Shown one piece after another: positions 1-64,000 of a DNA stretch of 64,000 bases. This DNA is from Acidobacteriota bacterium. Its GTDB lineage: Bacteria; Acidobacteriota; Terriglobia; Terriglobales; Acidobacteriaceae. The stretch lies in NCBI GenBank assembly GCA_021791875.1, contig JAJYVU010000001.1, positions 1 to 64,000 of the forward strand, in the 5' to 3' direction. Below the pieces are notes generated by a model. The model was not told the origin of the DNA and did not search any database. It saw only the letters and a program-made list of their open reading frames with translations. The position numbers and the translations under genes are program-made. How positions within the stretch are numbered: position 1 is the first letter of the stretch; each line of letters begins with the position of its first letter.

Positions 1-1
1 A

Positions 2-79
2 TCCGCCATGGATGATTGGTTTCGCCGCAAAAGCTACCTGAAACCCGGCGACCGGCTCATCATCACCGAGGCAAAGTAG
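2..79 (+). CDS. C-terminal end of an unidentified protein (5' truncated by window edge)
   Basis: An open frame enters from the left edge and stops with TAG at 77-79, giving the last 25 residues, which end in YLKPGDRLIITEAK. The pattern of a hydrophobic strand after 'KPGD' resembles the C-terminal strand of pyruvate kinase, where a similar 'GD..VIT' stretch closes the protein, but the fragment is too short to decide. It is co-directional with the small membrane protein that follows. Confidence 0.4.
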   Translation, partial: SAMDDWFRRKSYLKPGDRLIITEAK

Positions 80-143
80 CTCATCCGCCGCCTCTCTGTG
101 CCGGAGCCGCATCCAAACCAGAGTTGGACCGGAGCAGAAGCAA

Positions 144-305
144 ATGTTCAAGAGCAAATTCCTGGTGCTGGCTTTCGTGCTCTTTCTTGTCTGGGTGGGC
201 GCATTTGTCGTCTTCCACGTCGCGGGATTTTTGCTTCGCCTGGTGCTGATCCTCGCGGTGATTCTCGTCATCGCGCACTTCCTGTCGAAGCGCAAAGCCG
301 CCTGA
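144..305 (+). CDS. Small hydrophobic membrane protein, 53 aa (lmo0937/DUF5670-like)
   Basis: This short frame starts at ATG 144 with a GGAG at 131-134, nine bases upstream. It encodes 53 residues: a short basic N-terminus (MFKSKF), two closely spaced hydrophobic helices (about residues 7-24 and 27-46) and a basic end (SKRKAA). The size and the VHVAGFLLRLVLILAVILVI core resemble the small two-helix membrane proteins of the lmo0937/DUF5670 type, which are common in Acidobacteria and stress-linked elsewhere. The family assignment is from memory of the pattern, not a search. A strong terminator follows at 351-370. Confidence 0.65.
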   Translation: MFKSKFLVLAFVLFLVWVGAFVVFHVAGFLLRLVLILAVILVIAHFLSKRKAA

Positions 306-344
306 GGCGCTTCCGTCGCCGCCGCAAAACCAAACGGGCCGATC

Positions 345-372
345 AAAAAAGGGCCGGATCGCTCCGGCCCTT
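345..372. terminator. Bidirectional intrinsic terminator
   Basis: An 8-bp perfect stem (GGGCCGGA 351-358 with TCCGGCCC 363-370, loop TCGC) lies between the convergent small membrane gene and apt. On the minus strand it is followed by six U (the complement of AAAAAA 345-350), which is ideal for ending apt. On the plus strand the tail is TTCGTT. Confidence 0.8.
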
Positions 373-393
373 CGTTAGGTTTCTGTCGCTGGA

Positions 394-939
394 TTACTCG
401 TCGTAGTGCAGCAGGCTGAACACATCCATATCCGGGAAGCGTTCGCGCCCCTTCAGGAAGTCCAGCTCCACGGCAAACGCCAGGCCGGCAATGTCGCCGC
501 CCAGTTGCCGCACCAGCTTCACGGTTGCTTCCATGGTGCCGCCGGTCGCCAGCAGATCGTCGACCAGCACGATGCGCTGGCCGGCCTCGATGGCGTCCTC
601 GTGAATCTCCAGCGTATCGCTGCCATATTCCAGATCGTAGGTCACGCGCACGGTCTGGGCGGGCAGCTTTTTCGGCTTGCGCACGGGCACAAAGCCCGCA
701 TTCAGCCGGTAGGCCAGCGCCGGACCAAAAATGAACCCGCGCGCCTCGATGCCCAGCACCAGGTCCACCTTGCGGTCGATGTAGTGCTCGGCCATCGCGT
801 CAATCAGCTTGGCAAAGCCCTGCTTGTCTTTGAGCAGGGTCGTGATGTCGTAAAAGAGGATGCCGGGCTTGGGAAAGTCGGGCACTGTGCGCACCAGCGC
901 TTTCAACGGCTCGCAGTTCACTGGATGGGGAGATTGCAT
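394..939 (-). CDS. apt: Adenine phosphoribosyltransferase
   Basis: Cytosolic purine-salvage enzyme converting adenine and PRPP to AMP and pyrophosphate. The protein shows the family's opening [16 protein letters not shown], the EARGF loop and the type I PRPP-binding motif [12 protein letters not shown]. With the ATG at 939 it has 181 residues, close to the usual 180. A longer in-frame TTG start at 978, with a GGAAGG eight bases upstream, would add 13 residues and overlap acyP. The shorter form is preferred because it matches family length, though its AAGGAG (955-960) is rather far from the ATG. It follows acyP by 7 bases, so the two are probably co-transcribed, and it ends at the terminator 345-372. 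Confidence 0.93.
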
Positions 940-946
940 GCTCTTG

Positions 947-1228
947 CTACCAGGCTCCTTCAATGTGGAATGATCCAAGATTTTCGCCTTCCTGCTCCTT
1001 CAGCTCGTGGATATGCACATCATCGACGCGGCTTCCTCGCGAACCCCGGCGCAGCGCCTCGGCCAGCAACTCCAGTTGCGCCTCTTCGCCCGCGGCCACC
1101 ACTTCCACGTGACCGTCCTCCGTATTGCGTACCCAGCCGCGAAGACCCAGCGGCTCGGCCTCCCGATGCACAAACCAGCGGAAACCGACGCCCTGCACGC
1201 GCCCGATAACCAGAAAATGACGAACCAT
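947..1228 (-). CDS. acyP: Acylphosphatase
   Basis: Small cytosolic hydrolase of acyl-phosphate bonds, 93 residues, the typical size. The N-terminal signature [12 protein letters not shown] contains the catalytic Arg (phosphate loop), and the catalytic Asn is in [14 protein letters not shown] weak GAGAG ribosome binding site precedes the ATG. It is the first gene of a probable acyP-apt pair. The physiological substrate of bacterial acylphosphatases is generally not known, and the sequence does not add to that. Confidence 0.92.
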
Positions 1229-1265
1229 AATCTCTCGGCGCTCTTAGACTAACAGCGCCCCTCCG

Positions 1266-1298
1266 CAAAGAGAAACGGCGCAGCTCCCGCCGCGCCGT
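1266..1298 (-). terminator. Probable intrinsic terminator of efp
   Basis: ACGGCGC (1275-1281) pairs with GCGCCGT (1292-1298). Read on the minus strand, the stem is followed by a pyrimidine-rich UUCUCUUU stretch (complement of 1266-1274). It sits in the efp-acyP gap and separates the two units. Confidence 0.6.
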
Positions 1299-1320
1299 CG
1301 CCTCATTCCTAAAGTGAGCC

Positions 1321-1881
1321 TTACGCCCGGCTCAGGTAAGCGCCTTCTGCCGTGTCCACCCGAATGCGTTCGCCCTCGTTGATGAACGGAGGCACCTGCA
1401 CCACCAGGCCCGTCTCCAGCTTCGCCGGCTTCGTCACGGAAGACGCCGTCGCCGACTTCAGACCCGGCTCCGTCTCCACCACCGTCAGCTCCACTGTCTG
1501 CGGCAGCTCAATGCCCACCGGCACGCCGTCAAAGAACGACACCGTAATCTGCAGGTTGGGCGTCAGGTACTCGACCGCATCGCCCAGCGTGTCGTGCTTC
1601 AGGTGCGTCTGCTCGTAGTTCTCGGTGTTCATAAAGTAGTAGTCGTCGCCGTCGTTGTAGAGAAACTCCATCGGCACTTCGTCCACCACCACGCGGTCAA
1701 TCGGGTCAGGCGAGCGAAAGCGGTGTTCAAACATCGCGCCGGTGCGCAGGTTGCGCAGCTTGGCCTGGATAAAGGCGCGCAGGTTGCCGGGCGTCCGGTG
1801 CTCCACGCTGAAAACGGCATGCAGCTCGCCGTTGTGCTTGATGATCATGCCGGGGCGCATCTGTGTGGCGGGAATCGCCAT
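1321..1881 (-). CDS. efp: Translation elongation factor P, asparagine-tip type
   Basis: EF-P (186 aa) relieves ribosomes stalled at polyproline stretches. All three OB/KOW domains are present: N-terminal KOW-like (1-62), central OB with YNDGDDYYFMNTENYEQ, and C-terminal with TEPGLKSATASS and VPPFINEGERIRVDT. The ATG has AAGGAG eight bases upstream. The loop that reaches the peptidyl-transferase centre reads EHRTPGNLRAF, so the residue corresponding to the modified Lys34 of E. coli EF-P (or Arg32 of Pseudomonas) is Asn33. Neither a lysylation (EpmA) nor a rhamnosylation (EarP) gene is in the window, and neither chemistry fits an Asn. Confidence 0.95.
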   Translation of the reverse strand: MAIPATQMRPGMIIKHNGELHAVFSVEHRTPGNLRAFIQAKLRNLRTGAMFEHRFRSPDPIDRVVVDEVPMEFLYNDGDDYYFMNTENYEQTHLKHDTLGDAVEYLTPNLQITVSFFDGVPVGIELPQTVELTVVETEPGLKSATASSVTKPAKLETGLVVQVPPFINEGERIRVDTAEGAYLSRA

Positions 1882-2025
1882 AGAACTGACTCCTTACGTC
1901 TGTTTGACCTGGTTTGGCAGCGAAGGCCGCCTCGGAAAATGCCTGAATTCTCATTTTACCGCAGCCCGTCTCCGGGGCCGCCTTTCCGCGCCGGGGCCGC
2001 CTGGACGCAACTGCTCGTTTTCCAG

Positions 2026-3003
2026 CTACTTGTGCCCGAAGAGGTGCGCGAAGAAGTGCCCGATACTGCCGAAGAAGCCCCGGCGATGCGTCTTGTGCGT
2101 CCGCGCCCGCCGTGCAGGCTCGGGCGCCGCCGTCTTGCTGTCCGGCGCAATCGCAGTTGGGGTTTTGCCGACTGGCCGCATCACGGAGGATCTTTCCGTC
2201 GCTCCGTTGTACGTGATCGGCGCTTCCACCTCCGTTGCCACCTGCCCCACGGGAGCCACTGGGGTGGTTGGCGGCGGAGGCGGCGAAGCCAGTCCTTCGC
2301 TCTCGGCCAGCGGGAAGGGATTCTCCCGCGCGGCCTTGTTCTCCTTGCTGTTGCTGCGCCCCAGCCCCAGCCCGGCTTTGGCGATCTCCTTCGCGGGTGG
2401 CGGGCATCCGCACGGCTCCGGCTCGTTGTCCACCACCTGCCCCAGGTCGCCGTGCTCAAACAGCACCCTCTGGTCCGGCTGTACGCGATATGCCCCGCCA
2501 TTGAACAGGCTCGAAACCGTCACATACGGCGCGTTTTTGCCCTGGTTGTCGATGCAGGTGTCGCCGTTTGCCGCCACGCGGAAACTCATGTTTGCCTTGC
2601 CCGGTCCGGAAATCAAAATCTGCAGATCCGGCGTCATCACCACATCGGAATATTTCCCCGGCTTGTCGTGCGCCTCAAAGGCGCCGTGGTCGAGCGCAAC
2701 CATGATCGCGTCGTCGCCCGGCCGCGTGCCCGGGCCAAAACTCTTGTCCGCGGAAAGCTGAATCTTTGTCGACTGACAAACCTCGATATTGCCGCCCCGC
2801 GCCAGCTTGATTCGCGCCGTCTTATCCCCCGCCGTAATCGTTGCATTCGGTCCGATTGCCGCGCGGTTGTTCGTCACTTCGAGCGACCCCGAAATCGTCA
2901 CCCCCGCCGTTGGCGCATAGGCAATCGGCTTCTGCTGCGCCTGCGCCCAAACCGGACACGACGTCAGCGCCGCGATCAGCGCACACACCCGCACAGGGTT
3001 CAT
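2026..3003 (-). CDS. Secreted FecR-like domain protein
   Basis: The start is placed at ATG 3003, because the frame from there begins with a clear signal peptide (MNPVRVCALIAALTSCPVWA, cleavage near AQA). It encodes 325 aa. The middle (about 40-160) has the beta-rich FecR-like pattern: a 'GVTISGSLEVTNNRAAIGPNATI' opening, then ARIKLARGGNIEVCQST, KIQLS and a strand ending YRVQPDQRVLFEHGDLGQVVDNEPEPCGCPPP. The C-terminal third is Pro/Ala-rich and low in complexity and ends with a short aromatic helix (GFFGSIGHFFAHLFGHK). No sigma factor or TonB receptor lies nearby, so a FecR signalling role is not supported. It is best regarded as an exported protein of unknown function common in Acidobacteria. 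Confidence 0.7.
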   Translation of the reverse strand: MNPVRVCALIAALTSCPVWAQAQQKPIAYAPTAGVTISGSLEVTNNRAAIGPNATITAGDKTARIKLARGGNIEVCQSTKIQLSADKSFGPGTRPGDDAIMVALDHGAFEAHDKPGKYSDVVMTPDLQILISGPGKANMSFRVAANGDTCIDNQGKNAPYVTVSSLFNGGAYRVQPDQRVLFEHGDLGQVVDNEPEPCGCPPPAKEIAKAGLGLGRSNSKENKAARENPFPLAESEGLASPPPPPTTPVAPVGQVATEVEAPITYNGATERSSVMRPVGKTPTAIAPDSKTAAPEPARRARTHKTHRRGFFGSIGHFFAHLFGHK

Positions 3004-3046
3004 CTCACGCGCTCTGCTGCTTGCGGTGCGATGACGGTTCACTGCG

Positions 3047-3610
3047 TTACAGCTCCAGAAAATTCCGAATCAGTTGCTTGCCGTCCGCCGTCAGCGCGCT
3101 TTCCGGGTGAAACTGCACGCCCTCCACGGGAAACTCCCGATGCCGCAGCCCCATGATGGTGCCGTCGGCCGTCCGCGCGGAAACCTCCAGCGTCTTCGGC
3201 AATCCCTTTTCCTGCACAATCAGCGAGTGGTAGCGCGTGCAGGTCATCGGCGTGGCAATGCCCGTGAAGATGGTTCTGCCGTCGTGCTCCACTTCGCTTG
3301 TTTTGCCGTGCATCAGCTTTTTCGCCCGCACCACCTTGCCGCCAAAGGCCGCGCCAATCGCCTGGTGCCCCAGGCAAACGCCCAGGATCGGCGCCTTGCC
3401 CGCAAACCGCTGAATCAACGGAATGCTGATGCCCGCCTCCTGCGGCGTGCACGGCCCGGGCGAAATCAGAATCCGCTCCGGCGACATCGCCTCGGCCTCT
3501 TCCACGGTGATCTGGTCGTTGCGGCGAATCTCCATCTCCGCACCCAGCTCCCCCATGTATTGGACCAGGTTGTAGGTAAACGAATCGTAGTTGTCGAGGA
3601 CGAGGATCAT
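3047..3610 (-). CDS. trpG: Anthranilate/aminodeoxychorismate synthase, glutamine amidotransferase subunit
   Basis: Class I glutamine amidotransferase of 187 aa that supplies ammonia to TrpE for anthranilate synthesis, and possibly also to PabB. The catalytic triad is visible: Cys79 in [10 protein letters not shown], His168 and Glu170 in QFHPESAL. The N-terminal [12 protein letters not shown] is diagnostic of TrpG/PabA. It lies downstream of trpE on the same strand, but the two are separated by about 690 bases holding an opposite-strand toxin-antitoxin pair. It may therefore need its own promoter or be read through that region. Confidence 0.93.
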
Positions 3611-3694
3611 ACGGCTGGTCTTAGTGTAATGCGATGCAGGGAAGCAGTGGCTTTGCCAGGCACATCCAGTCTGTTCGATTTAACTCCAATCAAA

Positions 3695-3700
3695 TATAAT
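3695..3700 (+). promoter_or_regulatory. -10 box of the toxin-antitoxin pair, probably giving a leaderless mRNA
   Basis: A perfect TATAAT lies four bases before ATG 3705 and seven before ATG 3708, so the expected transcription start falls at the start codon. No ribosome binding site is seen. The -35 position (about 3672-3677, TGTTCG) is poor, which would suit a repressed, autoregulated promoter. Its AT-rich surroundings contrast with the GC-rich neighbourhood. Confidence 0.55.
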
Positions 3701-3704
3701 CAAA

Positions 3705-4001
3705 ATGATGAAAAATCAATCCAATGCCAGGCGCAAACCGGAAACCCGTGTGCTGACGGCGCACGTGCCTGCTGAACTTGCCTTGAAGGTGGATCAGCTT
3801 GCCGAGCAACTCGAAAGGCCTCGCGGCTGGATCGTGAAGCAGGCCCTCATTGCCTGGATGGACGAGGAAGAACTCCGCCACCAGATGACGCTGGAGGGGT
3901 TGGCCGAAGCCGACGCAGGCCATGTCGTCCCTCATGAGGAAGTCGAAAAATGGATTCGCAGCCTTGGCACGAACAAGCCTCTGCCGCCTCCCATCGTATG
4001 A
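3705..4001 (+). CDS. Ribbon-helix-helix antitoxin (ParD/CopG type)
   Basis: The 98-residue protein has a basic N-terminus followed by a beta strand (RVLTAHVPAELALKVDQLAEQLERPRGWIVKQALIAWM), the pattern of a CopG/MetJ ribbon-helix-helix DNA-binding fold at about residues 14-52. Its acidic C-terminal half would wrap the toxin. It overlaps the toxin gene by four bases (ATGA, 3998-4001), which is typical of translationally coupled antitoxin-toxin pairs. Translation may start at either of two adjacent ATGs (3705 or 3708). By family knowledge it neutralises the toxin and represses the shared promoter. Confidence 0.85.
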   Translation: MMKNQSNARRKPETRVLTAHVPAELALKVDQLAEQLERPRGWIVKQALIAWMDEEELRHQMTLEGLAEADAGHVVPHEEVEKWIRSLGTNKPLPPPIV

Positions 4002-4273
4002 ATATTCAATGGACCAGGCCGGCTCTCAAAGATGCGGCCCGGCTTTATGAATTCATTGCCTCGGACAATCCTGTCATCGCAGCCGGCATGCTCGAAGGCA
4101 TTCGCGCAGGAACTGCACGCCTCAGTCAGTTCCCTCAAATGGGGGAGCGTCTGGAAAAATACGATCCTCGGCATGTCAGGCGAATCTTTATCGGTCCCTA
4201 TGAAGTGCGATACGAAGTGAAGAATGATGCTGTGACGATCCTTCGCCTCTGGCATGCCCGCGAGCGGCGCTAA
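3998..4273 (+). CDS. parE: ParE/RelE-superfamily toxin
   Basis: This 91-residue protein has the compact RelE/ParE fold order: N-terminal strand and helix MNIQWTRPALKDAARLYEFIASDNP, a second helix with AGTARLSQFPQMGERLE, then strands HVRRIFIGPYEVRYEVKNDAVTILRLWHARERR. The PxxGR-like turn and the final 'RLWHARERR' are characteristic of ParE (gyrase-targeting) rather than of ribosome-dependent RelE, but the target cannot be proven from sequence. The ATG overlaps the antitoxin stop. The gene is convergent with trpE, its stop lying 23 bases from the trpE stop. Confidence 0.87.
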   Translation: MNIQWTRPALKDAARLYEFIASDNPVIAAGMLEGIRAGTARLSQFPQMGERLEKYDPRHVRRIFIGPYEVRYEVKNDAVTILRLWHARERR

Positions 4274-4296
4274 GGACTGCTCGCCGCCCCGTCCCC

Positions 4297-5802
4297 TTAC
4301 CCCCGCGCCCGCTCGATCGCCCGCACCACGGCCTTCGCCTTGTTCACGCTCTCTTCGTATTCCTTTTCCGGAACCGAATCCGCCACGATCCCGCCGCCGG
4401 CCTGCAGGTAGCCCTTGCGGCCTTTCATCAGCAGCGTCCGAATCGCAATGCACGAGGTCAGATTGCCCGAGAAATCCGCATACAGCACGCAGCCTCCGTA
4501 AATCCCCCGCCGCGCCGGCTCCATCTCCTCGATAATTTCCATCGCGCGAATCTTCGGCGCGCCGCTCAGCGTTCCGGCCGGGAAGCACGACCGCAGCGCA
4601 TCCACGGCATTCATGCCCTTGCGCAGCGTGCCGGTCACGTCGCTCACCAGGTGCATCACGTGCGAATAGCGCTCCACGCGCATCAGCTCGCCCAGCTTCA
4701 CCGTGCCGTACTCGCTCACGCGGCCCACGTCGTTGCGGCCCAGGTCCACCAGCATCACGTGCTCGGCGCGTTCCTTTTCGTCGGCCAGCAACTCCTGCTC
4801 AATCGCCCGGTCCGTAGCCTCATCCGCGCCGCGCGGCCGCGTCCCGGCAATTGGCCGATACTCTACCTGCCCGTTTTGCACGCGCACCAGCAGCTCCGGC
4901 GAAGAGCCCACGATGTGCGCCGTCTCCAGCTTCCTGCTCCTGGCGTTTGCCGGCTGCAGGCTGCGCAAAAAGTACATGAACGGCGACGGATTCACGATCC
5001 GCAGCGCGCGGTAAATGGCAAACGGCTCCACGCCCGGCTCCACGTCAAAGCGCTGCGAAATCACGGCCTGAAAGATGTCCCCCGCCGCGATATATTCCTT
5101 GGTGCGCTCCACGGCCTTGAGGAAATCCTTCTTCCGTGTGCGGTATTCGATCTTCAGCTTGCCGCTTACGGTTTTCTTTTTCAGCTTCGGCAGCGGAGCC
5201 CGCAGCCGCTTCTCGAAGCGGTCCAGCCGCCGCAGCGCCTCGGCATAGGCCTCTTGCGGCTTCTGCTTCTTCAGGTCCGCCGTCACCATCAGCAGCATCT
5301 CTTTGCGAACGTGATCGAAGGCCAGCACCTCGTCAAAGAACATCAGGCAGGCGTCCGGCATCTCGAGCTCGTCCACGGCGAGCTCCGGCAGCCTTTCGAT
5401 CTGCCGCACCACGTCGTAGCTGAAGTAGCCCACGGCTCCGGCGGTAAATGGCGGCAGTCCCTCCAGAACGGCGGGCGAGTGCCCGGCCAGCGCCTCCTTC
5501 AGCACCTCGAAGATATCTCCCTCGATCTGCTGTGTTGTTCCATCCTCTGTCATCGAAATGGAACGTCCGCGCGAAACAATGCGCCGGTACGGTCGCACGC
5601 CAATATAGGTATAGCGGCCGATTTTTTCGCCGCCTTCCACCGATTCGAGCAGGAAACACTCCGGCTCAGCCGCCGCCAGGCGCAAGAATGCGCCCACCGG
5701 CGTCTCCAGATCGGCGTCCAGCGTCCGATACAGAGGAATCAGGGTATGCTTGCGCGCCAGGCGCATGAAATCCGAACTGGAGGGCAACGACGTCGATGGC
5801 AT
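4297..5802 (-). CDS. trpE: Anthranilate synthase component I
   Basis: Chorismate-utilising enzyme (501 aa) of the first committed tryptophan step, working with TrpG. The N-terminal domain carries the LLES motif (residues 51-54) associated with tryptophan feedback binding. The C-terminal chorismate-binding domain shows AAGDIFQAVISQRF, YRPIAGTRPRG, EHVMLVDLGRNDVGRV, PAGTLSGAPKIRAMEI and AGGGIVADS. No leader peptide with Trp codons and no attenuator is visible upstream. Start 5802 lacks a good ribosome binding site, and an internal ATG at 5766 is possible but would shorten the domain only slightly. Its partner trpG lies beyond the inserted toxin-antitoxin genes. Confidence 0.93.
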   Translation of the reverse strand: MPSTSLPSSSDFMRLARKHTLIPLYRTLDADLETPVGAFLRLAAAEPECFLLESVEGGEKIGRYTYIGVRPYRRIVSRGRSISMTEDGTTQQIEGDIFEVLKEALAGHSPAVLEGLPPFTAGAVGYFSYDVVRQIERLPELAVDELEMPDACLMFFDEVLAFDHVRKEMLLMVTADLKKQKPQEAYAEALRRLDRFEKRLRAPLPKLKKKTVSGKLKIEYRTRKKDFLKAVERTKEYIAAGDIFQAVISQRFDVEPGVEPFAIYRALRIVNPSPFMYFLRSLQPANARSRKLETAHIVGSSPELLVRVQNGQVEYRPIAGTRPRGADEATDRAIEQELLADEKERAEHVMLVDLGRNDVGRVSEYGTVKLGELMRVERYSHVMHLVSDVTGTLRKGMNAVDALRSCFPAGTLSGAPKIRAMEIIEEMEPARRGIYGGCVLYADFSGNLTSCIAIRTLLMKGRKGYLQAGGGIVADSVPEKEYEESVNKAKAVVRAIERARG

Positions 5803-5898
5803 AATTTGGCTGGAACGGCCCGCGCTGCGTCCTGCGGACGAGCCTGTTTCCCATCATGGTACAGGCCCACTCCGTACTTCTCAATGCGCTTCCCGCCG

Positions 5899-8277
5899 CT
5901 ACTGACGCATCAGGTCCATCGGTTCCACGCGCAGCGCCAGCCGCAAGGGAATCAGGCTCGCCAGAATGACCGCCAACGCCGCAATGCCCGCCGCTTCTGC
6001 TGTGGTCGCCAGCGGAATCGCGCCGAACTCCCGCCAGATACTCCCGATAAACCGATCCAGAGCCACTGAAATCGCCAATCCCGAAAGCAATCCGCCGCAC
6101 AGCATCAACATCGATACCCGCCCAATCAGAGCCGCAATGTGCCCATCTTGAGCGCCCAGTGCCCTCCGGATGCCCAGTTCGTGATACCGCGACATCACCC
6201 AATAACTCAGGCTTGCCGCCAGCCCTGTAAAGGCAAGCAGCGCCGTAAACAAGGACACAAGCGCAATCAACTCCGCCTCGGTCCTGTCTCCGGCAATCGA
6301 GTTCGCCGCTAGTCTGCTCCCGCTTTGCCTGTCCGTCAGTTGAATCGTGCCGCTCACGCCGCTCACCGCGCGCGTAATCAACCTCTGCCCCTCCGTTGCG
6401 TCCCCGCGCGCAGGCTGCAGCACCATCGTGAAGGTGCTACCCCACTCCATCCCGCGATACGGCTGCGAATAAGGCAGGTAAATCTGCGGCGCGGACGCAT
6501 CGCTCAGCGCCGCCATCTTCACGTCTCCCACAATCGCCGCCACCTGCCTGTATTCCTTCTCGCCGTCAATCAATATCTGCGAGCCGCAGTGCAGCGGCGC
6601 CGCGCCCGGTCTCCGCGCCAGCGACTCGTCAATCACCACCCTCGGGCTCGTCGCATCCACGCCGTCGCACTTCAAAATCGGAATCCCCATCGCCTCAAAA
6701 TAGTCGCCGCTATACGAGCTCTCATGCACCATCCCCGCTCCGTTCACATACAGATAGGCATCCTCCTCATCCGGCGCAAGCGGCACACGTGAGGTAAAGC
6801 CCACCGCCCTCACTTCCTCATTCCCCTGCAGTGCCGCCAGTATCTCCGTCCGTACATTCTGCGGCTGCAGATTTCCCTTTGCATTCACCGGCAGCGCTAG
6901 GGTCGCTATCGCCGTGTGCTTCGCGGTAAATCCCGTGTCCGCCCGTGCTAGCGTCAGGTAGTGGTGCCCCGCGGCCAGTGCAATCTCCAGCAGCGCAACC
7001 GTAATGCCAATCTGCGCAAGCAGCAGAACCGTGCGTGCGTAGCCATGCCGCATCGGCGTTCCTGATTGCTGCAGGTCCTTCAGGGAATCCACCGGATGGC
7101 AGCGCCGAATCTCCCAGCTCACCGCCACTACCATCAGCCCCACGCACGCAAGGCAGGCCGCAAAGGCGCTCAATGCGTTTCCCGCGCCAATCTTCGCCCC
7201 CAGCAGCGACGGCGCAATCGCTCCATACCGGTTCTCGATAAAGCTCAATCCCAGCCTCGCCAGGAGCAGCCCGCCCACCGTCGCCATAGCCGCCTGCAGC
7301 AGAATCCCCCGCGCATACCGCGCCAGAATCCGCACCCGGCTCGAGCCCAGCGCCAGCCGGATCGCAAGCTCCTTGCGCCGCCCCAGCAGGCGCGCCAGCC
7401 CAAGGCAGCTCACGCTCACGCAGGTCATCATCAGCAGCAGATACGCAATCCCTTCAATCAGCAGCATCCGCGACCGGCTGCTCTGTCCTACTGCGCGATC
7501 CATCGACTCCACGCGCACCGGCTCGCCAAAATTCAGGTGCAGTCGCGCCGAATACGCCTTCGCCACCTTCCGCTGCAGCAGCCGCAGTTGCCCCTGCGCC
7601 TGCTGCAAGGTTGCGCCGGCGGCCAGCCGCCCAATCATCGCCGAGCCAAAAAACCGCTTGCCCGCCCTGTGGTCCGTCCCCAGCGTCATCGCCAGTTTCT
7701 GTGCGTCATCGTGCACCCACACCTCTGTATTGCCAGGAAAACGAAAACTCCTCGGCGCAACCCCCACCACCATCGCCGGAACGCCGTTTACAACAATTCT
7801 GTCGCCAATCGCGCCCCTGCCGCCGTAGGCGCTTTTCCAGAAGCCGTAGCTCACCACCGCTTCCGTCTCGCCCTGCGCGGCGGCGTCTCCGCTCAGGCCG
7901 TCTCCGCGCATCGGGCGCACCCCAAATACCTTGAAGAAATCCCGCGTCACGCCACTGGCCGCGATCCTCTCGCCGCCATGCAGTCGCGCCGAGTGGAAAT
8001 TCGCGCCTCCCGCGGAAAACAGCGCCAGGTACCGCAGCGCCCGGGCCTGACCCCACCACTCCACACGGTCATGGAACGGAACATCTCCAGCACCCAGAAT
8101 CACGCACACCTTGCCCGGCCTCTCGATGTGCAGCGGATTCGCAATCACCGCGCGAAACAGGGAAGTGGCCAGAATCGCGCATCCCATCCCCAGGGACAAA
8201 ATCGCAACTACAAATAGCGACGACACCATGCGGCTCTTGCTATTCGGGTTCCGAAACATAACGTATGCCGGCCTCAT
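5899..8277 (-). CDS. ADOP-type ABC transporter permease (MacB/FtsX fold), orphan
   Basis: A 792-residue membrane protein with two MacB_PCD-FtsX halves. An N-terminal helix is followed by a large periplasmic domain, three helices with the ELAIRLALGSSRVRI coupling motif (near 300-320), then a second set with HELGIRRALGAQDGHI and a C-terminal helix ending LALRVEPMDLMRQ. This duplicated layout without a neighbouring ATPase gene is the signature of the 'acidobacterial duplicated orphan permease' family. Substrate unknown; efflux or cell-envelope signalling is a family guess. The first ATG (8277) has GGGAAGGA abutting it, so M7 (8259) or M17 could be the true start. Confidence 0.85.
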   Translation of the reverse strand: MRPAYVMFRNPNSKSRMVSSLFVVAILSLGMGCAILATSLFRAVIANPLHIERPGKVCVILGAGDVPFHDRVEWWGQARALRYLALFSAGGANFHSARLHGGERIAASGVTRDFFKVFGVRPMRGDGLSGDAAAQGETEAVVSYGFWKSAYGGRGAIGDRIVVNGVPAMVVGVAPRSFRFPGNTEVWVHDDAQKLAMTLGTDHRAGKRFFGSAMIGRLAAGATLQQAQGQLRLLQRKVAKAYSARLHLNFGEPVRVESMDRAVGQSSRSRMLLIEGIAYLLLMMTCVSVSCLGLARLLGRRKELAIRLALGSSRVRILARYARGILLQAAMATVGGLLLARLGLSFIENRYGAIAPSLLGAKIGAGNALSAFAACLACVGLMVVAVSWEIRRCHPVDSLKDLQQSGTPMRHGYARTVLLLAQIGITVALLEIALAAGHHYLTLARADTGFTAKHTAIATLALPVNAKGNLQPQNVRTEILAALQGNEEVRAVGFTSRVPLAPDEEDAYLYVNGAGMVHESSYSGDYFEAMGIPILKCDGVDATSPRVVIDESLARRPGAAPLHCGSQILIDGEKEYRQVAAIVGDVKMAALSDASAPQIYLPYSQPYRGMEWGSTFTMVLQPARGDATEGQRLITRAVSGVSGTIQLTDRQSGSRLAANSIAGDRTEAELIALVSLFTALLAFTGLAASLSYWVMSRYHELGIRRALGAQDGHIAALIGRVSMLMLCGGLLSGLAISVALDRFIGSIWREFGAIPLATTAEAAGIAALAVILASLIPLRLALRVEPMDLMRQ

Positions 8278-8717
8278 TCCTTCCCGTGTGCCAGTTCACC
8301 ACTTGAGATCAGGCCATCCTCCTTGTTCTCATACCCGCAATCCATCCCGGCAAGCGCCTCCCATATCCATCTTTTTCTTCTTCGTCCCTTCATCTTTTCC
8401 TGATGCCGGGGAATTTATTTCTTGAATGGGACCAATTGTCCGATAGATACCTCATAGACGTGCAAGCTATATCCCATAGACGCAAAAGGGTTTTTTCAAG
8501 CTCGCGGCGGCAGATGGTCGAAGCGGTACCTGCCCCCTTGCCGACCTCGCATTGCGGGCCTATACTCGGTAGGTTTGGCCAGATCCACGCTGTGGTCCGA
8601 GGCGGGTGGGCTCTGGAGACGCGGCGCGCGCTGGACCGATGCGCAGACCGCGAGCGGAGGCGGAACAACGGTTCCCCGAAGCAGGAAATGGTCGGTCCGA
8701 AACGGAGAGTCATTCAC
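8278..8717. other. 440-base intergenic region between the divergent permease and glutamate dehydrogenase genes
   Basis: No credible gene is seen. The left third is pyrimidine-rich (8330-8400). A sigma-70 promoter for gdhA lies at 8538-8566, leaving a leader of about 145 bases before the ATG. That leader is unusually long for this window and could hold regulation, but no known riboswitch fold is recognised. Confidence 0.5.
8538..8566 (+). promoter_or_regulatory. Sigma-70 promoter of gdhA
   Basis: TTGCCG (8538-8543) and TATACT (8561-8566) are separated by exactly 17 bases, upstream of and co-directional with the dehydrogenase gene. Transcription would begin near 8573. Confidence 0.65.
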
Positions 8718-9983
8718 ATGGCGACGATCACACTCGAGCATGAAATCAATCCCTGGGAAGCCCAGGAGGCTCGATTCGACTTTGCGGCACGCAAGCTCAA
8801 CCTGGACGAAGGTTTATGGCGTGTGCTGCGCTACCCCTCACGAGAAGTCATTGTTCACTTCCCCGTGGCGATGGACGACGGCCGCATTGAGATGTATACC
8901 GGCTTCCGCGTCCAGCACTCGTTTGCGCGCGGCCCGGCCAAGGGCGGCATTCGCTACTCCCCAGACGTGTCGCTCGATGAAATGCGCGCGCTCGCCAGCT
9001 GGATGACCTGGAAGTGCGCGGTGGTGAACATTCCCTTCGGCGGCGCCAAGGGCGGCGTCATCTGCGACCCCAAAAAGATGTCCATGGGCGAGCTGGAGCG
9101 CCTCACCCGCCGCTATACTTCGGAGCTCATCGAGTTCTTTGGCCCGGAAAAGGACGTGCCCGCGCCCGACGTCAACACCAATGAGCAGGTGATGGCGTGG
9201 ATCATGGATACCTTCTCCATGCACATGCGCCAGACGGTCACCAGCGTCGTCACCGGCAAGCCCATCAACATCGGCGGCTCTCGCGGACGCAGGCAGGCGA
9301 CCGGGCGCGGCGTCAGCGTGGTCTGCGATCAGGCGCTCAAGCATCTGGGCATGCAGCAGGACGGCTGTCGCGTCATCATCCAGGGCTTTGGCAATGTGGG
9401 CTCCAACGCGGCCCAGATCATGCGGCAGAAGGGCTACAAGATCATCGGCATCGCCGAGTACGATGGTGGTCTTTTCAATGCCGACGGCATCGACATTGAA
9501 GCCCTCCTTGAATACAAGGACCGTAACGGCTCCATCCTCAGCTTCCACGGCGCCGAGGCCGCTGACTCCGCCGAGCTCATCTGCTCGGAGTGCGACATCC
9601 TGATTCCGGCGGCGACGGAAAATGTCATCACCAGCCGCAACGCCGACCGCATCCAGGCAAAGATTGTCTGCGAGGGTGCAAACGGGCCAACGACGACCGT
9701 TGCCGATGAAATCCTCGGCGAAAAGAAGGTCTTCATCATCCCTGACATTCTTGCCAACGCCGGCGGCGTGACAGCCTCCTACTTCGAGTGGGTGCAGGAT
9801 CGCCAGGGCTACTTCTGGCCGGAGGCGATGGTCAACGAGCGGCTCGATCTCATCCTCTCCGAGGCCTTCGACGACGTCGTCCGTTACTCTGAAGCCCACG
9901 GCGTCAACAACCGCATTGCGGCCTACATGCTGGCGATTGACCGCGTGGCCTTCACCATCAAGCAGCGCGGCATCTACGCCTGA
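8718..9983 (+). CDS. gdhA: Glutamate dehydrogenase (Glu/Leu/Phe/Val family)
   Basis: Cytosolic enzyme of 421 aa interconverting glutamate and 2-oxoglutarate plus ammonia. The start at ATG 8718 is set by GGAGAG eight bases upstream. The substrate domain carries GPAKGGIRY and the catalytic-Lys motif PFGGAKGGV. The nucleotide domain has the Rossmann motif [13 protein letters not shown], followed by an acidic residue in IGIAEYDGG. Length and the '[16 protein letters not shown]' motif fit the hexameric NAD(P)-dependent class of about 420 residues. Cofactor preference is not settled by sequence. It stands alone, with its own promoter and a downstream hairpin. Confidence 0.93.
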
Positions 9984-10036
9984 AGCGGCGTGATGCGCAC
10001 GGCGGAGTACTGGGAATTGCAGCATCGCACGGTGCA

Positions 10037-10062
10037 AAGGGGTGGCGTTTCCGTCACCCCTT
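10037..10062 (+). terminator. Strong hairpin after gdhA
   Basis: AAGGGGTGGCG (10037-10047) pairs with CGTCACCCCTT (10052-10062) over 11 bp with one G-U and a TTTC loop. The following sequence has no real U-run, so it may act as a weak terminator or an mRNA-end stabiliser. Confidence 0.6.
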
Positions 10063-10159
10063 ACGCATTGCTTCCCGTACCGGTCATTAACGCGCCCACA
10101 GACGCACTTAGCTGCTTCGGGTTAGCATAGTCACAATCAGAATTCGATCGGGCTGTTTT

Positions 10160-10825
10160 GTGAATCTCCCTAACTCCATCACCTTGGGCCGTATCTTCTC
10201 CGTTCCGGTACTGCTCTGGATCCTCTCGCCTTATTTCCCGCACCTGGGCTGGCACGGCGGGCAGGAGGTGGTGGCGTCTCTGTTTTTCATTCTCATCTCC
10301 ATCTCCGACGGAATCGACGGCTACCTTGCCCGCAGGCGCGGCCAGATCACCACCATGGGCATGCTGCTCGATCCCCTGGCCGACAAGCTCCTCATCACCG
10401 CCGCCTTCATCACCCTGGTCGAGTACGAACCCAATATCGTCAAACCCTGGATCGTCGTCATCATCGTCGGCCGCGAATTCCTCATCAACGGCTTGCGCTC
10501 CATTGCCTCCACCGAGGGATTTACCATCCAGGCCAGCGACCTCGGCAAGCTCAAGACCGTCATGCAGATCATCTCGGTCGTGGCCGTCATCCTTGCCCAC
10601 GGCTGGTACCTGTGGCAGTTTGGCTGGTTCATCCTGCCTGTGCACCTGATCGCCTTCGTCAGCATTTACTGGATGGCCGCTATCTCCGTCATCTCCGCCA
10701 CGGATTACTTCGTGGCTTTCTGGCGCCGTATCGACAAGGCCTCAAGCGGAAGCCGGGGCCGCGACAACGAGTTCGTCCTCAGCCGCAAAAAAGCCGCCCA
10801 GTCGCCCGCGAAACCTGCTTCCTAG
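10160..10825 (+). CDS. pgsA: CDP-diacylglycerol-glycerol-3-phosphate 3-phosphatidyltransferase
   Basis: Integral membrane enzyme (221 aa, GTG start) that makes phosphatidylglycerol phosphate, the committed step to phosphatidylglycerol and cardiolipin. The CDP-alcohol phosphotransferase signature D-x2-D-G-x2-A-R-x8-G-x3-D-x3-D is complete: DGIDGYLARRR then GMLLDPLADKLL. About six hydrophobic segments surround it, and the C-terminus is a short polar tail (SRKKAAQSPAKPAS). It is separated from rsh by about 100 bases with its own -10 element, so the two are likely independent. Confidence 0.9.
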   Translation: MNLPNSITLGRIFSVPVLLWILSPYFPHLGWHGGQEVVASLFFILISISDGIDGYLARRRGQITTMGMLLDPLADKLLITAAFITLVEYEPNIVKPWIVVIIVGREFLINGLRSIASTEGFTIQASDLGKLKTVMQIISVVAVILAHGWYLWQFGWFILPVHLIAFVSIYWMAAISVISATDYFVAFWRRIDKASSGSRGRDNEFVLSRKKAAQSPAKPAS

Positions 10826-10916
10826 ACGCCCCGAAGTTCCTTTCATCCCGTAACAAATCCCTCTACCCGGCCTCGCGGGTTGCATTCACTCAATAATGTT
10901 TGACTGCTAACGCGCC

Positions 10917-10922
10917 TATAAT
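10917..10922 (+). promoter_or_regulatory. -10 box of rsh, probably leaderless
   Basis: A perfect TATAAT ends five bases before the rsh ATG (10928). Transcription would start at the A of the start codon. No Shine-Dalgarno sequence precedes the ATG. A TTGACT at 10900-10905 is only 11 bases away, too close to serve as a standard -35. Confidence 0.6.
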
Positions 10923-10927
10923 GAAGT

Positions 10928-13162
10928 ATGGCGACCGTCCAGCCAAACACGCCGGCCCAAACCCACGAGCCAGACCTGCTGGCGCGCAAGTTTGACGCGC
11001 TGCTGGAGACGGTGCGGGCCAATCGCCCCAGTGACGATCTGGACATCATCCGCCGTGCCTGGGCCTTCTGCCTCCAGCATCATGAAGGGCAGTTGCGTGC
11101 CTCCGGCGAACCCTTCGTGCTGCACCCCCTCGAGGTCGCCCTGGTTCTGGCGGAGATGAAGCTCGATGCGACCGCCATCGCCGCCGGCCTGCTCCACGAC
11201 GCGGTCGAAGACACCCCCGTCACCACCGCTGAAATCGCCAGCCAGTTTGGCGAGCAGGTCGCCCACATCGTTGACGGCGTCACCAAGATCGACAAAATCC
11301 AGTTCGCCAACCGCGAAGACCGCCAGGCTGAGAACGTTCGCAAGATGCTGCTGGCCATGGTCAGCGATGTCCGCGTGGTCGTCATCAAACTGGCCGACCG
11401 CCTCCACAACATGCGCACCCTGGAACACCTGCCGCCCAACCGCCAGCAGGCTATCGCGCAGGAAACCCTCGACATTTACGCGCCGCTCGCGCACCGCCTC
11501 GGCATGGGCAAACTGCGCGGCGAGCTTGAAGATCTTGCCTTCCGCTATGTCGACCCTTACAGCTACAAGCAGTTGCAGGAGGCCGTCGAAGAGCGCCGAT
11601 CCGAAGGCGAGCAGTTCCTCGCCGGCGTCGAATCGCTTCTTGTCGACAAGCTCAAGGAAAACAAGATTCAGGCGCGCGTCCAGTGGCGAATCAAGCGCAT
11701 CTACAGCATCCACAACAAGTTGCAGAAGGCGCACTCCCGGCTCGACCAGCTCTACGACCTTCTGGCCCTCCGCGTCATCACCACCAGCGAGCAGGACTGC
11801 TACGCCGTGCTCGGCCTCATCCACTCCATCTGGCGGCCCGTGCCCGGGCGCATCAAGGACTTCATCGCCATGCCGCGGCCCAATATGTACCAGTCCCTGC
11901 ACACCACCGTGATGGGCGAAGGCGGCCACCAGTTCGAGGTTCAGATCCGCACTGAGGAGATGCACCGCGTCGCCGAAGAAGGCATCGCCGCGCATTGGAA
12001 ATACAAGGCAGGCGGCGTCATCAGCCCGCGCGACGAGCAGCGCCTCGCCTGGGTTCGCCAGCTTGTCGAGTGGCAGCGCGAAATGAAGGATTCGAGCGAC
12101 TTCCTCTCCACCCTCAAGATCGATCTGTATCCGGAGGAGGTCTACACCTTCACGCCCAAGGGCAAAGTCGTCGTGCTGCCCAAGGATGCCAGTCCCCTCG
12201 ACTTCGCCTATTCCATCCACACCGAGGTGGGCCACTCCTGCACCGGCGCGCGCGTCAACGGCCGCATCGTGCCGCTGCGCTCCAAGCTGCGCAACGGCGA
12301 CATCGTCGAAGTCATCACCCAGAACGGCCATACCCCCAGCCGCGACTGGCTCAGCTTCGTCAAGAGCTCCCGCGCCCGTAACAAGATCAAGCACTGGCTC
12401 AACGAGCACCAGCGCGAACGCGCCATTGACATTGGCCACAAGCTGCTCGAGCGCGAAGCCCGCAAGTACAAGGTTTCGCTCGGCAAGTTTGATGACTCCG
12501 ACTATGCCCGCGTCGCCAACGACTACAGCGTGGCCGCGCCCAACGACCTGTTCGCCGCCATCGGCTTCGGCAAATACTCGGCGCGGCAGGTGCTGCACCG
12601 CCTGTCGCCGGCGCTCGTGCAGCAGCAGCCGGCGGAAACCGAAACACCCACCATCAAGCCCAACGCGCAGGAGGCCTCGCGCCGTGCCTCCGGCGGCGAC
12701 TCGCTGCAGGTCGAAGGGCAAAACGAGCTGCTTGTCTACCGCGCCCGCTGCTGCAACCCCATCCGCGGCGACGAGATCGTCGGCTACGTCACACGCGGCA
12801 AAGGTGTCGCCGTGCATGCCCGCAACTGCCCCAATGTGCAGAACCTGCTCTACGAGTCCGATCGCCGCATCGCCGTCGAGTGGGCGCACGCCGTTGAGTC
12901 AAAAGCCGGCCGCCAGAATACCTACCCCGTGCGCCTCACCGTCTACTGTGACGACCGCACCGGCATGCTCAAGGAAATGACGGCTCTGATCAGCGACGAA
13001 AACACCAACATCCGCACCGTCGACTCCCGCCAGGACCAGAACGGCGACGCCATTGTCGAATTCGTCGTCGAAGCCGAGGACGTAGCCCACCTCAACCGCC
13101 TCGTCCAGGGCCTGCGCCGGCTGCCCGGCGTCCGCGACGTCCAACGCTCCCAGCGGTTGTGA
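10928..13162 (+). CDS. rsh: Bifunctional (p)ppGpp synthetase/hydrolase (RelA/SpoT homologue)
   Basis: Long RSH enzyme of 744 aa that makes and degrades the alarmone (p)ppGpp. Domains in order: HD hydrolase with LLHDAVEDT (His90-Asp91) and LADRLHNMRTL; synthetase with ALRVITTSEQDCY and the loop GRIKDFIAMPRPNMYQSLHT (near residue 308); TGS (VYTFTPKGKVVVLPKDASPLDFAYSIH); helical region; zinc-finger-like domain with CCNPIRGDEIVGYVTRGKGVAVHARNCPN; C-terminal ACT (YPVRLTVYCDDRTGMLKEMT). An intact HD motif and the basic RxKD loop indicate a bifunctional Rel/SpoT-type protein rather than a synthetase-only RelA. Start 10928 is supported by the TATAAT five bases upstream, implying a leaderless message. 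Confidence 0.95.
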   Translation: MATVQPNTPAQTHEPDLLARKFDALLETVRANRPSDDLDIIRRAWAFCLQHHEGQLRASGEPFVLHPLEVALVLAEMKLDATAIAAGLLHDAVEDTPVTTAEIASQFGEQVAHIVDGVTKIDKIQFANREDRQAENVRKMLLAMVSDVRVVVIKLADRLHNMRTLEHLPPNRQQAIAQETLDIYAPLAHRLGMGKLRGELEDLAFRYVDPYSYKQLQEAVEERRSEGEQFLAGVESLLVDKLKENKIQARVQWRIKRIYSIHNKLQKAHSRLDQLYDLLALRVITTSEQDCYAVLGLIHSIWRPVPGRIKDFIAMPRPNMYQSLHTTVMGEGGHQFEVQIRTEEMHRVAEEGIAAHWKYKAGGVISPRDEQRLAWVRQLVEWQREMKDSSDFLSTLKIDLYPEEVYTFTPKGKVVVLPKDASPLDFAYSIHTEVGHSCTGARVNGRIVPLRSKLRNGDIVEVITQNGHTPSRDWLSFVKSSRARNKIKHWLNEHQRERAIDIGHKLLEREARKYKVSLGKFDDSDYARVANDYSVAAPNDLFAAIGFGKYSARQVLHRLSPALVQQQPAETETPTIKPNAQEASRRASGGDSLQVEGQNELLVYRARCCNPIRGDEIVGYVTRGKGVAVHARNCPNVQNLLYESDRRIAVEWAHAVESKAGRQNTYPVRLTVYCDDRTGMLKEMTALISDENTNIRTVDSRQDQNGDAIVEFVVEAEDVAHLNRLVQGLRRLPGVRDVQRSQRL

Positions 13163-13218
13163 GCCGCAGGTCGTGAGCACCCTTTGCTGCTGTCAAAATA
13201 GATCAATCAAAGAGAATT

Positions 13219-13265
13219 GTCGTCCTGAGCGGAGGCGCTTCGGCGCCGCAGTCGAAGAATCCGCA
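13219..13265. repeat. Short hairpin repeat with UUCG loop
   Basis: The unit begins GTCGTCCTGAGCG and ends GTCGAAGAATCCGCA, with GGCGC-TTCG-GCGCC (13234-13247) as a perfect 5-bp stem with a UUCG tetraloop. I recall similar 'TCCTGAGCG...GTCGAAG' elements scattered in Acidobacteria genomes, but only one copy is seen here. Confidence 0.5.
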
Positions 13266-13290
13266 GTTCCCTGCGTAAGTCCGACGCTAA

Positions 13291-13401
13291 AGCATTTTCG
13301 GAATAGATGTAGACCGGCGGTACCATGTACACTCCGCCATTCCAGAGAAGAATGGCGGCTCCGGTCCGCTGTCTGGAGACTACAGTATTTCCGAAAATGC
13401 T
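13291..13401. mobile_element. MITE-like palindromic element, 111 bp
   Basis: Imperfect 22-bp terminal inverted repeats (13291-13312 and 13380-13401; outer 13 bases AGCATTTTCGGAA match exactly) enclose an inner hairpin CCGCCATT / AATGGCGG (13334-13341, 13351-13358). TA dinucleotides lie symmetrically just outside (13288-13289 and 13403-13404), which suits TA-targeting IS630/mariner-type transposition. No coding capacity. Confidence 0.6.
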
Positions 13402-13420
13402 ATACCCCGCCGCGGAGGCC

Positions 13421-13456
13421 ACAAAATAAGAACGGCGCGAAGCATTCGCGCCGTTC
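13421..13456. terminator. Terminator hairpin between convergent rsh and moeZ
   Basis: GAACGGCGCGAA (13430-13441) and TTCGCGCCGTTC (13445-13456) form a perfect 12-bp stem with a 3-base loop. On the minus strand it is followed by UUAUUUUGU (complement of 13421-13429), fitting the end of the moeZ operon. Confidence 0.75.
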
Positions 13457-13508
13457 CCGCTTTTACTGGCCGCTTCTTCCCCAGCCGTTTTACAGCTAAC
13501 CGGCCGCT

Positions 13509-14699
13509 CTAATACTTAGGCACGGAAGGATCAATCTCCCCGGCCCAGGCAAGAATCCCGCCGGCCACATTCGCCACGTTCTTGAAGCCCTGCTGCTGCA
13601 GGAACTCCGCAGCTTTCTGGCTGCGCCCTCCGCTCTTGCAGTGGACGACGATCTCCTGCCCCGCCTGCCGCACCTCCTCCAGCTCGTTCACGCGGCCCGG
13701 CAGTTCTCCCACCGGAATCAGGTAGCCCTGCAGGTTCGCAATCTGGAACTCGTGCGGTTCGCGCACGTCCAGCAGGAAGAACTCCTCGCCCGCATCCATC
13801 TTGCGTTTCAGGTCCTGCACCGTCATCTGCGGAATCCCGTTCTGCACCGCGGCCGGCGGCGCCGGCGGCTGAATTCCGCAGAACTGCTGGTAGTCGATCA
13901 GCTCCGTCACCGTGGGATTCGTCCCGCAAACCGGGCACTCCGGGTTCTTGCGCAGCTTCAGCTCGCGGAACTTCATGTTCAGCGAATCCACCAGCAGCAG
14001 CCGGCCAACCAGAGGCTCACCCTTGCCCAGGATCAGCTTGATCACTTCCGTCGCTTGGATCACGCCGAGCAGCCCCGGCAGAATCCCGAGCACACCGCCC
14101 TCCGCGCACGAGGGCACCAGCCCCGGCGGCGGCGGCTCTGGATACAGGCACCGGTAGCACGGCCCATCCTCGGTGGCGAAGACGCTGGCCTGCCCCTCAA
14201 AGCGGAAGATCGACGCATACGAATTCGGCTTGCCCGTCAGCACGCAGGCGTCGTTCACCAGGTAGCGGGTAGGGAAGTTGTCCGTTCCGTCGGCCACAAT
14301 GTCGTACTGCGAGATGATTTCCAGAGCATTTTTGCTGGTGAGCATCGTCTCGTGCTTCACGATGTTGAGCCTTGGGTTCAACGCCTGAAGCTTCTCCGCC
14401 GCAGAATCAATCTTCGGCCGGCCCACGTCCGGCGTCGAGTGGATGACCTGCCGCTGCAGGTTGCTCTCATCCACTACGTCAAAGTCCACCAGCCCCAGCG
14501 TGCCAATGCCGGCGGCGGCCAGGTACAGCGCCAGGGGCGCACCCAGCCCACCCGTGCCCACGCACAGCACCTTGGCGGCCTTCAGCTTCTGCTGGCCCTC
14601 CATGCCCACTTCCGGCAGGATCAGGTGGCGCGAGTACCGCGCGATGTCTTCATTCGTAAGTTGCGGCAGCGCCGCGGACGATTCAGTGATCGTGGCCAT
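13509..14699 (-). CDS. moeZ: Sulfur-carrier adenylyltransferase/sulfurtransferase (MoeZ type)
   Basis: A 396-residue fusion of an E1-like adenylyltransferase and a rhodanese domain. The N-terminal part has the ATP-binding GTGGLGAPLALYL (48-60), LVDFDVVDESNLQRQ, the DGTDNFPTRYLVND loop and a zinc site from CYRC and CPVC. The C-terminal rhodanese (about 285-396) keeps the active-site loop HCKSGGRS with Cys354. It would adenylate the Gly-Gly end of a ThiS/MoaD-like carrier and thiocarboxylate it. As the last gene of cysM-mec-carrier-moeZ, it most likely charges that carrier for cysteine synthesis, as MoeZ does for CysO in mycobacteria. It has GAGG seven bases before the ATG and is terminated at 13421-13456. 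Confidence 0.92.
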   Translation of the reverse strand: MATITESSAALPQLTNEDIARYSRHLILPEVGMEGQQKLKAAKVLCVGTGGLGAPLALYLAAAGIGTLGLVDFDVVDESNLQRQVIHSTPDVGRPKIDSAAEKLQALNPRLNIVKHETMLTSKNALEIISQYDIVADGTDNFPTRYLVNDACVLTGKPNSYASIFRFEGQASVFATEDGPCYRCLYPEPPPPGLVPSCAEGGVLGILPGLLGVIQATEVIKLILGKGEPLVGRLLLVDSLNMKFRELKLRKNPECPVCGTNPTVTELIDYQQFCGIQPPAPPAAVQNGIPQMTVQDLKRKMDAGEEFFLLDVREPHEFQIANLQGYLIPVGELPGRVNELEEVRQAGQEIVVHCKSGGRSQKAAEFLQQQGFKNVANVAGGILAWAGEIDPSVPKY

Positions 14700-14809
14700 T
14701 CCAGTGCCTCGTGTGCTTTCTCTTGCTATGCTTCAGGGGAGCTTCGGCTTACAGCTATTTTAGGGGATTTCGCCGAAGCCAGTCAGCGGTGAGGGTCCGC
14801 TTCAGGTCG

Positions 14810-15139
14810 CTAGCCGCGACAACAACAGGCGCGTTCGCCTGGATGGCAAGGCTCGCCCGTGCGGTCAGCACCGCCGGCGATGGAAGGAATAATCGAGAGC
14901 GTATCCTGCTCCTGCACGGGGGTCTGTTCGCCCTGCGGAAGATAGCGGACATCCTCGTCGTTCAGGTAAACGTTGACGAACGATCGCAGCTTGCCGTCGC
15001 CCGTATACAGATGCTTCTGGAAGTCCGGGTACTTTGAGGTCAGCGCCGAGAGCGCCTCTTCAATCGTCCTGCCCGAAACCTCCACCGCATCCTGCTTCTC
15101 CGTATAAACGCGAAGCGGTGTCGGGATGAAGATTTTCAT
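14810..15139 (-). CDS. cysO: CysO-like (ThiS/MoaD) sulfur carrier with C-terminal cysteine-rich extension
   Basis: A ubiquitin-like sulfur carrier: beta-grasp region 1-90 with RSFVNVYLNDEDVRYLPQ and DTLSIIPSIAGG, very close in layout to mycobacterial CysO, which normally ends at the Gly-Gly. Here the frame continues 19 residues past Gly89-Gly90 (ADRTGEPCHPGERACCCRG), with four cysteines at 98, 105, 106 and 107. The Gly-Gly must be exposed before MoeZ can act. The JAMM peptidase encoded just upstream is the obvious candidate, by analogy with QbsD/QbsE. A GAAGGA nine bases before the ATG supports the start. A sequencing error or a recent frameshift creating the tail is the main alternative. Confidence 0.88.
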   Translation of the reverse strand: MKIFIPTPLRVYTEKQDAVEVSGRTIEEALSALTSKYPDFQKHLYTGDGKLRSFVNVYLNDEDVRYLPQGEQTPVQEQDTLSIIPSIAGGADRTGEPCHPGERACCCRG

Positions 15140-15271
15140 CGTTTCGGTTCCTTCTTGCGAATTCAGTTGTGTTGTTGCGTGCGTAGAACTAAATTGCTGC
15201 CTTGCTGGTTGCTAACCTGTTGACTAGCTGACCCGCTGGTTGGCTGTCTTCTATGCTATCGGCTCCGTGGC
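15140..15271 (-). other. Spacer within the cysteine operon, rich in GCTG words
   Basis: A 132-base gap between the JAMM gene and the carrier gene. It contains irregularly repeated TGCT/AGCT/GGCT words (15194-15246), reminiscent of the phased AGCT spacers of the ribosomal cluster but spaced by 7-8 or 16 bases. No promoter or terminator is convincing. Confidence 0.35.
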
Positions 15272-15757
15272 TTATGAACCAACCGGAGCCGCCTCGATCT
15301 CCGGGCCTAATCCCGGAATATTTTGCCCCGTCACCTCAATCGGCTCCGGTTCAAATTTTTTGGCTTCCTCGCTCAGCCCGGTCAGGCGGAACGAATTCGT
15401 CTGCCGTGCCGCGCCCTTTTCAATGGCCGTAATCACGTAGCTGCAGCCCAGCCAGTGCGCCTCGGCAAAATCGGTCGGCGACCACTGCGCCGGATGATCC
15501 GGATGCGAGTGGTAAAAGCCCACTATGTCCAGGCCTTTTTCGCGGCCCTGCCGCTGAATGCGGATCAGCTCCTGCGGCGCGATGTGATAGCGGTTATGCG
15601 CTGAATCCGTGCGCGTGTTGCCGGCGCGCACTACTTCCACCACTTCATTCACTGCTGCTTCGACACGGCCCAGCATCACTCCGCAGCACTCATGCGGATA
15701 GGTCTCTTCGCCGTGTTGGCGGATGGCTTCATAAACGGGATCGCTTACTTTCAGCAT
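15272..15757 (-). CDS. mec: JAMM/Mov34 metallopeptidase (Mec+-like)
   Basis: A 161-residue zinc isopeptidase-type protease. The JAMM motif is complete: Glu23 in HECCGVMLG, then His83-Ser84-His85, seven residues, Ser93 and Asp96 (FYHSHPDHPAQWSPTD). Mycobacterial Mec+ releases cysteine from the CysO-cysteine adduct. Here it may also trim the carrier's C-terminal tail. The start at ATG 15757 overlaps the cysM stop by seven bases, showing translational coupling and cysM-mec-carrier-moeZ order. A longer frame upstream is simply antisense shadow inside cysM. Confidence 0.92.
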   Translation of the reverse strand: MLKVSDPVYEAIRQHGEETYPHECCGVMLGRVEAAVNEVVEVVRAGNTRTDSAHNRYHIAPQELIRIQRQGREKGLDIVGFYHSHPDHPAQWSPTDFAEAHWLGCSYVITAIEKGAARQTNSFRLTGLSEEAKKFEPEPIEVTGQNIPGLGPEIEAAPVGS

Positions 15758-16710
15758 GGTTCCTCCCAGAAGCGTTCGCTCAGGTACTTGTCGGCCGAGT
15801 CGCAAAGAATGGTCACAATCACAGCCTCTTCGCCCCTGACGGCCAGTTCTTCGCCTACGCGCAGCGCCGCAGCCACGTTGGCCGCTGACGAAACGCCCAC
15901 CAGCAGCCCTTCGCTGCGGGCCAGCCGCTTGGCCATGGCGTAGGCGGCTTCGGTTTCTATTTCGATGTTCCGGTCGGCGAGTTCGGCATCGTAAATGCCC
16001 GGAACAATCGCCGTCGGCATGTGCTTCAGCCCTTCCAGGCCGTTGAACGGCGAGTCCGGCTGCATCGAAATGCACTCGATCCCCGGCTTCAGCTCGCGCA
16101 GCCGCCGTGACGTGCCCATGAAGGTGCCGCTCGTGCCCAGCCCGGTGATGAAGTGGGTGACGCGCCCGGCGGTCTGCTCCCAGATTTCGTTTGCCGTGGT
16201 GCGGTAGTGAGCCCGCCAGTTGTTCTCGTTGTTGTACTGGTCGGCGTAATAATACTTTTCGGGCTCGTTCGCCGCCAGCTCGCGTGCCCTGCGGATCGCT
16301 CCATCCGAGCCGTCATTCGGATCCGTCCACACGATCTCCGCACCATATGCGGCCAGAATCCGCTTGCGTTCGAGCGATACGTTGGTCGGCATGCACAGCG
16401 TCACAGGGAAGCCCATCGCCGCGCCCAGCATGGCATAGGCGATGCCGGTGTTGCCGCTGGTGGCGTCCAGCAGATGCTTGCCCGGCGGCAGCAGCCCGCG
16501 CTGCCTCGCGTCCTGCACAATGGCCGATGCCGGTCGGTCTTTCACGGATCCGCCGGGGTTGGACCACTCCGCCTTGCCGAGAATATGGATCCCCGGGAGC
16601 TTTTCGGTGATCCGCTCCAGGCGCACCAGGGGCGTGTTGCCAATCCGTTCCAGCAACGGGGTGCCTAAAACCGGCGTTTCAGGCGTCTGCGATTTGGTCA
16701 GCGTAGCCAT
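15751..16710 (-). CDS. cysM: PLP-dependent cysteine synthase (CysM type)
   Basis: Fold-type II PLP enzyme of 319 aa. The PLP lysine is in NPGGSVKDRPA, the phosphate loop is ATSGNTGIAYA, and TGLGTSGTFMG binds the cofactor phosphate. In the CysO pathway this enzyme joins an activated serine (O-phosphoserine in mycobacteria) to the thiocarboxylated carrier rather than to free sulfide. The gene context with mec, carrier and moeZ strongly supports that role over the ordinary sulfide-dependent CysK. It is the first gene of the operon, and its stop overlaps the mec start. Confidence 0.92.
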   Translation of the reverse strand: MATLTKSQTPETPVLGTPLLERIGNTPLVRLERITEKLPGIHILGKAEWSNPGGSVKDRPASAIVQDARQRGLLPPGKHLLDATSGNTGIAYAMLGAAMGFPVTLCMPTNVSLERKRILAAYGAEIVWTDPNDGSDGAIRRARELAANEPEKYYYADQYNNENNWRAHYRTTANEIWEQTAGRVTHFITGLGTSGTFMGTSRRLRELKPGIECISMQPDSPFNGLEGLKHMPTAIVPGIYDAELADRNIEIETEAAYAMAKRLARSEGLLVGVSSAANVAAALRVGEELAVRGEEAVIVTILCDSADKYLSERFWEEPC

Positions 16711-16824
16711 CGGTAAATTGCAGTCCAGGCTTTCTTGTGCGAGATTGAAAACAGCCGGTCGCCTATACCTTCAGTTTAGCTTCCGGCGCTGAAACCCCCA
16801 AATTCGAACAGGTCCGCAGGCATC

Positions 16825-17280
16825 ATGCCCAAGAAAATCAAGCAGATTACCTACAGTGAAGTTCAGGATAGGCTTCGCAGTCTTCAATTTGATGTCGCCC
16901 CGGTCCCGAACGTCGCAAATCAGGTTCAGGTTTCCAAATACGGCTGCGCCGCCATCCTCGGCCCCGGCGGCGACGACGGGGTCTACCAGTTCGTCCATCG
17001 CCCCGGCGTGCTCTTCGGCAAGGAGATCACGCATCTGGTCAACCATGGTTACCAGCAGCACTTTCACACCTCCCGCGGCGATTTTGCGGCCACCGCCGAC
17101 CATCTGCGCAACCTCCATCGTTTCACCGAGGAGCTGAAGGAAGCTGCCGGCGAACCCAGCCTCTACAACGAATCGCTCGGCACCACCAGCGACGACCACC
17201 TCTACGACCGCCTCAAGGGTCGCGATCTGCCTCTGGCCGAGCGCCCCACTCCCGCGTGGAAATTCTCTGCCGGCCACTAA
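16825..17280 (+). CDS. Conserved hypothetical protein, 151 aa
   Basis: I do not recognise a family. The protein is soluble, with no signal peptide or membrane segment, a basic start (MPKKIKQITYSEVQDRLRSLQF) and a central alpha/beta-looking part with YGCAAILGPGGDDGVYQFVHRPG and several His (HLVNHGYQQHFHTSRGDFAATADHLRNLHRF). The C-terminus is polar and charged. It is transcribed divergently from cysM, 114 bases away. Codon use and GC match the neighbours, so it appears to be a genuine gene. Confidence 0.65.
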   Translation: MPKKIKQITYSEVQDRLRSLQFDVAPVPNVANQVQVSKYGCAAILGPGGDDGVYQFVHRPGVLFGKEITHLVNHGYQQHFHTSRGDFAATADHLRNLHRFTEELKEAAGEPSLYNESLGTTSDDHLYDRLKGRDLPLAERPTPAWKFSAGH

Positions 17281-17375
17281 GGCCAGTGAACAGGTCCTGG
17301 ATTTCCTCGCTTGATTCTGCTTTTTGCGCGCCGGGCGAACCCTTCGCCCGGCATTTGCGTCTACATTCCACAGTG

Positions 17376-18053
17376 ATGCGCGTTATTGTCTTTGCCGTGG
17401 CGATGACAACCGCTGCTGCCGCCGCGGCCCTGCCCGTGCCAATTCCACAGGCTGCGCCCGGCCATTCTGCATCTCACCTTTCCCGGCACGAATCTACGTC
17501 CAACGGCGATCGCATCCCGCCAGAACGCGCCGCGGATTCCTACGCCATTTACTCCCTGCTGATGCCCGGCAATCTGCTGAGCGGCACTGCCGCGGGAAAC
17601 ACCACGCGCTGGGCCATCGCCGCCCAGACCGTCAACTTCGCCGATATGGACCCACGCATCGACCCGCGCGGCGCGCTCAAGCCGCCGCCCGGCGACGAAA
17701 AAGCCTTCCACCAGGCCGTCGGCGATTTCGAACGCCTCCAGGATGTCACCTTCCGGCTCGAACGCCGATTCCAGCTTGACCATCCCTATGATCTGCTCGA
17801 CGCCGCCCAGGTCCGCGAACTCCGCCAGGCAAAATCCTCCGCCTATCCCGGCTCCAAGCTGCAAACCCGCTACGCGGTGTATCCCGGCGTCACGTTCTTC
17901 AGTGCCGTCTATTTCAGCGACGACCAGAAGGCTGCCCTGGTGTACAGGAACGACTGGTGCGGGGTGCTCTGCAGTCAGGCCCAGTGGATCTTTCTTCAGA
18001 AGATCAACGGGCACTGGGAGCGCAGATCCGGCATCACAGTCCCCGGTGCGTAA
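17376..18053 (+). CDS. Secreted hypothetical protein, 225 aa
   Basis: The start at ATG 17376 opens with a signal peptide (MRVIVFAVAMTTAAAAAALPVPIP). The mature part begins with a Ser/Ala DSYAIYSLLMPG segment. It ends with a conserved-looking beta module: YPGVTFFSAVYFSDDQKAALVYRNDWCGVLCSQAQWIFLQKINGHWERRSG. That WCG..C..W.FL.K.NG.W pattern recurs, as I recall, in many exported Acidobacteria proteins without known function. The two close Cys could form a disulfide. No ribosome binding site is obvious; a TACATT at 17362-17367 could make this another near-leaderless message. Confidence 0.6.
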   Translation: MRVIVFAVAMTTAAAAAALPVPIPQAAPGHSASHLSRHESTSNGDRIPPERAADSYAIYSLLMPGNLLSGTAAGNTTRWAIAAQTVNFADMDPRIDPRGALKPPPGDEKAFHQAVGDFERLQDVTFRLERRFQLDHPYDLLDAAQVRELRQAKSSAYPGSKLQTRYAVYPGVTFFSAVYFSDDQKAALVYRNDWCGVLCSQAQWIFLQKINGHWERRSGITVPGA

Positions 18054-18066
18054 ACGCGCAATCCCG

Positions 18067-18936
18067 CTATCGCTTCCCGCGCTCCCGCTGCAGCTCCCGG
18101 TACGCATCACTCTTGGAAATTCCGCGTTCCCGCGCAATTCTCTTCAGCGCATCGCGCTCGTCCAGACCCTCTTCGCGCGCCAGCGCCGCAACGCGTTCGC
18201 TCACGCTCTCCGCCACAGCAGCCTTCGCCTCCGGAACCGCATCCAGCAGCAGCACCATCTCGCCGCGCACACGATCACGCTCTGCCAGCGCAGCCCGCAC
18301 CTCCGCCACCGTGCCGCGCAAAAACTCCTCGTGAACCTTCGTCAGTTCGCGCGCCAGTACCACCTGCGCCTCTTCGCCCCACACGGCCGCCAGGTCGCCC
18401 AGCGTCTCCACAATTCGGTGCGGAGCCTCGTAAAAAATCACCGTGAGCCGGTCCGCGGTTTGCTTGCGCAGCCGCTCCAGTGCCGTCCGTCGTTCGCCTG
18501 CCTTCGACGGCAGAAATCCAAAGAAGAGAAATCGCTCTGCCGGCGCTCCTGAAGCCACCAGCGCCGTCAGCGCCGCATTCGCGCCCGGCACGGGATACAC
18601 CGCAATCCCCGCCTTCAATGCAGCCGCGGCCAGATGCATTCCCGGATCGGAAATCCCCGGCATCCCCGCATCTGAAACCACGGCAATTCGCTCACCCGCC
18701 TGCAGCGCGGCAAGCAGCTCTGGTGTGCGCGCCGCTTCGTTGTGCTCGTGCAGGCTGGTCGTGGGCGTCGTGATGCTGAAGTGATTCAACAGCTTCTGCG
18801 TCTGCCGCGTGTCCTCGCACGCAATGCGGTCGGCGGAGCGCAGCACCCGCAGCGCGCGCAGCGTAATGTCTTCGAGATTCCCAATCGGAGTCGCCACCAG
18901 GTACAGCCCCGGCGCCAGCTTGCCTTCGTCCATCAT
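18067..18936 (-). CDS. rsmI: 16S rRNA (cytidine-1402-2'-O)-methyltransferase
   Basis: SAM-dependent tetrapyrrole-methylase-fold enzyme that 2'-O-methylates C1402 in the 30S decoding centre. Family motifs: GLYLVATPIGNLEDITLRALRVL near the N-terminus, ACEDTRQTQKLLNHF, AVVSDAGMPGISDPG and PVPGANAALTALVASGAPAERFLFFGFLP. Start ATG 18936 gives 289 aa, the normal size; a GTG at 18969 would add 11 poorly conserved residues. The C-terminal HTH-like tail (AREEGLDERDALKRIARERGISKSDAYRELQ) is typical of the family. Confidence 0.93.
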   Translation of the reverse strand: MMDEGKLAPGLYLVATPIGNLEDITLRALRVLRSADRIACEDTRQTQKLLNHFSITTPTTSLHEHNEAARTPELLAALQAGERIAVVSDAGMPGISDPGMHLAAAALKAGIAVYPVPGANAALTALVASGAPAERFLFFGFLPSKAGERRTALERLRKQTADRLTVIFYEAPHRIVETLGDLAAVWGEEAQVVLARELTKVHEEFLRGTVAEVRAALAERDRVRGEMVLLLDAVPEAKAAVAESVSERVAALAREEGLDERDALKRIARERGISKSDAYRELQRERGKR

Positions 18937-18966
18937 CGCGGGTGCCCCACAGCTGCGCGGGCGTCC

Positions 18967-18993
18967 CACATCTGCCCGCCGTTGGCAGATGTG
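18967..18993 (-). repeat. Perfect hairpin in the S2P-rsmI gap
   Basis: CACATCTGCC (18967-18976) and GGCAGATGTG (18984-18993) form a 10-bp stem with a 7-base loop. It lies downstream of the membrane-protein gene and just upstream of rsmI, on the same strand. No U-run follows. It may be a remnant of a dispersed intergenic repeat or an mRNA-end structure. Confidence 0.5.
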
Positions 18994-19020
18994 CGAGGAG
19001 AGGATCTCCCAGCCAACGGC

Positions 19021-20157
19021 TTACTGCTCCCGCTGCAGCCGGCGATGCTCAGCCAGCAGCATCATGCCGGTGCGCAGGTTCTGCAGGCTCACAATGCCCA
19101 CTATGCGCCCATGCTCGGCGACCGGAATCAGCGGCATTCGCCCGCTGTCGATCCTGCGAATCACCAGCCCCAGCGAGTCATCCGGCTGCGCCAGTTGAAA
19201 CCCCCGCGACATGATCGACTGCACGTAGCTGTCTCCGTCCTGCCGCAGCGCCTGCACAATGCTCTGCTTCGACACCACGCCAATCAGGTTCTGCCCGCGC
19301 ACGACCGGAAAATCATCCTGCAGCGAATGAATTGCCTTGTGCAGCGCGTCAGAAAGCGTGTCCGAGGGCGACAGCGTGCTGAACTCCGTCAGCATCACGT
19401 CCTTCATCCGCACCGTGTCCACAATCGACTGCACCATCACGCCCTGGTCTTCGAGCTGCGTGCCGATGAAGATGAAAAATCCGCCCATGATCAGCCACGG
19501 GCTGATCTCCTCGGTCAACGAAACGTTCGGCACCGCCAGCAGCACCAGCCCAATCACCATCGCCGTTGCGCCGATCACCTGGCTCAGTTGTGAGGCCGAC
19601 TTCGCCGCCTGCGTCGCGCCCTGCGTGCGAATGTAATACGCACGGACCAGCCGTCCCATGTCCAGTGGGTATGCCGGCAGCAGATGCACCGCAAACAGCC
19701 CCGCGTTGAGCCAGACGAGCGAGCGCAGCAGATGCTCCGGCGTCACCCACGGCCGCGCAAATACGGGCGCCTGCGGCGCAGCGCCAAGGATCAGCCCGGC
19801 AAAAATCGCGCCAAAGACCAGGCTCGCCACCGGCCCTGAAATGGCAATTACAGTCTGCGCGCGTCCCGTCTGTGCGCGCTCCGCGCTGTCAGGGCTCGCG
19901 TAGGAAACCAGGCCGCCAATCGGCAGCAGCAGAATGCTGCGCAAATGCACGCCGTAGTAGCTGGCCGCAACCAGCCGCACAATCTCGCGCAGCACCACGC
20001 ACACAAACAGCAGGCCGCACAGCATCAGCCCGCGCCACAGCGGCAGCCCGGGCAGGTCCGTCGAGACCACGCAGATCAGCAGCAGCAGCGCAAACAGCAC
20101 ATGTACGCGGATGTGCACTCCAAACCAGCGACCCAGGGGAAACGACCATCCGCGCAT
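19021..20157 (-). CDS. Site-2-protease (M50) family membrane protein with CBS pair, catalytic motif lost
   Basis: A 378-residue protein with an N-terminal M50/S2P-type membrane domain (helices near 17-33, 43-66, 100-125, 145-160, 195-215, 220-238) and two C-terminal CBS domains (about 250-370). In active S2P proteases the third-helix motif is HExxH; here the same position reads LREIVRLVAA (Arg57-Glu-Ile-Val-Arg61), so both zinc-binding histidines are arginine. The distal motif is HLLPAYPLDMGR: Asp166 remains, but the usual N and second G are changed. It is therefore likely a pseudoprotease, perhaps a CBS-regulated binding or sensing protein. A GAGGAG lies upstream of the ATG. Confidence 0.85.
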   Translation of the reverse strand: MRGWSFPLGRWFGVHIRVHVLFALLLLICVVSTDLPGLPLWRGLMLCGLLFVCVVLREIVRLVAASYYGVHLRSILLLPIGGLVSYASPDSAERAQTGRAQTVIAISGPVASLVFGAIFAGLILGAAPQAPVFARPWVTPEHLLRSLVWLNAGLFAVHLLPAYPLDMGRLVRAYYIRTQGATQAAKSASQLSQVIGATAMVIGLVLLAVPNVSLTEEISPWLIMGGFFIFIGTQLEDQGVMVQSIVDTVRMKDVMLTEFSTLSPSDTLSDALHKAIHSLQDDFPVVRGQNLIGVVSKQSIVQALRQDGDSYVQSIMSRGFQLAQPDDSLGLVIRRIDSGRMPLIPVAEHGRIVGIVSLQNLRTGMMLLAEHRRLQREQ

Positions 20158-20299
20158 GCTTACTCCTCGTTCTCTATCCGTCCGTATTGTAGAGGCTTGG
20201 CCGCGAAGCGCGCCGTTGAAAATATCACCTCCCTCGCGCGCTCATCCCGGATGGCGATACGCCGCTCATTCCGCCGCAGCGCTGTAGCATGAAAGCAAC

Positions 20300-20860
20300 A
20301 TGCGCGTCATCGCCGGAAAATATCGCTCGCGGCCGCTCTCCGCGCCGCCCGGCCAACACACCCGGCCCACCAGCGACCGCCTCCGCGAAACCCTCTTCAA
20401 CGTCCTCGCCCCGCGCATCCCCGGCAGCGTCTTTCTCGACCTCTACGCAGGTTCGGGAGCCGCCGGCATCGAGGCCCTCAGCCGCGGAGCAGCCGAGGCC
20501 ATCTTCGTCGAGCACGCCGCGCCCGCGCTCAAAACCATCCGAGCCAATCTTTCGCTGTTAAAAATTCACTCCGGCTACGCGCTCGAATCCTCCAGCGCCG
20601 CCGCAGCCCTCAAGCGCCTCGCCACGCAGGGCAGGGAAGTCGACCTCGTCTTCCTCGACCCTCCCTACGAAAAAGCCGACGAATACGACCTCACCCTCAC
20701 GCTGCTGGGTGGCGCATGCAGCACCATCCTCGCTGCAGATGCCATCGTCATCGCCGAACACGCCAAACGCCACCCGCTCGCAGAAACCTACGGCAATCTC
20801 CACCGCTACCGCACCCTGAACCAGGGTGACGCATCGCTGAGCTTCTACCGCGTGGAGTAA
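20300..20860 (+). CDS. rsmD: 16S rRNA (guanine-966-N2)-methyltransferase
   Basis: SAM-dependent methyltransferase of 186 aa that modifies G966 of 16S rRNA. The N-terminal MRVIAGKYRSRPL and TRPTSDRLRETLFNVL are typical of RsmD. The SAM site is VFLDLYAGSGAAGIEALSRGA, and the N-methyltransferase catalytic motif is DPPY in LVFLDPPYEKADEY. There is no ribosome binding site, and a TAGCAT nine bases before the ATG hints at a very short leader. Confidence 0.93.
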   Translation: MRVIAGKYRSRPLSAPPGQHTRPTSDRLRETLFNVLAPRIPGSVFLDLYAGSGAAGIEALSRGAAEAIFVEHAAPALKTIRANLSLLKIHSGYALESSSAAAALKRLATQGREVDLVFLDPPYEKADEYDLTLTLLGGACSTILAADAIVIAEHAKRHPLAETYGNLHRYRTLNQGDASLSFYRVE

Positions 20861-21119
20861 GGCGTTTCGAATCGGCGTCACAGTGAGTAATCCTGGAAGG
20901 AATATGCGGATATCCAGACGGGGGGACAAACCTGTCGGCAGCGCAAGAGATGGCGAAGCTGTCCGCTGCGGCGAAGTCGCTTTGAACCGGCTGCGAAAGC
21001 TCCGCCGTGCCTTTCCTGCCGGATTCACTTTTGACCGGTCCGCCGCCCATGTCAGGCAGGGCGAATCAACGGGGGCTCGCGGCTCGAAGATCGGCGGAAG
21101 CCCGAATCTTGCAGGGCAT
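20861..21119. other. 259-base gap between convergent rsmD and gltX
   Basis: No convincing gene or known RNA is found. A GGAAGGA precedes an ATG at 20904, but the frame has no recognisable protein and runs antisense into gltX. No clear terminator hairpin. Confidence 0.4.
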
Positions 21120-22649
21120 TTACTCCGCCAGAAACTTCTCCACCCGCTCCCGCAGGCTCATCACATGCACCGGCAGCTCCAGCCCGCTGCCTTCCTCAAA
21201 CAGCGGAATCAGCTTGTCGAACTCCGGCCCCGAGTGCGAGCCCGTCAGCGCGATCCGCACCGGATGAAACAGCTCCTTGCCCTTCACTCCGGTCTCGGTC
21301 TTCACTTCGTTCATCCAGGCCTTGAACTGTGCGGGATCCACAGCGCCCGCATGCGCCCGCACCTTTTCCGCAAAGGCTGAGAGCACCTTCTGCGCGCTCT
21401 CGCTCTCCAGCAGCGCGGCGTTTTCCGCCTCGTCGCGCGCCCGCAGCGGATCGAAATCGAACACAAACCGCGCCCGGCCAGGCAACTGGTCCAGCAGGTC
21501 CACCGACGGCACAAAAATCGCCAGTAGCTTGTCGAACCACGCATGCACATCCGTGCCGGCGACATCCTGCGGCGGGAGCCAGTTCTCCTGTGCAAAGTAC
21601 GGCCATGCCAGATCGGCCAGCCGCTCCCGGTCGCATTCCTTCAGGTAGTGCCGGTTCATCCAGTTCAGCTTTTCGAAATCAAACACGGCCGGCGACGCCG
21701 TCACCCGCTCCAGCTTGAAGGCCGCGATCAACTCCTCCAGCGGAAAAATCTCCCGCGTCCCGCCCTCCGCGCCCCAGCCCAGCAATGCCAGGTAGTTCAC
21801 CAGCGCCTCGGGCAGAATCCCCATCTCCCGGAAGCTCGCAATCGACGTCGCGCCGTGCCGCTTCGAGAGCCGCTCGCGGTCGCTGCCCAGAATCGTCGAC
21901 AGGTGCGCAAACTCCGGCACTTTCCACCCGAACGCCTCGTAAATCGCTACCTGCTTGGGCGTGTTCGAAATGTGGTCATCGCCGCGAATCACGTGCGTAA
22001 TCTCCATCAGCGCGTCGTCCACCGTCACCACGTAGTTGTAGACCGGCATGCCGCCTGAGGCGCCAGCCGACGAACCCGCGGAAGAAGACCGCACCAGAAT
22101 GGGGTCGCTCACCGTTTCATTCGGAAACTCCACCACGCCGCGCACCAGATCATGAAAGCGCAGCGGATGATCCGGGATCTTCAGCCGCACGGCAAATGCC
22201 TCGCCCGCCGCCGCCCTCCGCGCAGATTCCTCCTCGCCGACGGCCCGGCACCGCCCCGAGTACACCTGCGGCCGGTGCTCGGCGATAGCCTGCTTCCGCT
22301 CAGCCTCCAGTTCCTCCTGCGTGCAGAAGCAGCGGTACGCCTTGCCCTCGGTCAGCAATTGCTCGGTATGCTCGCGATAAATCCCCAGCCGTTCTGACTG
22401 CCGGTACGGCGCATGAGGACCGAACACGCCCGGCCCCTCATCCCAGTCCAGCCCCATCCAGCGCAGGTCTTCCATCAGTTGCGCTTCGTGTCGCGCCTCG
22501 CTGCGGTCCACGTCCGTGTCTTCAATTCGCAGAAGGAACTTGCCGCCGTGGTGACGCGCGAACAGCCAGTTGTAGAGTGCCGTGCGGGCGTTGCCCACAT
22601 GCAGCAGGCCCGTCGGAGAAGGTGCGAATCGTACGCGAACAGTAGCCAT
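21120..22649 (-). CDS. gltX: Glutamyl-tRNA synthetase
   Basis: Class I aminoacyl-tRNA synthetase of 509 aa that charges tRNA-Glu (and perhaps tRNA-Gln, if an amidotransferase operates). The HIGH-type motif is [19 protein letters not shown] (HVGN 17-20), with [10 protein letters not shown] following. The KMSKS-type loop is [17 protein letters not shown] near residue 245. The C-terminal anticodon-binding domain is complete, ending [12 protein letters not shown]. It is followed downstream only by the convergent gap. Confidence 0.95.
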
Positions 22650-22706
22650 TTCAGTCTTGATCGTAATGGATGCCGCGCGACCCTGCCGCGCGAAACCCTC
22701 CTCGCA

Positions 22707-23750
22707 TTACCCCTTGCGAAAATGCTCCCAGCCCTTGGCCGCCAGCGGCTCCGTGCTTCCATCCGCATTCCGCAGCATCATCCGCGGCTTGAGCGCATTC
22801 GCCGGCAGCATCCGCCCAATCGCCTGCACCGGAACCCCGGCAATCTGCTTCGGCACCCGCGTCTCCGGCCGCGCCGTGAACAGCAGCTCGTAATCCTCGC
22901 CGCCGTTCAGCGCCAGTTTCAGCGCCGAAGGCGCCCATCCCCGCTGCTCCGCCTGCATTGCCAGCGGATGCACCGGCAGCGCCGCGGCATCCACCTCGGC
23001 CCGCAGCTTCGATTCTTCGCACAGGTGGTCCAGATCCGTGGAAAGCCCGTCGCTCACATCAATCGCCGCCTTCGCCAGCCCGCGCCGCCGCAGTGTCAGC
23101 CCCGCAGCAATCCTCGGCTGCGGAAAAAGCTGCGGATGCATCCCGTCCTCCGCCTTCGCCAGCCCGCGCGCCTCGGCCCTCCAGCGCGGGCTACGCTCCA
23201 GCGCCGCCAGTTCGGCAGCAGACCCGCCCAGCGCTCCCGTCACGTAGATGACATCGCCGGCCTTTGCGCCAGACCGCAGCAGCGCCTCGCCCTTCGGCGC
23301 CTCGCCCAGCACCACAATGTCTGTCAGCACTCCGCCCGGCGACTCCGCCGTGTCGCCACCAGCCAGCGTCACCTTGTGTTCCATCGCCAGCGCCAGCAGT
23401 CCATCCGTAAAGCGGTCAATCCACGACGGCTTGCCACTTCCTTGGCCCCGTCCTGGCTCCGCCAGAGCCGCGGGAACCGCAATCGACAGGAATACCGCCA
23501 GCGGCGTGGCTCCCATGGCCGCAATGTCGCTCAGCCCGCGCGCCATGCACCGGTGCCCCACCGACTCCGGCGAGTGCCACTCCCGCCGGAAATGCCTGCC
23601 CTCCAGCACCATGTCGGTGGTCACAACCAGCTCATGCCCGGGCTTTGGCTGCAGCACCGCGCAGTCGTCGCCAATGCCGATCCGCACCCCTCCGCGAAAC
23701 CGCGGCGCACGTGCCCGAATCGCCGCGATTATTTCCCGTTCCGCCGTCAT
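22707..23750 (-). CDS. thiL: Thiamine-monophosphate kinase
   Basis: ThiL phosphorylates thiamine monophosphate to the active cofactor TPP. Start ATG 23750 is chosen for its AGAGG ribosome binding site six bases upstream; the longer frame adds an unconserved 25 residues. Family features of the 347-aa product: IGIGDDCAVLQP (metal/ATP), TTDMVLEGRHF, ARGLSDIAAMGATP, LAGGDTAESPGG, AAIDVSDGLSTDLDHL and LNGGEDYELLF. No TPP riboswitch is recognised upstream. It is co-directional with gltX 57 bases downstream. Confidence 0.93.
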   Translation of the reverse strand: MTAEREIIAAIRARAPRFRGGVRIGIGDDCAVLQPKPGHELVVTTDMVLEGRHFRREWHSPESVGHRCMARGLSDIAAMGATPLAVFLSIAVPAALAEPGRGQGSGKPSWIDRFTDGLLALAMEHKVTLAGGDTAESPGGVLTDIVVLGEAPKGEALLRSGAKAGDVIYVTGALGGSAAELAALERSPRWRAEARGLAKAEDGMHPQLFPQPRIAAGLTLRRRGLAKAAIDVSDGLSTDLDHLCEESKLRAEVDAAALPVHPLAMQAEQRGWAPSALKLALNGGEDYELLFTARPETRVPKQIAGVPVQAIGRMLPANALKPRMMLRNADGSTEPLAAKGWEHFRKG

Positions 23751-23908
23751 GGTCCACCTCTTCCGCCAGCACCAGCATACTTCCGCCGGGATTACCGTCC
23801 CCGTCGTGCCAATCGCCCGGACCATGAGAAATTTCTCAACTTTCCCTTAACCCTTTTCTTCTCAGTAAACACTTCGCGTTACCAGTGCCAAGCCGGCGAT
23901 TTCTTGCA

Positions 23909-23937
23909 TTGACCGCGTGCGTTTCGGCTGTTAGGGT
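23909..23937 (+). promoter_or_regulatory. Putative sigma-70 promoter of the M23 peptidase gene
   Basis: TTGACC (23909-23914) and TAGGGT (23932-23937) are 17 bases apart. Transcription from about 23944 would leave a 67-base leader before the TTG start at 24011. The -10 is far from consensus. Confidence 0.4.
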
Positions 23938-24010
23938 CACAAAAGGTGCGGGATCACGCAGAATCAACCGCGTCGTCAGTTTTAATCCGGTCATTTTGGC
24001 AGGCGGGACG

Positions 24011-24985
24011 TTGAAGAAGCGCTTCTACATCATTTTTGTCGCCCGGGAGCAGGATGGGCGCCTGCGCAAGATTCCCATCCCCATGCATTACGCCTACATC
24101 TTTGTGGCGGCAGCCGTGGTGGGCGCATTCACCATCACCGGCATGGCGGGGTCCTACACCCGCATGTTGCTCAAGACCGCCCGCTTCAACGAAGTCCGCT
24201 CGCAGCAGGTCGCTCTCCGCAAGGATTACCAGCACCTCCAGACCGTGGCTCACGAGAAGGAAGTGCAGGCCGCCACGCTCGGCTCACTGGCCAGCGAAGT
24301 GGCCGCGCTCTATGGCCTTCGCCAGCCCCACGTCACCAAAGTTGCCGCAGAAACCGCGACCGCTCCGCTTGCCGGCGATACCAGCGCCACGTTCACGCAA
24401 GATGCTTACGTGCAGTCACTCAACGAACTGACCTCGCTCCGCAGCACCGCGCTGGCCGGTGGCATTTCCCATTCGCTCGAAATGAGCATTCTTGAAAGCA
24501 AAGACGGCGGTGACTGGGCAGACTTCGCCGACGCTCCCTCGCTCTGGCCCATTGCCGGCCGCGTTACCAGCTCCTTCGGCGAGCGTCAAAATCCGCTCGA
24601 AACCGGTGAAATGGAATTTCACGAGGGCATCGATATCGCCGCCCCATCCGGGACGCCGGTACACGCCACCGCGAATGGAACGGTCGAAACCGCCGGACAC
24701 GAAACCGGCTATGGACGCGTCATCATCGTCAACAACGGCCACGGCATCCAGACCCTCTTCGCGCATCTTTCCGGCTTTGCGGTCACGCAGGGCGAGCAGG
24801 TGCACCTCGGCCAGATCATCGGCTACGTCGGCGATACCGGCTGGTCCACCGGCGCCCACCTGCATTACGAAGTCATCATCCACGGGACACCGGTCAATCC
24901 TCATCCCTTCCTGCACGAGACCGACCAGCAGCTGGCGTCCTCTGATACTTCCGCGCTGCCCGGCACCGACGAAAGCAGCCGCTAG
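24011..24985 (+). CDS. Membrane-anchored M23 (LytM-type) peptidase
   Basis: The start is placed at TTG 24011, because the protein then begins MKKRFYIIFVAREQDGRLRKIPIP, followed by one transmembrane helix (about 27-47); a GTG further up would add unlikely sequence. After a short coiled region (50-90), the C-terminal M23 domain (about 175-310) has intact zinc ligands: His204 and Asp208 in FHEGIDIAAP and the HLH of GAHLHYEV. It should therefore be an active peptidoglycan endopeptidase on the outer face of the inner membrane, acting in cell-wall remodelling. 324 aa. The gene is monocistronic with a strong terminator after it. Confidence 0.88.
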   Translation: MKKRFYIIFVAREQDGRLRKIPIPMHYAYIFVAAAVVGAFTITGMAGSYTRMLLKTARFNEVRSQQVALRKDYQHLQTVAHEKEVQAATLGSLASEVAALYGLRQPHVTKVAAETATAPLAGDTSATFTQDAYVQSLNELTSLRSTALAGGISHSLEMSILESKDGGDWADFADAPSLWPIAGRVTSSFGERQNPLETGEMEFHEGIDIAAPSGTPVHATANGTVETAGHETGYGRVIIVNNGHGIQTLFAHLSGFAVTQGEQVHLGQIIGYVGDTGWSTGAHLHYEVIIHGTPVNPHPFLHETDQQLASSDTSALPGTDESSR

Positions 24986-25021
24986 CGATTTCAAGACTCT
25001 GACTGCATCCGAGGAATTCAC

Positions 25022-25049
25022 GGCCGCCACGCAGGCGGCCTTCTTCTTT
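25022..25049 (+). terminator. Intrinsic terminator of the M23 peptidase gene
   Basis: GGCCGCC (25022-25028) and GGCGGCC (25034-25040) form a perfect 7-bp stem with a 5-base loop, directly followed by TTCTTCTTT. Confidence 0.85.
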
Positions 25050-25204
25050 GTGCCCCGAATCTCCGAGTGCCGAATCTCATACGACTCCACGGATCGCGTG
25101 ATCGTATTACCTCGACGCACATAAAGTCATGCACATGAATGTTACTTGTGGGGTATTCTGGTCATCATTGATCGTACGTCTCCAATCCGCGAGGCATCTC
25201 CCCC

Positions 25205-26200
25205 ATGTCTGACGGCCTGAGATCCCGCCGCAGTGGCTTAGCCGGTGTTCGCGACCTGGCCACCGCGGCCCGGGCATCGCTCGCTCATCTTGTGGGGCTG
25301 GGGCGCGAAACCGACTGGACCCTGATCCGGGAAGCGATGCACGCATCTGGAAGCCTCTTCCCAGGCAATGTTCTTCGCTTTGAGCTTGTGCGGCAGGACC
25401 TCACCAGCCTCGCCGTCAACGGCCAGCCTGTCCCTGTTTCGGAGTTCGCTGCCCTGGCCAGTGGCTTCATTGCCTTCAGGGAAACGGAGGCTGGTCAGTT
25501 CTACATTGTTGGCTCCCTGCCGGCCTTGGAGAGCGAAGTCTCCGCGCTCTTGACCGCGCTGCGCATCAACCGGGTGGTCCGCGTCACCGCCATCGCAGGT
25601 AGGCTCCTGGGAGAGTCCCCCAGGCTCATCGGCGTCAGCTTTGAAGCCACCGGTGACGGCCTTGCCATCGCGACATCGCTCGATCGCGCGCTTCAGGCTA
25701 TCCATAGCCCGCAACTCCACATCGTCACCGCCCCGGGCGTCGGCCTTGTCATGGATGCGACCCGCGTGCTTCCGCCGCAGTTCATCGCGCTCTTCAGGCA
25801 AGGTACGGTTCAGCAGCTGCTCGATACTCTGGTCTTGCACCTGCCGCGGCCCGATGAGCATCGCATCCGGCCGCATGCGCATGTCCCGGCGTCCGTGGGT
25901 CTCGGCATTGGCCAGACCATCTACATCCAGTTGCCATCCTTCAGCGGCTCCCCGCACATGACCGTCAATATCAGTCTCGCGCTCGGCCTGAAAGAAGTGC
26001 AGCCGGTCGAAGACGTCCTGCGCGTCGGCAGATTCACCATCGCTTCGCAGACCAGCTCCTGCCTCGACAGCCAGCCGCACCTCGTTCACGTCAGTGCCCA
26101 GGCATTTGGCGATGGATTCTCCCTCGGCAACACGCTCCTGAGCGTGATCCACCTCATCGAACTGGAAGCATCCTCCCGCGATCACAATTCGCGCGACTGA
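25205..26200 (+). CDS. DUF1259 (LppY/LpqO-like) duplicated-domain protein
   Basis: A 331-residue protein with a first DUF1259-like unit at about 35-165: NVLRFELVRQDLTSLAVNGQPV, ASGFIAFRE, YIVGSLPALESEVSALLTALRINRVVRVTAIAGRLLGESPRLIGVSF. A more divergent second unit follows at about 200-320 (LVLHLPRPDEHRI, PASVGLGIGQTIYIQL, and again a closing strand-helix). Mycobacterial relatives are lipoproteins; here no signal peptide or lipobox is visible, so the protein appears cytosolic. Function of the family is unknown. It is flanked by its own short promoter region and a convergent gene. Confidence 0.7.
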   Translation: MSDGLRSRRSGLAGVRDLATAARASLAHLVGLGRETDWTLIREAMHASGSLFPGNVLRFELVRQDLTSLAVNGQPVPVSEFAALASGFIAFRETEAGQFYIVGSLPALESEVSALLTALRINRVVRVTAIAGRLLGESPRLIGVSFEATGDGLAIATSLDRALQAIHSPQLHIVTAPGVGLVMDATRVLPPQFIALFRQGTVQQLLDTLVLHLPRPDEHRIRPHAHVPASVGLGIGQTIYIQLPSFSGSPHMTVNISLALGLKEVQPVEDVLRVGRFTIASQTSSCLDSQPHLVHVSAQAFGDGFSLGNTLLSVIHLIELEASSRDHNSRD

Positions 26201-26287
26201 CGCAGCTTTCTTCCGGCCAGAACAGATCAATCCAACCGCAAGGGGCTGTTCCTCACCAGGCCGGACAGTCCTGAAATCCTCAGATTT

Positions 26288-27313
26288 TTACGGTTTGTCC
26301 GCAGGCTGCTTCGCCGCAGGAGGTGTGGCCGTCGGCGGCGTCTTCACCGGTGTCAGCGCCGCGCGTACCAGCGCATCTGGAATCGACGCCGTCAGCACCA
26401 CGTGATTTTTCTTCTGCCGCACCTTCGCGCTGTTGAGTACAGATCTCACGTTCGGGTCCATCTGCTGGCCCGGAGGCGTGTTTTCCGCCGCATGCACCAG
26501 GTCCAGCACCGACCGCAGTGACTGCGCAGTCTGAGCCGCGCTCTGCGCGCTCTCCGCAATTTCCTCCACGCGCAGCCGCAGCGCTCCTGACCAGCGCACC
26601 GAGGCAATGAAGGTTGCATTCGGCGAGATGGGCAACTGCACGCCGTCCACCGAGATCTGCTTCTGCTGGCTGCCGCTGAAGGGCAGTCCAATCTTCCCGA
26701 TGCCCCACGCGATCGAGAGCAGTGGCACATCGTGGTAGTGCGCCGCCAGCAGCGAAGAGCCCGTAAACGAGAGCGCCGCCGTGCGATAGCGGTCCACAAT
26801 CGAGTGAATCTGCTCGGGCGTCGGCGTGTTGCTCACCGCCACCATGTCGTAGCCCAGCAGCGCCACGCGGTCCGTGCGCCCGTCGTTGCGGATGTCGTAA
26901 ATCGTGTGCCCCGCATACATCTCCTTCGCGTCGGCAATGCTCGCCAGGTACTTCTTCAGCCGCCCGCCATCGAAATGTCCCTCAAACACCTCGGAGTACG
27001 CCACAGGCCCATTCGGCCCGTTTGGATTCGGCATCTTTTCAAGCGCAAACGCCACTTCATCCAGATCGCGCTCAAAGACAATGCCCGTCGCATTGATGAA
27101 CTTCTGGTAGCTCGGGCTGTGGGTCACCGGCATCTTGTCAAAATGCGTGGCGGCGCGCAGCGGCCGCAGGTTGATGTAAATAATGCCGTCGGACTCGGGC
27201 AGCAGCCGTGCCACTTCTGGCGGGGCCTTCGCCCGCAGGTAAATCGCGCCGGCCAGCAGCAGCAGGACAACGGCTACGACCGCAATGGTGATCCGGGTGC
27301 GCCTGTGCCTCAT
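26288..27313 (-). CDS. Membrane-anchored hypothetical protein, 341 aa
   Basis: A basic N-terminus (MRHRRTRIT) and one transmembrane helix (about 9-27) precede a large presumably periplasmic domain (30-310), beginning APPEVARLLPESDGIIYINLRPLRAATHFDKMPV, and a Pro/Ala/Lys-rich tail. The 'LLPESDGIIYINLRPLR' start resembles DUF3352-type proteins only loosely, so I leave the family open. It is divergently transcribed from the following secreted protein, with a 140-base shared upstream region. Confidence 0.6.
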   Translation of the reverse strand: MRHRRTRITIAVVAVVLLLLAGAIYLRAKAPPEVARLLPESDGIIYINLRPLRAATHFDKMPVTHSPSYQKFINATGIVFERDLDEVAFALEKMPNPNGPNGPVAYSEVFEGHFDGGRLKKYLASIADAKEMYAGHTIYDIRNDGRTDRVALLGYDMVAVSNTPTPEQIHSIVDRYRTAALSFTGSSLLAAHYHDVPLLSIAWGIGKIGLPFSGSQQKQISVDGVQLPISPNATFIASVRWSGALRLRVEEIAESAQSAAQTAQSLRSVLDLVHAAENTPPGQQMDPNVRSVLNSAKVRQKKNHVVLTASIPDALVRAALTPVKTPPTATPPAAKQPADKP

Positions 27314-27453
27314 CGCCCAATATCATCTCATCCGTGCCGTCGCCCGCGATACTGATTCCGCCCCTTGGGGGATGTTGCAGCAGAAACTACCGCTTGTCAC
27401 GACGCCCGTTGCGGTCCTAAAACTAACAATTGAGTGATGAAAGTGACAGCGGC

Positions 27454-28380
27454 ATGAGTCGGCAATCGTTGTGGTTCCGCGTCTGGTACGTCTGCCTTGC
27501 GCTGGCGTGGGCACTATTTCCTTCTGCAATGGGTTTCGCGGCTCCCCGCGGCCAGGCTGGCATGCAGAGCCCCGGCATCATGCTGGCGGCCGTTTCCCGC
27601 GATGACGCCGTTCTTTCCGGCGGCATCAGTACGGGCATCCGCACCCCCGACGGCATCGCCGACGTCGAGCCCATCGCCTGGCTTACGCCATCGGGCGCCT
27701 GGCAAGATCTGCCCTGCAACTACCACTGGCTCACCGATGCCGACATCTCCCGCTGCCGCCAGTTTGCCAGCGCCTACCTCAGCCAGTCTCACCAGTACGC
27801 CGTGGTCAGCGCCGATGGATACGGTGCCACCATCCACGCGCCGCCCTCATCGCTCAACGACTGCTACGCCTTCGCCGCCAGAGGCGTCTATTCCGGACCG
27901 TCCATCCTCCGCACAACGCTCGCCGCCAGCGATCCCGCGGCCTTCCTGTCCAGCCCGCCTCTCAAGCCGGTGGAGGGCATCGCCTACACGCAGGTCCTTA
28001 CCGCCTTTGCTGCCGCTTCGCCGGTCCATCTCAACACCCTTGCCGGGATCCGGCTTTACCAGGTGCATTGGGGTGGCCGCAGCCTCATCGTCGTCGAGCG
28101 ATCCTTTACCGACTTCGCCAGCGCCAGCCCGTCCGTCGTCCCCGATGTGAAGCTGGTCTTTGCCATCGGCCAGATCGTCCAGAGGCGCTTCCACATCCTC
28201 TTCTGGAAAGACAACACCGAAGACGAAAACGAGCAGGTGCTCGGCACCCTCCTGCTCAGGACCGGCCAGCAGTTTCTTGTCACTTCGATCAACAGTCCAG
28301 AGGCGCAATTCTTCCGCATCTATGCCATGCAGAACGGCAGCATCCGCATGGTCTTTTCTGGCGGCGGATCGAGCTGCTGA
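27454..28380 (+). CDS. Secreted hypothetical protein, 308 aa
   Basis: The start is set at ATG 27454. It has a signal peptide (MSRQSLWFRVWYVCLALAWALFPSAMGFA). The mature protein contains five cysteines, including YHWLTDADISRCRQF and a terminal GGGSSC. It is rich in beta-type segments (GIRLYQVHWGGRSLIVVERSF, KLVFAIGQIVQRRFHILFWKD). No known domain is recognised. The neighbouring divergent gene is also an exported protein. A TTGTCA at 27394 with TAAAAC 18 bases later could be its promoter. Confidence 0.6.
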   Translation: MSRQSLWFRVWYVCLALAWALFPSAMGFAAPRGQAGMQSPGIMLAAVSRDDAVLSGGISTGIRTPDGIADVEPIAWLTPSGAWQDLPCNYHWLTDADISRCRQFASAYLSQSHQYAVVSADGYGATIHAPPSSLNDCYAFAARGVYSGPSILRTTLAASDPAAFLSSPPLKPVEGIAYTQVLTAFAAASPVHLNTLAGIRLYQVHWGGRSLIVVERSFTDFASASPSVVPDVKLVFAIGQIVQRRFHILFWKDNTEDENEQVLGTLLLRTGQQFLVTSINSPEAQFFRIYAMQNGSIRMVFSGGGSSC

Positions 28381-28456
28381 ACCGCGCCGGAAGGCGTGAT
28401 TCCGGCCCGCTCCCGCTCGCTCGCGATCGGGATTCCAGGCTTTGCCGAAACCCGCG

Positions 28457-28485
28457 TTGCTCACTCTCTCCGCGTGTGCTACTGT
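28457..28485 (+). promoter_or_regulatory. Sigma-70 promoter of the tRNA-tuf cluster
   Basis: TTGCTC (28457-28462) and TACTGT (28480-28485) with a 17-base spacer lie about 70 bases before the first tRNA. Transcription would start near 28492. Confidence 0.6.
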
Positions 28486-28552
28486 TCTGTTTATAGCCCT
28501 CTGTTTCGAGCGCACTGGTGCGCCCCGAACCGGAGGGCTGGGAACTGTTCGG

Positions 28553-28628
28553 GCTGGCGTAGCTCAGCTGGTAGAGCATCTGATTTGTAATCAGAGGGTC
28601 GGGGGTTCAAATCCCTTCGCCAGCTCCA
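28553..28628 (+). tRNA. tRNA-Thr (anticodon UGU)
   Basis: The acceptor stem GCTGGCG pairs with CGCCAGC, the anticodon loop is TTTGTAA (anticodon TGT) on stem TCTGA/TCAGA, the T-loop is TTCAAAT and CCA is encoded. The T-stem has two G-U pairs. It is first in a Thr-Tyr-Thr-Gly-tuf series that has the same gene content as E. coli thrU-tyrU-glyT-thrT-tufB. Confidence 0.95.
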
Positions 28629-28862
28629 GACTCTCCTGCTTCGAACAGGACACGGGTCGGGGTTACCTTCCGCAGCAGACTCCATGAGACCAGCAGATGT
28701 TGTTGCCGGAGCCTCGCTCCGAAAGGCTGGGTGGTGTCGTGTGGCGGAGGAAAAGGGCAGTTTCGACCTGGCAGTGGTGATGGTTTTTGAGGATTGGCCA
28801 GCCACGGCGGAATTCGCCGGGGCAGCGGTTGCAGAGGGAATATCTCTCGGCCGGGCAATTGG

Positions 28863-28950
28863 GCACAGGTGGCCGAGTGGTTAATGGCAGCAGACTGTAA
28901 ATCTGCCGCTCCTTGGAGCTACGGAGGTTCGAATCCTCCCCTGTGCACCA
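28863..28950 (+). tRNA. tRNA-Tyr (anticodon GUA)
   Basis: A class II tRNA of 88 bases: acceptor GCACAGG/CCTGTGC, anticodon loop CTGTAAA (GTA) on stem GCAGA/TCTGC, long variable arm, T-loop TTCGAAT on GGAGG/CCTCC, and encoded CCA. Confidence 0.96.
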
Positions 28951-29000
28951 TAAGATGGAAGCGCTGAACATTGCACGAGCAGTTCAGCGGGAAGGACGGC

Positions 29001-29189
29001 ATGAGGTTCCAGGGCGCAAGTCGGAAATACATTGCGCTGGCGGCCCTCGCGCTGTTAGTCGGGCTGGCGTGGTTTACGCTGGGGCCGGGCAAGATCCGCG
29101 ATGTGGTTTGCCTGATCCTCGGCTTCTTTGCCTTCCGCATCCTCCTTACGCAGGAGCGTAAGCCGGATGCGCCCGATGAGGTTTTGTAA
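29001..29189 (+). CDS. Small two-helix membrane protein between tRNA genes, 62 aa
   Basis: ATG 29001 has GGGAAGGA about five bases upstream, a strong ribosome binding site. The product is MRFQGASRKYIALAAL..., with two hydrophobic segments (about 9-27 and 32-48) separated by GPGKIRD, and a polar tail (TQERKPDAPDEVL). No family is recognised. Its location inside the tRNA-tuf transcript, six bases before the broken tRNA-Thr, means its mRNA would be exposed to tRNA processing. Confidence 0.65.
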   Translation: MRFQGASRKYIALAALALLVGLAWFTLGPGKIRDVVCLILGFFAFRILLTQERKPDAPDEVL

Positions 29190-29194
29190 GAAGG

Positions 29195-29320
29195 GCTGAT
29201 GGTGCTCAGTTGGTAGAGCACTCCCTTGGTAAGCAGAGCGGCAGCGTCGCAAGACGCGTTGCCGCGACAATAGAGAGAGCTGTCACCGGTTCTGTTTTTT
29301 TATCCCGGTCATCAGCTCCA
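29195..29320 (+). pseudogene. Broken tRNA-Thr copy with two insertions
   Basis: The sequence matches the intact tRNA-Thr(GGU) at 29355-29430 in its acceptor, D-arm, anticodon loop (TTGGTAA), T-stem and CCA end, but is 126 instead of 76 bases long. The 3' strand of the anticodon stem is replaced by about 42 extra bases. These contain a nested hairpin GCGGCA...TGCCGC around GCGTC-GCAA-GACGC (GNRA loop). The T-loop is expanded by a TGTTTTTTT run. The universal U8 is also G. The flanks (GTTTTGTAAGAAGG versus GTTTTGTATGAAGG) are duplicated too, showing a tandem duplication. Confidence 0.8.
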
Positions 29321-29354
29321 GAGTGCCGAGGGCTTGTAGGGTTTTGTATGAAGG

Positions 29355-29430
<76 letters not shown>

Positions 29431-29437
29431 GATTTTG

Positions 29438-29546
29438 GCTGTCAGTTGTGAGTTCTCAGTCGTCAGTTCACGATCGTTCCGCTTCTACTGCGAAAAATCA
29501 GCAGAAGCACCCGGACTGAGAACTGGCAGCTGGGGACTGGCAACTT
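29438..29546. repeat. Heptad-phased CAGT inverted repeat between tRNA-Thr and tRNA-Gly
   Basis: The left arm has CAGT/GAGT words at 29443, 29450, 29457 and 29464, exactly seven bases apart. The right arm has ACTG/GCTG/ACTT words at 29514, 29521, 29528, 29535 and 29542, the reverse complement in the same phase. An inner hairpin (GCTTCT...AGAAGC, 29481-29509) caps the structure. Confidence 0.75.
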
Positions 29547-29558
29547 GAAGACGCAAGG

Positions 29559-29633
29559 GCGGGAGTAACTCAGTGGTAGAGTCACAGCCTTCCAAGCTGT
29601 TGGTCGCGGGTTCGATTCCCGTCTCCCGCTCCA
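29559..29633 (+). tRNA. tRNA-Gly (anticodon UCC)
   Basis: The acceptor GCGGGAG pairs with CTCCCGC, the anticodon loop is CTTCCAA (TCC) on ACAGC/GCTGT, the T-loop is TTCGATT on CGGG/CCCG, and CCA is encoded. Confidence 0.96.
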
Positions 29634-29688
29634 GAGATTTGTGGTTGGGTGCATTCAGTAAGGCATAGAGGGCAGGGAACGGCGAACG

Positions 29689-29997
29689 ATGTTTGAACAG
29701 GCGGTGCTCCCCGTACAGAACGTGCAGGCATATTCCGAGGTCGCGGGCGCGGTCGAGCTCGCTTTCGCCTCCGGACGTGTGGACAATTTTCTGCGCGACG
29801 TGCAGCGCTCCGGAGTGCGTATCCGCCAGTTCGAGGCGGTTCTGGCGCTCGGGCTGCTCGGCCGGGGCATGGCGGCAAAGTATGGCGCGCTCGGAGACTC
29901 CGACCGCGGCCTGATCCGTGAGTTGTATCTCCGGCTGGTCGAGCGGGTCCCCACCGCGCTGCGCGCAAAGTATCTCAGAATTTACGCCTACTACTGA
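29689..29997 (+). CDS. Hypothetical protein between tRNA-Gly and tuf, 102 aa
   Basis: A soluble, mostly helical protein without signal peptide: MFEQAVLPVQNVQAYSEVAGAVELAFASGRVDNFLRDVQ..., ending LVERVPTALRAKYLRIYAYY. I recognise no family. It is co-directional with the tRNAs and tuf and ends 81 bases before tuf. A weak purine stretch (GGGAACGGCGAACG) precedes the ATG. Composition is like its neighbours, so it is plausible but unproven. Confidence 0.55.
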   Translation: MFEQAVLPVQNVQAYSEVAGAVELAFASGRVDNFLRDVQRSGVRIRQFEAVLALGLLGRGMAAKYGALGDSDRGLIRELYLRLVERVPTALRAKYLRIYAYY

Positions 29998-30078
29998 GCC
30001 GAAAATTCTGGTGGGCCCGCGGGCATGCCGCGAGCCTTGAGTGAAACATAAGTTTTTGCAAGAGGAGATGGAGCAACC

Positions 30079-31266
<1,188 letters not shown>

Positions 31267-31284
31267 CAGGGCGAAGAGAGTGAA

Positions 31285-31317
31285 GGCCGGTTTGCAGCGC
31301 GAGCTAGCAGACCGGCC
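31285..31317 (+). terminator. Stem-loop between tuf and rpsJ
   Basis: GGCCGGTTTGC (31285-31295) and GCAGACCGGCC (31307-31317) pair over 11 bp with one G-U. There is no U-run, so partial termination or mRNA processing between tuf and the S10 operon is more likely than a full stop. Confidence 0.5.
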
Positions 31318-31379
31318 GCAAGTAAGCGAGTGAACCAGTCGCCGGGATGGCAAGTTCCGGGACTCAGGAAGATACGGAC

Positions 31380-31697
31380 ATGGTTGGACAGAGAATACGC
31401 ATCCGGTTGAAGGCTTACGATTATCGGGTGCTGGACACCTCGACGGGGGAGATTGTGGATACGGCCAAGCGCACGGGCGCGCAGGTTGCCGGGCCCATCC
31501 CGCTACCCACGGTCAAGAACAAGTATTGCGTGCTGCGTTCGCCGCACGTGGACAAGAAATCGCGCGAGTCGTTTGAGATTCGCACGCACAAGCGGCTGAT
31601 CGACATTCTCGAGCCGACCCAGCAGACAGTGGATGCGTTGATGCGTCTGGACCTGCCAGCCGGTGTGGATGTGGAGATCAAGGCGTTCGAGAAGTAG
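31380..31697 (+). CDS. rpsJ: 30S ribosomal protein S10
   Basis: First gene of the S10 operon; S10 is in the 30S head and also (as NusE) in antitermination complexes. Start ATG 31380 gives 105 aa beginning [15 protein letters not shown]; an upstream in-frame ATG (31347) would add 11 unconserved residues. Conserved: [39 protein letters not shown], and the C-terminal [15 protein letters not shown]. Confidence 0.96.
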
Positions 31698-31795
31698 ATC
31701 GTTGGTGATCGGCAGCTGGTTGATAGCCGGCCACCGAGAACTGCAAGCTAGCCCGGCAGTGCGCTGCATGGCGGTGCATGATGAGGAGATGAGAA

Positions 31796-32536
31796 ATGGC
31801 AGTTACAGGAATTCTGGGTAAGAAGATCGGCATGACCCAGGTGTTTGACGATAAAGGCGAGGTGCACCCGGTGACAGTGCTGCAGGCCGGACCATGCGTC
31901 GTCACGCAACTGAAGACCGCCGCGAAGGACGGCTACGACGCCGCGCAGATTGGCCTGGTGGAGTTTGTGAAGGCCTCGAAGGTGACCAAGCCGATGGCGG
32001 GCCACTTTGCGAAAAGCGATGTCGCGCCGGTCCGGTTGACGAAGGAAGTCGAAGTGGAGCCCTCCAAGGTGAGCGGGGACGGCGAAGCTCCGTTGAGCGT
32101 GAAGCCGGGTGACCGCGTTCTGGTGGACATCTTCGCGGATGAGAAGTTTGTGGATGTGATCGGCACCAGCAAAGGCCGAGGATTTTCGGGCGTCGTTCGC
32201 CGTCACGGTTTTGGCGGTGGTCCGAAGTCGCACGGGCATATGTTCCAGGTGCAGGGCTCGATTGGCGCTTCATCGTTTCCGTCGCGTGTTTTTCCGGGGC
32301 AGCGCATGCCGGGCCACTACGGTACGGACCGGGTGACGGTGCGCAACCTTCGGATTCGCGGGATCGATCTGGATGAGAACCTGCTGCTGGTCGAGGGCGC
32401 GGTTCCGGGACCGCGGGATGGATATGTGCTGATTTCGAAGGCGAAGGCTCCGCCGCGCGAGCGCCGTGGATTCTCGGGCGGGGGCACGGTCGATCCGCTG
32501 AAGGCTTCGAAGAAGGCCAGCGCCAAAAAGAAGTAG
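31796..32536 (+). CDS. rplC: 50S ribosomal protein L3
   Basis: Primary-binding 23S rRNA protein near the peptidyl-transferase centre. N-terminal GILGKKIGMTQVFDDKGEVHPVTVLQAGPC, central GRGFSGVVRRHGFGGGPKSHG and GSIGASSFPSRVFPGQRMPGHYG are diagnostic. At 246 aa it is longer than the usual 205-215. The extra length is a basic C-terminal tail (GGGTVDPLKASKKASAKKK). AGGAGATG precedes the ATG. The 98-base gap from rpsJ holds degenerate AGCT words. Confidence 0.96.
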   Translation: MAVTGILGKKIGMTQVFDDKGEVHPVTVLQAGPCVVTQLKTAAKDGYDAAQIGLVEFVKASKVTKPMAGHFAKSDVAPVRLTKEVEVEPSKVSGDGEAPLSVKPGDRVLVDIFADEKFVDVIGTSKGRGFSGVVRRHGFGGGPKSHGHMFQVQGSIGASSFPSRVFPGQRMPGHYGTDRVTVRNLRIRGIDLDENLLLVEGAVPGPRDGYVLISKAKAPPRERRGFSGGGTVDPLKASKKASAKKK

Positions 32537-32638
32537 AAGCGGCGAAGTTGAGCAGGGGCGCCGTTGGGGCGCAGGGAATGCAAGATTTGGAAGCAGCCTA
32601 AGGCGTCGATCGCCGGTTCGCTGCAAGAAGAGAAGACA

Positions 32639-33307
32639 ATGGCAAACGTTGACGTTTTGGATCTCGGTGGAAAGAAAGTCGGCTCTCTGGAGTTGGCCGA
32701 CGATCTGTTTGCGCCGAGCGAAGTGAATGAGGCGCTGCTGTGGGAGGCGGTGAAGCACTACCGCGCTTCGCTGCGCCAGGGGACGCATGCCACCAAGAAC
32801 CGGAAGCTGGTATCCGGTTCGGGCAAGAAGCTTTGGAAGCAGAAGGGGACGGGCCGTGCGCGTATCGGCTCGGTTCGCTCGCCGCTGTGGCGGCATGGCG
32901 GCACGGTGCATGGACCGCAGCCGCGGTCTTATGACTATGCTTTCCCGAAGAAGAAGCTGCTCGGTGCGCTGCGTTCGGCGGTGGCCGCGAAGCTGGCCGA
33001 CGGCAAGCTGACCGTGGTGGAGAGCCTGGAACTGAAGGAGCCGAAGACCAAGCTGTACCGCTCGGCGCTGGACAAGCTGGAAGCCAACCGCAGCACGCTG
33101 CTGGTGGAGACCAGCCAGTCGCTGAGCGAGAACCTGATTCTTGGCTCACGGAATCTCGATAACGTGGAACTGGTGCTCAACAGCGAAGTGCATCCGTATG
33201 ATTTGTTGCGCTACGAGCGGGCGATCTTTTCACGGGCGGCGATGGAGAAGCTGCAGGAGTCGCTGATGAAGACGGTCTCCCGACGCAGAAAGGCTGAGGT
33301 GGCCTAA
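32639..33307 (+). CDS. rplD: 50S ribosomal protein L4
   Basis: Lines the peptide exit tunnel; in enterobacteria L4 also represses the S10 operon, but no matching leader structure is seen here. Start ATG 32639 (AGAAGAGA upstream) gives 222 aa beginning MANVDVLDLGGKKVG. The tunnel loop GSGKKLWKQKGTGRARIGSVRSPLWRHGGTVHGP is intact. The stop codon overlaps the rplW start by one base (TAATG). Confidence 0.96.
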   Translation: MANVDVLDLGGKKVGSLELADDLFAPSEVNEALLWEAVKHYRASLRQGTHATKNRKLVSGSGKKLWKQKGTGRARIGSVRSPLWRHGGTVHGPQPRSYDYAFPKKKLLGALRSAVAAKLADGKLTVVESLELKEPKTKLYRSALDKLEANRSTLLVETSQSLSENLILGSRNLDNVELVLNSEVHPYDLLRYERAIFSRAAMEKLQESLMKTVSRRRKAEVA

Positions 33308-33600
33308 TGCCGACGACTTATGATGTGATCCGGCGTCCGCTGATTACCGAGCGCGCACTGACGGTGAAGGAAGTAGAGAACACGCTGGTATTTGAAGTGG
33401 CCAGCAAGGCAACGAAGACCGAAGTGAAGCAGGCGGTTGAGGCTCTCTTCAAAGTGAAGGTTGCCAATGTGCGGACTGCGAATTACGCGGGCAAGGAACG
33501 CCGTCGCGGTCGCTTTACCGGGTATCGTCCGGACTGGAAGAAGGCGTATGTGCGCCTGGCTCCGGGACAGAAGATGCCGGAGTACGTGAACAGCCTGTAA
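33307..33600 (+). CDS. rplW: 50S ribosomal protein L23
   Basis: Exit-tunnel rim protein and docking site for trigger factor and SRP, 97 aa. Conserved YDVIRRPLITERALTVKE at the start, FEVASKATKTEVKQAVEALFKVKVANV in the middle and the loop GKERRRGRFTGYRPDWKKAYVRL. It starts inside the rplD stop codon, so translation is coupled. Confidence 0.96.
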   Translation: MPTTYDVIRRPLITERALTVKEVENTLVFEVASKATKTEVKQAVEALFKVKVANVRTANYAGKERRRGRFTGYRPDWKKAYVRLAPGQKMPEYVNSL

Positions 33601-33611
33601 GGGCAGTCTTT

Positions 33612-33737
33612 CGCTACCAGCTTTCAGCTATTAGCCGGCTGGTTTGCAGGGTTGGAGTTGGGTTTAAGAGTAATTGGAACAAGCTGGAGGCGGATGACAG
33701 AGAGTCATTTGCGGAAGGCTGGAAGCTAAGAGCTAAT
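33612..33737. repeat. Heptad-phased AGCT inverted repeat between rplW and rplB
   Basis: Left words CGCT/AGCT/AGCT/AGCC sit at 33612, 33619, 33626 and 33633; right words GGCT/AGCT/AGCT sit at 33717, 33724 and 33731, all in seven-base steps. The right arm ends directly at the rplB start codon and occupies the position of its ribosome binding site. Confidence 0.7.
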
Positions 33738-33738
33738 T

Positions 33739-34563
<825 letters not shown>

Positions 34564-34570
34564 GGAAGGC

Positions 34571-34678
34571 AGCTACCAGCTTTTAGCCGTTCGCTTCTAG
34601 CCAGGTAGCAGCCGGATGAAGTCTGGTTATTCACGCTCTGAGGAAGAGCTAAGAGCTAACAGCTAGAAGCTAGTAGCT
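34571..34678. repeat. Heptad-phased AGCT inverted repeat between rplB and rpsS
   Basis: The best preserved AGCT-type element. The right arm has AGCT at 34647, 34654, 34661, 34668 and 34675, strictly seven bases apart. The left arm (34571-34602) matches its reverse complement at 25 of 32 positions, and most mismatches are C/T changes compatible with G-U pairing in RNA. Confidence 0.8.
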
Positions 34679-34691
34679 AACGAGGTTTTGA

Positions 34692-34976
34692 ATGGCACGG
34701 TCGACAAAGAAGGGTCCTTTCATTGACGGGCACCTGATGGTGAAAGTGGAGGCAATGAATCAGGCGAATGACCGCAAGGTGATTCGCACCTGGTCGCGCC
34801 GCTCGACGATTCACCCCGAGATGGTGGGGCACACGATTGCTGTCCACAATGGGAAGAAGTTCGTTCCCGTCTATGTGACGGAAAACATGGTGGGTCATAA
34901 GCTGGGCGAGTTTGCCCCGACGCGGACCTTTAAAGGGCACGCTGCTAAGGCCGAATCGGCCTCGCGGGCTCGATAA
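34692..34976 (+). CDS. rpsS: 30S ribosomal protein S19
   Basis: 30S head protein contacting the A-site finger, 94 aa. Conserved [79 protein letters not shown] six bases before the ATG, just after the AGCT repeat. Confidence 0.97.
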
Positions 34977-35000
34977 GAGAAGAGGAATCAGGGTAAGCCA

Positions 35001-35531
35001 ATGCAACTGGAAACACGGGAATTCCGGGCCGAAGCGCGATTCCAGCGGGTATCTCCGCAGAAGGCGCGTCTGGTGCTCGAACTGATCAAGGGCCGAGGCG
35101 TCGAAGAGGCGTTGCACACGGTGGCCTTTACGAAGAAGGCAGTGGCTCCGCTGGTGGAGAAGGTGCTGCGTTCTGCGGTTGAGAACGCGAACTACCTGAG
35201 CCAGGAGCAGGGGCTGGATTTGGATGTGGACAACCTGTACGTGAAGCAGGCCGTCGCGAACGAAGGGCCGCGGATGAAGCGGATCCGTCCGGCTCCGATG
35301 GGGCGGGCTTACCGCTATCAGCGCCGGCTGGCGCATATTGTGATTTCGGTGGCCGAGCGCGCAGGCGGCGAGTCGCTAGTGGAGCGCGTGGAAGCTGAGC
35401 CGGCGGTCAAGCCGGCAAAGAAGGCTGCCAAGAAGGCGGCGAAGAAGGCTCCTGCGAAGAAGGCAGCAGCCAAGAAGACGGCCGCGAAGAAGGCGGCACC
35501 GCGGGCAAAGAAGTCCGCTGAGAAGAAGTAA
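35001..35531 (+). CDS. rplV: 50S ribosomal protein L22 with histone-H1-like C-terminal tail
   Basis: The L22 core (about 1-122) is normal: FRAEARFQRVSPQKARLVLELIKGRGVEEALHTV, ENANYLSQEQGLDLDVDNLYVKQA and the hairpin RIRPAPMGRAYRYQRRLAHIVISVAE that reaches into the exit tunnel. L22 is usually about 110-120 aa. This one has 176, owing to a tail of some 45 residues made almost only of Lys, Ala and Pro (repeats such as PAKKAAKKAAKK). The N-terminus is preceded by a modest ribosome binding site. The tail would emerge at the ribosome surface. Confidence 0.96.
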   Translation: MQLETREFRAEARFQRVSPQKARLVLELIKGRGVEEALHTVAFTKKAVAPLVEKVLRSAVENANYLSQEQGLDLDVDNLYVKQAVANEGPRMKRIRPAPMGRAYRYQRRLAHIVISVAERAGGESLVERVEAEPAVKPAKKAAKKAAKKAPAKKAAAKKTAAKKAAPRAKKSAEKK

Positions 35532-35546
35532 AGGATCGAGGAGACT

Positions 35547-36218
35547 ATGGGACAGAAAGTCCATCCTTACGGATTTCGGCTCGGAGTAAACAAGCCATGG
35601 CGTTCGCGCTGGTTTGTGGAGCGTGACTACGACAAGCTGCTGGTTGAGGACGTGCACCTGAAGCGTGAGCTGAAGGAGAAGTTGAAGTCTGCCGGCGTGA
35701 GCTCTGTGGAAGTGGAGCGGCCGGGCAACAAGCTTCGGCTGATCATTCGCACGGCTCGTCCGGGCATCGTGATTGGCCGCAAGGGCGCCGAGATCGAGAA
35801 GCTGAAGGGTGATCTGCAGAAGCGGACGAACCGTGAGGTCTTTATCGACATTCTCGAAGTGAACAAGCCGGAGCTGGACGCGCAGCTGATTGCCGAGAAT
35901 ATTGCGCTGCAACTGGAGAAGCGCGTGGGCTTCCGGCGGGCGATGCGCAAGGCTGTGGATTCGGCGCTGCGTTTTGGCTGCAAGGGGATCAAGGTGCGCG
36001 TATCGGGCCGTTTGAATGGGAACGAAATTGCCCGTTCGGAGTGGTACCTGCAGGGCCGTCTGCCGCTGCACACGTTGCGGGCCGATATTGATTACGGCTT
36101 TGCCGAGGCGCGGACGACCTATGGCGTGATTGGCGTGAAGACCTGGGTGTACCGCGGAGACATTTACCAGCAGCGCCGGCGGGAACCGCAGGCGACGGTG
36201 GGAACGACGGTATTTTAG
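35547..36218 (+). CDS. rpsC: 30S ribosomal protein S3
   Basis: mRNA-entry protein with an N-terminal KH domain, 223 aa: [23 protein letters not shown], then the KH motif [28 protein letters not shown], and the C-terminal domain [68 protein letters not shown] is close to the ATG. It lies 15 bases after rplV. Confidence 0.97.
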
Positions 36219-36223
36219 GGTTG

Positions 36224-36293
36224 TCAGTGGACAGTCGCCAGTCCCCAGTGAGGGAAGAAGTGATTGGACTGGGGACTGATAACTGAGAACTGG
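36224..36293. repeat. Heptad-phased CAGT inverted repeat between rpsC and rplP
   Basis: Left arm CAGT at 36225, 36232, 36239 and 36246. The right arm (36268-36293) is its reverse complement at 19 of 26 positions, with an exact 11-base core CAGTCCCCAGT / ACTGGGGACTG. A stable hairpin is expected in RNA. Confidence 0.8.
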
Positions 36294-36323
36294 AAACTAG
36301 CTAGAAGGTTTGAGGGTTTCATC

Positions 36324-36758
36324 ATGTTGATGCCAAAGAAGGTCAAGTATCGCAAGCAGCAGCGGGGTCGCATGCGCGGCAAGGCGTGGCGCGGCAGCGA
36401 GCTGTCATTTGGCGACTATGGCCTGAAAGTCCTGGAGTGCGGATACATTACCGACCGGCAGATTGAAGCCAGCCGTGTGGCGATGACCCGCTTCATCAAG
36501 CGTGGCGGCAAGATCTGGCTGCGTCTGTTTCCTGACAAGCCAGTGACCAAGAAGCCGGCCGAAACCCGTATGGGCAAGGGCAAGGGCGCACCGGATCACT
36601 GGGTTGCGGTGGTGCGTCCCGGCAAGGTGCTTTTTGAGATGGAAGGCGTGAGCCCGGAAATAGCGCAGGAGGCGATGCGCCTGGCGGCGCAGAAGCTGCC
36701 GCTGAAGACCCGGTTTGTGCAGCGTCACGATGTGAAGGCGACGGTAGTCGCCAAATAA
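36324..36758 (+). CDS. rplP: 50S ribosomal protein L16
   Basis: Large-subunit protein organising the A-site and central protuberance, 144 aa from ATG 36324 (GAGGG seven bases upstream), which gives the family start [21 protein letters not shown]. Conserved: [67 protein letters not shown] longer frame would begin inside the CAGT repeat and is rejected. Confidence 0.96.
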
Positions 36759-36817
36759 GCAGAGATTGTGGATACCCGGCCCAGGGTGGGCCGGAGTCCC
36801 GGAGATGAGAAGAGGCA

Positions 36818-37102
36818 ATGGAAATCGAGAAGATTCGCAATCTGAGCGACGAGGAACTCAGAGTCGAGGAGGGCAAGGCGCGGGAGCAGATCTTCCGGCT
36901 GCGCTTTCAGATGAAGCTGGGCCAGACCGAGGGCGTGAAGAAGCTGCGTGAGTTGAAGAAGGACGTGGCCAAGATGCAGACCATCACGCGTGAGCGGGCC
37001 CTGGGTGTTCGCGGTGCTGCTCCTCTGGCGGGGGCGAGTGTAGAAGCGAAGTCCGGCACGAAGACGCGGCGGACGCGGAAATCGAAAAAGGAGGCGCTCT
37101 AA
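36818..37102 (+). CDS. rpmC: 50S ribosomal protein L29
   Basis: Two-helix exit-site protein: MEIEKIRNLSDEELRVEEGKAREQIFRLRFQMKLGQTEGVKKLRELKKDVAKMQTITRERAL. The usual length is 63-72; here 94 aa, because of a basic, Ala/Thr-rich tail (SGTKTRRTRKSKKEAL). Together with L22 and L3 it shows that several exit-side proteins carry basic tails in this organism. Confidence 0.94.
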   Translation: MEIEKIRNLSDEELRVEEGKAREQIFRLRFQMKLGQTEGVKKLRELKKDVAKMQTITRERALGVRGAAPLAGASVEAKSGTKTRRTRKSKKEAL

Positions 37103-37105
37103 GCC

Positions 37106-37441
37106 ATGGCAGACGCGCAACAAGAAGTGCAGACGCAGGCCGCGGGCCAGTCGCGCCGTAACGAGAAGGTTGGGCAGGTGGTTTCGACCAAGATGCAGAA
37201 GACGATCGTGGTCGAGGTCGAAATGCGCAAGGCGCACTCGAAGTACAAGCGGATTGTTCGCAACAGCAAGAAGTTCTACGCGCACGATGCGGAGAACTCG
37301 GCGCGGGTCGGCGACATGGTTCGCATTCGCGAGACCCGGCCGCTGAGCAAGCTGAAGCGGTGGAATCTGGAAGAGATTATCCGGCGCTCGGCGCTGACCG
37401 ATCAGGAAGCCGGTACCGATGTCGAGGTTGCGGGCCAGTAA
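37106..37441 (+). CDS. rpsQ: 30S ribosomal protein S17
   Basis: OB-fold primary 16S rRNA binder. The core is [70 protein letters not shown]. 111 aa instead of about 85: it has a 20-residue polar N-terminal extension ([21 protein letters not shown]) and a short acidic C-terminal end. It starts 3 bases after rpmC. Confidence 0.95.
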
Positions 37442-37468
37442 TCCGCCGAAGGAAGAGGAGATAGAACA

Positions 37469-37840
37469 ATGGCAGTACAGATGAGGACCATGCTCGAGGT
37501 CGCGGATAACTCCGGCGCCCGCAAGTTGCAGATGATCCTTCCCCTCGGTGGCTCGACCGGTCTGAAGGCCGGGCTGGGCGATGTGATTACCGCCGCGGTC
37601 AAGGAATCGTCGCCGGATGGACAGGTGAAGAAGGGCAAGGTGGTGAAGGCTGTGATTGTGCGCACGCGCAAGGAATCGCGCCGCCGCGATGGGACCTACA
37701 TCCGCTTTGACTCGAACGCGGCTGTGCTGATCAATGAAGCCGGCGAGCCGGTAGGGACGCGCGTTTTCGGGCCGGTGGCTCGTGAGTTGCGCGAGAAGAA
37801 GTTCTTGAAGATTGTTTCGCTCGCTCCGGAAGTTCTGTAA
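37469..37840 (+). CDS. rplN: 50S ribosomal protein L14
   Basis: Conserved 23S rRNA protein forming intersubunit bridges and the RsfS silencing-factor site, 123 aa. [78 protein letters not shown] and the C-terminal [26 protein letters not shown] are standard. Good ribosome binding site (AAGAGGAGA). Confidence 0.97.
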
Positions 37841-37867
37841 TCCGGACGCGAAGTAAAGGGAAGAGTG

Positions 37868-38194
37868 ATGCCGAGTTTGAATATTCGCCGCAACGACCAG
37901 GTGGAAGTCATTGCCGGCAGCGATAAAGGGAAGCGTGGCCGCGTGCTGCGTGTGCTCCCGGATGCGAGCCGGGTGGTGGTGGAGAACATTCGCGTAGCGA
38001 AGAAGCATGTTCGTCCGAATCCGCAGCAGAACATCAAGGGTGGAATCGCCGAGCAGGAGCAGCCGATTCACATTTCGAATCTGATGCTGGTTTGCCCGAA
38101 CTGCGGGCGTACGCGCGTGGGCCACAAGCTCGAGGGCGAGCAGAAGGTGCGTGTCTGCAAGAAGTGCGGGCAGACGCTGTCAACGAAGAAGTAG
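37868..38194 (+). CDS. rplX: 50S ribosomal protein L24
   Basis: Assembly-initiator protein near the exit tunnel, 108 aa from ATG 37868 (a GTG immediately before is less likely). KOW motif: RRNDQVEVIAGSDKGKRGRVLRVLPDASRVVVENI. The C-terminal part has two CxxC pairs (CPNCGRTRVG and CKKCGQ), a zinc ribbon seen in the C+ form of L24. Confidence 0.96.
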   Translation: MPSLNIRRNDQVEVIAGSDKGKRGRVLRVLPDASRVVVENIRVAKKHVRPNPQQNIKGGIAEQEQPIHISNLMLVCPNCGRTRVGHKLEGEQKVRVCKKCGQTLSTKK

Positions 38195-38293
38195 GAAACG
38201 GAAACCGTGGGCCTGGAGGCCCGCGAAGATTGCACCCGCAACGGTAGACGGCGAGAAGCCAATCCGAGACCGGGGACGAGGTTAAGAAACGCA

Positions 38294-38842
38294 ATGGCAG
38301 CAAGACTAAGAGAGAGATATTACAAGGAAATCCGTGCCGCGCTCCAGACGGAGCTTGGGCTGGAGAATGTGATGGCCGTGCCGCGCATCGAGAAGATTGT
38401 GCTGAACATGGGCCTGGGCGAAGCGACGCAGAACTCGAAGCTGCTGGATCCGCTGGTGGCGGACCTGGCGGCGATTGCCGGACAGAAGCCGGTAACGACG
38501 CGGGCGAAGAAGTCGGTTGCGGCGTTCAAGGTACGCGAGGGCATGCCCATCGGCGCCATGGTGACGCTGCGGGGCGACACGATGTACGAATTTCTGGACC
38601 GGTTGATTTCGGTTGGCTTGCCGCGGGTACGCGATTTTCGCGGTGTTTCGACGAAGAGCTTTGACGGCCGCGGCAACTACACGCTGGGTGTCCGCGATCA
38701 GCTGATTTTCCCGGAGATCGATATCTCGAAGGTTGAGAAGCTGAAGGGAATGAACATCACCATTGTGACGTCGGCCAAGGACGACAATTCGGCGCGCGCC
38801 CTGCTGCGGCAGTTCGGCGTGCCGTTCCGCCAGACCGCGTAA
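38294..38842 (+). CDS. rplE: 50S ribosomal protein L5
   Basis: 5S rRNA-binding protein of the central protuberance, 182 aa from ATG 38294, which restores the family start [22 protein letters not shown]. Conserved: [31 protein letters not shown]-type [33 protein letters not shown] and [27 protein letters not shown]. An upstream in-frame extension to 38207 is not conserved. Confidence 0.96.
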
Positions 38843-38858
38843 GGGAGCTAAGAGATTT

Positions 38859-39044
38859 ATGTCCACGATTGCAAAGAAAGTCAAAGACGAGCGGAAGCCG
38901 AAGTTCAAGAGCCGGCAGCACAACCGTTGCAAGCTTTGCGGGCGTCCGCGCGGTTTTCTGCGGAAGTTCGGCATTTGCCGTTTGTGCTTCCGCCAGCTGG
39001 CGCTCAAGGGAGATATTCCCGGCGTTGTGAAGTCGTCCTGGTAA
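38859..39044 (+). CDS. rpsZ: 30S ribosomal protein S14, zinc type
   Basis: The short, zinc-binding S14 of 61 aa: two CxxC pairs in [12 protein letters not shown] and [11 protein letters not shown], and the C-terminal [11 protein letters not shown]. It is the S14 type that depends on zinc, unlike the 100-residue C- form. Confidence 0.97.
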
Positions 39045-39167
39045 GGAATTTCCGCGCAGATAAGAGGCGCGGGTGACAGATTTGGCGGTACCCGGAAGCG
39101 GGGTCGCCGTTAGACATCTTCGCTGGTTCTCTGCGCTGCGGAGCGAACGGGAGATGAAGGAGAAACG

Positions 39168-39566
39168 ATGAGTTTGACCGATCCGGTAGCAGATTTTCTG
39201 ACGCGTATTCGCAACGCGATCCGCGCGCGTCACCAGAAGCTGGATGTTCCGGCCTCGAAGCTGAAGACAGAGATTGCCCGCATTCTGAAGGAAGAGGGCT
39301 ACATTGCCAACTACAAGACGTCGGAAGAGAACGGCCGCGCCGTGCTCCGCGTGTACCTGAAGTATGGCTCGAACAATGAGGCGGCGATTCGGGATCTCTC
39401 GCGTGTATCGCGTCCCGGTTGCCGTGTATACGTGGGCCGTGATGAGATCAAGCGCGTGCAGGGCGGGCTGGGGATCAGCATCATCACGACGCCGCGCGGA
39501 GTGATGACAGGCCGTCAGGCGCGGCGCGAAGGCGTCGGCGGAGAGATTCTCTGCGAGGTCTGGTAA
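39168..39566 (+). CDS. rpsH: 30S ribosomal protein S8
   Basis: Central-domain 16S rRNA binder, 132 aa: DPVADFLTRIRNAIRARHQKLDVPASKLKTEIARILKEEGYI, then RVSRPGCRVYVGRDEIKRVQGGLGISIITTPRGVMTGRQARREGVGGEILCEVW. In E. coli S8 represses the spc operon by binding an mRNA mimic near rplE; no such site was identified here. A 123-base spacer without gene precedes it. Confidence 0.97.
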   Translation: MSLTDPVADFLTRIRNAIRARHQKLDVPASKLKTEIARILKEEGYIANYKTSEENGRAVLRVYLKYGSNNEAAIRDLSRVSRPGCRVYVGRDEIKRVQGGLGISIITTPRGVMTGRQARREGVGGEILCEVW

Positions 39567-39664
39567 GGACTACGCGTTGGGCGAACCGCGCCTATGGCGT
39601 CATTTGCCGCAGGTTGGGCAGGATGAGCCCGCGCTGATGGCGGGGTAGAAGGTTAGCAGGAAGG

Positions 39665-39681
39665 GGCGGGAAAAACCCGCC
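39665..39681 (+). repeat. Perfect hairpin between rpsH and rplF
   Basis: GGCGGG (39665-39670), loop AAAAA, CCCGCC (39676-39681), in the 179-base rpsH-rplF spacer. It has no U-run, so mRNA processing or stability is more likely than termination. Confidence 0.5.
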
Positions 39682-39745
39682 ACGGCTGCAGTGGAACGAA
39701 GCCCAGAAGGGCGTCGGGACTCGCAAGCCATGAAGGATTGAAAGC

Positions 39746-40285
39746 ATGTCGCGTATTGGAAACAAGCCGATTCCGTTGCCGGCGGGCGTGAAGTACACGC
39801 ACACGGGAACGAAGGTTGTGGTGGAAGGCCCGAAAGGGAAGATTGAACAGGTAGTTCCTGCCGGGATCAAGCTGGAGACAAGCGACGGGCACCTGCAAAC
39901 GGTGCGCGAGAACGACTCGCAGGCGGCTATACACGGCCTGACGCGGGCGCTGGTGGCGAACGCAGTGCATGGCGTGACGCAGGGCTGGTCGAAGGAACTC
40001 GACATTGTCGGCATTGGATACCGTGCCGAGATGAAGGGCAAGGACACGGTGGTCTTCACGCTGGGTTATTCGCATCCGATTGAGTTTCCGATACCGAGCG
40101 GGATTTCGGTGGCGATTGATCCGAAGCAGACCCGCGTGACGGTGACGGGGATCGACCGGCAGAAGGTTGGCCAGGTGGCGGCCGATATGCGGGCGTTGCG
40201 CAAGCCTGATCCATATAAGAACAAGGGCGTGCGTTACGTGGATGAGAAGCTGAAGAAGAAGGCCGGCAAGAGCGGCGCGAAGTAA
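39746..40285 (+). CDS. rplF: 50S ribosomal protein L6
   Basis: 23S rRNA protein at the base of the L7/L12 stalk, 179 aa with the duplicated L6 fold: [66 protein letters not shown], and the C-terminal [28 protein letters not shown]. Confidence 0.97.
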
Positions 40286-40328
40286 ACCGAACGGGGCCGC
40301 GGGGCGGCTCCGCTGATAGGAAGGGAAT

Positions 40329-40685
40329 ATGATTCCGCAGATTCAACGCAATGTCATTCGCAAGCGCGTTCACACCCGTATCCGGGAGCGCATTCAGGGT
40401 ACATCGGAGCGTCCGCGCCTCAATGTTTACCGCTCGCTGAACCACATCTATGCGCAGGTGATCGACGACAGCAAGGGCCGTACTCTGGTTTCCGCTTCGA
40501 CGATTGCCGACAAGATCAAGACGGGTGGGAACCTGGCAGCCGCGAAGGAAGTGGGCAAGCTGGTGGCCGAGCGAGCGAAGGAAAAGGGCATCACGAAGGT
40601 GGTATACGACCGTGGTGGCTACTTGTACCACGGGCGCGTGAAGGCACTGGCCGATGCGGCGCGCGAGGCGGGCCTCGAGTTCTAA
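40329..40685 (+). CDS. rplR: 50S ribosomal protein L18
   Basis: 5S rRNA-binding protein of 118 aa: [48 protein letters not shown], and the C-terminal [44 protein letters not shown]. An AGGAAGGGAA ribosome binding site sits just upstream. Confidence 0.97.
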
Positions 40686-40745
40686 GCTGGATTTTCAAAG
40701 GTTGCAGGGCGGCATGAATGCCGGCCCGAAAGGAATCAGGAAGCA

Positions 40746-41255
40746 ATGGCAACAATCAGAAAGAAGCTGGACGCCGGGCAGTACAACCTGAAGGATCAGG
40801 TTGTATCGATCAACCGCGTCACGAAGGTCGTGAAGGGCGGCAAGAACATGTCGTTTGCCGCGCTGGTGGTCGTGGGCGACCCGGCTGCCGGGGTGGTTGG
40901 CTACGGTTCGGGCAAGGCGAAGGAAGTGCCGCAGGCGATTCGCAAGGGAATTGAGTCGGCGAAGAAGAACCTGGTGCGCGTGCATCTGACCGAGACGACG
41001 ATTCCGCATCGCGTGCTGGGACGGTTCGGTTCCGGGCAGGTGCTACTGAAGCCGGCGCCGGAAGGCACAGGCGTGATTGCCGGCGGCGCAGTGCGCGCGG
41101 TGATGACTTCGGCGGGCGTACAGAACGTGCTGACCAAGAGCCTGGGCACGGCGAATCCGCACAACGTGATCAAGGCCACATTTGATGCGCTGACCCAGCT
41201 GCGTGACCGCGAAGAGGTTGCGGCGCTGCGCGGCAAGCAAGCGCAGGAGCTTTAA
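40746..41255 (+). CDS. rpsE: 30S ribosomal protein S5
   Basis: Decoding-accuracy protein of the mRNA entry channel, 169 aa: [54 protein letters not shown] and [50 protein letters not shown]. It has the usual dsRBD-like N-terminal domain and ribosomal S5 domain 2. Confidence 0.97.
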
Positions 41256-41258
41256 TTC

Positions 41259-41444
41259 ATGGCAGAGAAAGCAAAGATCCGCATTCAGTATTACCGGTCG
41301 GTGATTCAGGCGCCGGAGAAGCACAAGAAGGTCGTGAAGGGCCTTGGCTTTACGCGGCTGAATCAGATTGTGGAGCGCGAGGATACGCCGTCGATTCGCG
41401 GCATGGTCCTGAAGGTTCCGCACCTGGTACGCATTGTTGAGTAG
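41259..41444 (+). CDS. rpmD: 50S ribosomal protein L30
   Basis: Small large-subunit protein, 61 aa: KIRIQYYRSVIQAPEKHKKVVKGLGFTRLNQIVEREDTPSIRGMVLKVPHLVRIVE. It starts 3 bases after rpsE. Confidence 0.96.
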   Translation: MAEKAKIRIQYYRSVIQAPEKHKKVVKGLGFTRLNQIVEREDTPSIRGMVLKVPHLVRIVE

Positions 41445-41448
41445 TTGA

Positions 41449-41505
41449 CAGTAGACCTTGTCAGCGCCCAGTTTCTGATGACTGACAACTGATAACTGGC
41501 GACTT
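41449..41505. repeat. Heptad-phased CAGT inverted repeat between rpmD and rplO
   Basis: Right-arm words ACTG/ACTG/ACTG/ACTT at 41481, 41488, 41495 and 41502 are in strict seven-base steps. Left-arm words CAGC and CAGT at 41462 and 41469 follow the same step, with a more degenerate CAGT at 41449. Confidence 0.65.
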
Positions 41506-41560
41506 TTAAAGAAAAGCGAGTCGGCCGCGACGATACCGGCCGGCGTTAGCGAGGGGAATC

Positions 41561-42001
41561 ATGAATCTTTCGAATCTTCGGGCACCGAAGAAGGCAAATC
41601 GGAATCGCAAGCGCGTGGGCCGCGGCATGGGGTCGGGCCACGGCAAGACGTCCACGCGTGGACACAAGGGCCAGGGATCGAGGTCTGGATCGAGCCTGAT
41701 GCGCGGCTTTGAAGGCGGCCAGATGCCGCTGCACCGCCGTCTGCCGAAGCGCGGCTTCACGAACATTTTCCGCACCGAATACACGGTGCTGAACCTGTCG
41801 CGGCTGGAAGAGTTGAACGAGAGCGAACTGACGCTGGATGCGTTTATCGCCAAGGGACTGCTGGCCAAGCGAGGTGAGCTGCTGAAGATTCTGGGCAACG
41901 GCGAGGTGACGAAGGCGATCACCGTGCATGCGCACAAGTTTTCGAAGTCCGCGCAAGAGAAGATTGAGAAGGCGGGCGGCAAGGCAGTCGTTGTCGCCTG
42001 A
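41561..42001 (+). CDS. rplO: 50S ribosomal protein L15
   Basis: Large-subunit assembly protein, 146 aa: MNLSNLRAPKKANRNRKRVGRGMGSGHGKTSTRGHKGQGSRSGSSLMRGFEGGQMPLHRRLPKRGFTN and the C-terminal LLKILGNGEVTKAITVHAHKFSKSAQEKIEKAGGKAVVV. GAGGGG before the ATG. Confidence 0.97.
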   Translation: MNLSNLRAPKKANRNRKRVGRGMGSGHGKTSTRGHKGQGSRSGSSLMRGFEGGQMPLHRRLPKRGFTNIFRTEYTVLNLSRLEELNESELTLDAFIAKGLLAKRGELLKILGNGEVTKAITVHAHKFSKSAQEKIEKAGGKAVVVA

Positions 42002-42024
42002 GCGACTTTTGACTAAGGAACATG

Positions 42025-42043
42025 CCGTTTCCCGCGGGAACGG
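42025..42043 (+). repeat. Hairpin between rplO and secY
   Basis: CCGTTTCC and GGGAACGG form an 8-bp stem with one G-U around a CGC loop, centred in the 64-base rplO-secY gap. No U-run follows. Confidence 0.45.
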
Positions 42044-42065
42044 TTAGGATAGGTACCAAGCTCCC

Positions 42066-43460
42066 ATGTTTGAAAAGTTCGCGAATATCTTCAAGGTTCC
42101 GGACCTGCGCAAGCGGGTTCTGTTCATGCTGGCCATGATGGCGGTTTACCGGCTGGGTGCGTTCATTCCGACGCCCGGCGTGAATGCGCATGCGCTGGAA
42201 CAGTTCTTCAACCAACAAGGCGGTTCGTCGCTGGGGCTGGTGAATCTGTTCAGCGGCAACAACCTTCGCCGCATGACCGTATTTGCGCTGGGCATTATGC
42301 CCTACATCACCGCCTCGATTATCTTTCAGCTGCTGACAGTGGTGTATGAGCCGCTGAAGAAGCTGCAGGATCAGGGGGAATTGGGCCGCCGCAAGATCAC
42401 GCAATGGACCCGGTACGTCACGGTGGGACTGGGCGTGGTGCAGTCGGCGGCGATCGCGATTGCGCTTTCGCACGGCTCGACGGGCAATAAGCTTGTGCTG
42501 GATCCTGGCATCGGGTTCATCCTGATGACGATTCTGACGCTGACGGCCGGGACGACCTTTGTGATGTGGCTGGGCGAGCAGATCACCGACCGTGGCATCG
42601 GCAACGGCATGAGCTTGCTGATTTTCGCCGGTATCGTCGTGGGACTGCCGGGCGGCATCGCGGACCTGGTGCAAACGGCGCAGCAGTCGAAATTTGGCGC
42701 ATTTACGATTCCGGCGCTGATTCTGCTGGTGATTGGGATGCTCGCCGTAGTGGCGTTTATTGTGTTCGTGGAGCGCAGCGAGCGGCGGATCCCGGTGCAG
42801 TACGCGAAGCGGATCGTAGGCCGGAGGCTGATGGGCGGGCAGTCGACGCATCTTCCGCTGCGCGTGAACTCCGGCGGCGTGATGCCGATCATCTTTGCGG
42901 CCTCGGTGTTGTCGGCTCCGCTGTTGTTTGCGAATGCAGCGTTTGTGAAGAACAGCGATTTCCTGAGCCGCATTGCGAATGCTCTGCAGCCGGGCGAGCC
43001 CTGGTACGAGTTTCTGTATATCGTTGCGATTGTTTTCTTTGCGTACTTTTACATTTCGATCGTGTTCCGTCCAGACGACATTGCGGACAACATGCGCAAG
43101 TATGGCGGCTTTATTCCCGGTATCCGGCCCGGCAAGAAGACTTCAGATTTCGTTAACGACATTCTGACGCGCATCACGCTGGTGGGTGCGATCTACCTTT
43201 GCGTGGTGGCGATTATTCCGCAGTTTCTGATCAGCGGTATTCACCTGAATCACCTGTGGCTGGTGGGCTCGCTGTTTGAGCGAATGCCGTTGTGGGTGAC
43301 CAATGGTCTGGGGTTCAACTTCTACTTTGGCGGCACCTCGCTTCTGATCGTTGTGGGTGTAGCGATGGATACGGTGAACCAAATCGAGTCGCAGCTCATC
43401 ATGCGGCACTATGAAGGCTTTTCTCCGCGCAGCCGCACGCGCGGACGGCGGGCATGGTAG
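42066..43460 (+). CDS. secY: Preprotein translocase subunit SecY
   Basis: Channel-forming subunit of the SecYEG translocon, 464 aa with ten transmembrane segments. Signatures: LFMLAMMAVYRLGAFIPTPGVN (TM1), GIMPYITASIIFQLLT (second signature), MWLGEQITDRGIGNGMSLLIFAGIV, FVERSERRIPVQYAKR (cytosolic loop for SecA/ribosome), NSGGVMPIIFA, and a basic C-terminal HYEGFSPRSRTRGRRAW. Its stop overlaps the adk start by seven bases. Confidence 0.97.
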   Translation: MFEKFANIFKVPDLRKRVLFMLAMMAVYRLGAFIPTPGVNAHALEQFFNQQGGSSLGLVNLFSGNNLRRMTVFALGIMPYITASIIFQLLTVVYEPLKKLQDQGELGRRKITQWTRYVTVGLGVVQSAAIAIALSHGSTGNKLVLDPGIGFILMTILTLTAGTTFVMWLGEQITDRGIGNGMSLLIFAGIVVGLPGGIADLVQTAQQSKFGAFTIPALILLVIGMLAVVAFIVFVERSERRIPVQYAKRIVGRRLMGGQSTHLPLRVNSGGVMPIIFAASVLSAPLLFANAAFVKNSDFLSRIANALQPGEPWYEFLYIVAIVFFAYFYISIVFRPDDIADNMRKYGGFIPGIRPGKKTSDFVNDILTRITLVGAIYLCVVAIIPQFLISGIHLNHLWLVGSLFERMPLWVTNGLGFNFYFGGTSLLIVVGVAMDTVNQIESQLIMRHYEGFSPRSRTRGRRAW

Positions 43461-44176
43461 TGGCCTCAGCGAACGCCAGCGCCGGATCCGCGGCGGAGGC
43501 GGCCGGTCATTTGACGCCAGGGCCGATTCTGCTGCTGGGAGCTCCGGGAGTGGGCAAGGGAACTCAGGCCAAAGGGCTTGTGAAGGCGTGGGGGATTCCG
43601 CAGATCTCGACAGGCGACCTGCTTCGCTCGAACGTGGAGCGGGGGACGGAAGTGGGGAAGCAGGCCAAGGAACTGATGGACCGGGGCGAGCTGGTGCCGG
43701 ACGAGCTGGTGAACCGGATGGTGGCGGAGAGGTTGAAGGAGCCGGATACGGCCCGGGGCTATATCCTGGATGGATTTCCGCGGACACTGGGGCAGGCGAA
43801 CTGGCTGGATGGGCATCTGGGGGCGCAGGCGGGCACTTTGCCGGTGATTGCGATCAGTATTCAGGTGAGCTACAATCAACTCTTGCGCCGTATTACGGGA
43901 CGGCGCATCTGTCCTGTCTGCAAGACCATCTATAACACGTATTTGCAGCCCCCCAAGGTAGATGGAATTTGTGACAAGGATGGCGCACAACTGGTGCGCC
44001 GCTCCGATGATTCTAAGGAAGTGTTTGACGAGCGGATGCGTGCGTACGAATCCCTGACAGCTCCAGTGGTTGAGCATTACCGCAAGCTGGGGCGGTTTGA
44101 AGAAGTGGACGGCGAGTTGGAAGTGGGTGCCGTGACTGCCGGGATTATGACGGCTATAGCGAGGCTCAGGGGTTAG
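43454..44176 (+). CDS. adk: Adenylate kinase, zinc-lid type
   Basis: Interconverts ATP + AMP and 2 ADP. P-loop LLLGAPGVGKGTQ (29-37), AMP site STGDLLRS and DGFPRTLGQ, and the LID with Cys153-x2-Cys156 and Cys173-x2-Asp176, a C3D zinc site. The 240 aa include an unusual N-terminal extension of about 22 Ala/Ser-rich residues. The ATG overlaps the secY stop by seven bases, and a later start cannot be excluded. Confidence 0.95.
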   Translation: MVVASANASAGSAAEAAGHLTPGPILLLGAPGVGKGTQAKGLVKAWGIPQISTGDLLRSNVERGTEVGKQAKELMDRGELVPDELVNRMVAERLKEPDTARGYILDGFPRTLGQANWLDGHLGAQAGTLPVIAISIQVSYNQLLRRITGRRICPVCKTIYNTYLQPPKVDGICDKDGAQLVRRSDDSKEVFDERMRAYESLTAPVVEHYRKLGRFEEVDGELEVGAVTAGIMTAIARLRG

Positions 44177-44180
44177 CCGG

Positions 44181-44933
44181 ATGGCCATCATGATCAAGTC
44201 GCCGCAGGAGATTGAGAAGATGCGGCGCAGCGGGCAGGCGGTCCGCGAAATTCTGGAGTATGTGCGCGGGCTGGTGAAGCCGGGCATGACCACGATGGAT
44301 CTGGAGAACGCGGCGGCGGCCCGGATGCATGAGATGGGCGTGAAGCCGGCGTTCAAGGGTTACCGCGGATATCCTGCCGTGCTTTGCACCTCAGTCAACA
44401 GCGAGGTGGTGCACGGGATTCCTTCGGCGGAGCGGGTGCTTCGCGAGGGCGACATCGTTTCGATCGACACGGGAGTGGTGATCGATGGGTATTACGGGGA
44501 TTCGGCGACGACTGTGGCCGTCGGCGAGAAGGTGAGTCCCCGGACGCAGAAGCTGCTGGCAGTGACGAAGAAGTCGCTGCAGTGCGGGATTGAAGCAGTA
44601 CGTGCCGGCGCGACGCTGGGAGACATTGGCGCAGCGGTACAGGAGGCAGTGGAAGCGGAAGGTTTTAGTGTGGTGCGGGAGTTTGTGGGGCACGGGATTG
44701 GAACCCGGCTGCATGAAGATCCGCAGGTCCCGAATTACGGCCGGCGCGGCCAGGGGCAGAAATTGAAAGAGGGCATGGTGCTTTGCATTGAGCCGATGGT
44801 GAATGCGGGCAAGCCCGGAGTCCAGGTGCTGGACGATGGTTGGACGGCGGTGACCGAGGATGGGAGCATGAGCGCCCACTTTGAGCACACGATAGCCGTG
44901 ACGGCGGACGGCGCATTGATTTTGACGCAGTAA
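44181..44933 (+). CDS. map: Methionine aminopeptidase, type I
   Basis: Removes the initiator Met from nascent proteins, 250 aa. All five metal ligands are present: Asp96, Asp107, His171, Glu204 and Glu235, plus the substrate His79 (VVHGIP). It starts 4 bases after adk, in the conserved secY-adk-map-infA order. Confidence 0.96.
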
Positions 44934-44973
44934 GCTTGCCGGCTTTGAGGGCCGGCAGAAACAGGCAGGCAAT

Positions 44974-45192
44974 TTGTCGAAAGAAGACGCGATTGAGGTC
45001 ATGGCGACGGTATCGGAAACGTTGCCGAATGCCATGTTCCGGGTGAAGCTGGAGAATGGGCACGAAGTTCTGGCTCATGTTTCCGGGCGGATGCGGAAGA
45101 ATTTCATCCGGATTTTGCCGGGTGACCGGGTTGCGGTAGAGCTGAGCCCGTATGACTTGAATCGCGGGCGGATTGTCTACCGGTATAAATAA
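44974..45192 (+). CDS. infA: Translation initiation factor IF-1
   Basis: OB-fold factor blocking the A site during initiation, 72 aa: [71 protein letters not shown]. The start is TTG (44974), since no ATG fits the conserved N-terminus; AGGCAGG lies just upstream. A TTG start on an initiation factor is notable because IF levels influence non-AUG use. Confidence 0.95.
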
Positions 45193-45195
45193 GCG

Positions 45196-45255
45196 AACAG
45201 TTTTCAGTCCTCAGTCCCCAGTGGGACCTATCGGGACTGACAACTGATAACTGGT
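45196..45255. repeat. Heptad-phased CAGT inverted repeat between infA and rpmJ
   Basis: Left arm CAGT at 45198, 45205, 45212 and 45219. The right arm (45233-45255) is its reverse complement at 19 of 23 positions, with ACTG words in the same seven-base step. Confidence 0.8.
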
Positions 45256-45271
45256 AACTTGGGATTGTTTT

Positions 45272-45385
45272 ATGAAGGTTCGTGCATCAGTCAAGAAGAT
45301 TTGCGATAAGTGCAAGGTGATCCATCGCCGTGGTGTGGTGCGGGTGATCTGCGAAAACGCAAAGCACAAGCAGCGCCAGGGCTGA
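45272..45385 (+). CDS. rpmJ: 50S ribosomal protein L36
   Basis: The smallest large-subunit protein, 37 aa: [20 protein letters not shown]... ending KHKQRQG. Zinc ligands Cys11, Cys14, Cys27 and His32 (C+ form) are present. It is short, but the sequence is unmistakable and its place before rpsM is conserved. Confidence 0.96.
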
Positions 45386-45412
45386 CCTGGAGGAGCTTGT
45401 GGAGGGAGTCAC

Positions 45413-45428
45413 GCCTGCTAGCGCAGGC
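45413..45428 (+). repeat. Perfect hairpin upstream of rpsM
   Basis: GCCTGC (45413-45418), loop TAGC, GCAGGC (45423-45428), in the 162-base rpmJ-rpsM spacer. It lies about 120 bases before rpsM, where alpha-operon leaders carry regulatory structure in other bacteria. No S4-type pseudoknot was recognised. Confidence 0.4.
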
Positions 45429-45456
45429 AGGGGCTAGTTAGCCGGAAAGGCTTGCG

Positions 45457-45504
45457 ATGAACCCCGACTCAAAGCCGCCAAAGCCGAAGCCGGCGGAGGC
45501 ATAA
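45457..45504 (+). CDS. Possible 15-codon leader peptide before rpsM
   Basis: A 15-codon frame ([15 protein letters not shown]) has a GGAAAGG seven bases before its ATG and ends 43 bases before rpsM. It contains a Pro-Pro pair and three further prolines in 11 residues. It could be a translated leader or chance. No homology basis. Confidence 0.2.
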
Positions 45505-45547
45505 CCCGTTCCGGAGAGAGAAAACCGGGACCTACGAAGGGCAAACT

Positions 45548-45931
45548 ATGGCACGTGTTGCTGGCGTCGATCTGCCTCGTAACAAGCAGGCTCGGATCGC
45601 GCTTACGTATATTTACGGGATCGGCAACCCTCGTGCGCTGAAGATTCTGGAAGCTGCGAACGTTGATCCGTTCAAGAAGGTTCAGGATCTCGGCGAGGAT
45701 GAGGTGAACCGCATCCGTCAGGTCATCGAAGCGGAAGGCCAGGTGGAAGGCGACCTGCGCAAGGACGTGACGATGCACATCAAGCGCCTGATTGAAATTC
45801 AGTCGTATCGCGGACTCCGGCATCGCAGGAGCCTGCCGGTTCGCGGTCAGCGTACTCACACCAATGCCCGCACCCGCAAGGGTCCGCGCCGTGGCACCGT
45901 GGCGGGTAAGAAGAAAGCGACGAAGACCTAA
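45548..45931 (+). CDS. rpsM: 30S ribosomal protein S13
   Basis: 30S head protein bridging to the 50S and contacting P-site tRNA, 127 aa: [34 protein letters not shown], and the C-terminal [50 protein letters not shown]. The stop codon shares one base with the rpsK start. Confidence 0.97.
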
Positions 45932-46347
45932 TGGCAAAAGCAAAGCAGACCGCGGGAAAGGCCGCGAAGAGCAAAAAGTTCAAGAAGCGGGAACGAAAGA
46001 ACGTTCCTTATGGCCTGGTGTTCATTCAGGCATCGTTCAACAACACGATTGTGACGATCACCGACGGGCAGGGCAACACGCTTTCGTGGAAGAGTTCGGG
46101 ATCTCTGGGCTTCCGCGGGTCGCGTAAGGGCACTCCGTTTGCCGCCCAGCAGGCCGCGATCAATGCCGCGAATATGGCGCGCGATCATGGCCTGCGCTCC
46201 GTGGATGTGCGCGTGAGCGGGCCTGGTTCAGGCCGCGAGTCGGCGGTTCGTGCGCTGGCAGTGGCGGGGCTCGAAGTTCGCTCGATTCGCGACGTCACGC
46301 CGATTCCGCACAACGGCTGCCGCCCGCCGAAGCGGAGGAGAGTGTAA
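45931..46347 (+). CDS. rpsK: 30S ribosomal protein S11
   Basis: Platform protein near the E-site and Shine-Dalgarno helix, 138 aa: [52 protein letters not shown] and the C-terminal [19 protein letters not shown]. The first 25 residues form a basic extension ([21 protein letters not shown]). Confidence 0.97.
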
Positions 46348-46352
46348 GAAGC

Positions 46353-46466
46353 AGCTATTGGGCTCCAGCTCTTAGCTTTTCGCTGGGAGCTGGAGGCTAA
46401 CAGGTTGTAAACTAAAGAATGGGAAGTGATCGAGCTCCCCTGCTTCCGGCTAACGGCTGGAAGCTA
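46353..46466. repeat. Heptad-phased AGCT elements between rpsK and rpsD
   Basis: AGCT/CGCT/GGCT words at 46367, 46374, 46381, 46388 and 46395 are seven bases apart and fold as a 14-bp hairpin (46363-46376 with 46382-46395, two G-U pairs, loop TTTTC). A second phased block follows at 46448, 46455 and 46462. Confidence 0.75.
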
Positions 46467-46534
46467 AACGGACCGGGAAGAAACGCTGTGCTGCGCGTAA
46501 ACCGGTCGTCACCTGAAGTTGAGGAGAGAAGAGT

Positions 46535-47164
46535 TTGGCACGTTATACAGGAGCAGTGTGTCGCCTTTGCCGTCGTGACGGCATGAAGCTTTTTCTGAAG
46601 GGCACGAAGTGTTTTACGGACAAGTGCCCGATCGAGAAGCGCAACTTTGCCCCCGGCCAGCATGGCCGCGACCGCAAGGCCAAGATCGTGGGCTACGGCC
46701 TGCAGCTGCGTGAAAAGCAGAAGGCGAAGCGTATTTACTTCACCCTTGAAGGACAGTTCCGGGATTACTATGAGAAGGCCTCGCGCAAGCAGGGCGTGAC
46801 CGGCGAATTGCTGATTCAGCAGCTTGAGTGCCGCCTGGACAACATTGCGTTCCGGCTGGGTTTTGCGACTTCGCGCCGGCAGGCGCGGCAGGTGGTGCGC
46901 CACGGTCACGTCGAGGTGAACGGCCGCAAAGTGAACATTCCCTCGTACCAGGTGAAAGTGGGCGACGTGATCAAGGTTCGCGAGAACAGCGCGAAGCTGC
47001 CTGTGATCGAGATGGGCCGCGACCTGGCGAGCGGCCAGCCGACTCCGGCATGGCTCGAAGTGGATCACCAAAACCTGACGGGCAAGCTGATTGCGTTGCC
47101 GAAGCGTGAGGAAGTGAACCTGCCGGTCAACGAGCAGCTGATCGTCGAACTGTATAGCAAGTAA
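46535..47164 (+). CDS. rpsD: 30S ribosomal protein S4, zinc type
   Basis: Primary 16S rRNA binder of the 30S body, 209 aa. TTG start (46535) with GAGGAGAG upstream gives [35 protein letters not shown], where four Cys form the zinc site of C+ S4. The S4 RNA-binding domain [40 protein letters not shown] follows. In E. coli S4 represses the alpha operon; that was not tested here. Confidence 0.96.
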
Positions 47165-47176
47165 TCTGGAAGTTTT

Positions 47177-47225
47177 CAGTTATCAGTCCACGGTCCCCAG
47201 TTGGTCTTATGGCTTCTGGGGGCCG
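47177..47225. repeat. Heptad-phased CAGT element with hairpin between rpsD and rpoA
   Basis: CAGT/CAGT/CGGT/CAGT at 47177, 47184, 47191 and 47198 in strict seven-base steps. CGGTCCCCAG (47191-47200) pairs with CTGGGGGCCG (47216-47225) over 10 bp with one G-U. Confidence 0.7.
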
Positions 47226-47346
47226 CAACAACAATCGTCAACCGCGAGCCGCGTGAGAGCGCGGAATTTCAATGATCAGAGAGGAAACAGGCACAGCCGT
47301 TGCAGGGTGCTTCGCGGCGTTTGCTGTGCATGGAGAGTGAATCGAT

Positions 47347-48444
47347 ATGCTTTGGAGAGGATTTCAAAAGCCCAAGCGTCTGGTGGTAGATCCGGAGACG
47401 CTCACCGAAAAGTACGGCAAGTTCAGTGCTCAGCCATTCGAGCGCGGCTTCGGCACCACGATCGGCAATGCGCTGCGGCGTACGCTGCTCTCCTCGATTG
47501 AGGGTGCGGCGGTGACCGCGGTGAAGATCGAGGGCGTTCTGCATGAGTTTCAGTCGATCCCCGGTGTCGTGGAGGATGCGACGGATATCATTCTGAATCT
47601 GAAGCAGGTGCCGTTCAAGTTGAACGGAGACGGTCCGAAGGCGCTGTATGTGCGCGTGGACCAGCCGGGCGTGGTCACCTCGGGAATGATCGAGGCGGAC
47701 TCGGACGTGGAAATTCTCGACAAGGGTATCTACCTCGCCACTGTGAGCGAAGGCGGAAAGCTCGAGATGGAGATGCGGTTGAAGCGGGGCCGCGGCTATG
47801 TGGGAGCGGACAAGAACTATGACAGCGATCTTGGGATTGGATTTATCCCGGTCGACTCGGTTCATTCGCCGGTTCGCAAAGTGAATTACGCGGTGGAAGC
47901 GGCTCGTCTGGGTCAGATCACCGACTACGAGAAGTTGACGCTCGAAGTGTGGACGAACGGCACGGTGCTGCCGGCGGATGCCGTGGGTCTGGCGGCGAAG
48001 CTGCTGAAGGATCACATGAGCATCTTCATCAACTTCGAGGAGGAGATCGAAGCGGAGGCTCAGGCGGAAGAAGGCCGCGTGCAGCTCAAGAATGAGAACC
48101 TGAACCGTTCGGTTGAGGAATTGGAGCTGAGCGTACGCAGCTACAACTGCCTGAAGAATGCGAATATTCAGTCCATTGGCGAATTGGTGCAGAAGACCGA
48201 AGCCGAGATGCTGAAGACGAAGAATTTCGGACGGAAGTCGCTGAACGAGATCAAGGAAATTCTGGCCCAGATGGGGCTCTCGCTCGGCATGAAAATCGAT
48301 GAGAACGGAAATGCAGTGCCCGGGCCGACGAGCGTGTTGCCGGCACAGGCGCTGGCACAGAGTTACAGCCGTTTTGACGATGAGGACGACGAGGAAGGTC
48401 TCGAAGAGGACTTCCCGATGCACAACGAGACGGAAAACTTTTAA
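47347..48444 (+). CDS. rpoA: DNA-directed RNA polymerase subunit alpha
   Basis: Alpha subunit of RNA polymerase, 365 aa. The N-terminal assembly domain has [38 protein letters not shown]. The C-terminal domain has [58 protein letters not shown], which binds UP elements and activators. It is longer than the usual 330 owing to a 40-residue end that finishes strongly acidic ([22 protein letters not shown]). GGAGAGTG before the ATG. Confidence 0.97.
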
Positions 48445-48452
48445 CGGCAGTA

Positions 48453-48505
48453 CCCAGTTGCCAGTGGCCAGTCGCCAGTCAAAACGGCGGGGACTGACAA
48501 CTGGG
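48453..48505. repeat. Heptad-phased CAGT inverted repeat between rpoA and rplQ
   Basis: Left words CAGT at 48455, 48462, 48469 and 48476, strictly seven bases apart. CCCAGTTGCCAGT (48453-48465) pairs with ACTGACAACTGGG (48493-48505) with a single G-U. Confidence 0.8.
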
Positions 48506-48542
48506 GCTGAGATTCAGAGAATTCAGTCAAGAGAGATTTGTC

Positions 48543-49025
48543 ATGCGTCATCGCAATGCAGGATACAAACTTGGGCGCAACACCAGCCATCGCCGCGCGC
48601 TGCTGCGGAACCTGGTCACGTCCATTCTGATGGAAGATCGCGTCGAGACGACTGTTACCAAGGCGAAGGCGGTGCGGCCTCACGTGGAAAAGATGATTAC
48701 CCTCGGCAAGAAGGGCGATGTGCACTCGCGCCGGCAGGCGCTGGCTTTTCTGCAGACGCGGGAAGCGGTGGCGCGTCTTTTTGACACCGTGGCGCCCCGG
48801 TACGGCGACCGCAACGGTGGTTATCTGCGCATCGTGCGCAGCGGCTTCCAGCGCGGTGATGGAGCGGAGAAGGCATTCATCGAGCTGCTTGGCGCCGAGC
48901 ACGAACTGGACGAGAAGCGCCAGAAGCGCGCTGAAGTTCGGGCCAAGCGCCGCGAAGAGATGCAAAAGGCGCTGGCTGAGCAGCAGGAGCAAGAGGGCGG
49001 CGAGCCCGAAGGCGGAAACGAGTAG
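48543..49025 (+). CDS. rplQ: 50S ribosomal protein L17
   Basis: Last gene of the cluster. MRHRNAGYKLGRNTSHRRALLRNLVTSILMEDRVETTVTKAKAVRPHVEKMITLGKK and RNGGYLRIVRSGFQRGDGAEKAFIELLG are typical. 160 aa, against about 120 usually: the extra is a charged helix ending in an acidic Gln/Gly/Glu tail (LAEQQEQEGGEPEGGNE). It is terminated right after. Confidence 0.96.
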   Translation: MRHRNAGYKLGRNTSHRRALLRNLVTSILMEDRVETTVTKAKAVRPHVEKMITLGKKGDVHSRRQALAFLQTREAVARLFDTVAPRYGDRNGGYLRIVRSGFQRGDGAEKAFIELLGAEHELDEKRQKRAEVRAKRREEMQKALAEQQEQEGGEPEGGNE

Positions 49026-49056
49026 TTTTTTTCGCACTGAAGGAAGTTTTTTTGAG

Positions 49057-49086
49057 CGCACCCCGATTTGGGGTGCGTTTTCTTTT
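49057..49086 (+). terminator. Intrinsic terminator of the ribosomal superoperon
   Basis: CGCACCCC (49057-49064), loop GATTT, GGGGTGCG (49070-49077), then TTTTCTTTT. This is a textbook rho-independent terminator on the plus strand, placed 31 bases after rplQ and reaching the plsC stop from the other side. Confidence 0.9.
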
Positions 49087-49796
49087 CAGGCGCGCATCCA
49101 CTCGGGCAGGCCCGATGCGATGGCAGCGCGGACTGCGGCCATGAGTGAGTCGCGGTCAGGATAGTCAGCGGGAGAGATGGCCTCGTGAAAGATGATGTGC
49201 GCGCGGCCACGGCGAATGGCAAGACTGCCTTTGCGCATCATCTTTTCGGTTCCGTAGATCGACACGGGGATAATCGGGACTCCGGCTTCCAAGGCGAGAT
49301 AGAACGGGCCCTTCTTGAATGGCAGCAGCCGGCCGTCCGGCGAGCGGGTACCTTCGACGAAGGAGGCGACGCTGATTCCAGATTGGAGCACATCCAGGGC
49401 GGTCCGCACGCTGGCGCGCGCAGCCTCCACGTCGCCTTTGCGGTCAACAGGAATGAAGCCGGCCAGACGCATGCAATAGCCGAGGATGGGGATTTTCATC
49501 AGGGGGCGTTTGATGAAGACCGCGATGCGCACAGGGATTTCCGGCAACAGCATGACGGGGTCGAGATTGGAAAGGTGGTTGGAAAGAAAGAGGTATTTGC
49601 CTTTCCGGTTGACGCCTTCGGCGCCGGTGATGGTGGGGCGGAGGCCGGCGATTCGGATTCCGAGGCGGGCAATGCCCATGCCGCAGTGATACATGGGAGA
49701 AATGTTCCCGGTAAGCAGTGTGAACGGGACGCAGAGGATCGCCGCCGGAAGACCCAACAGGGTGTAGAAGACGACGAGTCCGAGAGAAAGGAACAT
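49086..49796 (-). CDS. plsC: 1-acyl-sn-glycerol-3-phosphate acyltransferase
   Basis: Membrane-bound enzyme making phosphatidic acid from lysophosphatidic acid, 236 aa. Acyltransferase motifs: LSNHLSNLDPVMLL (NHxxxxD), FIKRPLMKIPILGYCMRLAGFIPVDR, and VASFVEGTRSPDGRLLPFKKG (the EGT block), then GVPIIPVSIYGTEKM. One hydrophobic N-terminal helix (about 4-30). Last gene of the eight-gene minus-strand operon; its ATG lies 3 bases after the mpl stop. Confidence 0.92.
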   Translation of the reverse strand: MFLSLGLVVFYTLLGLPAAILCVPFTLLTGNISPMYHCGMGIARLGIRIAGLRPTITGAEGVNRKGKYLFLSNHLSNLDPVMLLPEIPVRIAVFIKRPLMKIPILGYCMRLAGFIPVDRKGDVEAARASVRTALDVLQSGISVASFVEGTRSPDGRLLPFKKGPFYLALEAGVPIIPVSIYGTEKMMRKGSLAIRRGRAHIIFHEAISPADYPDRDSLMAAVRAAIASGLPEWMRA

Positions 49797-49799
49797 GGC

Positions 49800-51233
49800 T
49801 CAGCCGTGATTGCCGCGATGATCAAGCGCCTGCGGCAGCTTTTCGTAGATTCCGTCGAATCCACCATTCGATAGGATGGCGATGACGTCGCCGGGACGTG
49901 CTTCGGATGTGATGGCGTCGATAATGGCGGGCACGTTTGGGATGAGTTGTGCGGGCTTGCGTTGTGCCATGAGACCTTCGATGACGCGCTCGGGTTGCAG
50001 GCGTTCTGCTTCGGGCACAGCCTGGCTCTTGAAGACCTCGGCGATGAGGACACGGTCAGCGAGGGCGAGGCTTTCGATGAGTTCCTGTTCGAAGACATTG
50101 CGGCGGAGGGTGTTGGAACGTGGCTCAAGCACGGCCCAGAGGCGTGATTCCGGATAGGCGCCGCGCAGCGCGCGCAGCGTTTCGCGGATGGCGGTGGGGT
50201 GGTGAGCAAAGTCGTCGATGATGGTGATGCCGTTGACCTCAGCCCGGACTTCGAGGCGGCGTTTCACGCTGCGGAAGGATGCCAGCGCTTCCTGAATGGC
50301 TTCGACGGGAATGTCTTGCCCGGCGGCGAGTGCGGCTGCGGCTGTTGCGTTGAAGGCGTTGTGCCGGCCTGCGAGGTTCATTTCCAGCTCTGCCCAGGGT
50401 CGGCCATGGCGCAATACGGACCACTGCATTTGGCGGCCCTTCTGGCGCAGGTTGGTGACCTGCCAGTCCGAGCCCGACTTTGCCCCGTAGAACTCCACGG
50501 GGCAGAAGGCGCGCTGGACACAGTCGCGCAGATGGAGTGAGTCGTCAAAGGCGATGATGCGGCCGTGCCGGGGCACGAGGTTCACGAGCCGCTGGAAGGC
50601 GATTTTGACGGCCTGGAGGTCGCGGTAAATGTCTGCGTGGTCGAACTCGACGTGCGTGAGAATCAACGCGTCGGGGAAGTAGTGCATGAACTTGGGGCCC
50701 TTGTCGAAGAAGGCGGTGTCATACTCGTCGCCTTCCATGAGAAAGAGGTTGCCGGGCTGGTACTGGTAGCTGGTGCCGAAGTTCTCGGCTACGCCGCCGA
50801 TGAGGAAGGATGGCTTCCACCGGGGATCGCGCCGGGAGGCCACTTCGTAGATCCATGCGAGCATACTGGTCGTGGTGGTTTTGCCGTGCGTGCCGGCGAT
50901 GACGAGCGAAGAACGGCCGCGCAAGAATTCTTCCTGAATGACGGCGGCCATGGAGGTGAAGCGCAGCTTGCGGTCGAGCATGTACTCAACCTCGACGTTG
51001 CCGCGCGAAATGGCATTGCCGACGATGACGAGATCGGGATGGGGCTGGAGGTTCGATTCGGAGAATGGCTCCATGATGGAAATGCCGAGGCTGTGCAGCA
51101 GTTCGGACATGGGCGGGTAGGCCGCCTGGTCGGAGCCGGTGATGCGATGACCTTTCTGCTGGAGGAGGCCGGCGAGGGAGGCCATAGCTGTTCCACAGAT
51201 TCCGATGAGATGGATGTGTTTGACTTCAGACAT
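49800..51233 (-). CDS. mpl: UDP-N-acetylmuramate:L-alanyl-gamma-D-glutamyl-meso-DAP ligase
   Basis: Murein-recycling ligase that reattaches the free tripeptide L-Ala-D-Glu-mDAP to UDP-MurNAc. 477 aa of Mur-ligase fold: N-terminal GICGTAMASLAGLLQQKGHRITGSD, P-loop VIAGTHGKTTTTSML (112-125), central LFLMEGDEYDTAFFDKGPKFMHYFPDALILTHVEFDHADIY and C-terminal IIDDFAHHPTAIRETLRALRGAYP. The lack of an MurC-type binding loop and the 'EGDEYDTAFFDKGPKF' motif favour Mpl over MurC. Its neighbour ldcA produces the tripeptide substrate. Confidence 0.94.
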   Translation of the reverse strand: MSEVKHIHLIGICGTAMASLAGLLQQKGHRITGSDQAAYPPMSELLHSLGISIMEPFSESNLQPHPDLVIVGNAISRGNVEVEYMLDRKLRFTSMAAVIQEEFLRGRSSLVIAGTHGKTTTTSMLAWIYEVASRRDPRWKPSFLIGGVAENFGTSYQYQPGNLFLMEGDEYDTAFFDKGPKFMHYFPDALILTHVEFDHADIYRDLQAVKIAFQRLVNLVPRHGRIIAFDDSLHLRDCVQRAFCPVEFYGAKSGSDWQVTNLRQKGRQMQWSVLRHGRPWAELEMNLAGRHNAFNATAAAALAAGQDIPVEAIQEALASFRSVKRRLEVRAEVNGITIIDDFAHHPTAIRETLRALRGAYPESRLWAVLEPRSNTLRRNVFEQELIESLALADRVLIAEVFKSQAVPEAERLQPERVIEGLMAQRKPAQLIPNVPAIIDAITSEARPGDVIAILSNGGFDGIYEKLPQALDHRGNHG

Positions 51234-51239
51234 ATCTGC

Positions 51240-52181
51240 TTAGACCAAGACCGCCGGTTCGAGATATTGGAGTGTGGGTTCTGCTGCGAGTTGCAGCTCG
51301 GCCTCGATGCCGAATGGCAGCGTGACGTTGCCGCGCGAAACATGGCCGGAGCGCAAGCCGAATGCAATGGGCACGTGAAAGTCCGCCAGCACATCCAGTA
51401 TGACGCGTTCGATGAGATCGGATTCGGCGCCGGGGGAAACGCAGTCGAGCATTTCGCCGAAGATGAAACCCTGGACGCCCTCGAATTTTCCGGCAAGGAT
51501 CATTTGCCGGAGCATTCGGTCGACCTGGTAGGGCTTAGCGGCGACGTCTTCGAGGAAGAGAAGCTTGCCTTCCGTCTGCGGCGCGTAAGGAGTTCCGAGC
51601 GAGGCAGTGAGGATGCTGAGGCAGCCGCCATAGACGACGCCGCGGGCTGCGCCGGGACGCAATGTGCGCAGGCCCTGATCAGGGCCTGCATGCACGAGAC
51701 CGCCAGTGATGGCGGCGTGGAAGCTGGGGTCGTCGATGCCAGCAGGACGGTCGAAGTCAGCCGCGACCATGGGGCCGTGAAAAGCGACGAGGCCGGTCTG
51801 ATCGAGGAGCCAGGTCTGCACAGCGGTGAGGTCGCTATAGCCGAAAAACGGTTTGGGATGAGTTTGTATCTGATGGAGTGGTAAATTGGGGAGCAGGTAA
51901 TTGCTTCCGTAACCACCACGGATACAAAATATGGCATCCACCTCTGGGTTGGCGAAGGATTCGGTGAGGTCGCGGAGGCGATTTTCGACGGAGGCGGAAA
52001 AGTAGGGCGCGTGTTTGCCGTTGGCGTGCGTGGCCAGAGCGACGCGGAAGCCGCGGTTCTGGATGGCGGCGATGCCGGCGGTGAGGCGTTCTTCCCTGGC
52101 GCTGCTGGCAGGTGCAATGATGGCGATGCGCGCATCGGGCGCGAGCGCGCGTGGCTTGAGAATGGGCCGCCGCTCAGCCAA
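51240..52181 (-). CDS. ldcA: Muramoyltetrapeptide LD-carboxypeptidase (S66)
   Basis: Cytosolic serine peptidase that removes the terminal D-Ala from recycled murein tetrapeptide. The start is set at TTG 52181: GGAGAGG is six bases upstream, and it overlaps the dapF stop by eight bases. The longer frame beyond it is the antisense shadow of dapF. 313 aa. The nucleophile Ser is in FFGYSDLTAVQT, preceded by IFCIRGGYGSNYLLP. The late part GKLLFLEDVAAKPYQVDRML and the final GLRSGHVSRGNVTLP supply the Glu and His of the Ser-Glu-His triad. Confidence 0.92.
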   Translation of the reverse strand: MAERRPILKPRALAPDARIAIIAPASSAREERLTAGIAAIQNRGFRVALATHANGKHAPYFSASVENRLRDLTESFANPEVDAIFCIRGGYGSNYLLPNLPLHQIQTHPKPFFGYSDLTAVQTWLLDQTGLVAFHGPMVAADFDRPAGIDDPSFHAAITGGLVHAGPDQGLRTLRPGAARGVVYGGCLSILTASLGTPYAPQTEGKLLFLEDVAAKPYQVDRMLRQMILAGKFEGVQGFIFGEMLDCVSPGAESDLIERVILDVLADFHVPIAFGLRSGHVSRGNVTLPFGIEAELQLAAEPTLQYLEPAVLV

Positions 52182-52971
52182 GGAACGCCTCTCCGGTGCA
52201 GATGATTTCCGCCGGTCCCGTGAGTGTGATTTCAGATCCTTCGCCGGACCAGGCGACGGATTGCTCGCCGCCTTCTGCAATGACGGTGAGGGGCGAAGCG
52301 GCGCGTCCTGAAGCGATACTGGCGACAGCGCTGGCACAGGTGCCGGTTCCGGAAGACGTAGTGGGTCCGACGCCGCGCTCAAAGATGCGGATTGCGATGG
52401 TATTTGTAGCGAGTACGCGTACAAATTCGACGTTGGTTTGCGCGGGAAAGTCGGGATGGAAACAAATTGCCTTGCCGACCGAGCGCCAGTCGAGGCCGTG
52501 GACCTCAAAGTCGTCATCGTCGGCAAAGAGCACGAAGTGCGGATTGCCGGTGTTGACTACGTAGCCTTCGACGGCGAGGCCCTGCGGCAGCATGACCATG
52601 GCGTGACGCATGGTGGGGATGCCCATGGCGGAAGCCATCTGGAAATGCGGGCTGTTGGCGGCAACAACGCGACAGGTGCGGGGGCCGGCATCGGTTTCAA
52701 GATGGATGAGATCGCCGGCGGCGGCGTGGCTGGTGTGGGCCATCCATGCGGCGACGCAACGGGTACCGTTACCGGAAATTTCCGCGATGGAGCCGTCTGC
52801 GTTGATGAGCCGGATGCGGCCCGCGCGTTCACCTGTCTTTTCCAGCACCTCGACGCCATCCGCGCCAATGCCGGTGTGTCGGCGGCAGAGGGCGATGGCC
52901 TGATCGATTTCGCAGTCTTCCTCGACGATTAAGAAGTCGTTGCCGCAGGCATGCGCTTTTACAAATTTCAT
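52174..52971 (-). CDS. dapF: Diaminopimelate epimerase
   Basis: Converts LL- to meso-diaminopimelate for lysine and peptidoglycan, 265 aa. Both catalytic cysteines are present: Cys72 in ISGNGTRCVAAW and Cys212 in TSSGTGTCASA. The conserved ERGVGPT precedes the second. It starts MKFVKAHACGNDFLIVEED, as in the family. It lies between a membrane protein and ldcA, making mDAP-peptide metabolism the theme of this operon end. Confidence 0.94.
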   Translation of the reverse strand: MKFVKAHACGNDFLIVEEDCEIDQAIALCRRHTGIGADGVEVLEKTGERAGRIRLINADGSIAEISGNGTRCVAAWMAHTSHAAAGDLIHLETDAGPRTCRVVAANSPHFQMASAMGIPTMRHAMVMLPQGLAVEGYVVNTGNPHFVLFADDDDFEVHGLDWRSVGKAICFHPDFPAQTNVEFVRVLATNTIAIRIFERGVGPTTSSGTGTCASAVASIASGRAASPLTVIAEGGEQSVAWSGEGSEITLTGPAEIICTGEAFLG

Positions 52972-53021
52972 CGATCTTTCTCCATAACAGGGGCTCCATG
53001 CCGAAGGGCCGGGAATTCTGG

Positions 53022-54680
53022 TTACTTTGCGGTGATGCTACCATCCAGGCCGACGCGCGTCGAACGGTAGAAGTGCGCGCAGGGCTGGCCCATGGCGCAA
53101 ATGACGTCGAGGCTTAGCAGGCCGCCTGGGTGCTTCTGGATGGCCTTGTAGACCGGATCACCATCAGTCGCGATGATGAACGGCGCTGCGAGCGAGGGAT
53201 GCCTGAGGGCCGCATTCCAGCGGTGGTAGTCGGTTTCGTTGATGGTCCGCCGCAGGGGGATTCCTGCCATCTGGAATGCGCCGACGTGTGCGGAAGTGTA
53301 GGCCAGGATCTGTCCGTAAGGCGGAAGGGCATCGAGGGCGCGGGCGTAGGCCTTTTCGTACGGGATGCGTGTGCGCGAGTTGGCGCGGGCTTCGGCCAGC
53401 ACGAGAGGGCCGGAGTGGACTTGCGCGGCACAGTCAAGGAGCACAAGGCAAAGGGCCACTGCGGTGACCAGCGGGGCCAGTGCGGGGCGATGTCTTTGCA
53501 TCCAGCGCAGGACAGCGGCGAAAAAGAAGGCCACGAAGAGCGCGAAGGTGGGCAGCATTTCCATGCCATAGCGGGTGTTGTAGTACGAGTGCGGCGGCCA
53601 GACGGGGAGAAAAATGGGGACCGAACCGTAAGCGACCGAAAATGCGTAGAACGGCACAGGCATCCAGAGCAGCAGCAGCGGAAGGATTTGTTTTCCGCGC
53701 CAGAACCAGAGGGCGCAGAGAGTTCCCAGGATGCTGATGGTGAGCAGCGTATCGGCGAGTGGCATGGAAACCATGCCGAGTTCGGCAGCTTTGAGATAGT
53801 AGAGCAGCGAGATCCAGGGGCTGTGCCAGCCGGGATAGTGGGGCGCACCGGGCGGAGTGGTGCGCGCAGCAATCGCCTTAGCAGAATAGGGTCCGCGGGC
53901 GAAATAGAGCCAGTCGCCGAACTGGCGGGCGTTCCAGAGGAACCATGACCATGGCGCGGCGAGAAGCGCGGTGGAAAAGAAAGCGAACGCGCCGCCAGCG
54001 CGAGAGTTCCACGCGCGGGTTCGCCACATGAAGCCGGCGACGATGAACCACCCGATGCAAGCGAATACCCATCCATCGTAACGGGTGAGGACGGCTGCGA
54101 CGAGGATGAAAGTGACGGCAATGATGCGGCGCGACGCGGCTGAGATGTTGCCTGCGGCCAGGGCACGGCCGGTTTCGACCATGAGGAGGACACCCCAGAC
54201 AATTTCAGCCAGATACAGAGGTTCAGTCATGGCAGTGGTCTGCATGTAAAGCAGGCCGGGGTTGAGTCCAAAGAAGGCAACGGCGACGGCGGACATGGAG
54301 GGGTTGAGCCAGATGCGAGCCAGACGGTAAAGCCCAATGACGCTGAGCAGGTAAAACGCCATAGACGGGATGGCGCCGGCCATTCCGTTTTGCCACCAGG
54401 TCAACTTCATGGCAAAGGGCGCCATGAGGAGGTGAGGCAGGGGCAGCCACACCGAACCGAGCTGACGGATGCCAGGATTGAGCGAGTCAGTGAGGCGGCG
54501 GGCGATGCCGAGGTGCGCGACCGCATCGCCATAGAGCAGGACCATGCCGTGCGGGAAGCAATAGGCGAAGGCCAACACGGAGGCCAGCGCCGCGAGCAGA
54601 GCTACGAAGATGGTTTCCTGCCGCAGTTCTGCCGCGTTGAGCTGGTCAGTCGAGGTGCGAGAGTTGGCGGAGGGTTTCAA
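53022..54680 (-). CDS. GT-C (ArnT/PMT-like, GT39-type) membrane glycosyltransferase-like protein
   Basis: A 552-residue membrane protein with about 11 helices. Start at TTG 54680, supported by GAGG six bases upstream, overlaps the end of the PfkB kinase by 35 bases. After TM1, the first periplasmic loop reads YGDAVAHLGIARRLTDSLNPGIRQLGSVWLPLPHLL. The acidic residue here is in the position of the catalytic Asp of lipid-phosphate-sugar-dependent glycosyltransferases, and MTEPLYLAEIVWGVLL recalls the second motif. A soluble C-terminal domain (about 430-552) ends the protein. Donor and acceptor are unknown. Confidence 0.75.
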   Translation of the reverse strand: MKPSANSRTSTDQLNAAELRQETIFVALLAALASVLAFAYCFPHGMVLLYGDAVAHLGIARRLTDSLNPGIRQLGSVWLPLPHLLMAPFAMKLTWWQNGMAGAIPSMAFYLLSVIGLYRLARIWLNPSMSAVAVAFFGLNPGLLYMQTTAMTEPLYLAEIVWGVLLMVETGRALAAGNISAASRRIIAVTFILVAAVLTRYDGWVFACIGWFIVAGFMWRTRAWNSRAGGAFAFFSTALLAAPWSWFLWNARQFGDWLYFARGPYSAKAIAARTTPPGAPHYPGWHSPWISLLYYLKAAELGMVSMPLADTLLTISILGTLCALWFWRGKQILPLLLLWMPVPFYAFSVAYGSVPIFLPVWPPHSYYNTRYGMEMLPTFALFVAFFFAAVLRWMQRHRPALAPLVTAVALCLVLLDCAAQVHSGPLVLAEARANSRTRIPYEKAYARALDALPPYGQILAYTSAHVGAFQMAGIPLRRTINETDYHRWNAALRHPSLAAPFIIATDGDPVYKAIQKHPGGLLSLDVICAMGQPCAHFYRSTRVGLDGSITAK

Positions 54681-55581
54681 ACCGTTCCTCGATCTCTTTG
54701 GGATCAAGCTGCGCGAGCCGTTCGGTACCGAAGCGCTCGACCGCGAAGGAGCCCATGACGCCACCATAGAACAATGCCTTCTTGAAGACAGCAGGTGTCA
54801 GATCGGGCTGCGAGGCGATGTAGCCGAAGAAGCCGCCGGCAAAGGAGTCCCCGGCGCCGGTGGGATCGACAACTTCCGCGAGCGGCATGGCCGGCGCACG
54901 GAATGGGATGGCGACATGGTTTTCCTGAGAGGAGAAGGACTTTTCGCTAAAGAATGCGCTTGCGCCGTATTCGCCGTGCTTCACGATGAGCGTTCTGGGG
55001 CCCATTTCGAGAACGTTTCTGGCCGCGCGCACAAGGTTGGTATCTTTTCCGAGCATCTTCGCTTCGGTGTCGTTGATGAGCAGCGCGTCGAGGCCGGGCA
55101 AGACCTTTGCGAGATTGTCTGCGTGGCCGTTGATCCAGTAATTCATGGTGTCGCCGCAGACCATGCGGACATTCGGCATCTTGCCGCGGACGTCAGCCTG
55201 CAGGACGGGATCGATGTTTGCGAGGAAGAGAAACTCGGAATCCTGATATGGAGCAGGAATCTTGGGGGAAAAGCTTTCGAAGACGTTGAGTTCCGTCGCG
55301 CGCGTCTGGGCCTCGTTGAGATTGCTGCCATAGGCGCCGCTCCAGAAGAAGCTTTTTCCTGGGGCGTGCTCGATGCCGCGGGTGTCGATTCCCCTGCGTT
55401 TGAGGACAGCCTCGTTTTCTTCGGTGAAGTCTTCGCCGACGACGGCGATGATGCGAACGTCGGTGAAATAGCTGGCTGCGAGCGAGAAATGAGTGGCTGC
55501 GCCGCCGAGGCAGCGTTCGGCGCGGCCTGCAGGGGTTTCGATGGAGTCAAATGCTACGCTGCCTACGACGAGAATCGACAT
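54646..55581 (-). CDS. PfkB-family (ribokinase-like) sugar or nucleoside kinase
   Basis: A cytosolic kinase of 311 aa from ATG 55581 (AAGGAAG seven bases upstream). N-terminal ILVVGSVAFDSIETPAGRAERCLGGAATHFSLAAS is PfkB signature 1; EVVDPTGAGDSFAGGFFGYIA is signature 2 with the catalytic Asp and anion hole. LINDTEAKML and LIVKHGEYGASAF are also typical. Thirteen bases separate it from mtnP, so a substrate from the MTA/adenosine salvage branch (for example adenosine or a methylthioribose-type sugar) is plausible but not proven. Confidence 0.88.
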   Translation of the reverse strand: MSILVVGSVAFDSIETPAGRAERCLGGAATHFSLAASYFTDVRIIAVVGEDFTEENEAVLKRRGIDTRGIEHAPGKSFFWSGAYGSNLNEAQTRATELNVFESFSPKIPAPYQDSEFLFLANIDPVLQADVRGKMPNVRMVCGDTMNYWINGHADNLAKVLPGLDALLINDTEAKMLGKDTNLVRAARNVLEMGPRTLIVKHGEYGASAFFSEKSFSSQENHVAIPFRAPAMPLAEVVDPTGAGDSFAGGFFGYIASQPDLTPAVFKKALFYGGVMGSFAVERFGTERLAQLDPKEIEERFETLRQLSHLD

Positions 55582-55594
55582 GTATGAACTTCCT

Positions 55595-56458
55595 TTACTT
55601 GAGAACCCGTCCGACGATGAGGTCGAGCTTTTCGCGGGTGGCCGGAGGGATGGCCTCTCGGCTGGTGAGGATGGCATGCGAGAGGGCGTCCTTGCAGGCG
55701 CAGTCGCGCTGCCTGGGCAGCAGCTTCAAAGATGTGCGAAGCACGCGGCTGGCATTGGCGACGTTCTTGTGCATGACCTGGATGATCTGATCAACGGTGA
55801 CGGCTTCATAGCTCTCGTGCCAGCAGTCGTAATCGGTGACCATGGCCAGGGTGGCGTAGCAGATTTCAGCTTCGCGAGCGAGCTTTGCTTCCTGCAGGTT
55901 TGTCATGCCGATGACGTCCGCGTTCCAGCTGCGGTAGAGATTGGACTCGGCGCGGGTGGAGAATTGGGGGCCTTCCATGCACACATAGGTTCCGCCGAGT
56001 TTTCCGACGACGTTTTCCTTACGGCAGGCCTCCATGAGGGCATGAGCCGTGGGAGCGCAGACCGGATCGCCGAATGCAACATGGGCTACGAGTCCTTCGC
56101 CGAAGAAGGTAGATTCGCGATGGGAGGTTCGATCAATGAACTGATTTGGGATGATGAAATCGGTGGGTTTGTGCGGTTCCTTGAGCGAGCCAACGGAGGA
56201 AACGGAGAGAATTCGCTCCACGCCGAGCTTCTTCATGGCGAAGATATTGGCGCGGAAGTTGAGTTCCGAAGGCAGGATGCGGTGTCCGCGTCCATGCCTT
56301 GCAAGAAACGCGACCTTGAGACCGTCGAGGTCGCCCAGCACGAAGGCATCGCTCGGCGAGCCAAAGGGCGTCTCGACGGCTACTTCGTGCACGTTCGTTA
56401 AACCCGGCATGGCATACAGCCCGCTGCCACCGATGATTCCTACTTCTGCCTGTTGCAT
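55595..56458 (-). CDS. mtnP: S-methyl-5'-thioadenosine phosphorylase
   Basis: Trimeric purine-nucleoside phosphorylase family enzyme cleaving methylthioadenosine (from polyamine/SAM metabolism) to adenine and methylthioribose-1-phosphate. Start ATG 56458 is backed by TTGGAG six bases upstream; a TTG at 56470 is the alternative. 287 aa: VGIIGGSGLYAMPGL, FLARHGRGHRILPSELNFRANIFAMKKLGVERILSVSSVGSLKE, and YVCMEGPQFSTRAESNLYRSWNADVIGMTNLQEAKLAREAEICYATLAMVTDYDCW. The Asp in TDYDCW supports 6-aminopurine specificity. Adenine product links to apt, elsewhere in the window. Confidence 0.93.
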   Translation of the reverse strand: MQQAEVGIIGGSGLYAMPGLTNVHEVAVETPFGSPSDAFVLGDLDGLKVAFLARHGRGHRILPSELNFRANIFAMKKLGVERILSVSSVGSLKEPHKPTDFIIPNQFIDRTSHRESTFFGEGLVAHVAFGDPVCAPTAHALMEACRKENVVGKLGGTYVCMEGPQFSTRAESNLYRSWNADVIGMTNLQEAKLAREAEICYATLAMVTDYDCWHESYEAVTVDQIIQVMHKNVANASRVLRTSLKLLPRQRDCACKDALSHAILTSREAIPPATREKLDLIVGRVLK

Positions 56459-58122
56459 TCGTTGCTCCAAGGATGGGACTCCACAGAAATGTCAGTATAA
56501 ATGCCGCGTGAGCGGCGGTCTTGCAGGTACGAAAAGGCGCCGGCGGGCGGAAGCGCCGTGCGCAGGATGCCAGCCCGCTGCGCGAAGTCGCTCAGGGCGC
56601 CGGTCAGGTCAGGGTATGCAGGTTGGTAAGCGGCTGTTTCCTCGCCGGCGAGCGCGTGCTGCGCACCGAGAAGCATGAAATTGAGCTTGCGCGCCGTGTT
56701 GAGGGGAAAGCTTTCGCTCACAAAAACGTATCGCCCGCTGATGGTAATGAGTACCGGGCCCTGGTCAGTCGTGTAGACGTGATCATCGGTTGTCGCGCCG
56801 GATTGCAGCGCGGAATGCGGGTATTTCTTCAAGACTTCCGCTTCATAGTTTTTTGCAAAGAGCCGGGCGGCGCCTCGGTTTCTCCAGTGCGAGAGGTAGA
56901 AGAGCGCTACGGATGCGGTTGAGTTCTTGTTTGCGGCGTGCTTCTTTTGGGCGACGAAGTAGATGCCGCCGTCCCAATGTGAGGCAATCCGATTGGCGGC
57001 GCTGTCGCTGGTGGTGAGCTGGAGGAGCATGCGCGCGTCGAGCTCGCCCATGACGCCAACGTCATAAGGTCTATAGTTGCGGTCGAGCAGAGGGTGGACG
57101 TTGGGCAAAGTGAGCACGGGCACTTTTGCGTGGCTCTCATAGGCCGCGGGGTCCATTACCTGATAGGTGCTGGATGGAGGGTTGTTGAGGGTATCGGCAA
57201 AGGCGCCCCGTTTGCCTTCGTCGCGGAGCAGCTCGATTTCGAAGCGAAGGCCTTCGCGGTAAGGGAAGATGAGCGATTCACGGAGCACGCGCGGAGCGCT
57301 GGCCATGACGGGCGAGCCCTTGGTATCGTCGGTGAGATCGCTCAAGTGGTTGAGGATAAAGTCCGGGTTCTGGGCGATGCTGATGCCGTGGGGAGCCAGG
57401 GCGTAATCGATGTAGGTAACCATGGCCTGGCCTTCGAGGACTGCCTGCCGTGCCGTATCGTCTTCGTCGACGCGAATATGGCGGTTGTCCTGAGTGACGT
57501 TGCGGGAGATGCCGTCGAGGGACTTATTGCCCCATTTCTGCAGGTTTACGTACTGATCCTGCAAGGCGTGCATGAGTTCGTGGGCAAGGACGGGTTTCTG
57601 CTCCTTTGGGGCGATCCAGTTGAGCATATAGACGGTTTTGGTTTTGCTGTCGTAGTAACCGGCGATTTGCTCCTTGAGGAGCTTGACCATGAACGGGCCG
57701 AGGTCGAAGTTTTGAGGCAGGAGTCCGAATTTTTTGAGGATGATGGCGGAGCGCATCATGCGTTTGGAGTCTTTGCCATTTTTCAGTTTGGACTCGAGGT
57801 ATTTCTCGACATCGGCGCGCGTGGTGAGCTTGCGCTTGACCGGGTGCTTGATGGGGAGGCCGGAATCGCGGGAGTCGAACCGCATGATCTGGTCGACAGA
57901 AGCGAAGAGCTCTTTCGCCTGCTGGGCCGTGATGACGGAGTCCGGCTTTTTTGCCGGGGTCTTCGTGTGGGGTGGCGGCGCTTCGGGCCGCGGGGCGGAG
58001 GTTTTGCCGGGGTGGATAGTGGATTGGGCCGCGGACTGCGCCGAAGCCATGGCGCCGAAGGCCGCGCAAAGGGAAAGGACGGCCGCAGCGGCTGTAATAC
58101 GAAAAGGAAAGGAGAATTTCAT
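56440..58122 (-). CDS. Secreted zinc metallopeptidase-like protein (HELMH)
   Basis: A 560-residue exported protein: signal peptide MKFSFPFRITAAAAVLSLCAAFGAMASAQ, Pro-rich linker (35-62), then a domain with TVYMLNWIAPKEQKPVLAHELMHALQDQYV. HELMH (181-185) is a zincin HExxH motif, and Glu230 in AVLEGQAMVTYIDYAL is placed as a gluzincin third ligand. The rest (250-560) shows no known domain. It overlaps mtnP by 19 bases and heads the eight-gene operon. Substrate unknown; the murein theme downstream is only suggestive. Confidence 0.75.
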   Translation of the reverse strand: MKFSFPFRITAAAAVLSLCAAFGAMASAQSAAQSTIHPGKTSAPRPEAPPPHTKTPAKKPDSVITAQQAKELFASVDQIMRFDSRDSGLPIKHPVKRKLTTRADVEKYLESKLKNGKDSKRMMRSAIILKKFGLLPQNFDLGPFMVKLLKEQIAGYYDSKTKTVYMLNWIAPKEQKPVLAHELMHALQDQYVNLQKWGNKSLDGISRNVTQDNRHIRVDEDDTARQAVLEGQAMVTYIDYALAPHGISIAQNPDFILNHLSDLTDDTKGSPVMASAPRVLRESLIFPYREGLRFEIELLRDEGKRGAFADTLNNPPSSTYQVMDPAAYESHAKVPVLTLPNVHPLLDRNYRPYDVGVMGELDARMLLQLTTSDSAANRIASHWDGGIYFVAQKKHAANKNSTASVALFYLSHWRNRGAARLFAKNYEAEVLKKYPHSALQSGATTDDHVYTTDQGPVLITISGRYVFVSESFPLNTARKLNFMLLGAQHALAGEETAAYQPAYPDLTGALSDFAQRAGILRTALPPAGAFSYLQDRRSRGIYTDISVESHPWSNECNRQK

Positions 58123-58201
58123 ACCTGAATATCCTGAGCAGTGAGCGCGAAGCCGGTGATTCCAGTACCTCCGGCAGATGCCGGGCCCCGTTGAGCCCGC
58201 T

Positions 58202-58207
58202 TATAAT
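58202..58207 (+). promoter_or_regulatory. -10 box of ygfZ, probably leaderless
   Basis: A perfect TATAAT ends five bases before the GTG at 58213, putting the expected transcription start at that codon. There is no ribosome binding site and no good -35. Confidence 0.55.
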
Positions 58208-58212
58208 CAAGG

Positions 58213-59346
58213 GTGAGCCTACACATGAGTGAAATTTCCGGAGCGATCACTCCGCTGGCACTGTTTTCGACTGAGAAGGACGGCGAGATTGCCCTCTGCA
58301 TGCACCAGGGAAGGCAAATGGTGCGGCAATGGCGCGATCCTCAGCACGAGCTCCTCTCGATTCTGGGTTTGGCGGCGGTTTACGACCTTGGATACCGCTG
58401 CCTGTTGCGTGTGAGCGGCGGCGACCAGGTGCGCTGGCTCAACGGGATGATCACGAATACAGTCAGGGATCTTGAGCCCAGCCGCTCGAATTACAGTTTT
58501 GTGCTCAATGCGCAGGGACGAATCCTTGGCGATGCTACGGCTTACCGTTGCTCCGATCATATCCTGCTGGCTACGGACGAGTCTCAGGCCGAGGCGCTCA
58601 TGGCCCACTTTGACCACTTCATCATCATGGACGATGTGGAGCTGGGAAAGGTCAACGGGCAGACGGCGCTTGGTGTGGCGGGTCCACGGGCTGAGGCCGT
58701 GCTTGGCACCGCGGGGCTGAAGACGCCGGAGGGCGAGTGGAGCTTCGTGGAGTGCGACTGGGAGGGTCACCGCGTCATGGTATCGCGGGAGTACTCTCCG
58801 GTGACGCAGAGATTTGCGATCTGGCTCCCGGAAGCGAGTGCAGCGCGACTGTGGGAGAAGCTGCGCGAGGCAGGCGTGGAGCCGGCAGGGATTGACGCAC
58901 TGGAAATGCTGCGCGTAGCCGAAGGCGTGCCGCTTTATGGCGTGGATTTTGACGAGAAATATCTGTCGCAGGAAGTGGACGCGGTGAGGCCGCTGCACTT
59001 CCAGAAGGGCTGCTACCTTGGGCAGGAGATTGTGGAGCGGATTCGCTCGCGCGCGACGGTGCACCGGCAGATGCGACTGCTGGAGCTGGAGGGCTCGCAG
59101 CCGGAGTTGCCGGCGCAGATTATGGCCGAGGGGCAGGCAGTGGGTGAGATCACGAGCGTAGCCGACATTGCGCTGCCGGGCGGGCGGAAAACGCTCGCGC
59201 TGGGCATGGTGCGCAACGAGCCGGTAGCCCGCAACCTGGGATTGACCTGTGCGGCGGGTACGGTACGAGTTCTGGATGCCGAAGAGGTGGCCAGTCTTCG
59301 CAAAAATTTGCAGGATTACGCAAGTCAGCATGCGGCGGTTAGTTAA
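58213..59346 (+). CDS. ygfZ: Folate-binding protein YgfZ (GcvT-like)
   Basis: GcvT-fold, folate-dependent factor for maturation and repair of some Fe-S proteins. 377 aa; the signature K-G-C-Y-x-G-Q-E is present in FQKGCYLGQEIVERIRSR, with the essential Cys. Earlier parts RVSGGDQVRWLNGMITNTVRDLEPSRSNYSFVLNAQGRILGDATAYR match the family opening. The start may be GTG 58213 (leaderless) or ATG 58225. It is divergently transcribed from the metallopeptidase gene and is followed by a DUF1844 gene. Confidence 0.92.
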   Translation: MSLHMSEISGAITPLALFSTEKDGEIALCMHQGRQMVRQWRDPQHELLSILGLAAVYDLGYRCLLRVSGGDQVRWLNGMITNTVRDLEPSRSNYSFVLNAQGRILGDATAYRCSDHILLATDESQAEALMAHFDHFIIMDDVELGKVNGQTALGVAGPRAEAVLGTAGLKTPEGEWSFVECDWEGHRVMVSREYSPVTQRFAIWLPEASAARLWEKLREAGVEPAGIDALEMLRVAEGVPLYGVDFDEKYLSQEVDAVRPLHFQKGCYLGQEIVERIRSRATVHRQMRLLELEGSQPELPAQIMAEGQAVGEITSVADIALPGGRKTLALGMVRNEPVARNLGLTCAAGTVRVLDAEEVASLRKNLQDYASQHAAVS

Positions 59347-59366
59347 GGATCGTCGCGGAGAGAGTT

Positions 59367-59981
59367 ATGGACGAAAAGACCGGATTTACAGTTACCGACC
59401 GCCGCAAGTTCACCTCTGAGGGTGATTTGCGCGATGAGAGCACCAGCAGCCAGGCAAGTGAAACATCTGCGCCGGAAGCCGCGAAGGCTCAGGCCGACAA
59501 TGTGGTGAGCATGCCGCGCAGGGAGCCCCCTGCAGCGGAGCCGGCCGCGGAGGCGAGCCGTGAGCCAGATGCCGAAGAATCCGAAGAGGGACGGCCGATT
59601 ACGGACGAAGAGTCCGCCGAGCAGCATGCCGCTTATCGGGCATCGTCTGAAAGTCTCGACCAGATGCTGAAGCAGGCGAATCCGGGCATGGAAGCTACCG
59701 GTCCGGTGACGTTTGAGCATGTCATTCAGTCAATTTATCTTTCGGCGATGATTGCGATGGGTGCGGGTACGGAACCGGGCCAGAAGCCGCGGGTGGATAT
59801 TCTTGGCGCACGCCAGAGCGTAGACATGCTGGGCGTACTGCAGGAGAAGACCAAGGGCAATTTGAACGAGCGCGAGCAGCGCATGCTGCAGAATGCGCTT
59901 TTCGAGCTACGAATGATGTTCCTGGAAATCACCAACGCCATTGCGCAAGCCGCTCAGAAGCCACCTACGGGCCGGGGATAA
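59367..59981 (+). CDS. DUF1844 domain protein
   Basis: A 204-residue soluble protein with a long low-complexity, Ala/Glu/Pro-rich acidic N-terminal half (1-90) and a compact helical C-terminal domain: PVTFEHVIQSIYLSAMIAMGAG, then RVDILGARQSVDMLGVLQEKTKGNLNEREQRMLQNALFELRMMFLEITN. The latter is the DUF1844 pattern, with its 'D.L..LQEKTKGNL...E...L...L..LRM.F' core. Function unknown. GGAGAGAG lies before the ATG, and it starts 20 bases after ygfZ, so the two are probably co-transcribed. Confidence 0.85.
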   Translation: MDEKTGFTVTDRRKFTSEGDLRDESTSSQASETSAPEAAKAQADNVVSMPRREPPAAEPAAEASREPDAEESEEGRPITDEESAEQHAAYRASSESLDQMLKQANPGMEATGPVTFEHVIQSIYLSAMIAMGAGTEPGQKPRVDILGARQSVDMLGVLQEKTKGNLNEREQRMLQNALFELRMMFLEITNAIAQAAQKPPTGRG

Positions 59982-59996
59982 CGTTCACGCTTCAGG

Positions 59997-60776
59997 ATGA
60001 AAGCCGAAATTGTCATTCTCGGGAGCGGCACGTCGATGGGCGTGCCCACGCTCGGCTGCACCTGCGCGGTGTGTACGTCGCCGGATGCCAGGAATCGCCG
60101 GCTGCGGCCTTCGATTGCGATTGAGTGGCAGAACCGGCGGGTGGTGGTCGATACGGGGCCGGATTTTCGCGAGCAGGCGCTGCGCGAGGGGATTCAGCGA
60201 GTAGATGCGGTTTTCTATACGCACGCGCACGCGGATCACATCCTGGGCCTGGATGATTTGCGGCCGTTGAGCTACCCGCACAGGCCGGGGCATCTGCCGC
60301 TGTATGCCGATGCGGAGACGGCTGCGATTCTGGAGCGCGTGTTTGAATACACATTTTCGCCGGAGTCGCAGTATCCAACGCGGGCGCGTGTGAAGTTGCA
60401 TACGATTGCAGGACACGATACGACGGAAGTGAACGGAGTGACGTTTCAACGTGTGCCGCTGCAGCACGGCCCCACGGAGGTTTCAGGGTTCCGGTTCGGT
60501 TCGGCGGCATATCTGACGGACATGAAGTCGATCCCCGAGTCGAGCTTGCCGTTGCTTGAGAATCTGGACGTGATGATTCTGGATGGGCTGAGGCCGCAGG
60601 CGCATCCGAGCCACGCGAATCTTGAGGAAGCACTGCGATGGGTGGAAGTGCTAAAGCCGCGGCGCGCCTGGCTGACGCACATGTCGCACGAAGTGGACCA
60701 TGAGACGACGGAGGCCGCGTTTCCGCCGAATGTGCGCCTGTCCTACGACGGATTGAGAATTCCGATTGAAATCTGA
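59997..60776 (+). CDS. PhnP-like metallo-beta-lactamase-fold hydrolase
   Basis: A 259-residue MBL-fold enzyme: LGSGTSMGVPTLGCTCAVC, then the metal motif THAHADHILGLDD (His76, His78, Asp80, His81), VPLQHGPTEVSGFRFGSAAYLTD and LTHMSHEVDH. The CTCAVC cysteines near the N-terminus match the zinc site of PhnP-type phosphodiesterases, which hydrolyse cyclic phosphates. No phn genes are near, so a phosphonate role is not implied. It may be a general cyclic phosphodiesterase. Follows DUF1844 by 15 bases. Confidence 0.88.
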   Translation: MKAEIVILGSGTSMGVPTLGCTCAVCTSPDARNRRLRPSIAIEWQNRRVVVDTGPDFREQALREGIQRVDAVFYTHAHADHILGLDDLRPLSYPHRPGHLPLYADAETAAILERVFEYTFSPESQYPTRARVKLHTIAGHDTTEVNGVTFQRVPLQHGPTEVSGFRFGSAAYLTDMKSIPESSLPLLENLDVMILDGLRPQAHPSHANLEEALRWVEVLKPRRAWLTHMSHEVDHETTEAAFPPNVRLSYDGLRIPIEI

Positions 60777-60777
60777 C

Positions 60778-61722
60778 ATGCAAGTATTCCGCTCGCTGGC
60801 TGATATTCCCGACATGCCGGGCCGCTCCGTGGTGGCGATTGGCAATTTCGATGGGGTGCATTGCGGGCACCAGGCGATTCTGGCGGAGGTTCGCAAGCGC
60901 GGCCAGATGCGAGGAGCGGTTTCGGTGGCGGTGACTTTCGATCCGCATCCTGTGCGAGTGCTACGTCCAGAGATGGCTCCAAAGCTGATTACGCCGATGC
61001 CGCAGCGCCTGGAGTTGCTGGCGCAGACGGGCATCGATGCGACGCTGATTCTGCCATTCACGGAAGAGTTTTCGCAGACGCCGGCATATGATTTTGCCGA
61101 TCAGGTGCTGGCGCGAGCATTGCGTGCCGTTGAGGTGCATGAAGGCGAAAGCTTTCGCTTTGGGCGCGATGCCGAGGCGGGCACGGAAGACCTGATTCGT
61201 TTTGGCAAGCAACTGGGCTTTGAGGTTTTCGGGCATCGGGCGCTGATGGTGCGCGGAATCACGGTGTCGAGCAGCGAGGTGCGCCAGCGGATTGTTGCGG
61301 GCAATACGAGCCTGGCACGGGCGCTGCTGGGGCGGGCGTTTTCGATTGAGTCGACGCAGGAGCGGGGCCGCGGAGTGGGGAGCAAGCTGCTGGTGCCGAC
61401 AATCAATCTTGCACCGTATGCGGAGCTGACGCCTGCGAATGGCGTTTATGTGACGCGGGTACGGGTTGGGGAGCGCTGGTTTGAGGCGGTGACCAATTGC
61501 GGGGTGCGGCCTACATTTGGAGTGGAGAGCTACGCGATCGAGTCCTACCTGTTGAATTTTGAGCCTGTGGAGATCGAACCTGAGACGCCGGTGGAAGTGT
61601 GTTTTCTAGCACGGCTGCGCGAAGAACAGAAGTTTCCGTCGGCGGAAGCGCTGAAGGAGCAGATCATACACGATGTGGCGAAGGCGAAGCGATATCACGG
61701 GCTGGCGGCTGCCAGCCGCTAG
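60778..61722 (+). CDS. ribF: Bifunctional riboflavin kinase/FMN adenylyltransferase
   Basis: Makes FMN and FAD from riboflavin, 314 aa from ATG 60778, one base after the previous stop. The N-terminal adenylyltransferase has VAIGNFDGVHCGHQAILAEV (HxGH-type) and TFDPHPVRVL. The C-terminal kinase has GRAFSIESTQERGRGVGSKLLVPTINLAP and NGVYVTRVRVGERWFEAVTNCGVRPTFG. The usual 'G' before the kinase Thr motif reads LLVPTINL. The TTG at 60766 would overlap the preceding gene. Last gene of the ygfZ-DUF1844-phnP-ribF unit. Confidence 0.94.
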   Translation: MQVFRSLADIPDMPGRSVVAIGNFDGVHCGHQAILAEVRKRGQMRGAVSVAVTFDPHPVRVLRPEMAPKLITPMPQRLELLAQTGIDATLILPFTEEFSQTPAYDFADQVLARALRAVEVHEGESFRFGRDAEAGTEDLIRFGKQLGFEVFGHRALMVRGITVSSSEVRQRIVAGNTSLARALLGRAFSIESTQERGRGVGSKLLVPTINLAPYAELTPANGVYVTRVRVGERWFEAVTNCGVRPTFGVESYAIESYLLNFEPVEIEPETPVEVCFLARLREEQKFPSAEALKEQIIHDVAKAKRYHGLAAASR

Positions 61723-62041
61723 GAGCCAGCTTTTGTCTCCAGTTCCCAGTGTTTGGCAGGCGGGATTGCCGCGGGCGCGGAACGAGTGTGGGAGTCTGAG
61801 CCACAGATTGCTCGATTGCGTTCCGCCGAGGCGAAAACTTCGCTCGACACGGCCCGCCTTTGAATCATCTCGACCGCGGAGTGGATGAGCCTTTGCTCGG
61901 AATGATGGGTCCGAAAGGACACGCCCAGCGCGAGATGGATTTCCTGAGATGCTGCGATTTGCGCAGGCTTGGTGAATCGATTTGCCATATGGCCTGCAAC
62001 GGGCGTATCTTGCGGTCAATCGTTTTATCAGGAGATTTCGG
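61723..62041. other. 319-base intergenic region after ribF
   Basis: No gene seen. Just after ribF there is a short degenerate piece with phased words (CAGT at 61740 and 61747). Further on is a small hairpin GTCC-GAAA-GGAC (61909-61920, GNRA loop). A promoter for the next gene lies at 61982-62011. Confidence 0.45.
61982..62011 (+). promoter_or_regulatory. Putative sigma-70 promoter of the last gene
   Basis: TTGCCA (61982-61987) and TATCTT (62006-62011) with an 18-base spacer; start near 62018. AGGAGA follows at 62030-62035, before the ATG at 62042. Confidence 0.5.
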
Positions 62042-64000
62042 ATGCGTTCTTTGCTGCGCTGGCTGGGTTGCGTTCTGGTGATGGGGTGCGTTGCGTTGCC
62101 GTCGGGTGCGCAGACGGAAGCGAGCGGAGGGTTGGCGATTCCCGCGCCGACTGCGGAGCACCAGAATTTCAAGGTCGCAGTGTATATCCCGGTGAACGTG
62201 GTGGAAAGGATGTACAGCGACCATGCATGGCTCGAGAGCTCATGGAAAGAGATTACGAGCCATGTGAAGGTGGACAAGGTTTACATCGAGACGTATCGCA
62301 GCCGGAACATCGCGAGCAGCGCGGCGATCGACGGTGTGAAGCAATTCTTCAAGAGCCAGGGCGTTGAGGTTGCCGGAGGGATTGCGTATTCGGACAGGGA
62401 CAACGGGCAGTTCAAGTCCTTCTGCTACACGAATCCGGCGGATCGCGCGTATGTGAAGAGCGTGGCGGAGCTCACGGCGCGGCATTTCAACCACATTATT
62501 CTGGACGATTTTTTCTTCAACAATACGAAGACGCCTTCGGACATTGCGGCGAAGGGGAATCAGAGCTGGTCGCAGTTTCGCTTGAAGCTGATGGATGAGG
62601 TTTCGCGCGACCTGGTGGTGGGTGCGGCGAAGTCGGTGAATCCGAAAGTGCAGATTGTGATCAAGTTTCCGAACTGGTATCCGGATTTTCATGCGAACGG
62701 CTACGACCTGAAGAACGAACCGCACATATTCAGCGGGATCTATACGGGTACGGAAACGCGAGATCCGGTGATTACGGACCAGAATCTGCAGCAGTACGAG
62801 AGCTACGAGATCATCCGCTACTTTGACAATGTAGCGCCGGGCGAGAATGGCGGTGGATGGGTAGATACATTCAGCATCCGGTATGTGGACCGCTATGCAG
62901 AAGAGCTGTGGGACACGATGCTGGCGAAAGCGCCGCAGATCATGCTGTTTGAGTATACGGCGCTGCTGAGGCCGGCGATGCCGGGAGATCGCGGAGAGTG
63001 GGCGAATCTGCCGACGAGTTTTAACTACGAGAAGCTGTACGGGAGAGAGATGTTCCGCATGAGCAAGTTCGGCTTCCATATCCACTATCCGACATTCGCG
63101 GCAGTAGCCGGAGATGCTCTGGCGGAGATCGACCCACTGGTGGGTAAGCTGGGGACGCCGATGGGGATTGATTTGTATCGGCCGTATTACTCGACGGGTG
63201 AGAAGTTTCTAGAAGAGTATCTGGGGATGATGGGGATACCGATCAACATGGTGCCGGAGTTTCCGAAGGGTGCGAAGATGCTGATCCTGACGAAATCGGC
63301 GGCGGCAGACCCAAATATTGTGCAGGAAATCAAGGGCAACCTGATGGCGGGCGGTGATGTGGTGGTGACATCAGGGTTGGTGAAGGCGCTGGAGCCGCGT
63401 GGTTTCGGGAGCATTTGCGAGTTGCATGTGGCGGACCGGCAGTTGCGAATTGATAAGTACTGGTCGGCATTTGGCGCGGGCAATGGAACTGCGATGGGTT
63501 CGACGCCGGGCAAGGATGAGGTGATGGTTCCGGCAGTGGTGTATGAGACGAACGATGCGTGGCCGGTGGTGCGGGGCACTGCGAATGGGTATGGCGCGCC
63601 TCTGTTGCTGATGGATCACTACGGGCACGGGAATTTGTTTGTGCTGACTATTCCGGACAACTTTAACGACTTGTACGATTTGCCACAGCCGGTGTTGACG
63701 TCGATCAAGAGCTACATCATGCGGAGTTTTCCGGTGACGATGGATGCGCCGAGCCAGGTGAGCCTGTTTGCTTATAACAACGGGACTTTTGTGGTGGAGT
63801 CTTACCGGAACAAGCCGGTGACCGTGACGGTTTCTGTGCTGGGCGAAGGCAAAAAACTCGAGAACCTGGTGACAGGCGTGCAGCTTACAGGCGAGACGAT
63901 CCAGCATCCCATGCTTGCGCAGATGCCGGGTGCTTCCGCACGAACGAGCTTTACGGTGACGGTGCTGCCACACAGCTATGTGGGGTTTAGAGCTGAGTAG
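62042..64000 (+). CDS. Large secreted protein with TIM-barrel-glycosidase-like N-terminal half
   Basis: 652 aa from ATG 62042 (AGGAGA seven bases upstream) to a TAG at the window edge. Signal peptide MRSLLRWLGCVLVMGCVALPSGAQ. The first 330 residues alternate strand and helix in a barrel-like order: NFKVAVYIPVNVVERM, KVDKVYIETYR, GVEVAGGIAYSD, HFNHIILDDFFFNNTKTP, VQIVIKFPNWYPDF and IMLFEYTALL. The Asp-Asp in ILDDFFF and Glu in FEYTALL lie at strand ends where glycosidase carboxylates occur. A Rossmann-like middle and a beta-rich end (MDAPSQVSLFAYNNGTFVVESY) follow. Glycoside hydrolase is an inference; no family is assigned. Confidence 0.6.
   Translation: MRSLLRWLGCVLVMGCVALPSGAQTEASGGLAIPAPTAEHQNFKVAVYIPVNVVERMYSDHAWLESSWKEITSHVKVDKVYIETYRSRNIASSAAIDGVKQFFKSQGVEVAGGIAYSDRDNGQFKSFCYTNPADRAYVKSVAELTARHFNHIILDDFFFNNTKTPSDIAAKGNQSWSQFRLKLMDEVSRDLVVGAAKSVNPKVQIVIKFPNWYPDFHANGYDLKNEPHIFSGIYTGTETRDPVITDQNLQQYESYEIIRYFDNVAPGENGGGWVDTFSIRYVDRYAEELWDTMLAKAPQIMLFEYTALLRPAMPGDRGEWANLPTSFNYEKLYGREMFRMSKFGFHIHYPTFAAVAGDALAEIDPLVGKLGTPMGIDLYRPYYSTGEKFLEEYLGMMGIPINMVPEFPKGAKMLILTKSAAADPNIVQEIKGNLMAGGDVVVTSGLVKALEPRGFGSICELHVADRQLRIDKYWSAFGAGNGTAMGSTPGKDEVMVPAVVYETNDAWPVVRGTANGYGAPLLLMDHYGHGNLFVLTIPDNFNDLYDLPQPVLTSIKSYIMRSFPVTMDAPSQVSLFAYNNGTFVVESYRNKPVTVTVSVLGEGKKLENLVTGVQLTGETIQHPMLAQMPGASARTSFTVTVLPHSYVGFRAE

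Follow-up and report, generated by a model that had tools for sequence, protein, structure and literature searches.

A cysteine-codon run at the end of a CysO-type sulfur carrier gene as a probable built-in polycysteine attenuator in Acidobacteriota

Canestrari et al. reportedly described, in 2020, the polycysteine leader ORFs of mycobacterial cys operons. In the QbsE/QbsD system, the Gly-Gly of the carrier is freed by a cleavage that removes extra sequence. In cysteine synthesis, the CysO-cysteine adduct is hydrolysed by Mec (PMC3227635). Release of fused ThiS/MoaD proteins by JAB proteases was predicted in 2006, in a paper that also tabulates the cysM/JAMM/carrier/moeZ operon type for an acidobacterium, 'Susi' (PMC1779556). 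In Deinococcus, a MoaD-MoaE fusion is cleaved by a JAMM enzyme (PMC8832034), and MoaX is cleaved after Gly82 by a protease that the account leaves unidentified (PMC4326299). As for regulation, a 2005 paper reported no conserved terminator hairpins in the mycobacterial cys leaders and, for lack of hairpins, offered Rho as one weak prediction (PMC1262725). A citing paper, however, speaks of translation attenuation for the mycobacterial system (PMC13236596), a description that counts against Rho rather than for it. In a 2010 survey, almost all predicted attenuators of Acidobacteria are given without an associated function (PMC2965389). Among the matches listed from the open-licence literature, none was seen to describe an acidobacterial cysteine attenuator or a sulfur carrier with a leader fused to it.

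The window, that is, the whole stretch of 64,000 nucleotides analysed here, carries cysM, the JAMM (mec) gene, a carrier gene and moeZ in this order on the minus strand, the arrangement of a CysO-type operon. The genes and the parts of the carrier are as follows.

15751..16710, minus strand: CysM, a cysteine synthase, encoded next upstream in the cluster (PALP, E 9.8e-70)
15272..15757, minus strand: JAMM metalloprotease, proposed uncapping enzyme (Prok-JAB, E 1.3e-24)
14870..15139, minus strand: carrier core, residues 1-90, ThiS/MoaD fold, ending Gly89-Gly90 (Pfam ThiS)
14813..14869, minus strand: tail ADRTGEPCHPGERACCCRG, 19 residues, proposed polycysteine leader fused to the carrier (translation, homologues)
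14819..14827, minus strand: Cys codon run TGT TGT TGT, proposed cysteine-tRNA sensor (codon bias, frame)
14810..14812, minus strand: carrier stop TAG, two codons past the Cys run (translation)
13509..14699, minus strand: MoeZ-type E1-rhodanese, gene proposed as controlled (ThiF and Rhodanese domains, CKSGGRS motif)

The carrier gene (15139-14810, minus strand) encodes 109 residues with the C-terminus ...SIIPSIAGG-ADRTGEPCHPGERACCCRG. Pfam ThiS matches residues 5-90 (E 5.2e-12), as expected of a ThiS/MoaD-like beta-grasp protein, and the codon of Gly90 ends at 14870. The best-matching solved chains, 4n6e_B and 3dwg_C (E 7.6e-14 for the latter, which we take to be CysO), each terminate at the equivalent Gly-Gly. 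A CysO-type carrier should have Gly-Gly as its encoded C-terminus; in the window carrier 19 more residues follow, and translation bore out the four Cys among them that had been read from the sequence alone. Three of the four are consecutive, encoded by TGT TGT TGT, and pattern searches placed the run at 14817-14827 and 14816-14827. The run ends 6 nt upstream of the stop in the context TGT TGT TGT CGC GGC TAG, and moeZ, a cysteine-pathway gene, starts 110 nt downstream of that stop. The JAMM protein retains its catalytic motif HSHPDHPAQWSPTD and E23 intact (nearest solved chain, 2kcq_A). The locus thus combines Gly-Gly, an extension and a JAMM partner with an intact motif, by sequence the makeup of a JAMM-processed precursor. 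CysM scored 355.5 bits against TIGR01138 (cysM), below the cut-off of 394.2, and the three Rfam matches in 13400-17000 all lie far under their gathering scores. A second carrier-like gene of the same genome (L002, G000:C40:259545-259829; 28-30% identity) encodes a product ending in SIAGGCE, with a Cys after Gly-Gly.

For comparison, 271 loci were reduced to 221 distinct carriers by counting identical core DNA once. Judged by record name or kinship, nearly all are from Acidobacteriota; 196 are unfused and 25 are fused to MoeZ. The sample draws on the best matches listed from 285 genomes and is weighted to close relatives. Two rows were dropped (L002, the paralogue, and L323, which lacks an identifiable Gly-Gly). 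Fourteen homologues with open frames of 485-531 aa were left out, so that fusions are undercounted. An extra set comprises 13 uncut loci, besides L367 and L369, which are cut by contig ends. Among 49 distinct loci with at least 7 kb of sequence, the JAMM gene was found in 47, moeZ in 48 and cysM in 46.

At least one residue lies beyond Gly-Gly in 194 of the 196 unfused homologues. Relatives ending at Gly-Gly, which would speak against a genuine cap, are limited to two of the 196 (L031, L232) and one of the 13 extra loci (L370). A sequencing error or frameshift near the tail was ruled out by the in-frame tails CCRTGDRAFGACCCCRD and SGRMADCACSCCCCR in both congeners found, and in-frame tails with a Cys run occur in 62 of the 196 homologues. 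The sequence-only reading had held that a capped Gly-Gly must be processed before use. This is probably correct, given the 194 caps, the fusions to MoeZ and the intact JAMM motif; the cap as a rule, together with a JAMM gene in nearly all of the longer loci, supports its idea of cap removal. It is thus plausible that the carrier is uncapped after Gly90, probably by the adjacent JAMM protease, an idea that the literature had anticipated in part. As for the fusions themselves, carrier and MoeZ form one polypeptide through Gly-Gly in at least 25 of the 221 loci (e.g. L010, L020, L076, L099), two of these 25 being cut by a contig end. Nine of the 23 named fusions belong by record name to Bryobacterales, Bryobacteraceae or Solibacteraceae. 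Such proteins are either split by a protease, or the carrier is tethered to its own activating enzyme. The 'Susi' of the 2006 table is presumably Solibacter usitatus.

The tails of 94 unfused loci contain 108 Cys among 768 residues and the cores of 119 loci none among 10,611, a difference beyond chance. Conservation of the tail among acidobacterial carriers, raised from the window sequence, held in nearly all homologues for the cap and in part for the Cys: the in-frame run, of CCCR, CCR and CICS types, is confined to the 62 loci, and tail length, spacing and non-Cys residues vary widely across homologues. These 62 loci fall into 30 clusters at 80% core identity. The run ends at most three residues from the C-terminus in 58 of them, and exactly one residue stands behind it in 46. 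Neither a run nor a separate leader (see below) was found in 125 of the 196 homologues, indicating that the cysteine system is optional. The codons of the run are distinctive. In the first set of loci, TGT and TGC number 58 and 10 in the run, compared with 28 and 311 in cysM, the JAMM gene and moeZ of the same loci; the larger set gave 137 and 33, and one representative per cluster 73 and 16. Across the 62 run-bearing tails, 148 Cys codons end in T and 43 in C, whereas the other C/T-ending codons prefer C (96 T, 236 C), so the TGT usage does not reflect a general T-ending bias. The pattern TGYTGYTGYCGN, with 103 matches compared with 70 for a control pattern, is too common to be useful alone, and nine of the 12 run-like sites examined lie inside or opposite larger ORFs.

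In some relatives the run is encoded separately. A short Cys-rich ORF starts 0-14 nt past the carrier stop in nine of the 196 loci, for example MILGWTNSRMPRYSACCCCCPSCCCR (L023) and MDRFPMNATCHTRRCCCCCR (L019), and in these nine the carrier stops one or two residues beyond Gly-Gly. Two of the 13 extra loci (L359, L360) also have a separate polycysteine ORF, giving 11 relatives altogether; in the window the leader is the end of the carrier and not a dedicated short ORF. A strict pattern scan found 3/76 on the forward and 0/76 on the reverse strand, with a Markov control expectation of 0.46, and a looser scan found 9/107 versus 5/107, which is weak by count alone. The quality of the matches differs: four or more consecutive Cys occur in eight of the nine forward ORFs versus none of the five reverse-strand control matches, with TGT/TGC counts of 47/17 and 5/16, respectively. 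Genus g15 contains both forms, a separate leader in G016 (L359) and an in-frame one in G127 (L284) with the internal ATG still visible, which suggests that in this genus the leader became joined to the carrier when the stop was lost. A tree of the 90 core residues, itself weak, implies 37 changes among four tail classes; presence of the run changes 26 times and fusion 10 times, and five of 25 differing pairs stand on supported branches.

Similar leaders precede cysD. In the window genome (4.17 Mb), TGTTGTTGTCGC occurs twice, in the carrier tail and in a Cys-rich leader before cysD, the short ORF MKPVLNQMCIFCCCRACPAGCGHRFACC, which ends 111 nt upstream of cysD. The congeners carry MKPVLNMCMCCCHACPAGCEHRFACCR and an ORF ending RCCCCHACCACRGFVRACMCCCC before cysD, but these lack the exact 12-mer. 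The congener copies that were inspected (L172, L197, L174, L199; one in G001 was left out) lie inside or opposite larger ORFs, so that the 12-mer is not special in the congeners. Among 61 genomes, 25 have cysD-like genes, at 27 loci. A Cys-rich short ORF lies within 350 nt before the gene at 14 of the 27 loci on the forward strand and at none on the reverse. The 14 ORFs use TGT 73 and TGC 20 times, compared with 2 and 104 in the matched cysD bodies; without L217, which is a carrier copy, the 13 remaining loci give 70 and 19. This region (L326, the same as L217, in genome G020) holds a second carrier copy with the tail AGVCRAMCCCAGAHTRPRRYR directly before cysD, with no moeZ found behind it, indicating that the tail belongs with whichever cysteine gene follows and not specifically with moeZ. 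Polycysteine ORFs upstream of cysM (7/59 forward versus 4/59 reverse) were not significantly enriched, and upstream of the JAMM gene we found 0/128 forward and 2/128 reverse. In L083, L085 and L088, short ORFs ending NLGCCCVFLAISG lie about 70 nt before cysM and may be cysM leaders. Around base 1500 of L180 (genome G006), a short ORF MAICCCRCAPVGE is followed by a terminator-like hairpin and then by a gene that we take to be peroxiredoxin-like; this could possibly be a cysteine attenuator of an antioxidant gene.

The capped frame, the in-frame run, its codon bias, the separate-leader forms and the cysD leaders are all read directly from the sequences. Selection at the codon level, separate leader ORFs and stand-alone leaders before cysD fit an attenuator that reads cysteine codons better than a tail that binds a ligand. 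We consider it quite likely, on these genomic grounds, that the tail is the leader peptide of a cysteine attenuator, carried in frame at the C-terminus of a CysO-type carrier and sensing cysteine for moeZ. With Cys-tRNA in short supply, ribosomes nearing the end of the carrier would stall at the UGU codons that lie right before the stop. The stall would change what happens to the C-rich 110 nt leading to moeZ, most probably by keeping Rho off them, and the activating enzyme MoeZ would be made. When cysteine is plentiful, ribosomes would clear the run and depart, and moeZ expression would drop. The tail would then be cut after Gly90, probably by the JAMM protein, leaving the carrier open to adenylation by MoeZ. 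In tna, a stalled ribosome covers a Rho site; a scheme of the tna kind, with a ribosome stalled on the run shielding such a site, is our best guess for the mechanism, held tentatively and at well under an even chance.

The sequence-only reading had suggested possible metal or redox control through the Cys-rich tail, which would thereby gate uncapping by the JAMM enzyme. The in-frame Cys-rich tail, the adjoining JAMM gene and the retention of the Cys run in the congeners agree with this. A role at the protein level, however, leaves the preference for TGT unexplained, as it does the 11 loci with separate leader ORFs and the Cys-rich ORFs before cysD, and the length, spacing and other residues of the tail vary widely. 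The proposal was thus not supported, and we regard such a switch as improbable; the tail appears better explained by a built-in polycysteine attenuator.

If the run acts as an attenuator, the sequence downstream of the stop becomes of interest. Three features of the window lie there.

14730..14809, minus strand: C-rich, G-poor stretch (C 35%, G 24%), a candidate for Rho loading (base composition)
14806..14820, minus strand: small hairpin GTCGC-ggcta-GCGAC around the stop codon (fold analysis, predicted fold)
14741..14779, minus strand: inverted repeat GCTTCGGC/GCCGAAGC between the carrier stop and moeZ (sequence, predicted fold)

Rho loads on C-rich, G-poor RNA. In loci with a CC run, the 80 nt past the stop contain 35% C and 21% G, a skew of +0.249 (n=26), compared with -0.014 in run-less loci (n=46; p 8e-8, kinship ignored). 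The deviation has the same direction in Cys-x-Cys loci (+0.106, n=24) and in loci with a separate leader (+0.113, n=9), and the skew past cysD leaders is +0.169 (n=14) versus -0.011 (n=13; p 0.008, kinship ignored). This C-rich, G-poor composition past the stop suggests Rho. The gap before moeZ is also longer in loci with a run or a separate leader (median 134.5 nt versus 72 nt for the rest). Among measured gaps below 500 nt, none of 66 such loci has a gap shorter than 25 nt, versus 30 of 109 others; a tree-based comparison of independent pairs, five of them supported, gave no clear link between run and gap length.

As for RNA structure, we found no intrinsic terminator between the run and moeZ in the window, and the carrier-moeZ gap of the window folds no better than its shuffles (z -0.78). 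The small hairpin at the stop codon has counterparts in the congeners (GCGACT/AGTCGC and GTCGC/GCGAC), and congener L003 has an inverted repeat, GCCTTAC/GTAAGGC, at a similar place in the gap. The stop region folds better than its shuffles in Cys-x-Cys loci (mean z -2.0, n=25) and slightly better in CC loci (-0.92, n=39), but not in the remaining loci (-0.08, n=123); at the carrier stop of separate-leader loci the value is +0.85 (n=9). Pairing of the run with the moeZ start was rejected as a general model: self and cross-locus energies are the same (CC loci, -10.96 versus -10.98 kcal/mol, n=34; f5, -10.74 versus -10.64, n=22), with no sign of co-evolution. An increase in the accessibility of the moeZ start by a stalled ribosome was likewise rejected, no change being predicted (p 0.6 and 0.3, kinship ignored). 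Two further observations concern the gap. A promoter-like pair, CTGACT/TAAAAT, lies at 14757-14786 on the minus strand of the window (9/12 matches, 0.1 expected), with TAAAAT in L003 and TACAAT in L004 at a similar place, so that part of moeZ transcription could bypass the attenuator. In L085, the carrier stop is followed immediately by an insert of some 115 nt that the inverted repeat AGCATTTCTCCTG/CAGGAGAAATGCT flanks, and the gap measures 216 nt there, compared with 100 nt in L083 and L088.

In a second alternative, the run is a nucleic-acid signal that is not read as codons, such as a site bound by a protein or the U-rich portion of a terminator. A terminator-like match, CAGGCG-aacg-CGCCTG followed by TTGTTGT, lies where the carrier gene ends and itself ends in the run. 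Moreover, the 25 Cys-x-Cys loci share a conserved hairpin that begins at the last base of the stop, with 97.1% of cells paired; five cells are changed on both sides, and as the stem varies little, the covariation is modest. The reading frame speaks against a signal of this kind. All 57 copies of TGTTGT in the 196 tails are in frame for Cys, as are 77 of 78 copies of TGYTGY. The Cys-x-Cys loci, which are mostly of family f5 and were chosen for this pattern, have Ile, Val, Thr or Ala between the two Cys. Unrelated short ORFs also contain runs of this kind. We therefore think a signal independent of translation quite unlikely.

The tail might instead serve only as a protease handle, an encoded Gly-Gly-Cys mimicking the adduct of CysO and cysteine on which Mec-type JAMM enzymes act. 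A Cys directly follows Gly-Gly in 25 of the 132 non-empty run-less tails (e.g. L005, L044, L047, L071), where 3.35% is expected (p 2e-12, kinship ignored), and its codons are mostly the ordinary TGC (19, with 6 TGT). The adduct itself is a substrate of Mec (PMC3227635), and it is this likeness that makes the encoded Gly-Gly-Cys a possible handle. The window tail, however, begins with Ala and lacks Gly-Gly-Cys, and a handle explains neither the position of the run near the stop nor its codons, which makes this a very unlikely account of the tail. Gly-Gly-Cys looks like a protein-level feature distinct from the Cys run, and in other species it may be a handle beside the attenuator. Inert drift, in which loss of the stop is harmless given the JAMM protease, agrees with the highly variable length and sequence of the tail and with the 125 homologues lacking both run and separate leader, and is the least credible of all against the codon bias, the frame, the near-stop position and the recurrence in 30 clusters.

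Returning to the cysteine attenuator, a broader evolutionary reading stands at about even chances in our judgement. A dedicated polycysteine attenuator between carrier and moeZ would have been fused repeatedly, in frame, to the carrier, so that one segment acts as both cysteine sensor and removable pro-peptide, and one JAMM protease would serve both leader removal and cysteine release. Fusion of a leader to a functional carrier would be tolerated because the protease of the operon removes the leader after Gly-Gly. The analysis provides Acidobacteriota with a concrete candidate for a cysteine-sensing system, with moeZ and cysD as targets. It also indicates that a leader peptide may persist as the tail of a working protein, where annotators and biochemists could otherwise read it as a metal-binding motif. 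Two questions are made testable, namely the maturation of CysO-type carriers by JAMM proteases before activation and the merging of a regulatory ORF with a gene.

Compared with known systems, the locus resembles the mycobacterial polycysteine leaders in that an ORF preceding genes of cysteine synthesis has consecutive Cys codons close to its stop. In the accounts of those leaders, the run lies in a dedicated short ORF upstream of the operon, whereas here the leader forms the end of a pathway protein encoded within the operon, and the phylum is Acidobacteriota. The mycobacterial mechanism is termed translation attenuation (PMC13236596), whereas sequestration of the start lacks computational support here. 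The uORFC-8-2 motif before cysS in Rhodobacterales is alike in its tandem Cys codons in a short ORF and in the ribosome-mediated attenuation proposed for it; as described, it differs from the window tail in its intrinsic terminator, the dominance of UGC, its stand-alone leader and its target gene (PMC8632094). CysO of the mycobacterial CysO/CysM/Mec/MoeZ pathway has the same carrier fold, Gly-Gly and operon partners (PMC3227635), but its solved chain, 3dwg_C, stops at Gly-Gly, whereas the window carrier is encoded with a tail. In MoaD-MoaE with DRJAMM (PMC8832034) and in MoaX (PMC4326299), as here, Gly-Gly is buried behind removable extra sequence; in both, that sequence is a protein domain, for which neither account describes a codon-level role, whereas the tail of the window carrier has, near its end, a run of cysteine codons that probably acts as it is translated.

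Follow-up and report, generated by a model that had tools for sequence, protein, structure and literature searches.

The rtT RNA, a product of the E. coli tyrT operon that is not itself a tRNA, is said to have been described by Bosl and Kersten in 1991, and it carries short tRNA-Tyr 3' ends. The rtT elements belong to the BIME/REP repeats (PMC2965389). REP palindromes include the GTAG and CGTC super-families (PMC3733652). A second kind of non-tRNA product is 3'ETS-LeuZ, a spacer RNA of the glyW-cysT-leuZ tRNA transcript for which sponge activity has been shown (PMC6191717). Fragments of tRNA genes also arise commonly from the integration of mobile elements (PMC9897764), and tRNA-like modules are found in YrlA, a bacterial Y RNA that is a tRNA mimic (RF02553).

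Here we describe an interrupted copy of tRNA-Thr(GGU), termed T-star, which lies in a 64,000-nt stretch of DNA from an Acidobacteriota bacterium (hereafter the window) and carries a REP-like hairpin, X. T-star has in common with rtT its place in a tRNA operon, as a putative non-tRNA product, its repeated tRNA pieces and its link to palindromic repeats; unlike rtT, it comprises nearly the whole of tRNA-Thr, with a specific hairpin after G39 and an insert in the T-loop, and it belongs to a different phylum. The rtT Rfam model gave no match to T-star at either gathering or relaxed thresholds. As with 3'ETS-LeuZ, T-star would be a spacer freed from a tRNA transcript by tRNA processing, whereas 3'ETS-LeuZ is a transcript tail with a terminator rather than a tRNA duplicate. 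The likeness to REP palindromes lies in the short palindromic stem and small loop of X (predicted by folding), in the CGTC with which some X copies begin and in similar low-copy palindromes elsewhere in the family. REP palindromes, however, occur in many copies per genome, while X is confined to the tRNA-Thr locus, and in place of the unpaired 5' GTAG/CGTC tag of a REP, the GTC of X's CGTC pairs with GAC; other copies of X begin CAGA, GGTC, TATC or AGTC. A partial copy beside an intact tRNA is also what mobile-element integration leaves (PMC9897764), but T-star has no element between the copies, a 160-nt spacing and a conserved internal hairpin. YrlA shares with T-star the presence of tRNA-like modules in a non-tRNA RNA, and its model gave the only Rfam match, at 26.7 bits against a gathering threshold of 69; this match joined the T arm to the D arm of the next tRNA and was rejected as a tandem artefact, and no Rfam family matches T-star. 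In the open-access literature we found no account of such a tRNA-Thr copy in Acidobacteriota, and we place T-star among tRNA-operon repeat or spacer elements.

Results

The tRNA cluster of the window runs in the order tRNA-Thr(UGU), tRNA-Tyr, a small ORF, T-star, tRNA-Thr(GGU), tRNA-Gly, a second small ORF, tuf and rpsJ. T-star starts 160 nt upstream of the start of the intact tRNA-Thr(GGU) on the same strand, leaving 34 nt between the two copies (Table 1), and the duplicated unit also takes in about 15 nt of 5' flank (GGTTTTGTAnGAAGG). A genome of the same genus, G002, has one copy of the flank, one tRNA and no T-star.

The small ORF between tRNA-Tyr and tRNA-Thr (29001-29189) encodes a membrane-protein-like product of 62 aa and stops 5 nt before T-star; it has no Pfam match, and ORFs resembling it are present in the clusters of relatives. 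The conserved 102-aa ORF between tRNA-Gly and tuf (29689-29997), likewise with no Pfam match, has counterparts in this interval in most family loci, as 102 or 108-122 aa forms. An imperfect 19-nt inverted repeat fills the spacer between tRNA-Thr and tRNA-Gly (29443-29532), and relatives have similar low-complexity GCTGANGGCTGAC spacers near these two tRNAs.

Table 1. Positions of T-star, its parts and its intact partner gene in the window
Feature	Position	Strand	Basis or remark
Upstream flank GGTTTTGTAAGAAGG, repeated before the intact gene at 29340-29354	29180..29194	+	sequence
T-star, interrupted tRNA-Thr(GGU) copy, 126 nt	29195..29320	+	sequence; no tRNA called by ARAGORN or Rfam
tRNA 5' half to G39: acceptor 5' strand, D arm, anticodon 5' strand, loop TTGGTAA	29195..29233	+	
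Insert X: hairpin at 29238-29265, GCAA loop, 2-nt GT bulge in 3' arm	29234..29268	+	fold
Purine-rich linker AATAGAGAGAGCT	29269..29281	+	
T arm with enlarged T-loop	29282..29309	+	sequence
Acceptor 3' strand and CCA	29310..29320	+	identical to intact copy
Intact tRNA-Thr(GGU), partner copy of T-star	29355..29430	+	ARAGORN, Rfam

An earlier sequence-only reading had described T-star as a tandem tRNA-Thr(GGU) copy holding a GCAA-capped hairpin, as both sequence and fold confirm, with its acceptor, D-arm, anticodon loop, T-stem and CCA preserved, as is evident from direct reading. The 5' half matches that of the intact gene (29355-29393) at 37 of 39 bases; both acceptor strands (29195-29201 and 29310-29316), the D stem, the anticodon 5' strand and loop together with G39 (CTCCC-TTGGTAA and G39, 29221-29233) and the T-stem (ACCGG/CCGGT, 29285-29289 and 29305-29309) are all kept. 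The insert had been taken to replace the 3' strand of the anticodon stem, and it does, with about 47 nt standing in for the six (GGAGAG) directly before GTCACC in the intact gene, for a net gain of 41; its position can be refined to directly after G39, at the 3' edge of the loop. Within it, X folds into an 11-bp hairpin (GCGGCAGCGTC-GCAA-GACGCGTTGCCGC) with a computed free energy of -19.8 kcal/mol (z -2.9). The nine-base expansion of the T-loop noted earlier is likewise present, as TGTTTTTTT at 29293-29301. Scored with the family covariance models, this copy reaches 98.8-106.7 bits, being itself part of the training set.

A functional tRNA has a 7-nt anticodon loop closed by 5 bp, a 7-nt T-loop and U8, and in T-star these have given way to the 47-nt replacement, nine additional T-loop bases and a U8 to G change (U8A9 reads GT, 29202-29203). 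With the elbow and anticodon stem broken in this way, established knowledge of tRNAs leaves no room for tRNA function, which the sequence-only reading had called unlikely and which the sequence excludes. That the insert is an intron, whose removal would restore a working tRNA, is scarcely credible: its site in the anticodon loop is where tRNA introns usually lie, and one copy (G176) keeps its anticodon stem in full with the insert at the 3' edge of the loop, but the 3' strand of the stem is lost in most copies, the T-loop insert would stay behind, an intact gene lies adjacent and a group I intron would be far longer. T-star had no Rfam match to a group I or other tRNA intron, and the spliced 76-nt product that had been envisaged falls with the retained T-loop insert.

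A search of related genomes for the same insertion, proposed earlier, yielded further cases. Among relatives, a second copy with the layout of the window was found in another genus (G020), and a gapped pattern search of 398 family genomes gave a third (G231). The pattern search in named genomes returned 51 matches, three of them genuine (Acidobacteriaceae bacterium JOPF049, Terriglobia bacterium S3 and Candidatus Sulfotelmatobacter JOPF005), whose site sequences are those of G231, G176 and G213. Covariance modeling, with a first model built from five T-star copies, identified 12 hairpin-bearing copies in 11 of the 398 family genomes, spread over six genera and scoring 44.7-106.7 bits, while intact tRNA-Thr reaches at most 40.5 bits. 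Samples of the order and class contained no further T-star genome and none outside the family; T-star is a feature of tRNA-tuf clusters in one family of Terriglobia (Acidobacteriota).

In every case T-star adjoins an intact tRNA-Thr(GGU), always co-directionally, lying downstream rather than upstream of it in several genomes; in G100, two copies flank the intact gene on both sides. In G231 (L039 / L096) the pair has been relocated upstream of tRNA-Tyr, with no tRNA-Thr(GGU) before tRNA-Gly. Its presence is patchy: five of the nine genomes of genus g66 have it, close relatives lack it, and of the near neighbors G130 and G207 one has it, between direct repeats, and the other cleanly lacks it. 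When presence was mapped onto a tree of the protein encoded between tRNA-Gly and tuf, a single short protein giving weak support, 8 changes were needed for 9 tips (223 of 500 label shuffles), with no clustering. As this distribution is scattered, and no more clustered than random labels, T-star is dispensable. The direct repeats shared by T-star and the intact gene, some 40-49 bp long and roughly 120-160 bp apart, should allow it to be deleted easily, and a loss or gain of this kind separates G130 from G207.

Such a copy, non-functional as a tRNA and found in a set with many draft assemblies, might be an ordinary tRNA pseudogene or an assembly error. We consider this highly improbable, since the same design recurs in independent assemblies from six genera and almost none of about 45 surveyed loci without T-star has any partial tRNA-Thr copy. 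The recurrence of one hairpin-in-tRNA design in other genera, together with the paired changes described below, argues that T-star is not random or private decay. To that extent the earlier doubt about plain decay was well founded; the acceptor and CCA whose preservation it stressed are not the best-conserved part: in 5 of the 12 copies the acceptor stem has only one of its sides, the missing one being either the 5' side (G231 and the second G100 copy) or the 3' side (G075, G130 and the first G100 copy).

In all 12 copies the anticodon loop ends in TAAG and a hairpin begins a few nucleotides past G39; an A-rich purine linker (about 11-16 nt) separates this hairpin from the 5' strand of the T arm. 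The U-rich T-loop insert is present in all nine copies with a complete 3' half; the first G100 copy, G075 and G130 have lost the acceptor 3' half, and their T arm now takes the form of a short hairpin of the GTCAC...GTGAC type. The changes in X preserve its pairing. In an alignment of seven short-tip hairpins (A4), 70 of 70 pair cells are standard and four pairs have changed on both sides, a covariation score reached by none of 500 shuffles; among nine full copies (A5), seven pairs show changes on both sides, compared to 2.8 expected, and 1 of 500 shuffles scored as high, where pair cells count sequences rather than independent events and the alignments consist of 5-9 related sequences. Controls with slid alignments fail, giving zero or one such pair. 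The X hairpin is a conserved structured element whose compensatory changes exceed those of shuffles across these 5-9 sequences. Its 3' arm retains CGU(U/A/C) opposite CAG (CGG in G297) and is not a perfect palindrome; as correction between inverted repeats would erase such an imperfection, its persistence argues that correction alone does not explain the pairing. Furthermore, comparison of G297 with G213, from one genus, shows that the D arm and anticodon strand of G297 have decayed, with bases lost and changed, whereas its hairpin stems, T-stem and acceptor have been retained.

X occurs once per genome (twice in G100) and only at the tRNA-Thr locus. A hairpin-only model, built from short-tipped hairpins and missing the window's own long-tipped one, gave strong matches at the T-star locus only, with chance-level matches or weak REP-like neighbors elsewhere. 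We rejected X as a copy of a genome-wide repeat, as its core motif is not repeated in the window's own genome beyond chance.

Two further pairings were considered and set aside. For a pseudoknot between the A-rich linker and the U-rich T-loop, each copy's own pairs were no better than cross-species or shuffled ones (permutation p 0.75). An alternative acceptor helix between GAGCYG in the linker and a 3' CRGCUC, appealing in G000, G231 and G297, was not above shuffles.

The sequence-only reading had also suggested an internal terminator. As a transcription attenuator, the stem AGAGCTG/CGGTTCT and the T7 in the T-loop would end some transcripts before tRNA-Thr, tRNA-Gly and tuf, and a terminator-like site is indeed found at 29276-29301, with a similar one in G231. 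These are, however, the only 2 of the 12 copies with such a stem and U-run, the window holds two terminator-like sites where shuffles predict 1.9, and T-star lies downstream of tRNA-Thr in several genomes. The terminator was therefore rejected as lacking conservation and standing at chance level, and attenuation by this route is improbable.

We next turn to the origin of X. A low-copy REP-like element, present in 14 of 200 family genomes at 1-8 copies each, has a 3' hairpin that the core of X (GCAGCGRAGCGTNGC) and its A-rich tail resemble. This element lies upstream of secE/tRNA-Trp, rpsL, rpsM and other genes and is also found at the junctions of partial copies of tRNA-Tyr, tRNA-Gly and tRNA-Thr, and REP-like junctions were seen in tRNA-Tyr (G031), tRNA-Gly (G075, G100, G029 and G213) and tRNA-Thr (G018, G009, G029 and L061).

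A low-copy REP-like double-hairpin element, GGGTGAAGCGCGGAGCGAGCGC...GAGGGCGnAGCAGCGnAGCGTTGCGGAGCCCTnGAAAAG (L153, L154, L155, L156, L160, L161 and L179-L203), present in some family genomes at 1-8 copies, often lies in translation operons, before rpsL, rpsM, tRNA-Trp/secE and tRNA-Tyr or after tRNA-Gly, and several times immediately 5' of a start codon or tRNA; it has no Rfam family. In G031 (L201), a REP-like element followed by a tRNA-Tyr 3' half lies just downstream of the intact tRNA-Tyr. A second REP-like type, TYGAGGCG..., directly follows tRNA 5' fragments, with the intact tRNA next (L018, L029, L094, L097 and L061); the fragments measure 10 or 39 nt for tRNA-Thr and 11-38 nt for tRNA-Gly. 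In G009 and G029 this type is at the end of a tRNA-Thr 5' half and in G213 at that of a tRNA-Gly 5' half, and a break at position 38/39 recurs in the two different tRNAs. Additionally, in L099 (the first copy of G157) and L102 (G075), a hairpin with an A-rich tail is inserted in the tRNA-Thr D-loop after CTCAGTTG, and the G075 copy has an anticodon-loop hairpin as well.

Palindromes in the style of X at other sites and in other partial tRNA copies point to an origin at the DNA level. Partial duplication of a tRNA gene, with a palindrome at its junction, has therefore happened repeatedly in this cluster, and the T-star of the window has the look of one such event that was retained. The tRNA parts of T-star follow the host's tRNA-Thr in all nine full copies, a sign of gene conversion or (repeated) local formation.

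The junction of X with the tRNA lies at the edge of the anticodon loop, a position included among the integrase targets of tRNA genes. It could accordingly be read as the leftover attachment site of an integrative element aimed at the tRNA-Thr anticodon loop, which we judge very improbable: the copies lie only 34 nt apart, an interval that contains neither an element nor an integrase, and the 3' half is retained along with a conserved hairpin. Phages, plasmids and viral contigs contained no relative of T-star, all seven viral pattern matches being due to chance; a viral or plasmid origin was rejected, the matches in Variovorax plasmids covering the tRNA 5' half only.

Discussion

The recurrent architecture, the compensatory pairing, the restriction of the hairpin to one locus and the lost tRNA function, as read from the sequences compared here, leave two main interpretations. 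We lean, with confidence a little short of even, toward a tRNA-Thr duplicate with a REP-like hairpin that acts at the RNA level in the tRNA-tuf cluster, over a by-product of events in DNA. T-star would have arisen by partial tandem duplication of tRNA-Thr(GGU), with a REP-like hairpin lodged in the anticodon arm after G39 and the T-loop enlarged by a U-rich insert. T-star would then be transcribed together with the neighboring tRNAs, as expected from its being co-directional in every case, and processing of the flanking mature tRNAs by RNase P and 3'-end nucleases would free it as a hairpin-protected spacer RNA. Once freed, it would most probably work at the RNA level, either by affecting how the cluster transcript is stabilized, processed or attenuated or by serving as a small RNA. 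This proposal draws on the analogy with E. coli rtT and 3'ETS-LeuZ, and a regulatory or spacer RNA role is possible for T-star.

The competing interpretation, a serious contender that we nonetheless rate as the less probable, holds that a REP-like palindrome has repeatedly lodged at the junctions of partial tandem tRNA duplications, that the duplicate is functionless and that what looks like conservation comes from hairpin-prone DNA (GNA/GNRA mini-hairpin loops), from concerted evolution and from ascertainment. It would account for the REP-like junctions in three tRNAs, for the tRNA-Thr break after position 39 that recurs with a different element in G009 and G029, and for its counterpart at the corresponding place of tRNA-Gly in G213, for the resemblance of the X core to the 3' hairpin of a REP-like repeat and for the patchy distribution of T-star. 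No genome has X as a repeat, however; in all full copies it is accompanied by the T-loop insert and the A-rich linker, and it outlasts the tRNA part in G297; moreover, double changes that preserve pairing alongside an imperfect 3' arm are unexpected from neutral decay or palindrome correction.

Under the RNA-level interpretation that we favor, T-star may represent a new class of tRNA-derived structured RNA in the Terriglobia tRNA-tuf cluster: a disarmed tRNA-Thr with a putative protein- or RNA-binding hairpin in the anticodon arm, a U-tract in the T-loop and a regulatory or spacer role, a proposal we advance tentatively and with some doubt. Genes for tRNAs are usually sorted into working genes and debris, and T-star is a non-functional copy that keeps a hairpin through paired mutations across several genera as its tRNA portion decays. 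For genome annotators, it is a recognizable class that current tools skip. It also offers a specific case in which to test how new RNA elements of a translation operon may develop from duplicated tRNAs and short palindromes.
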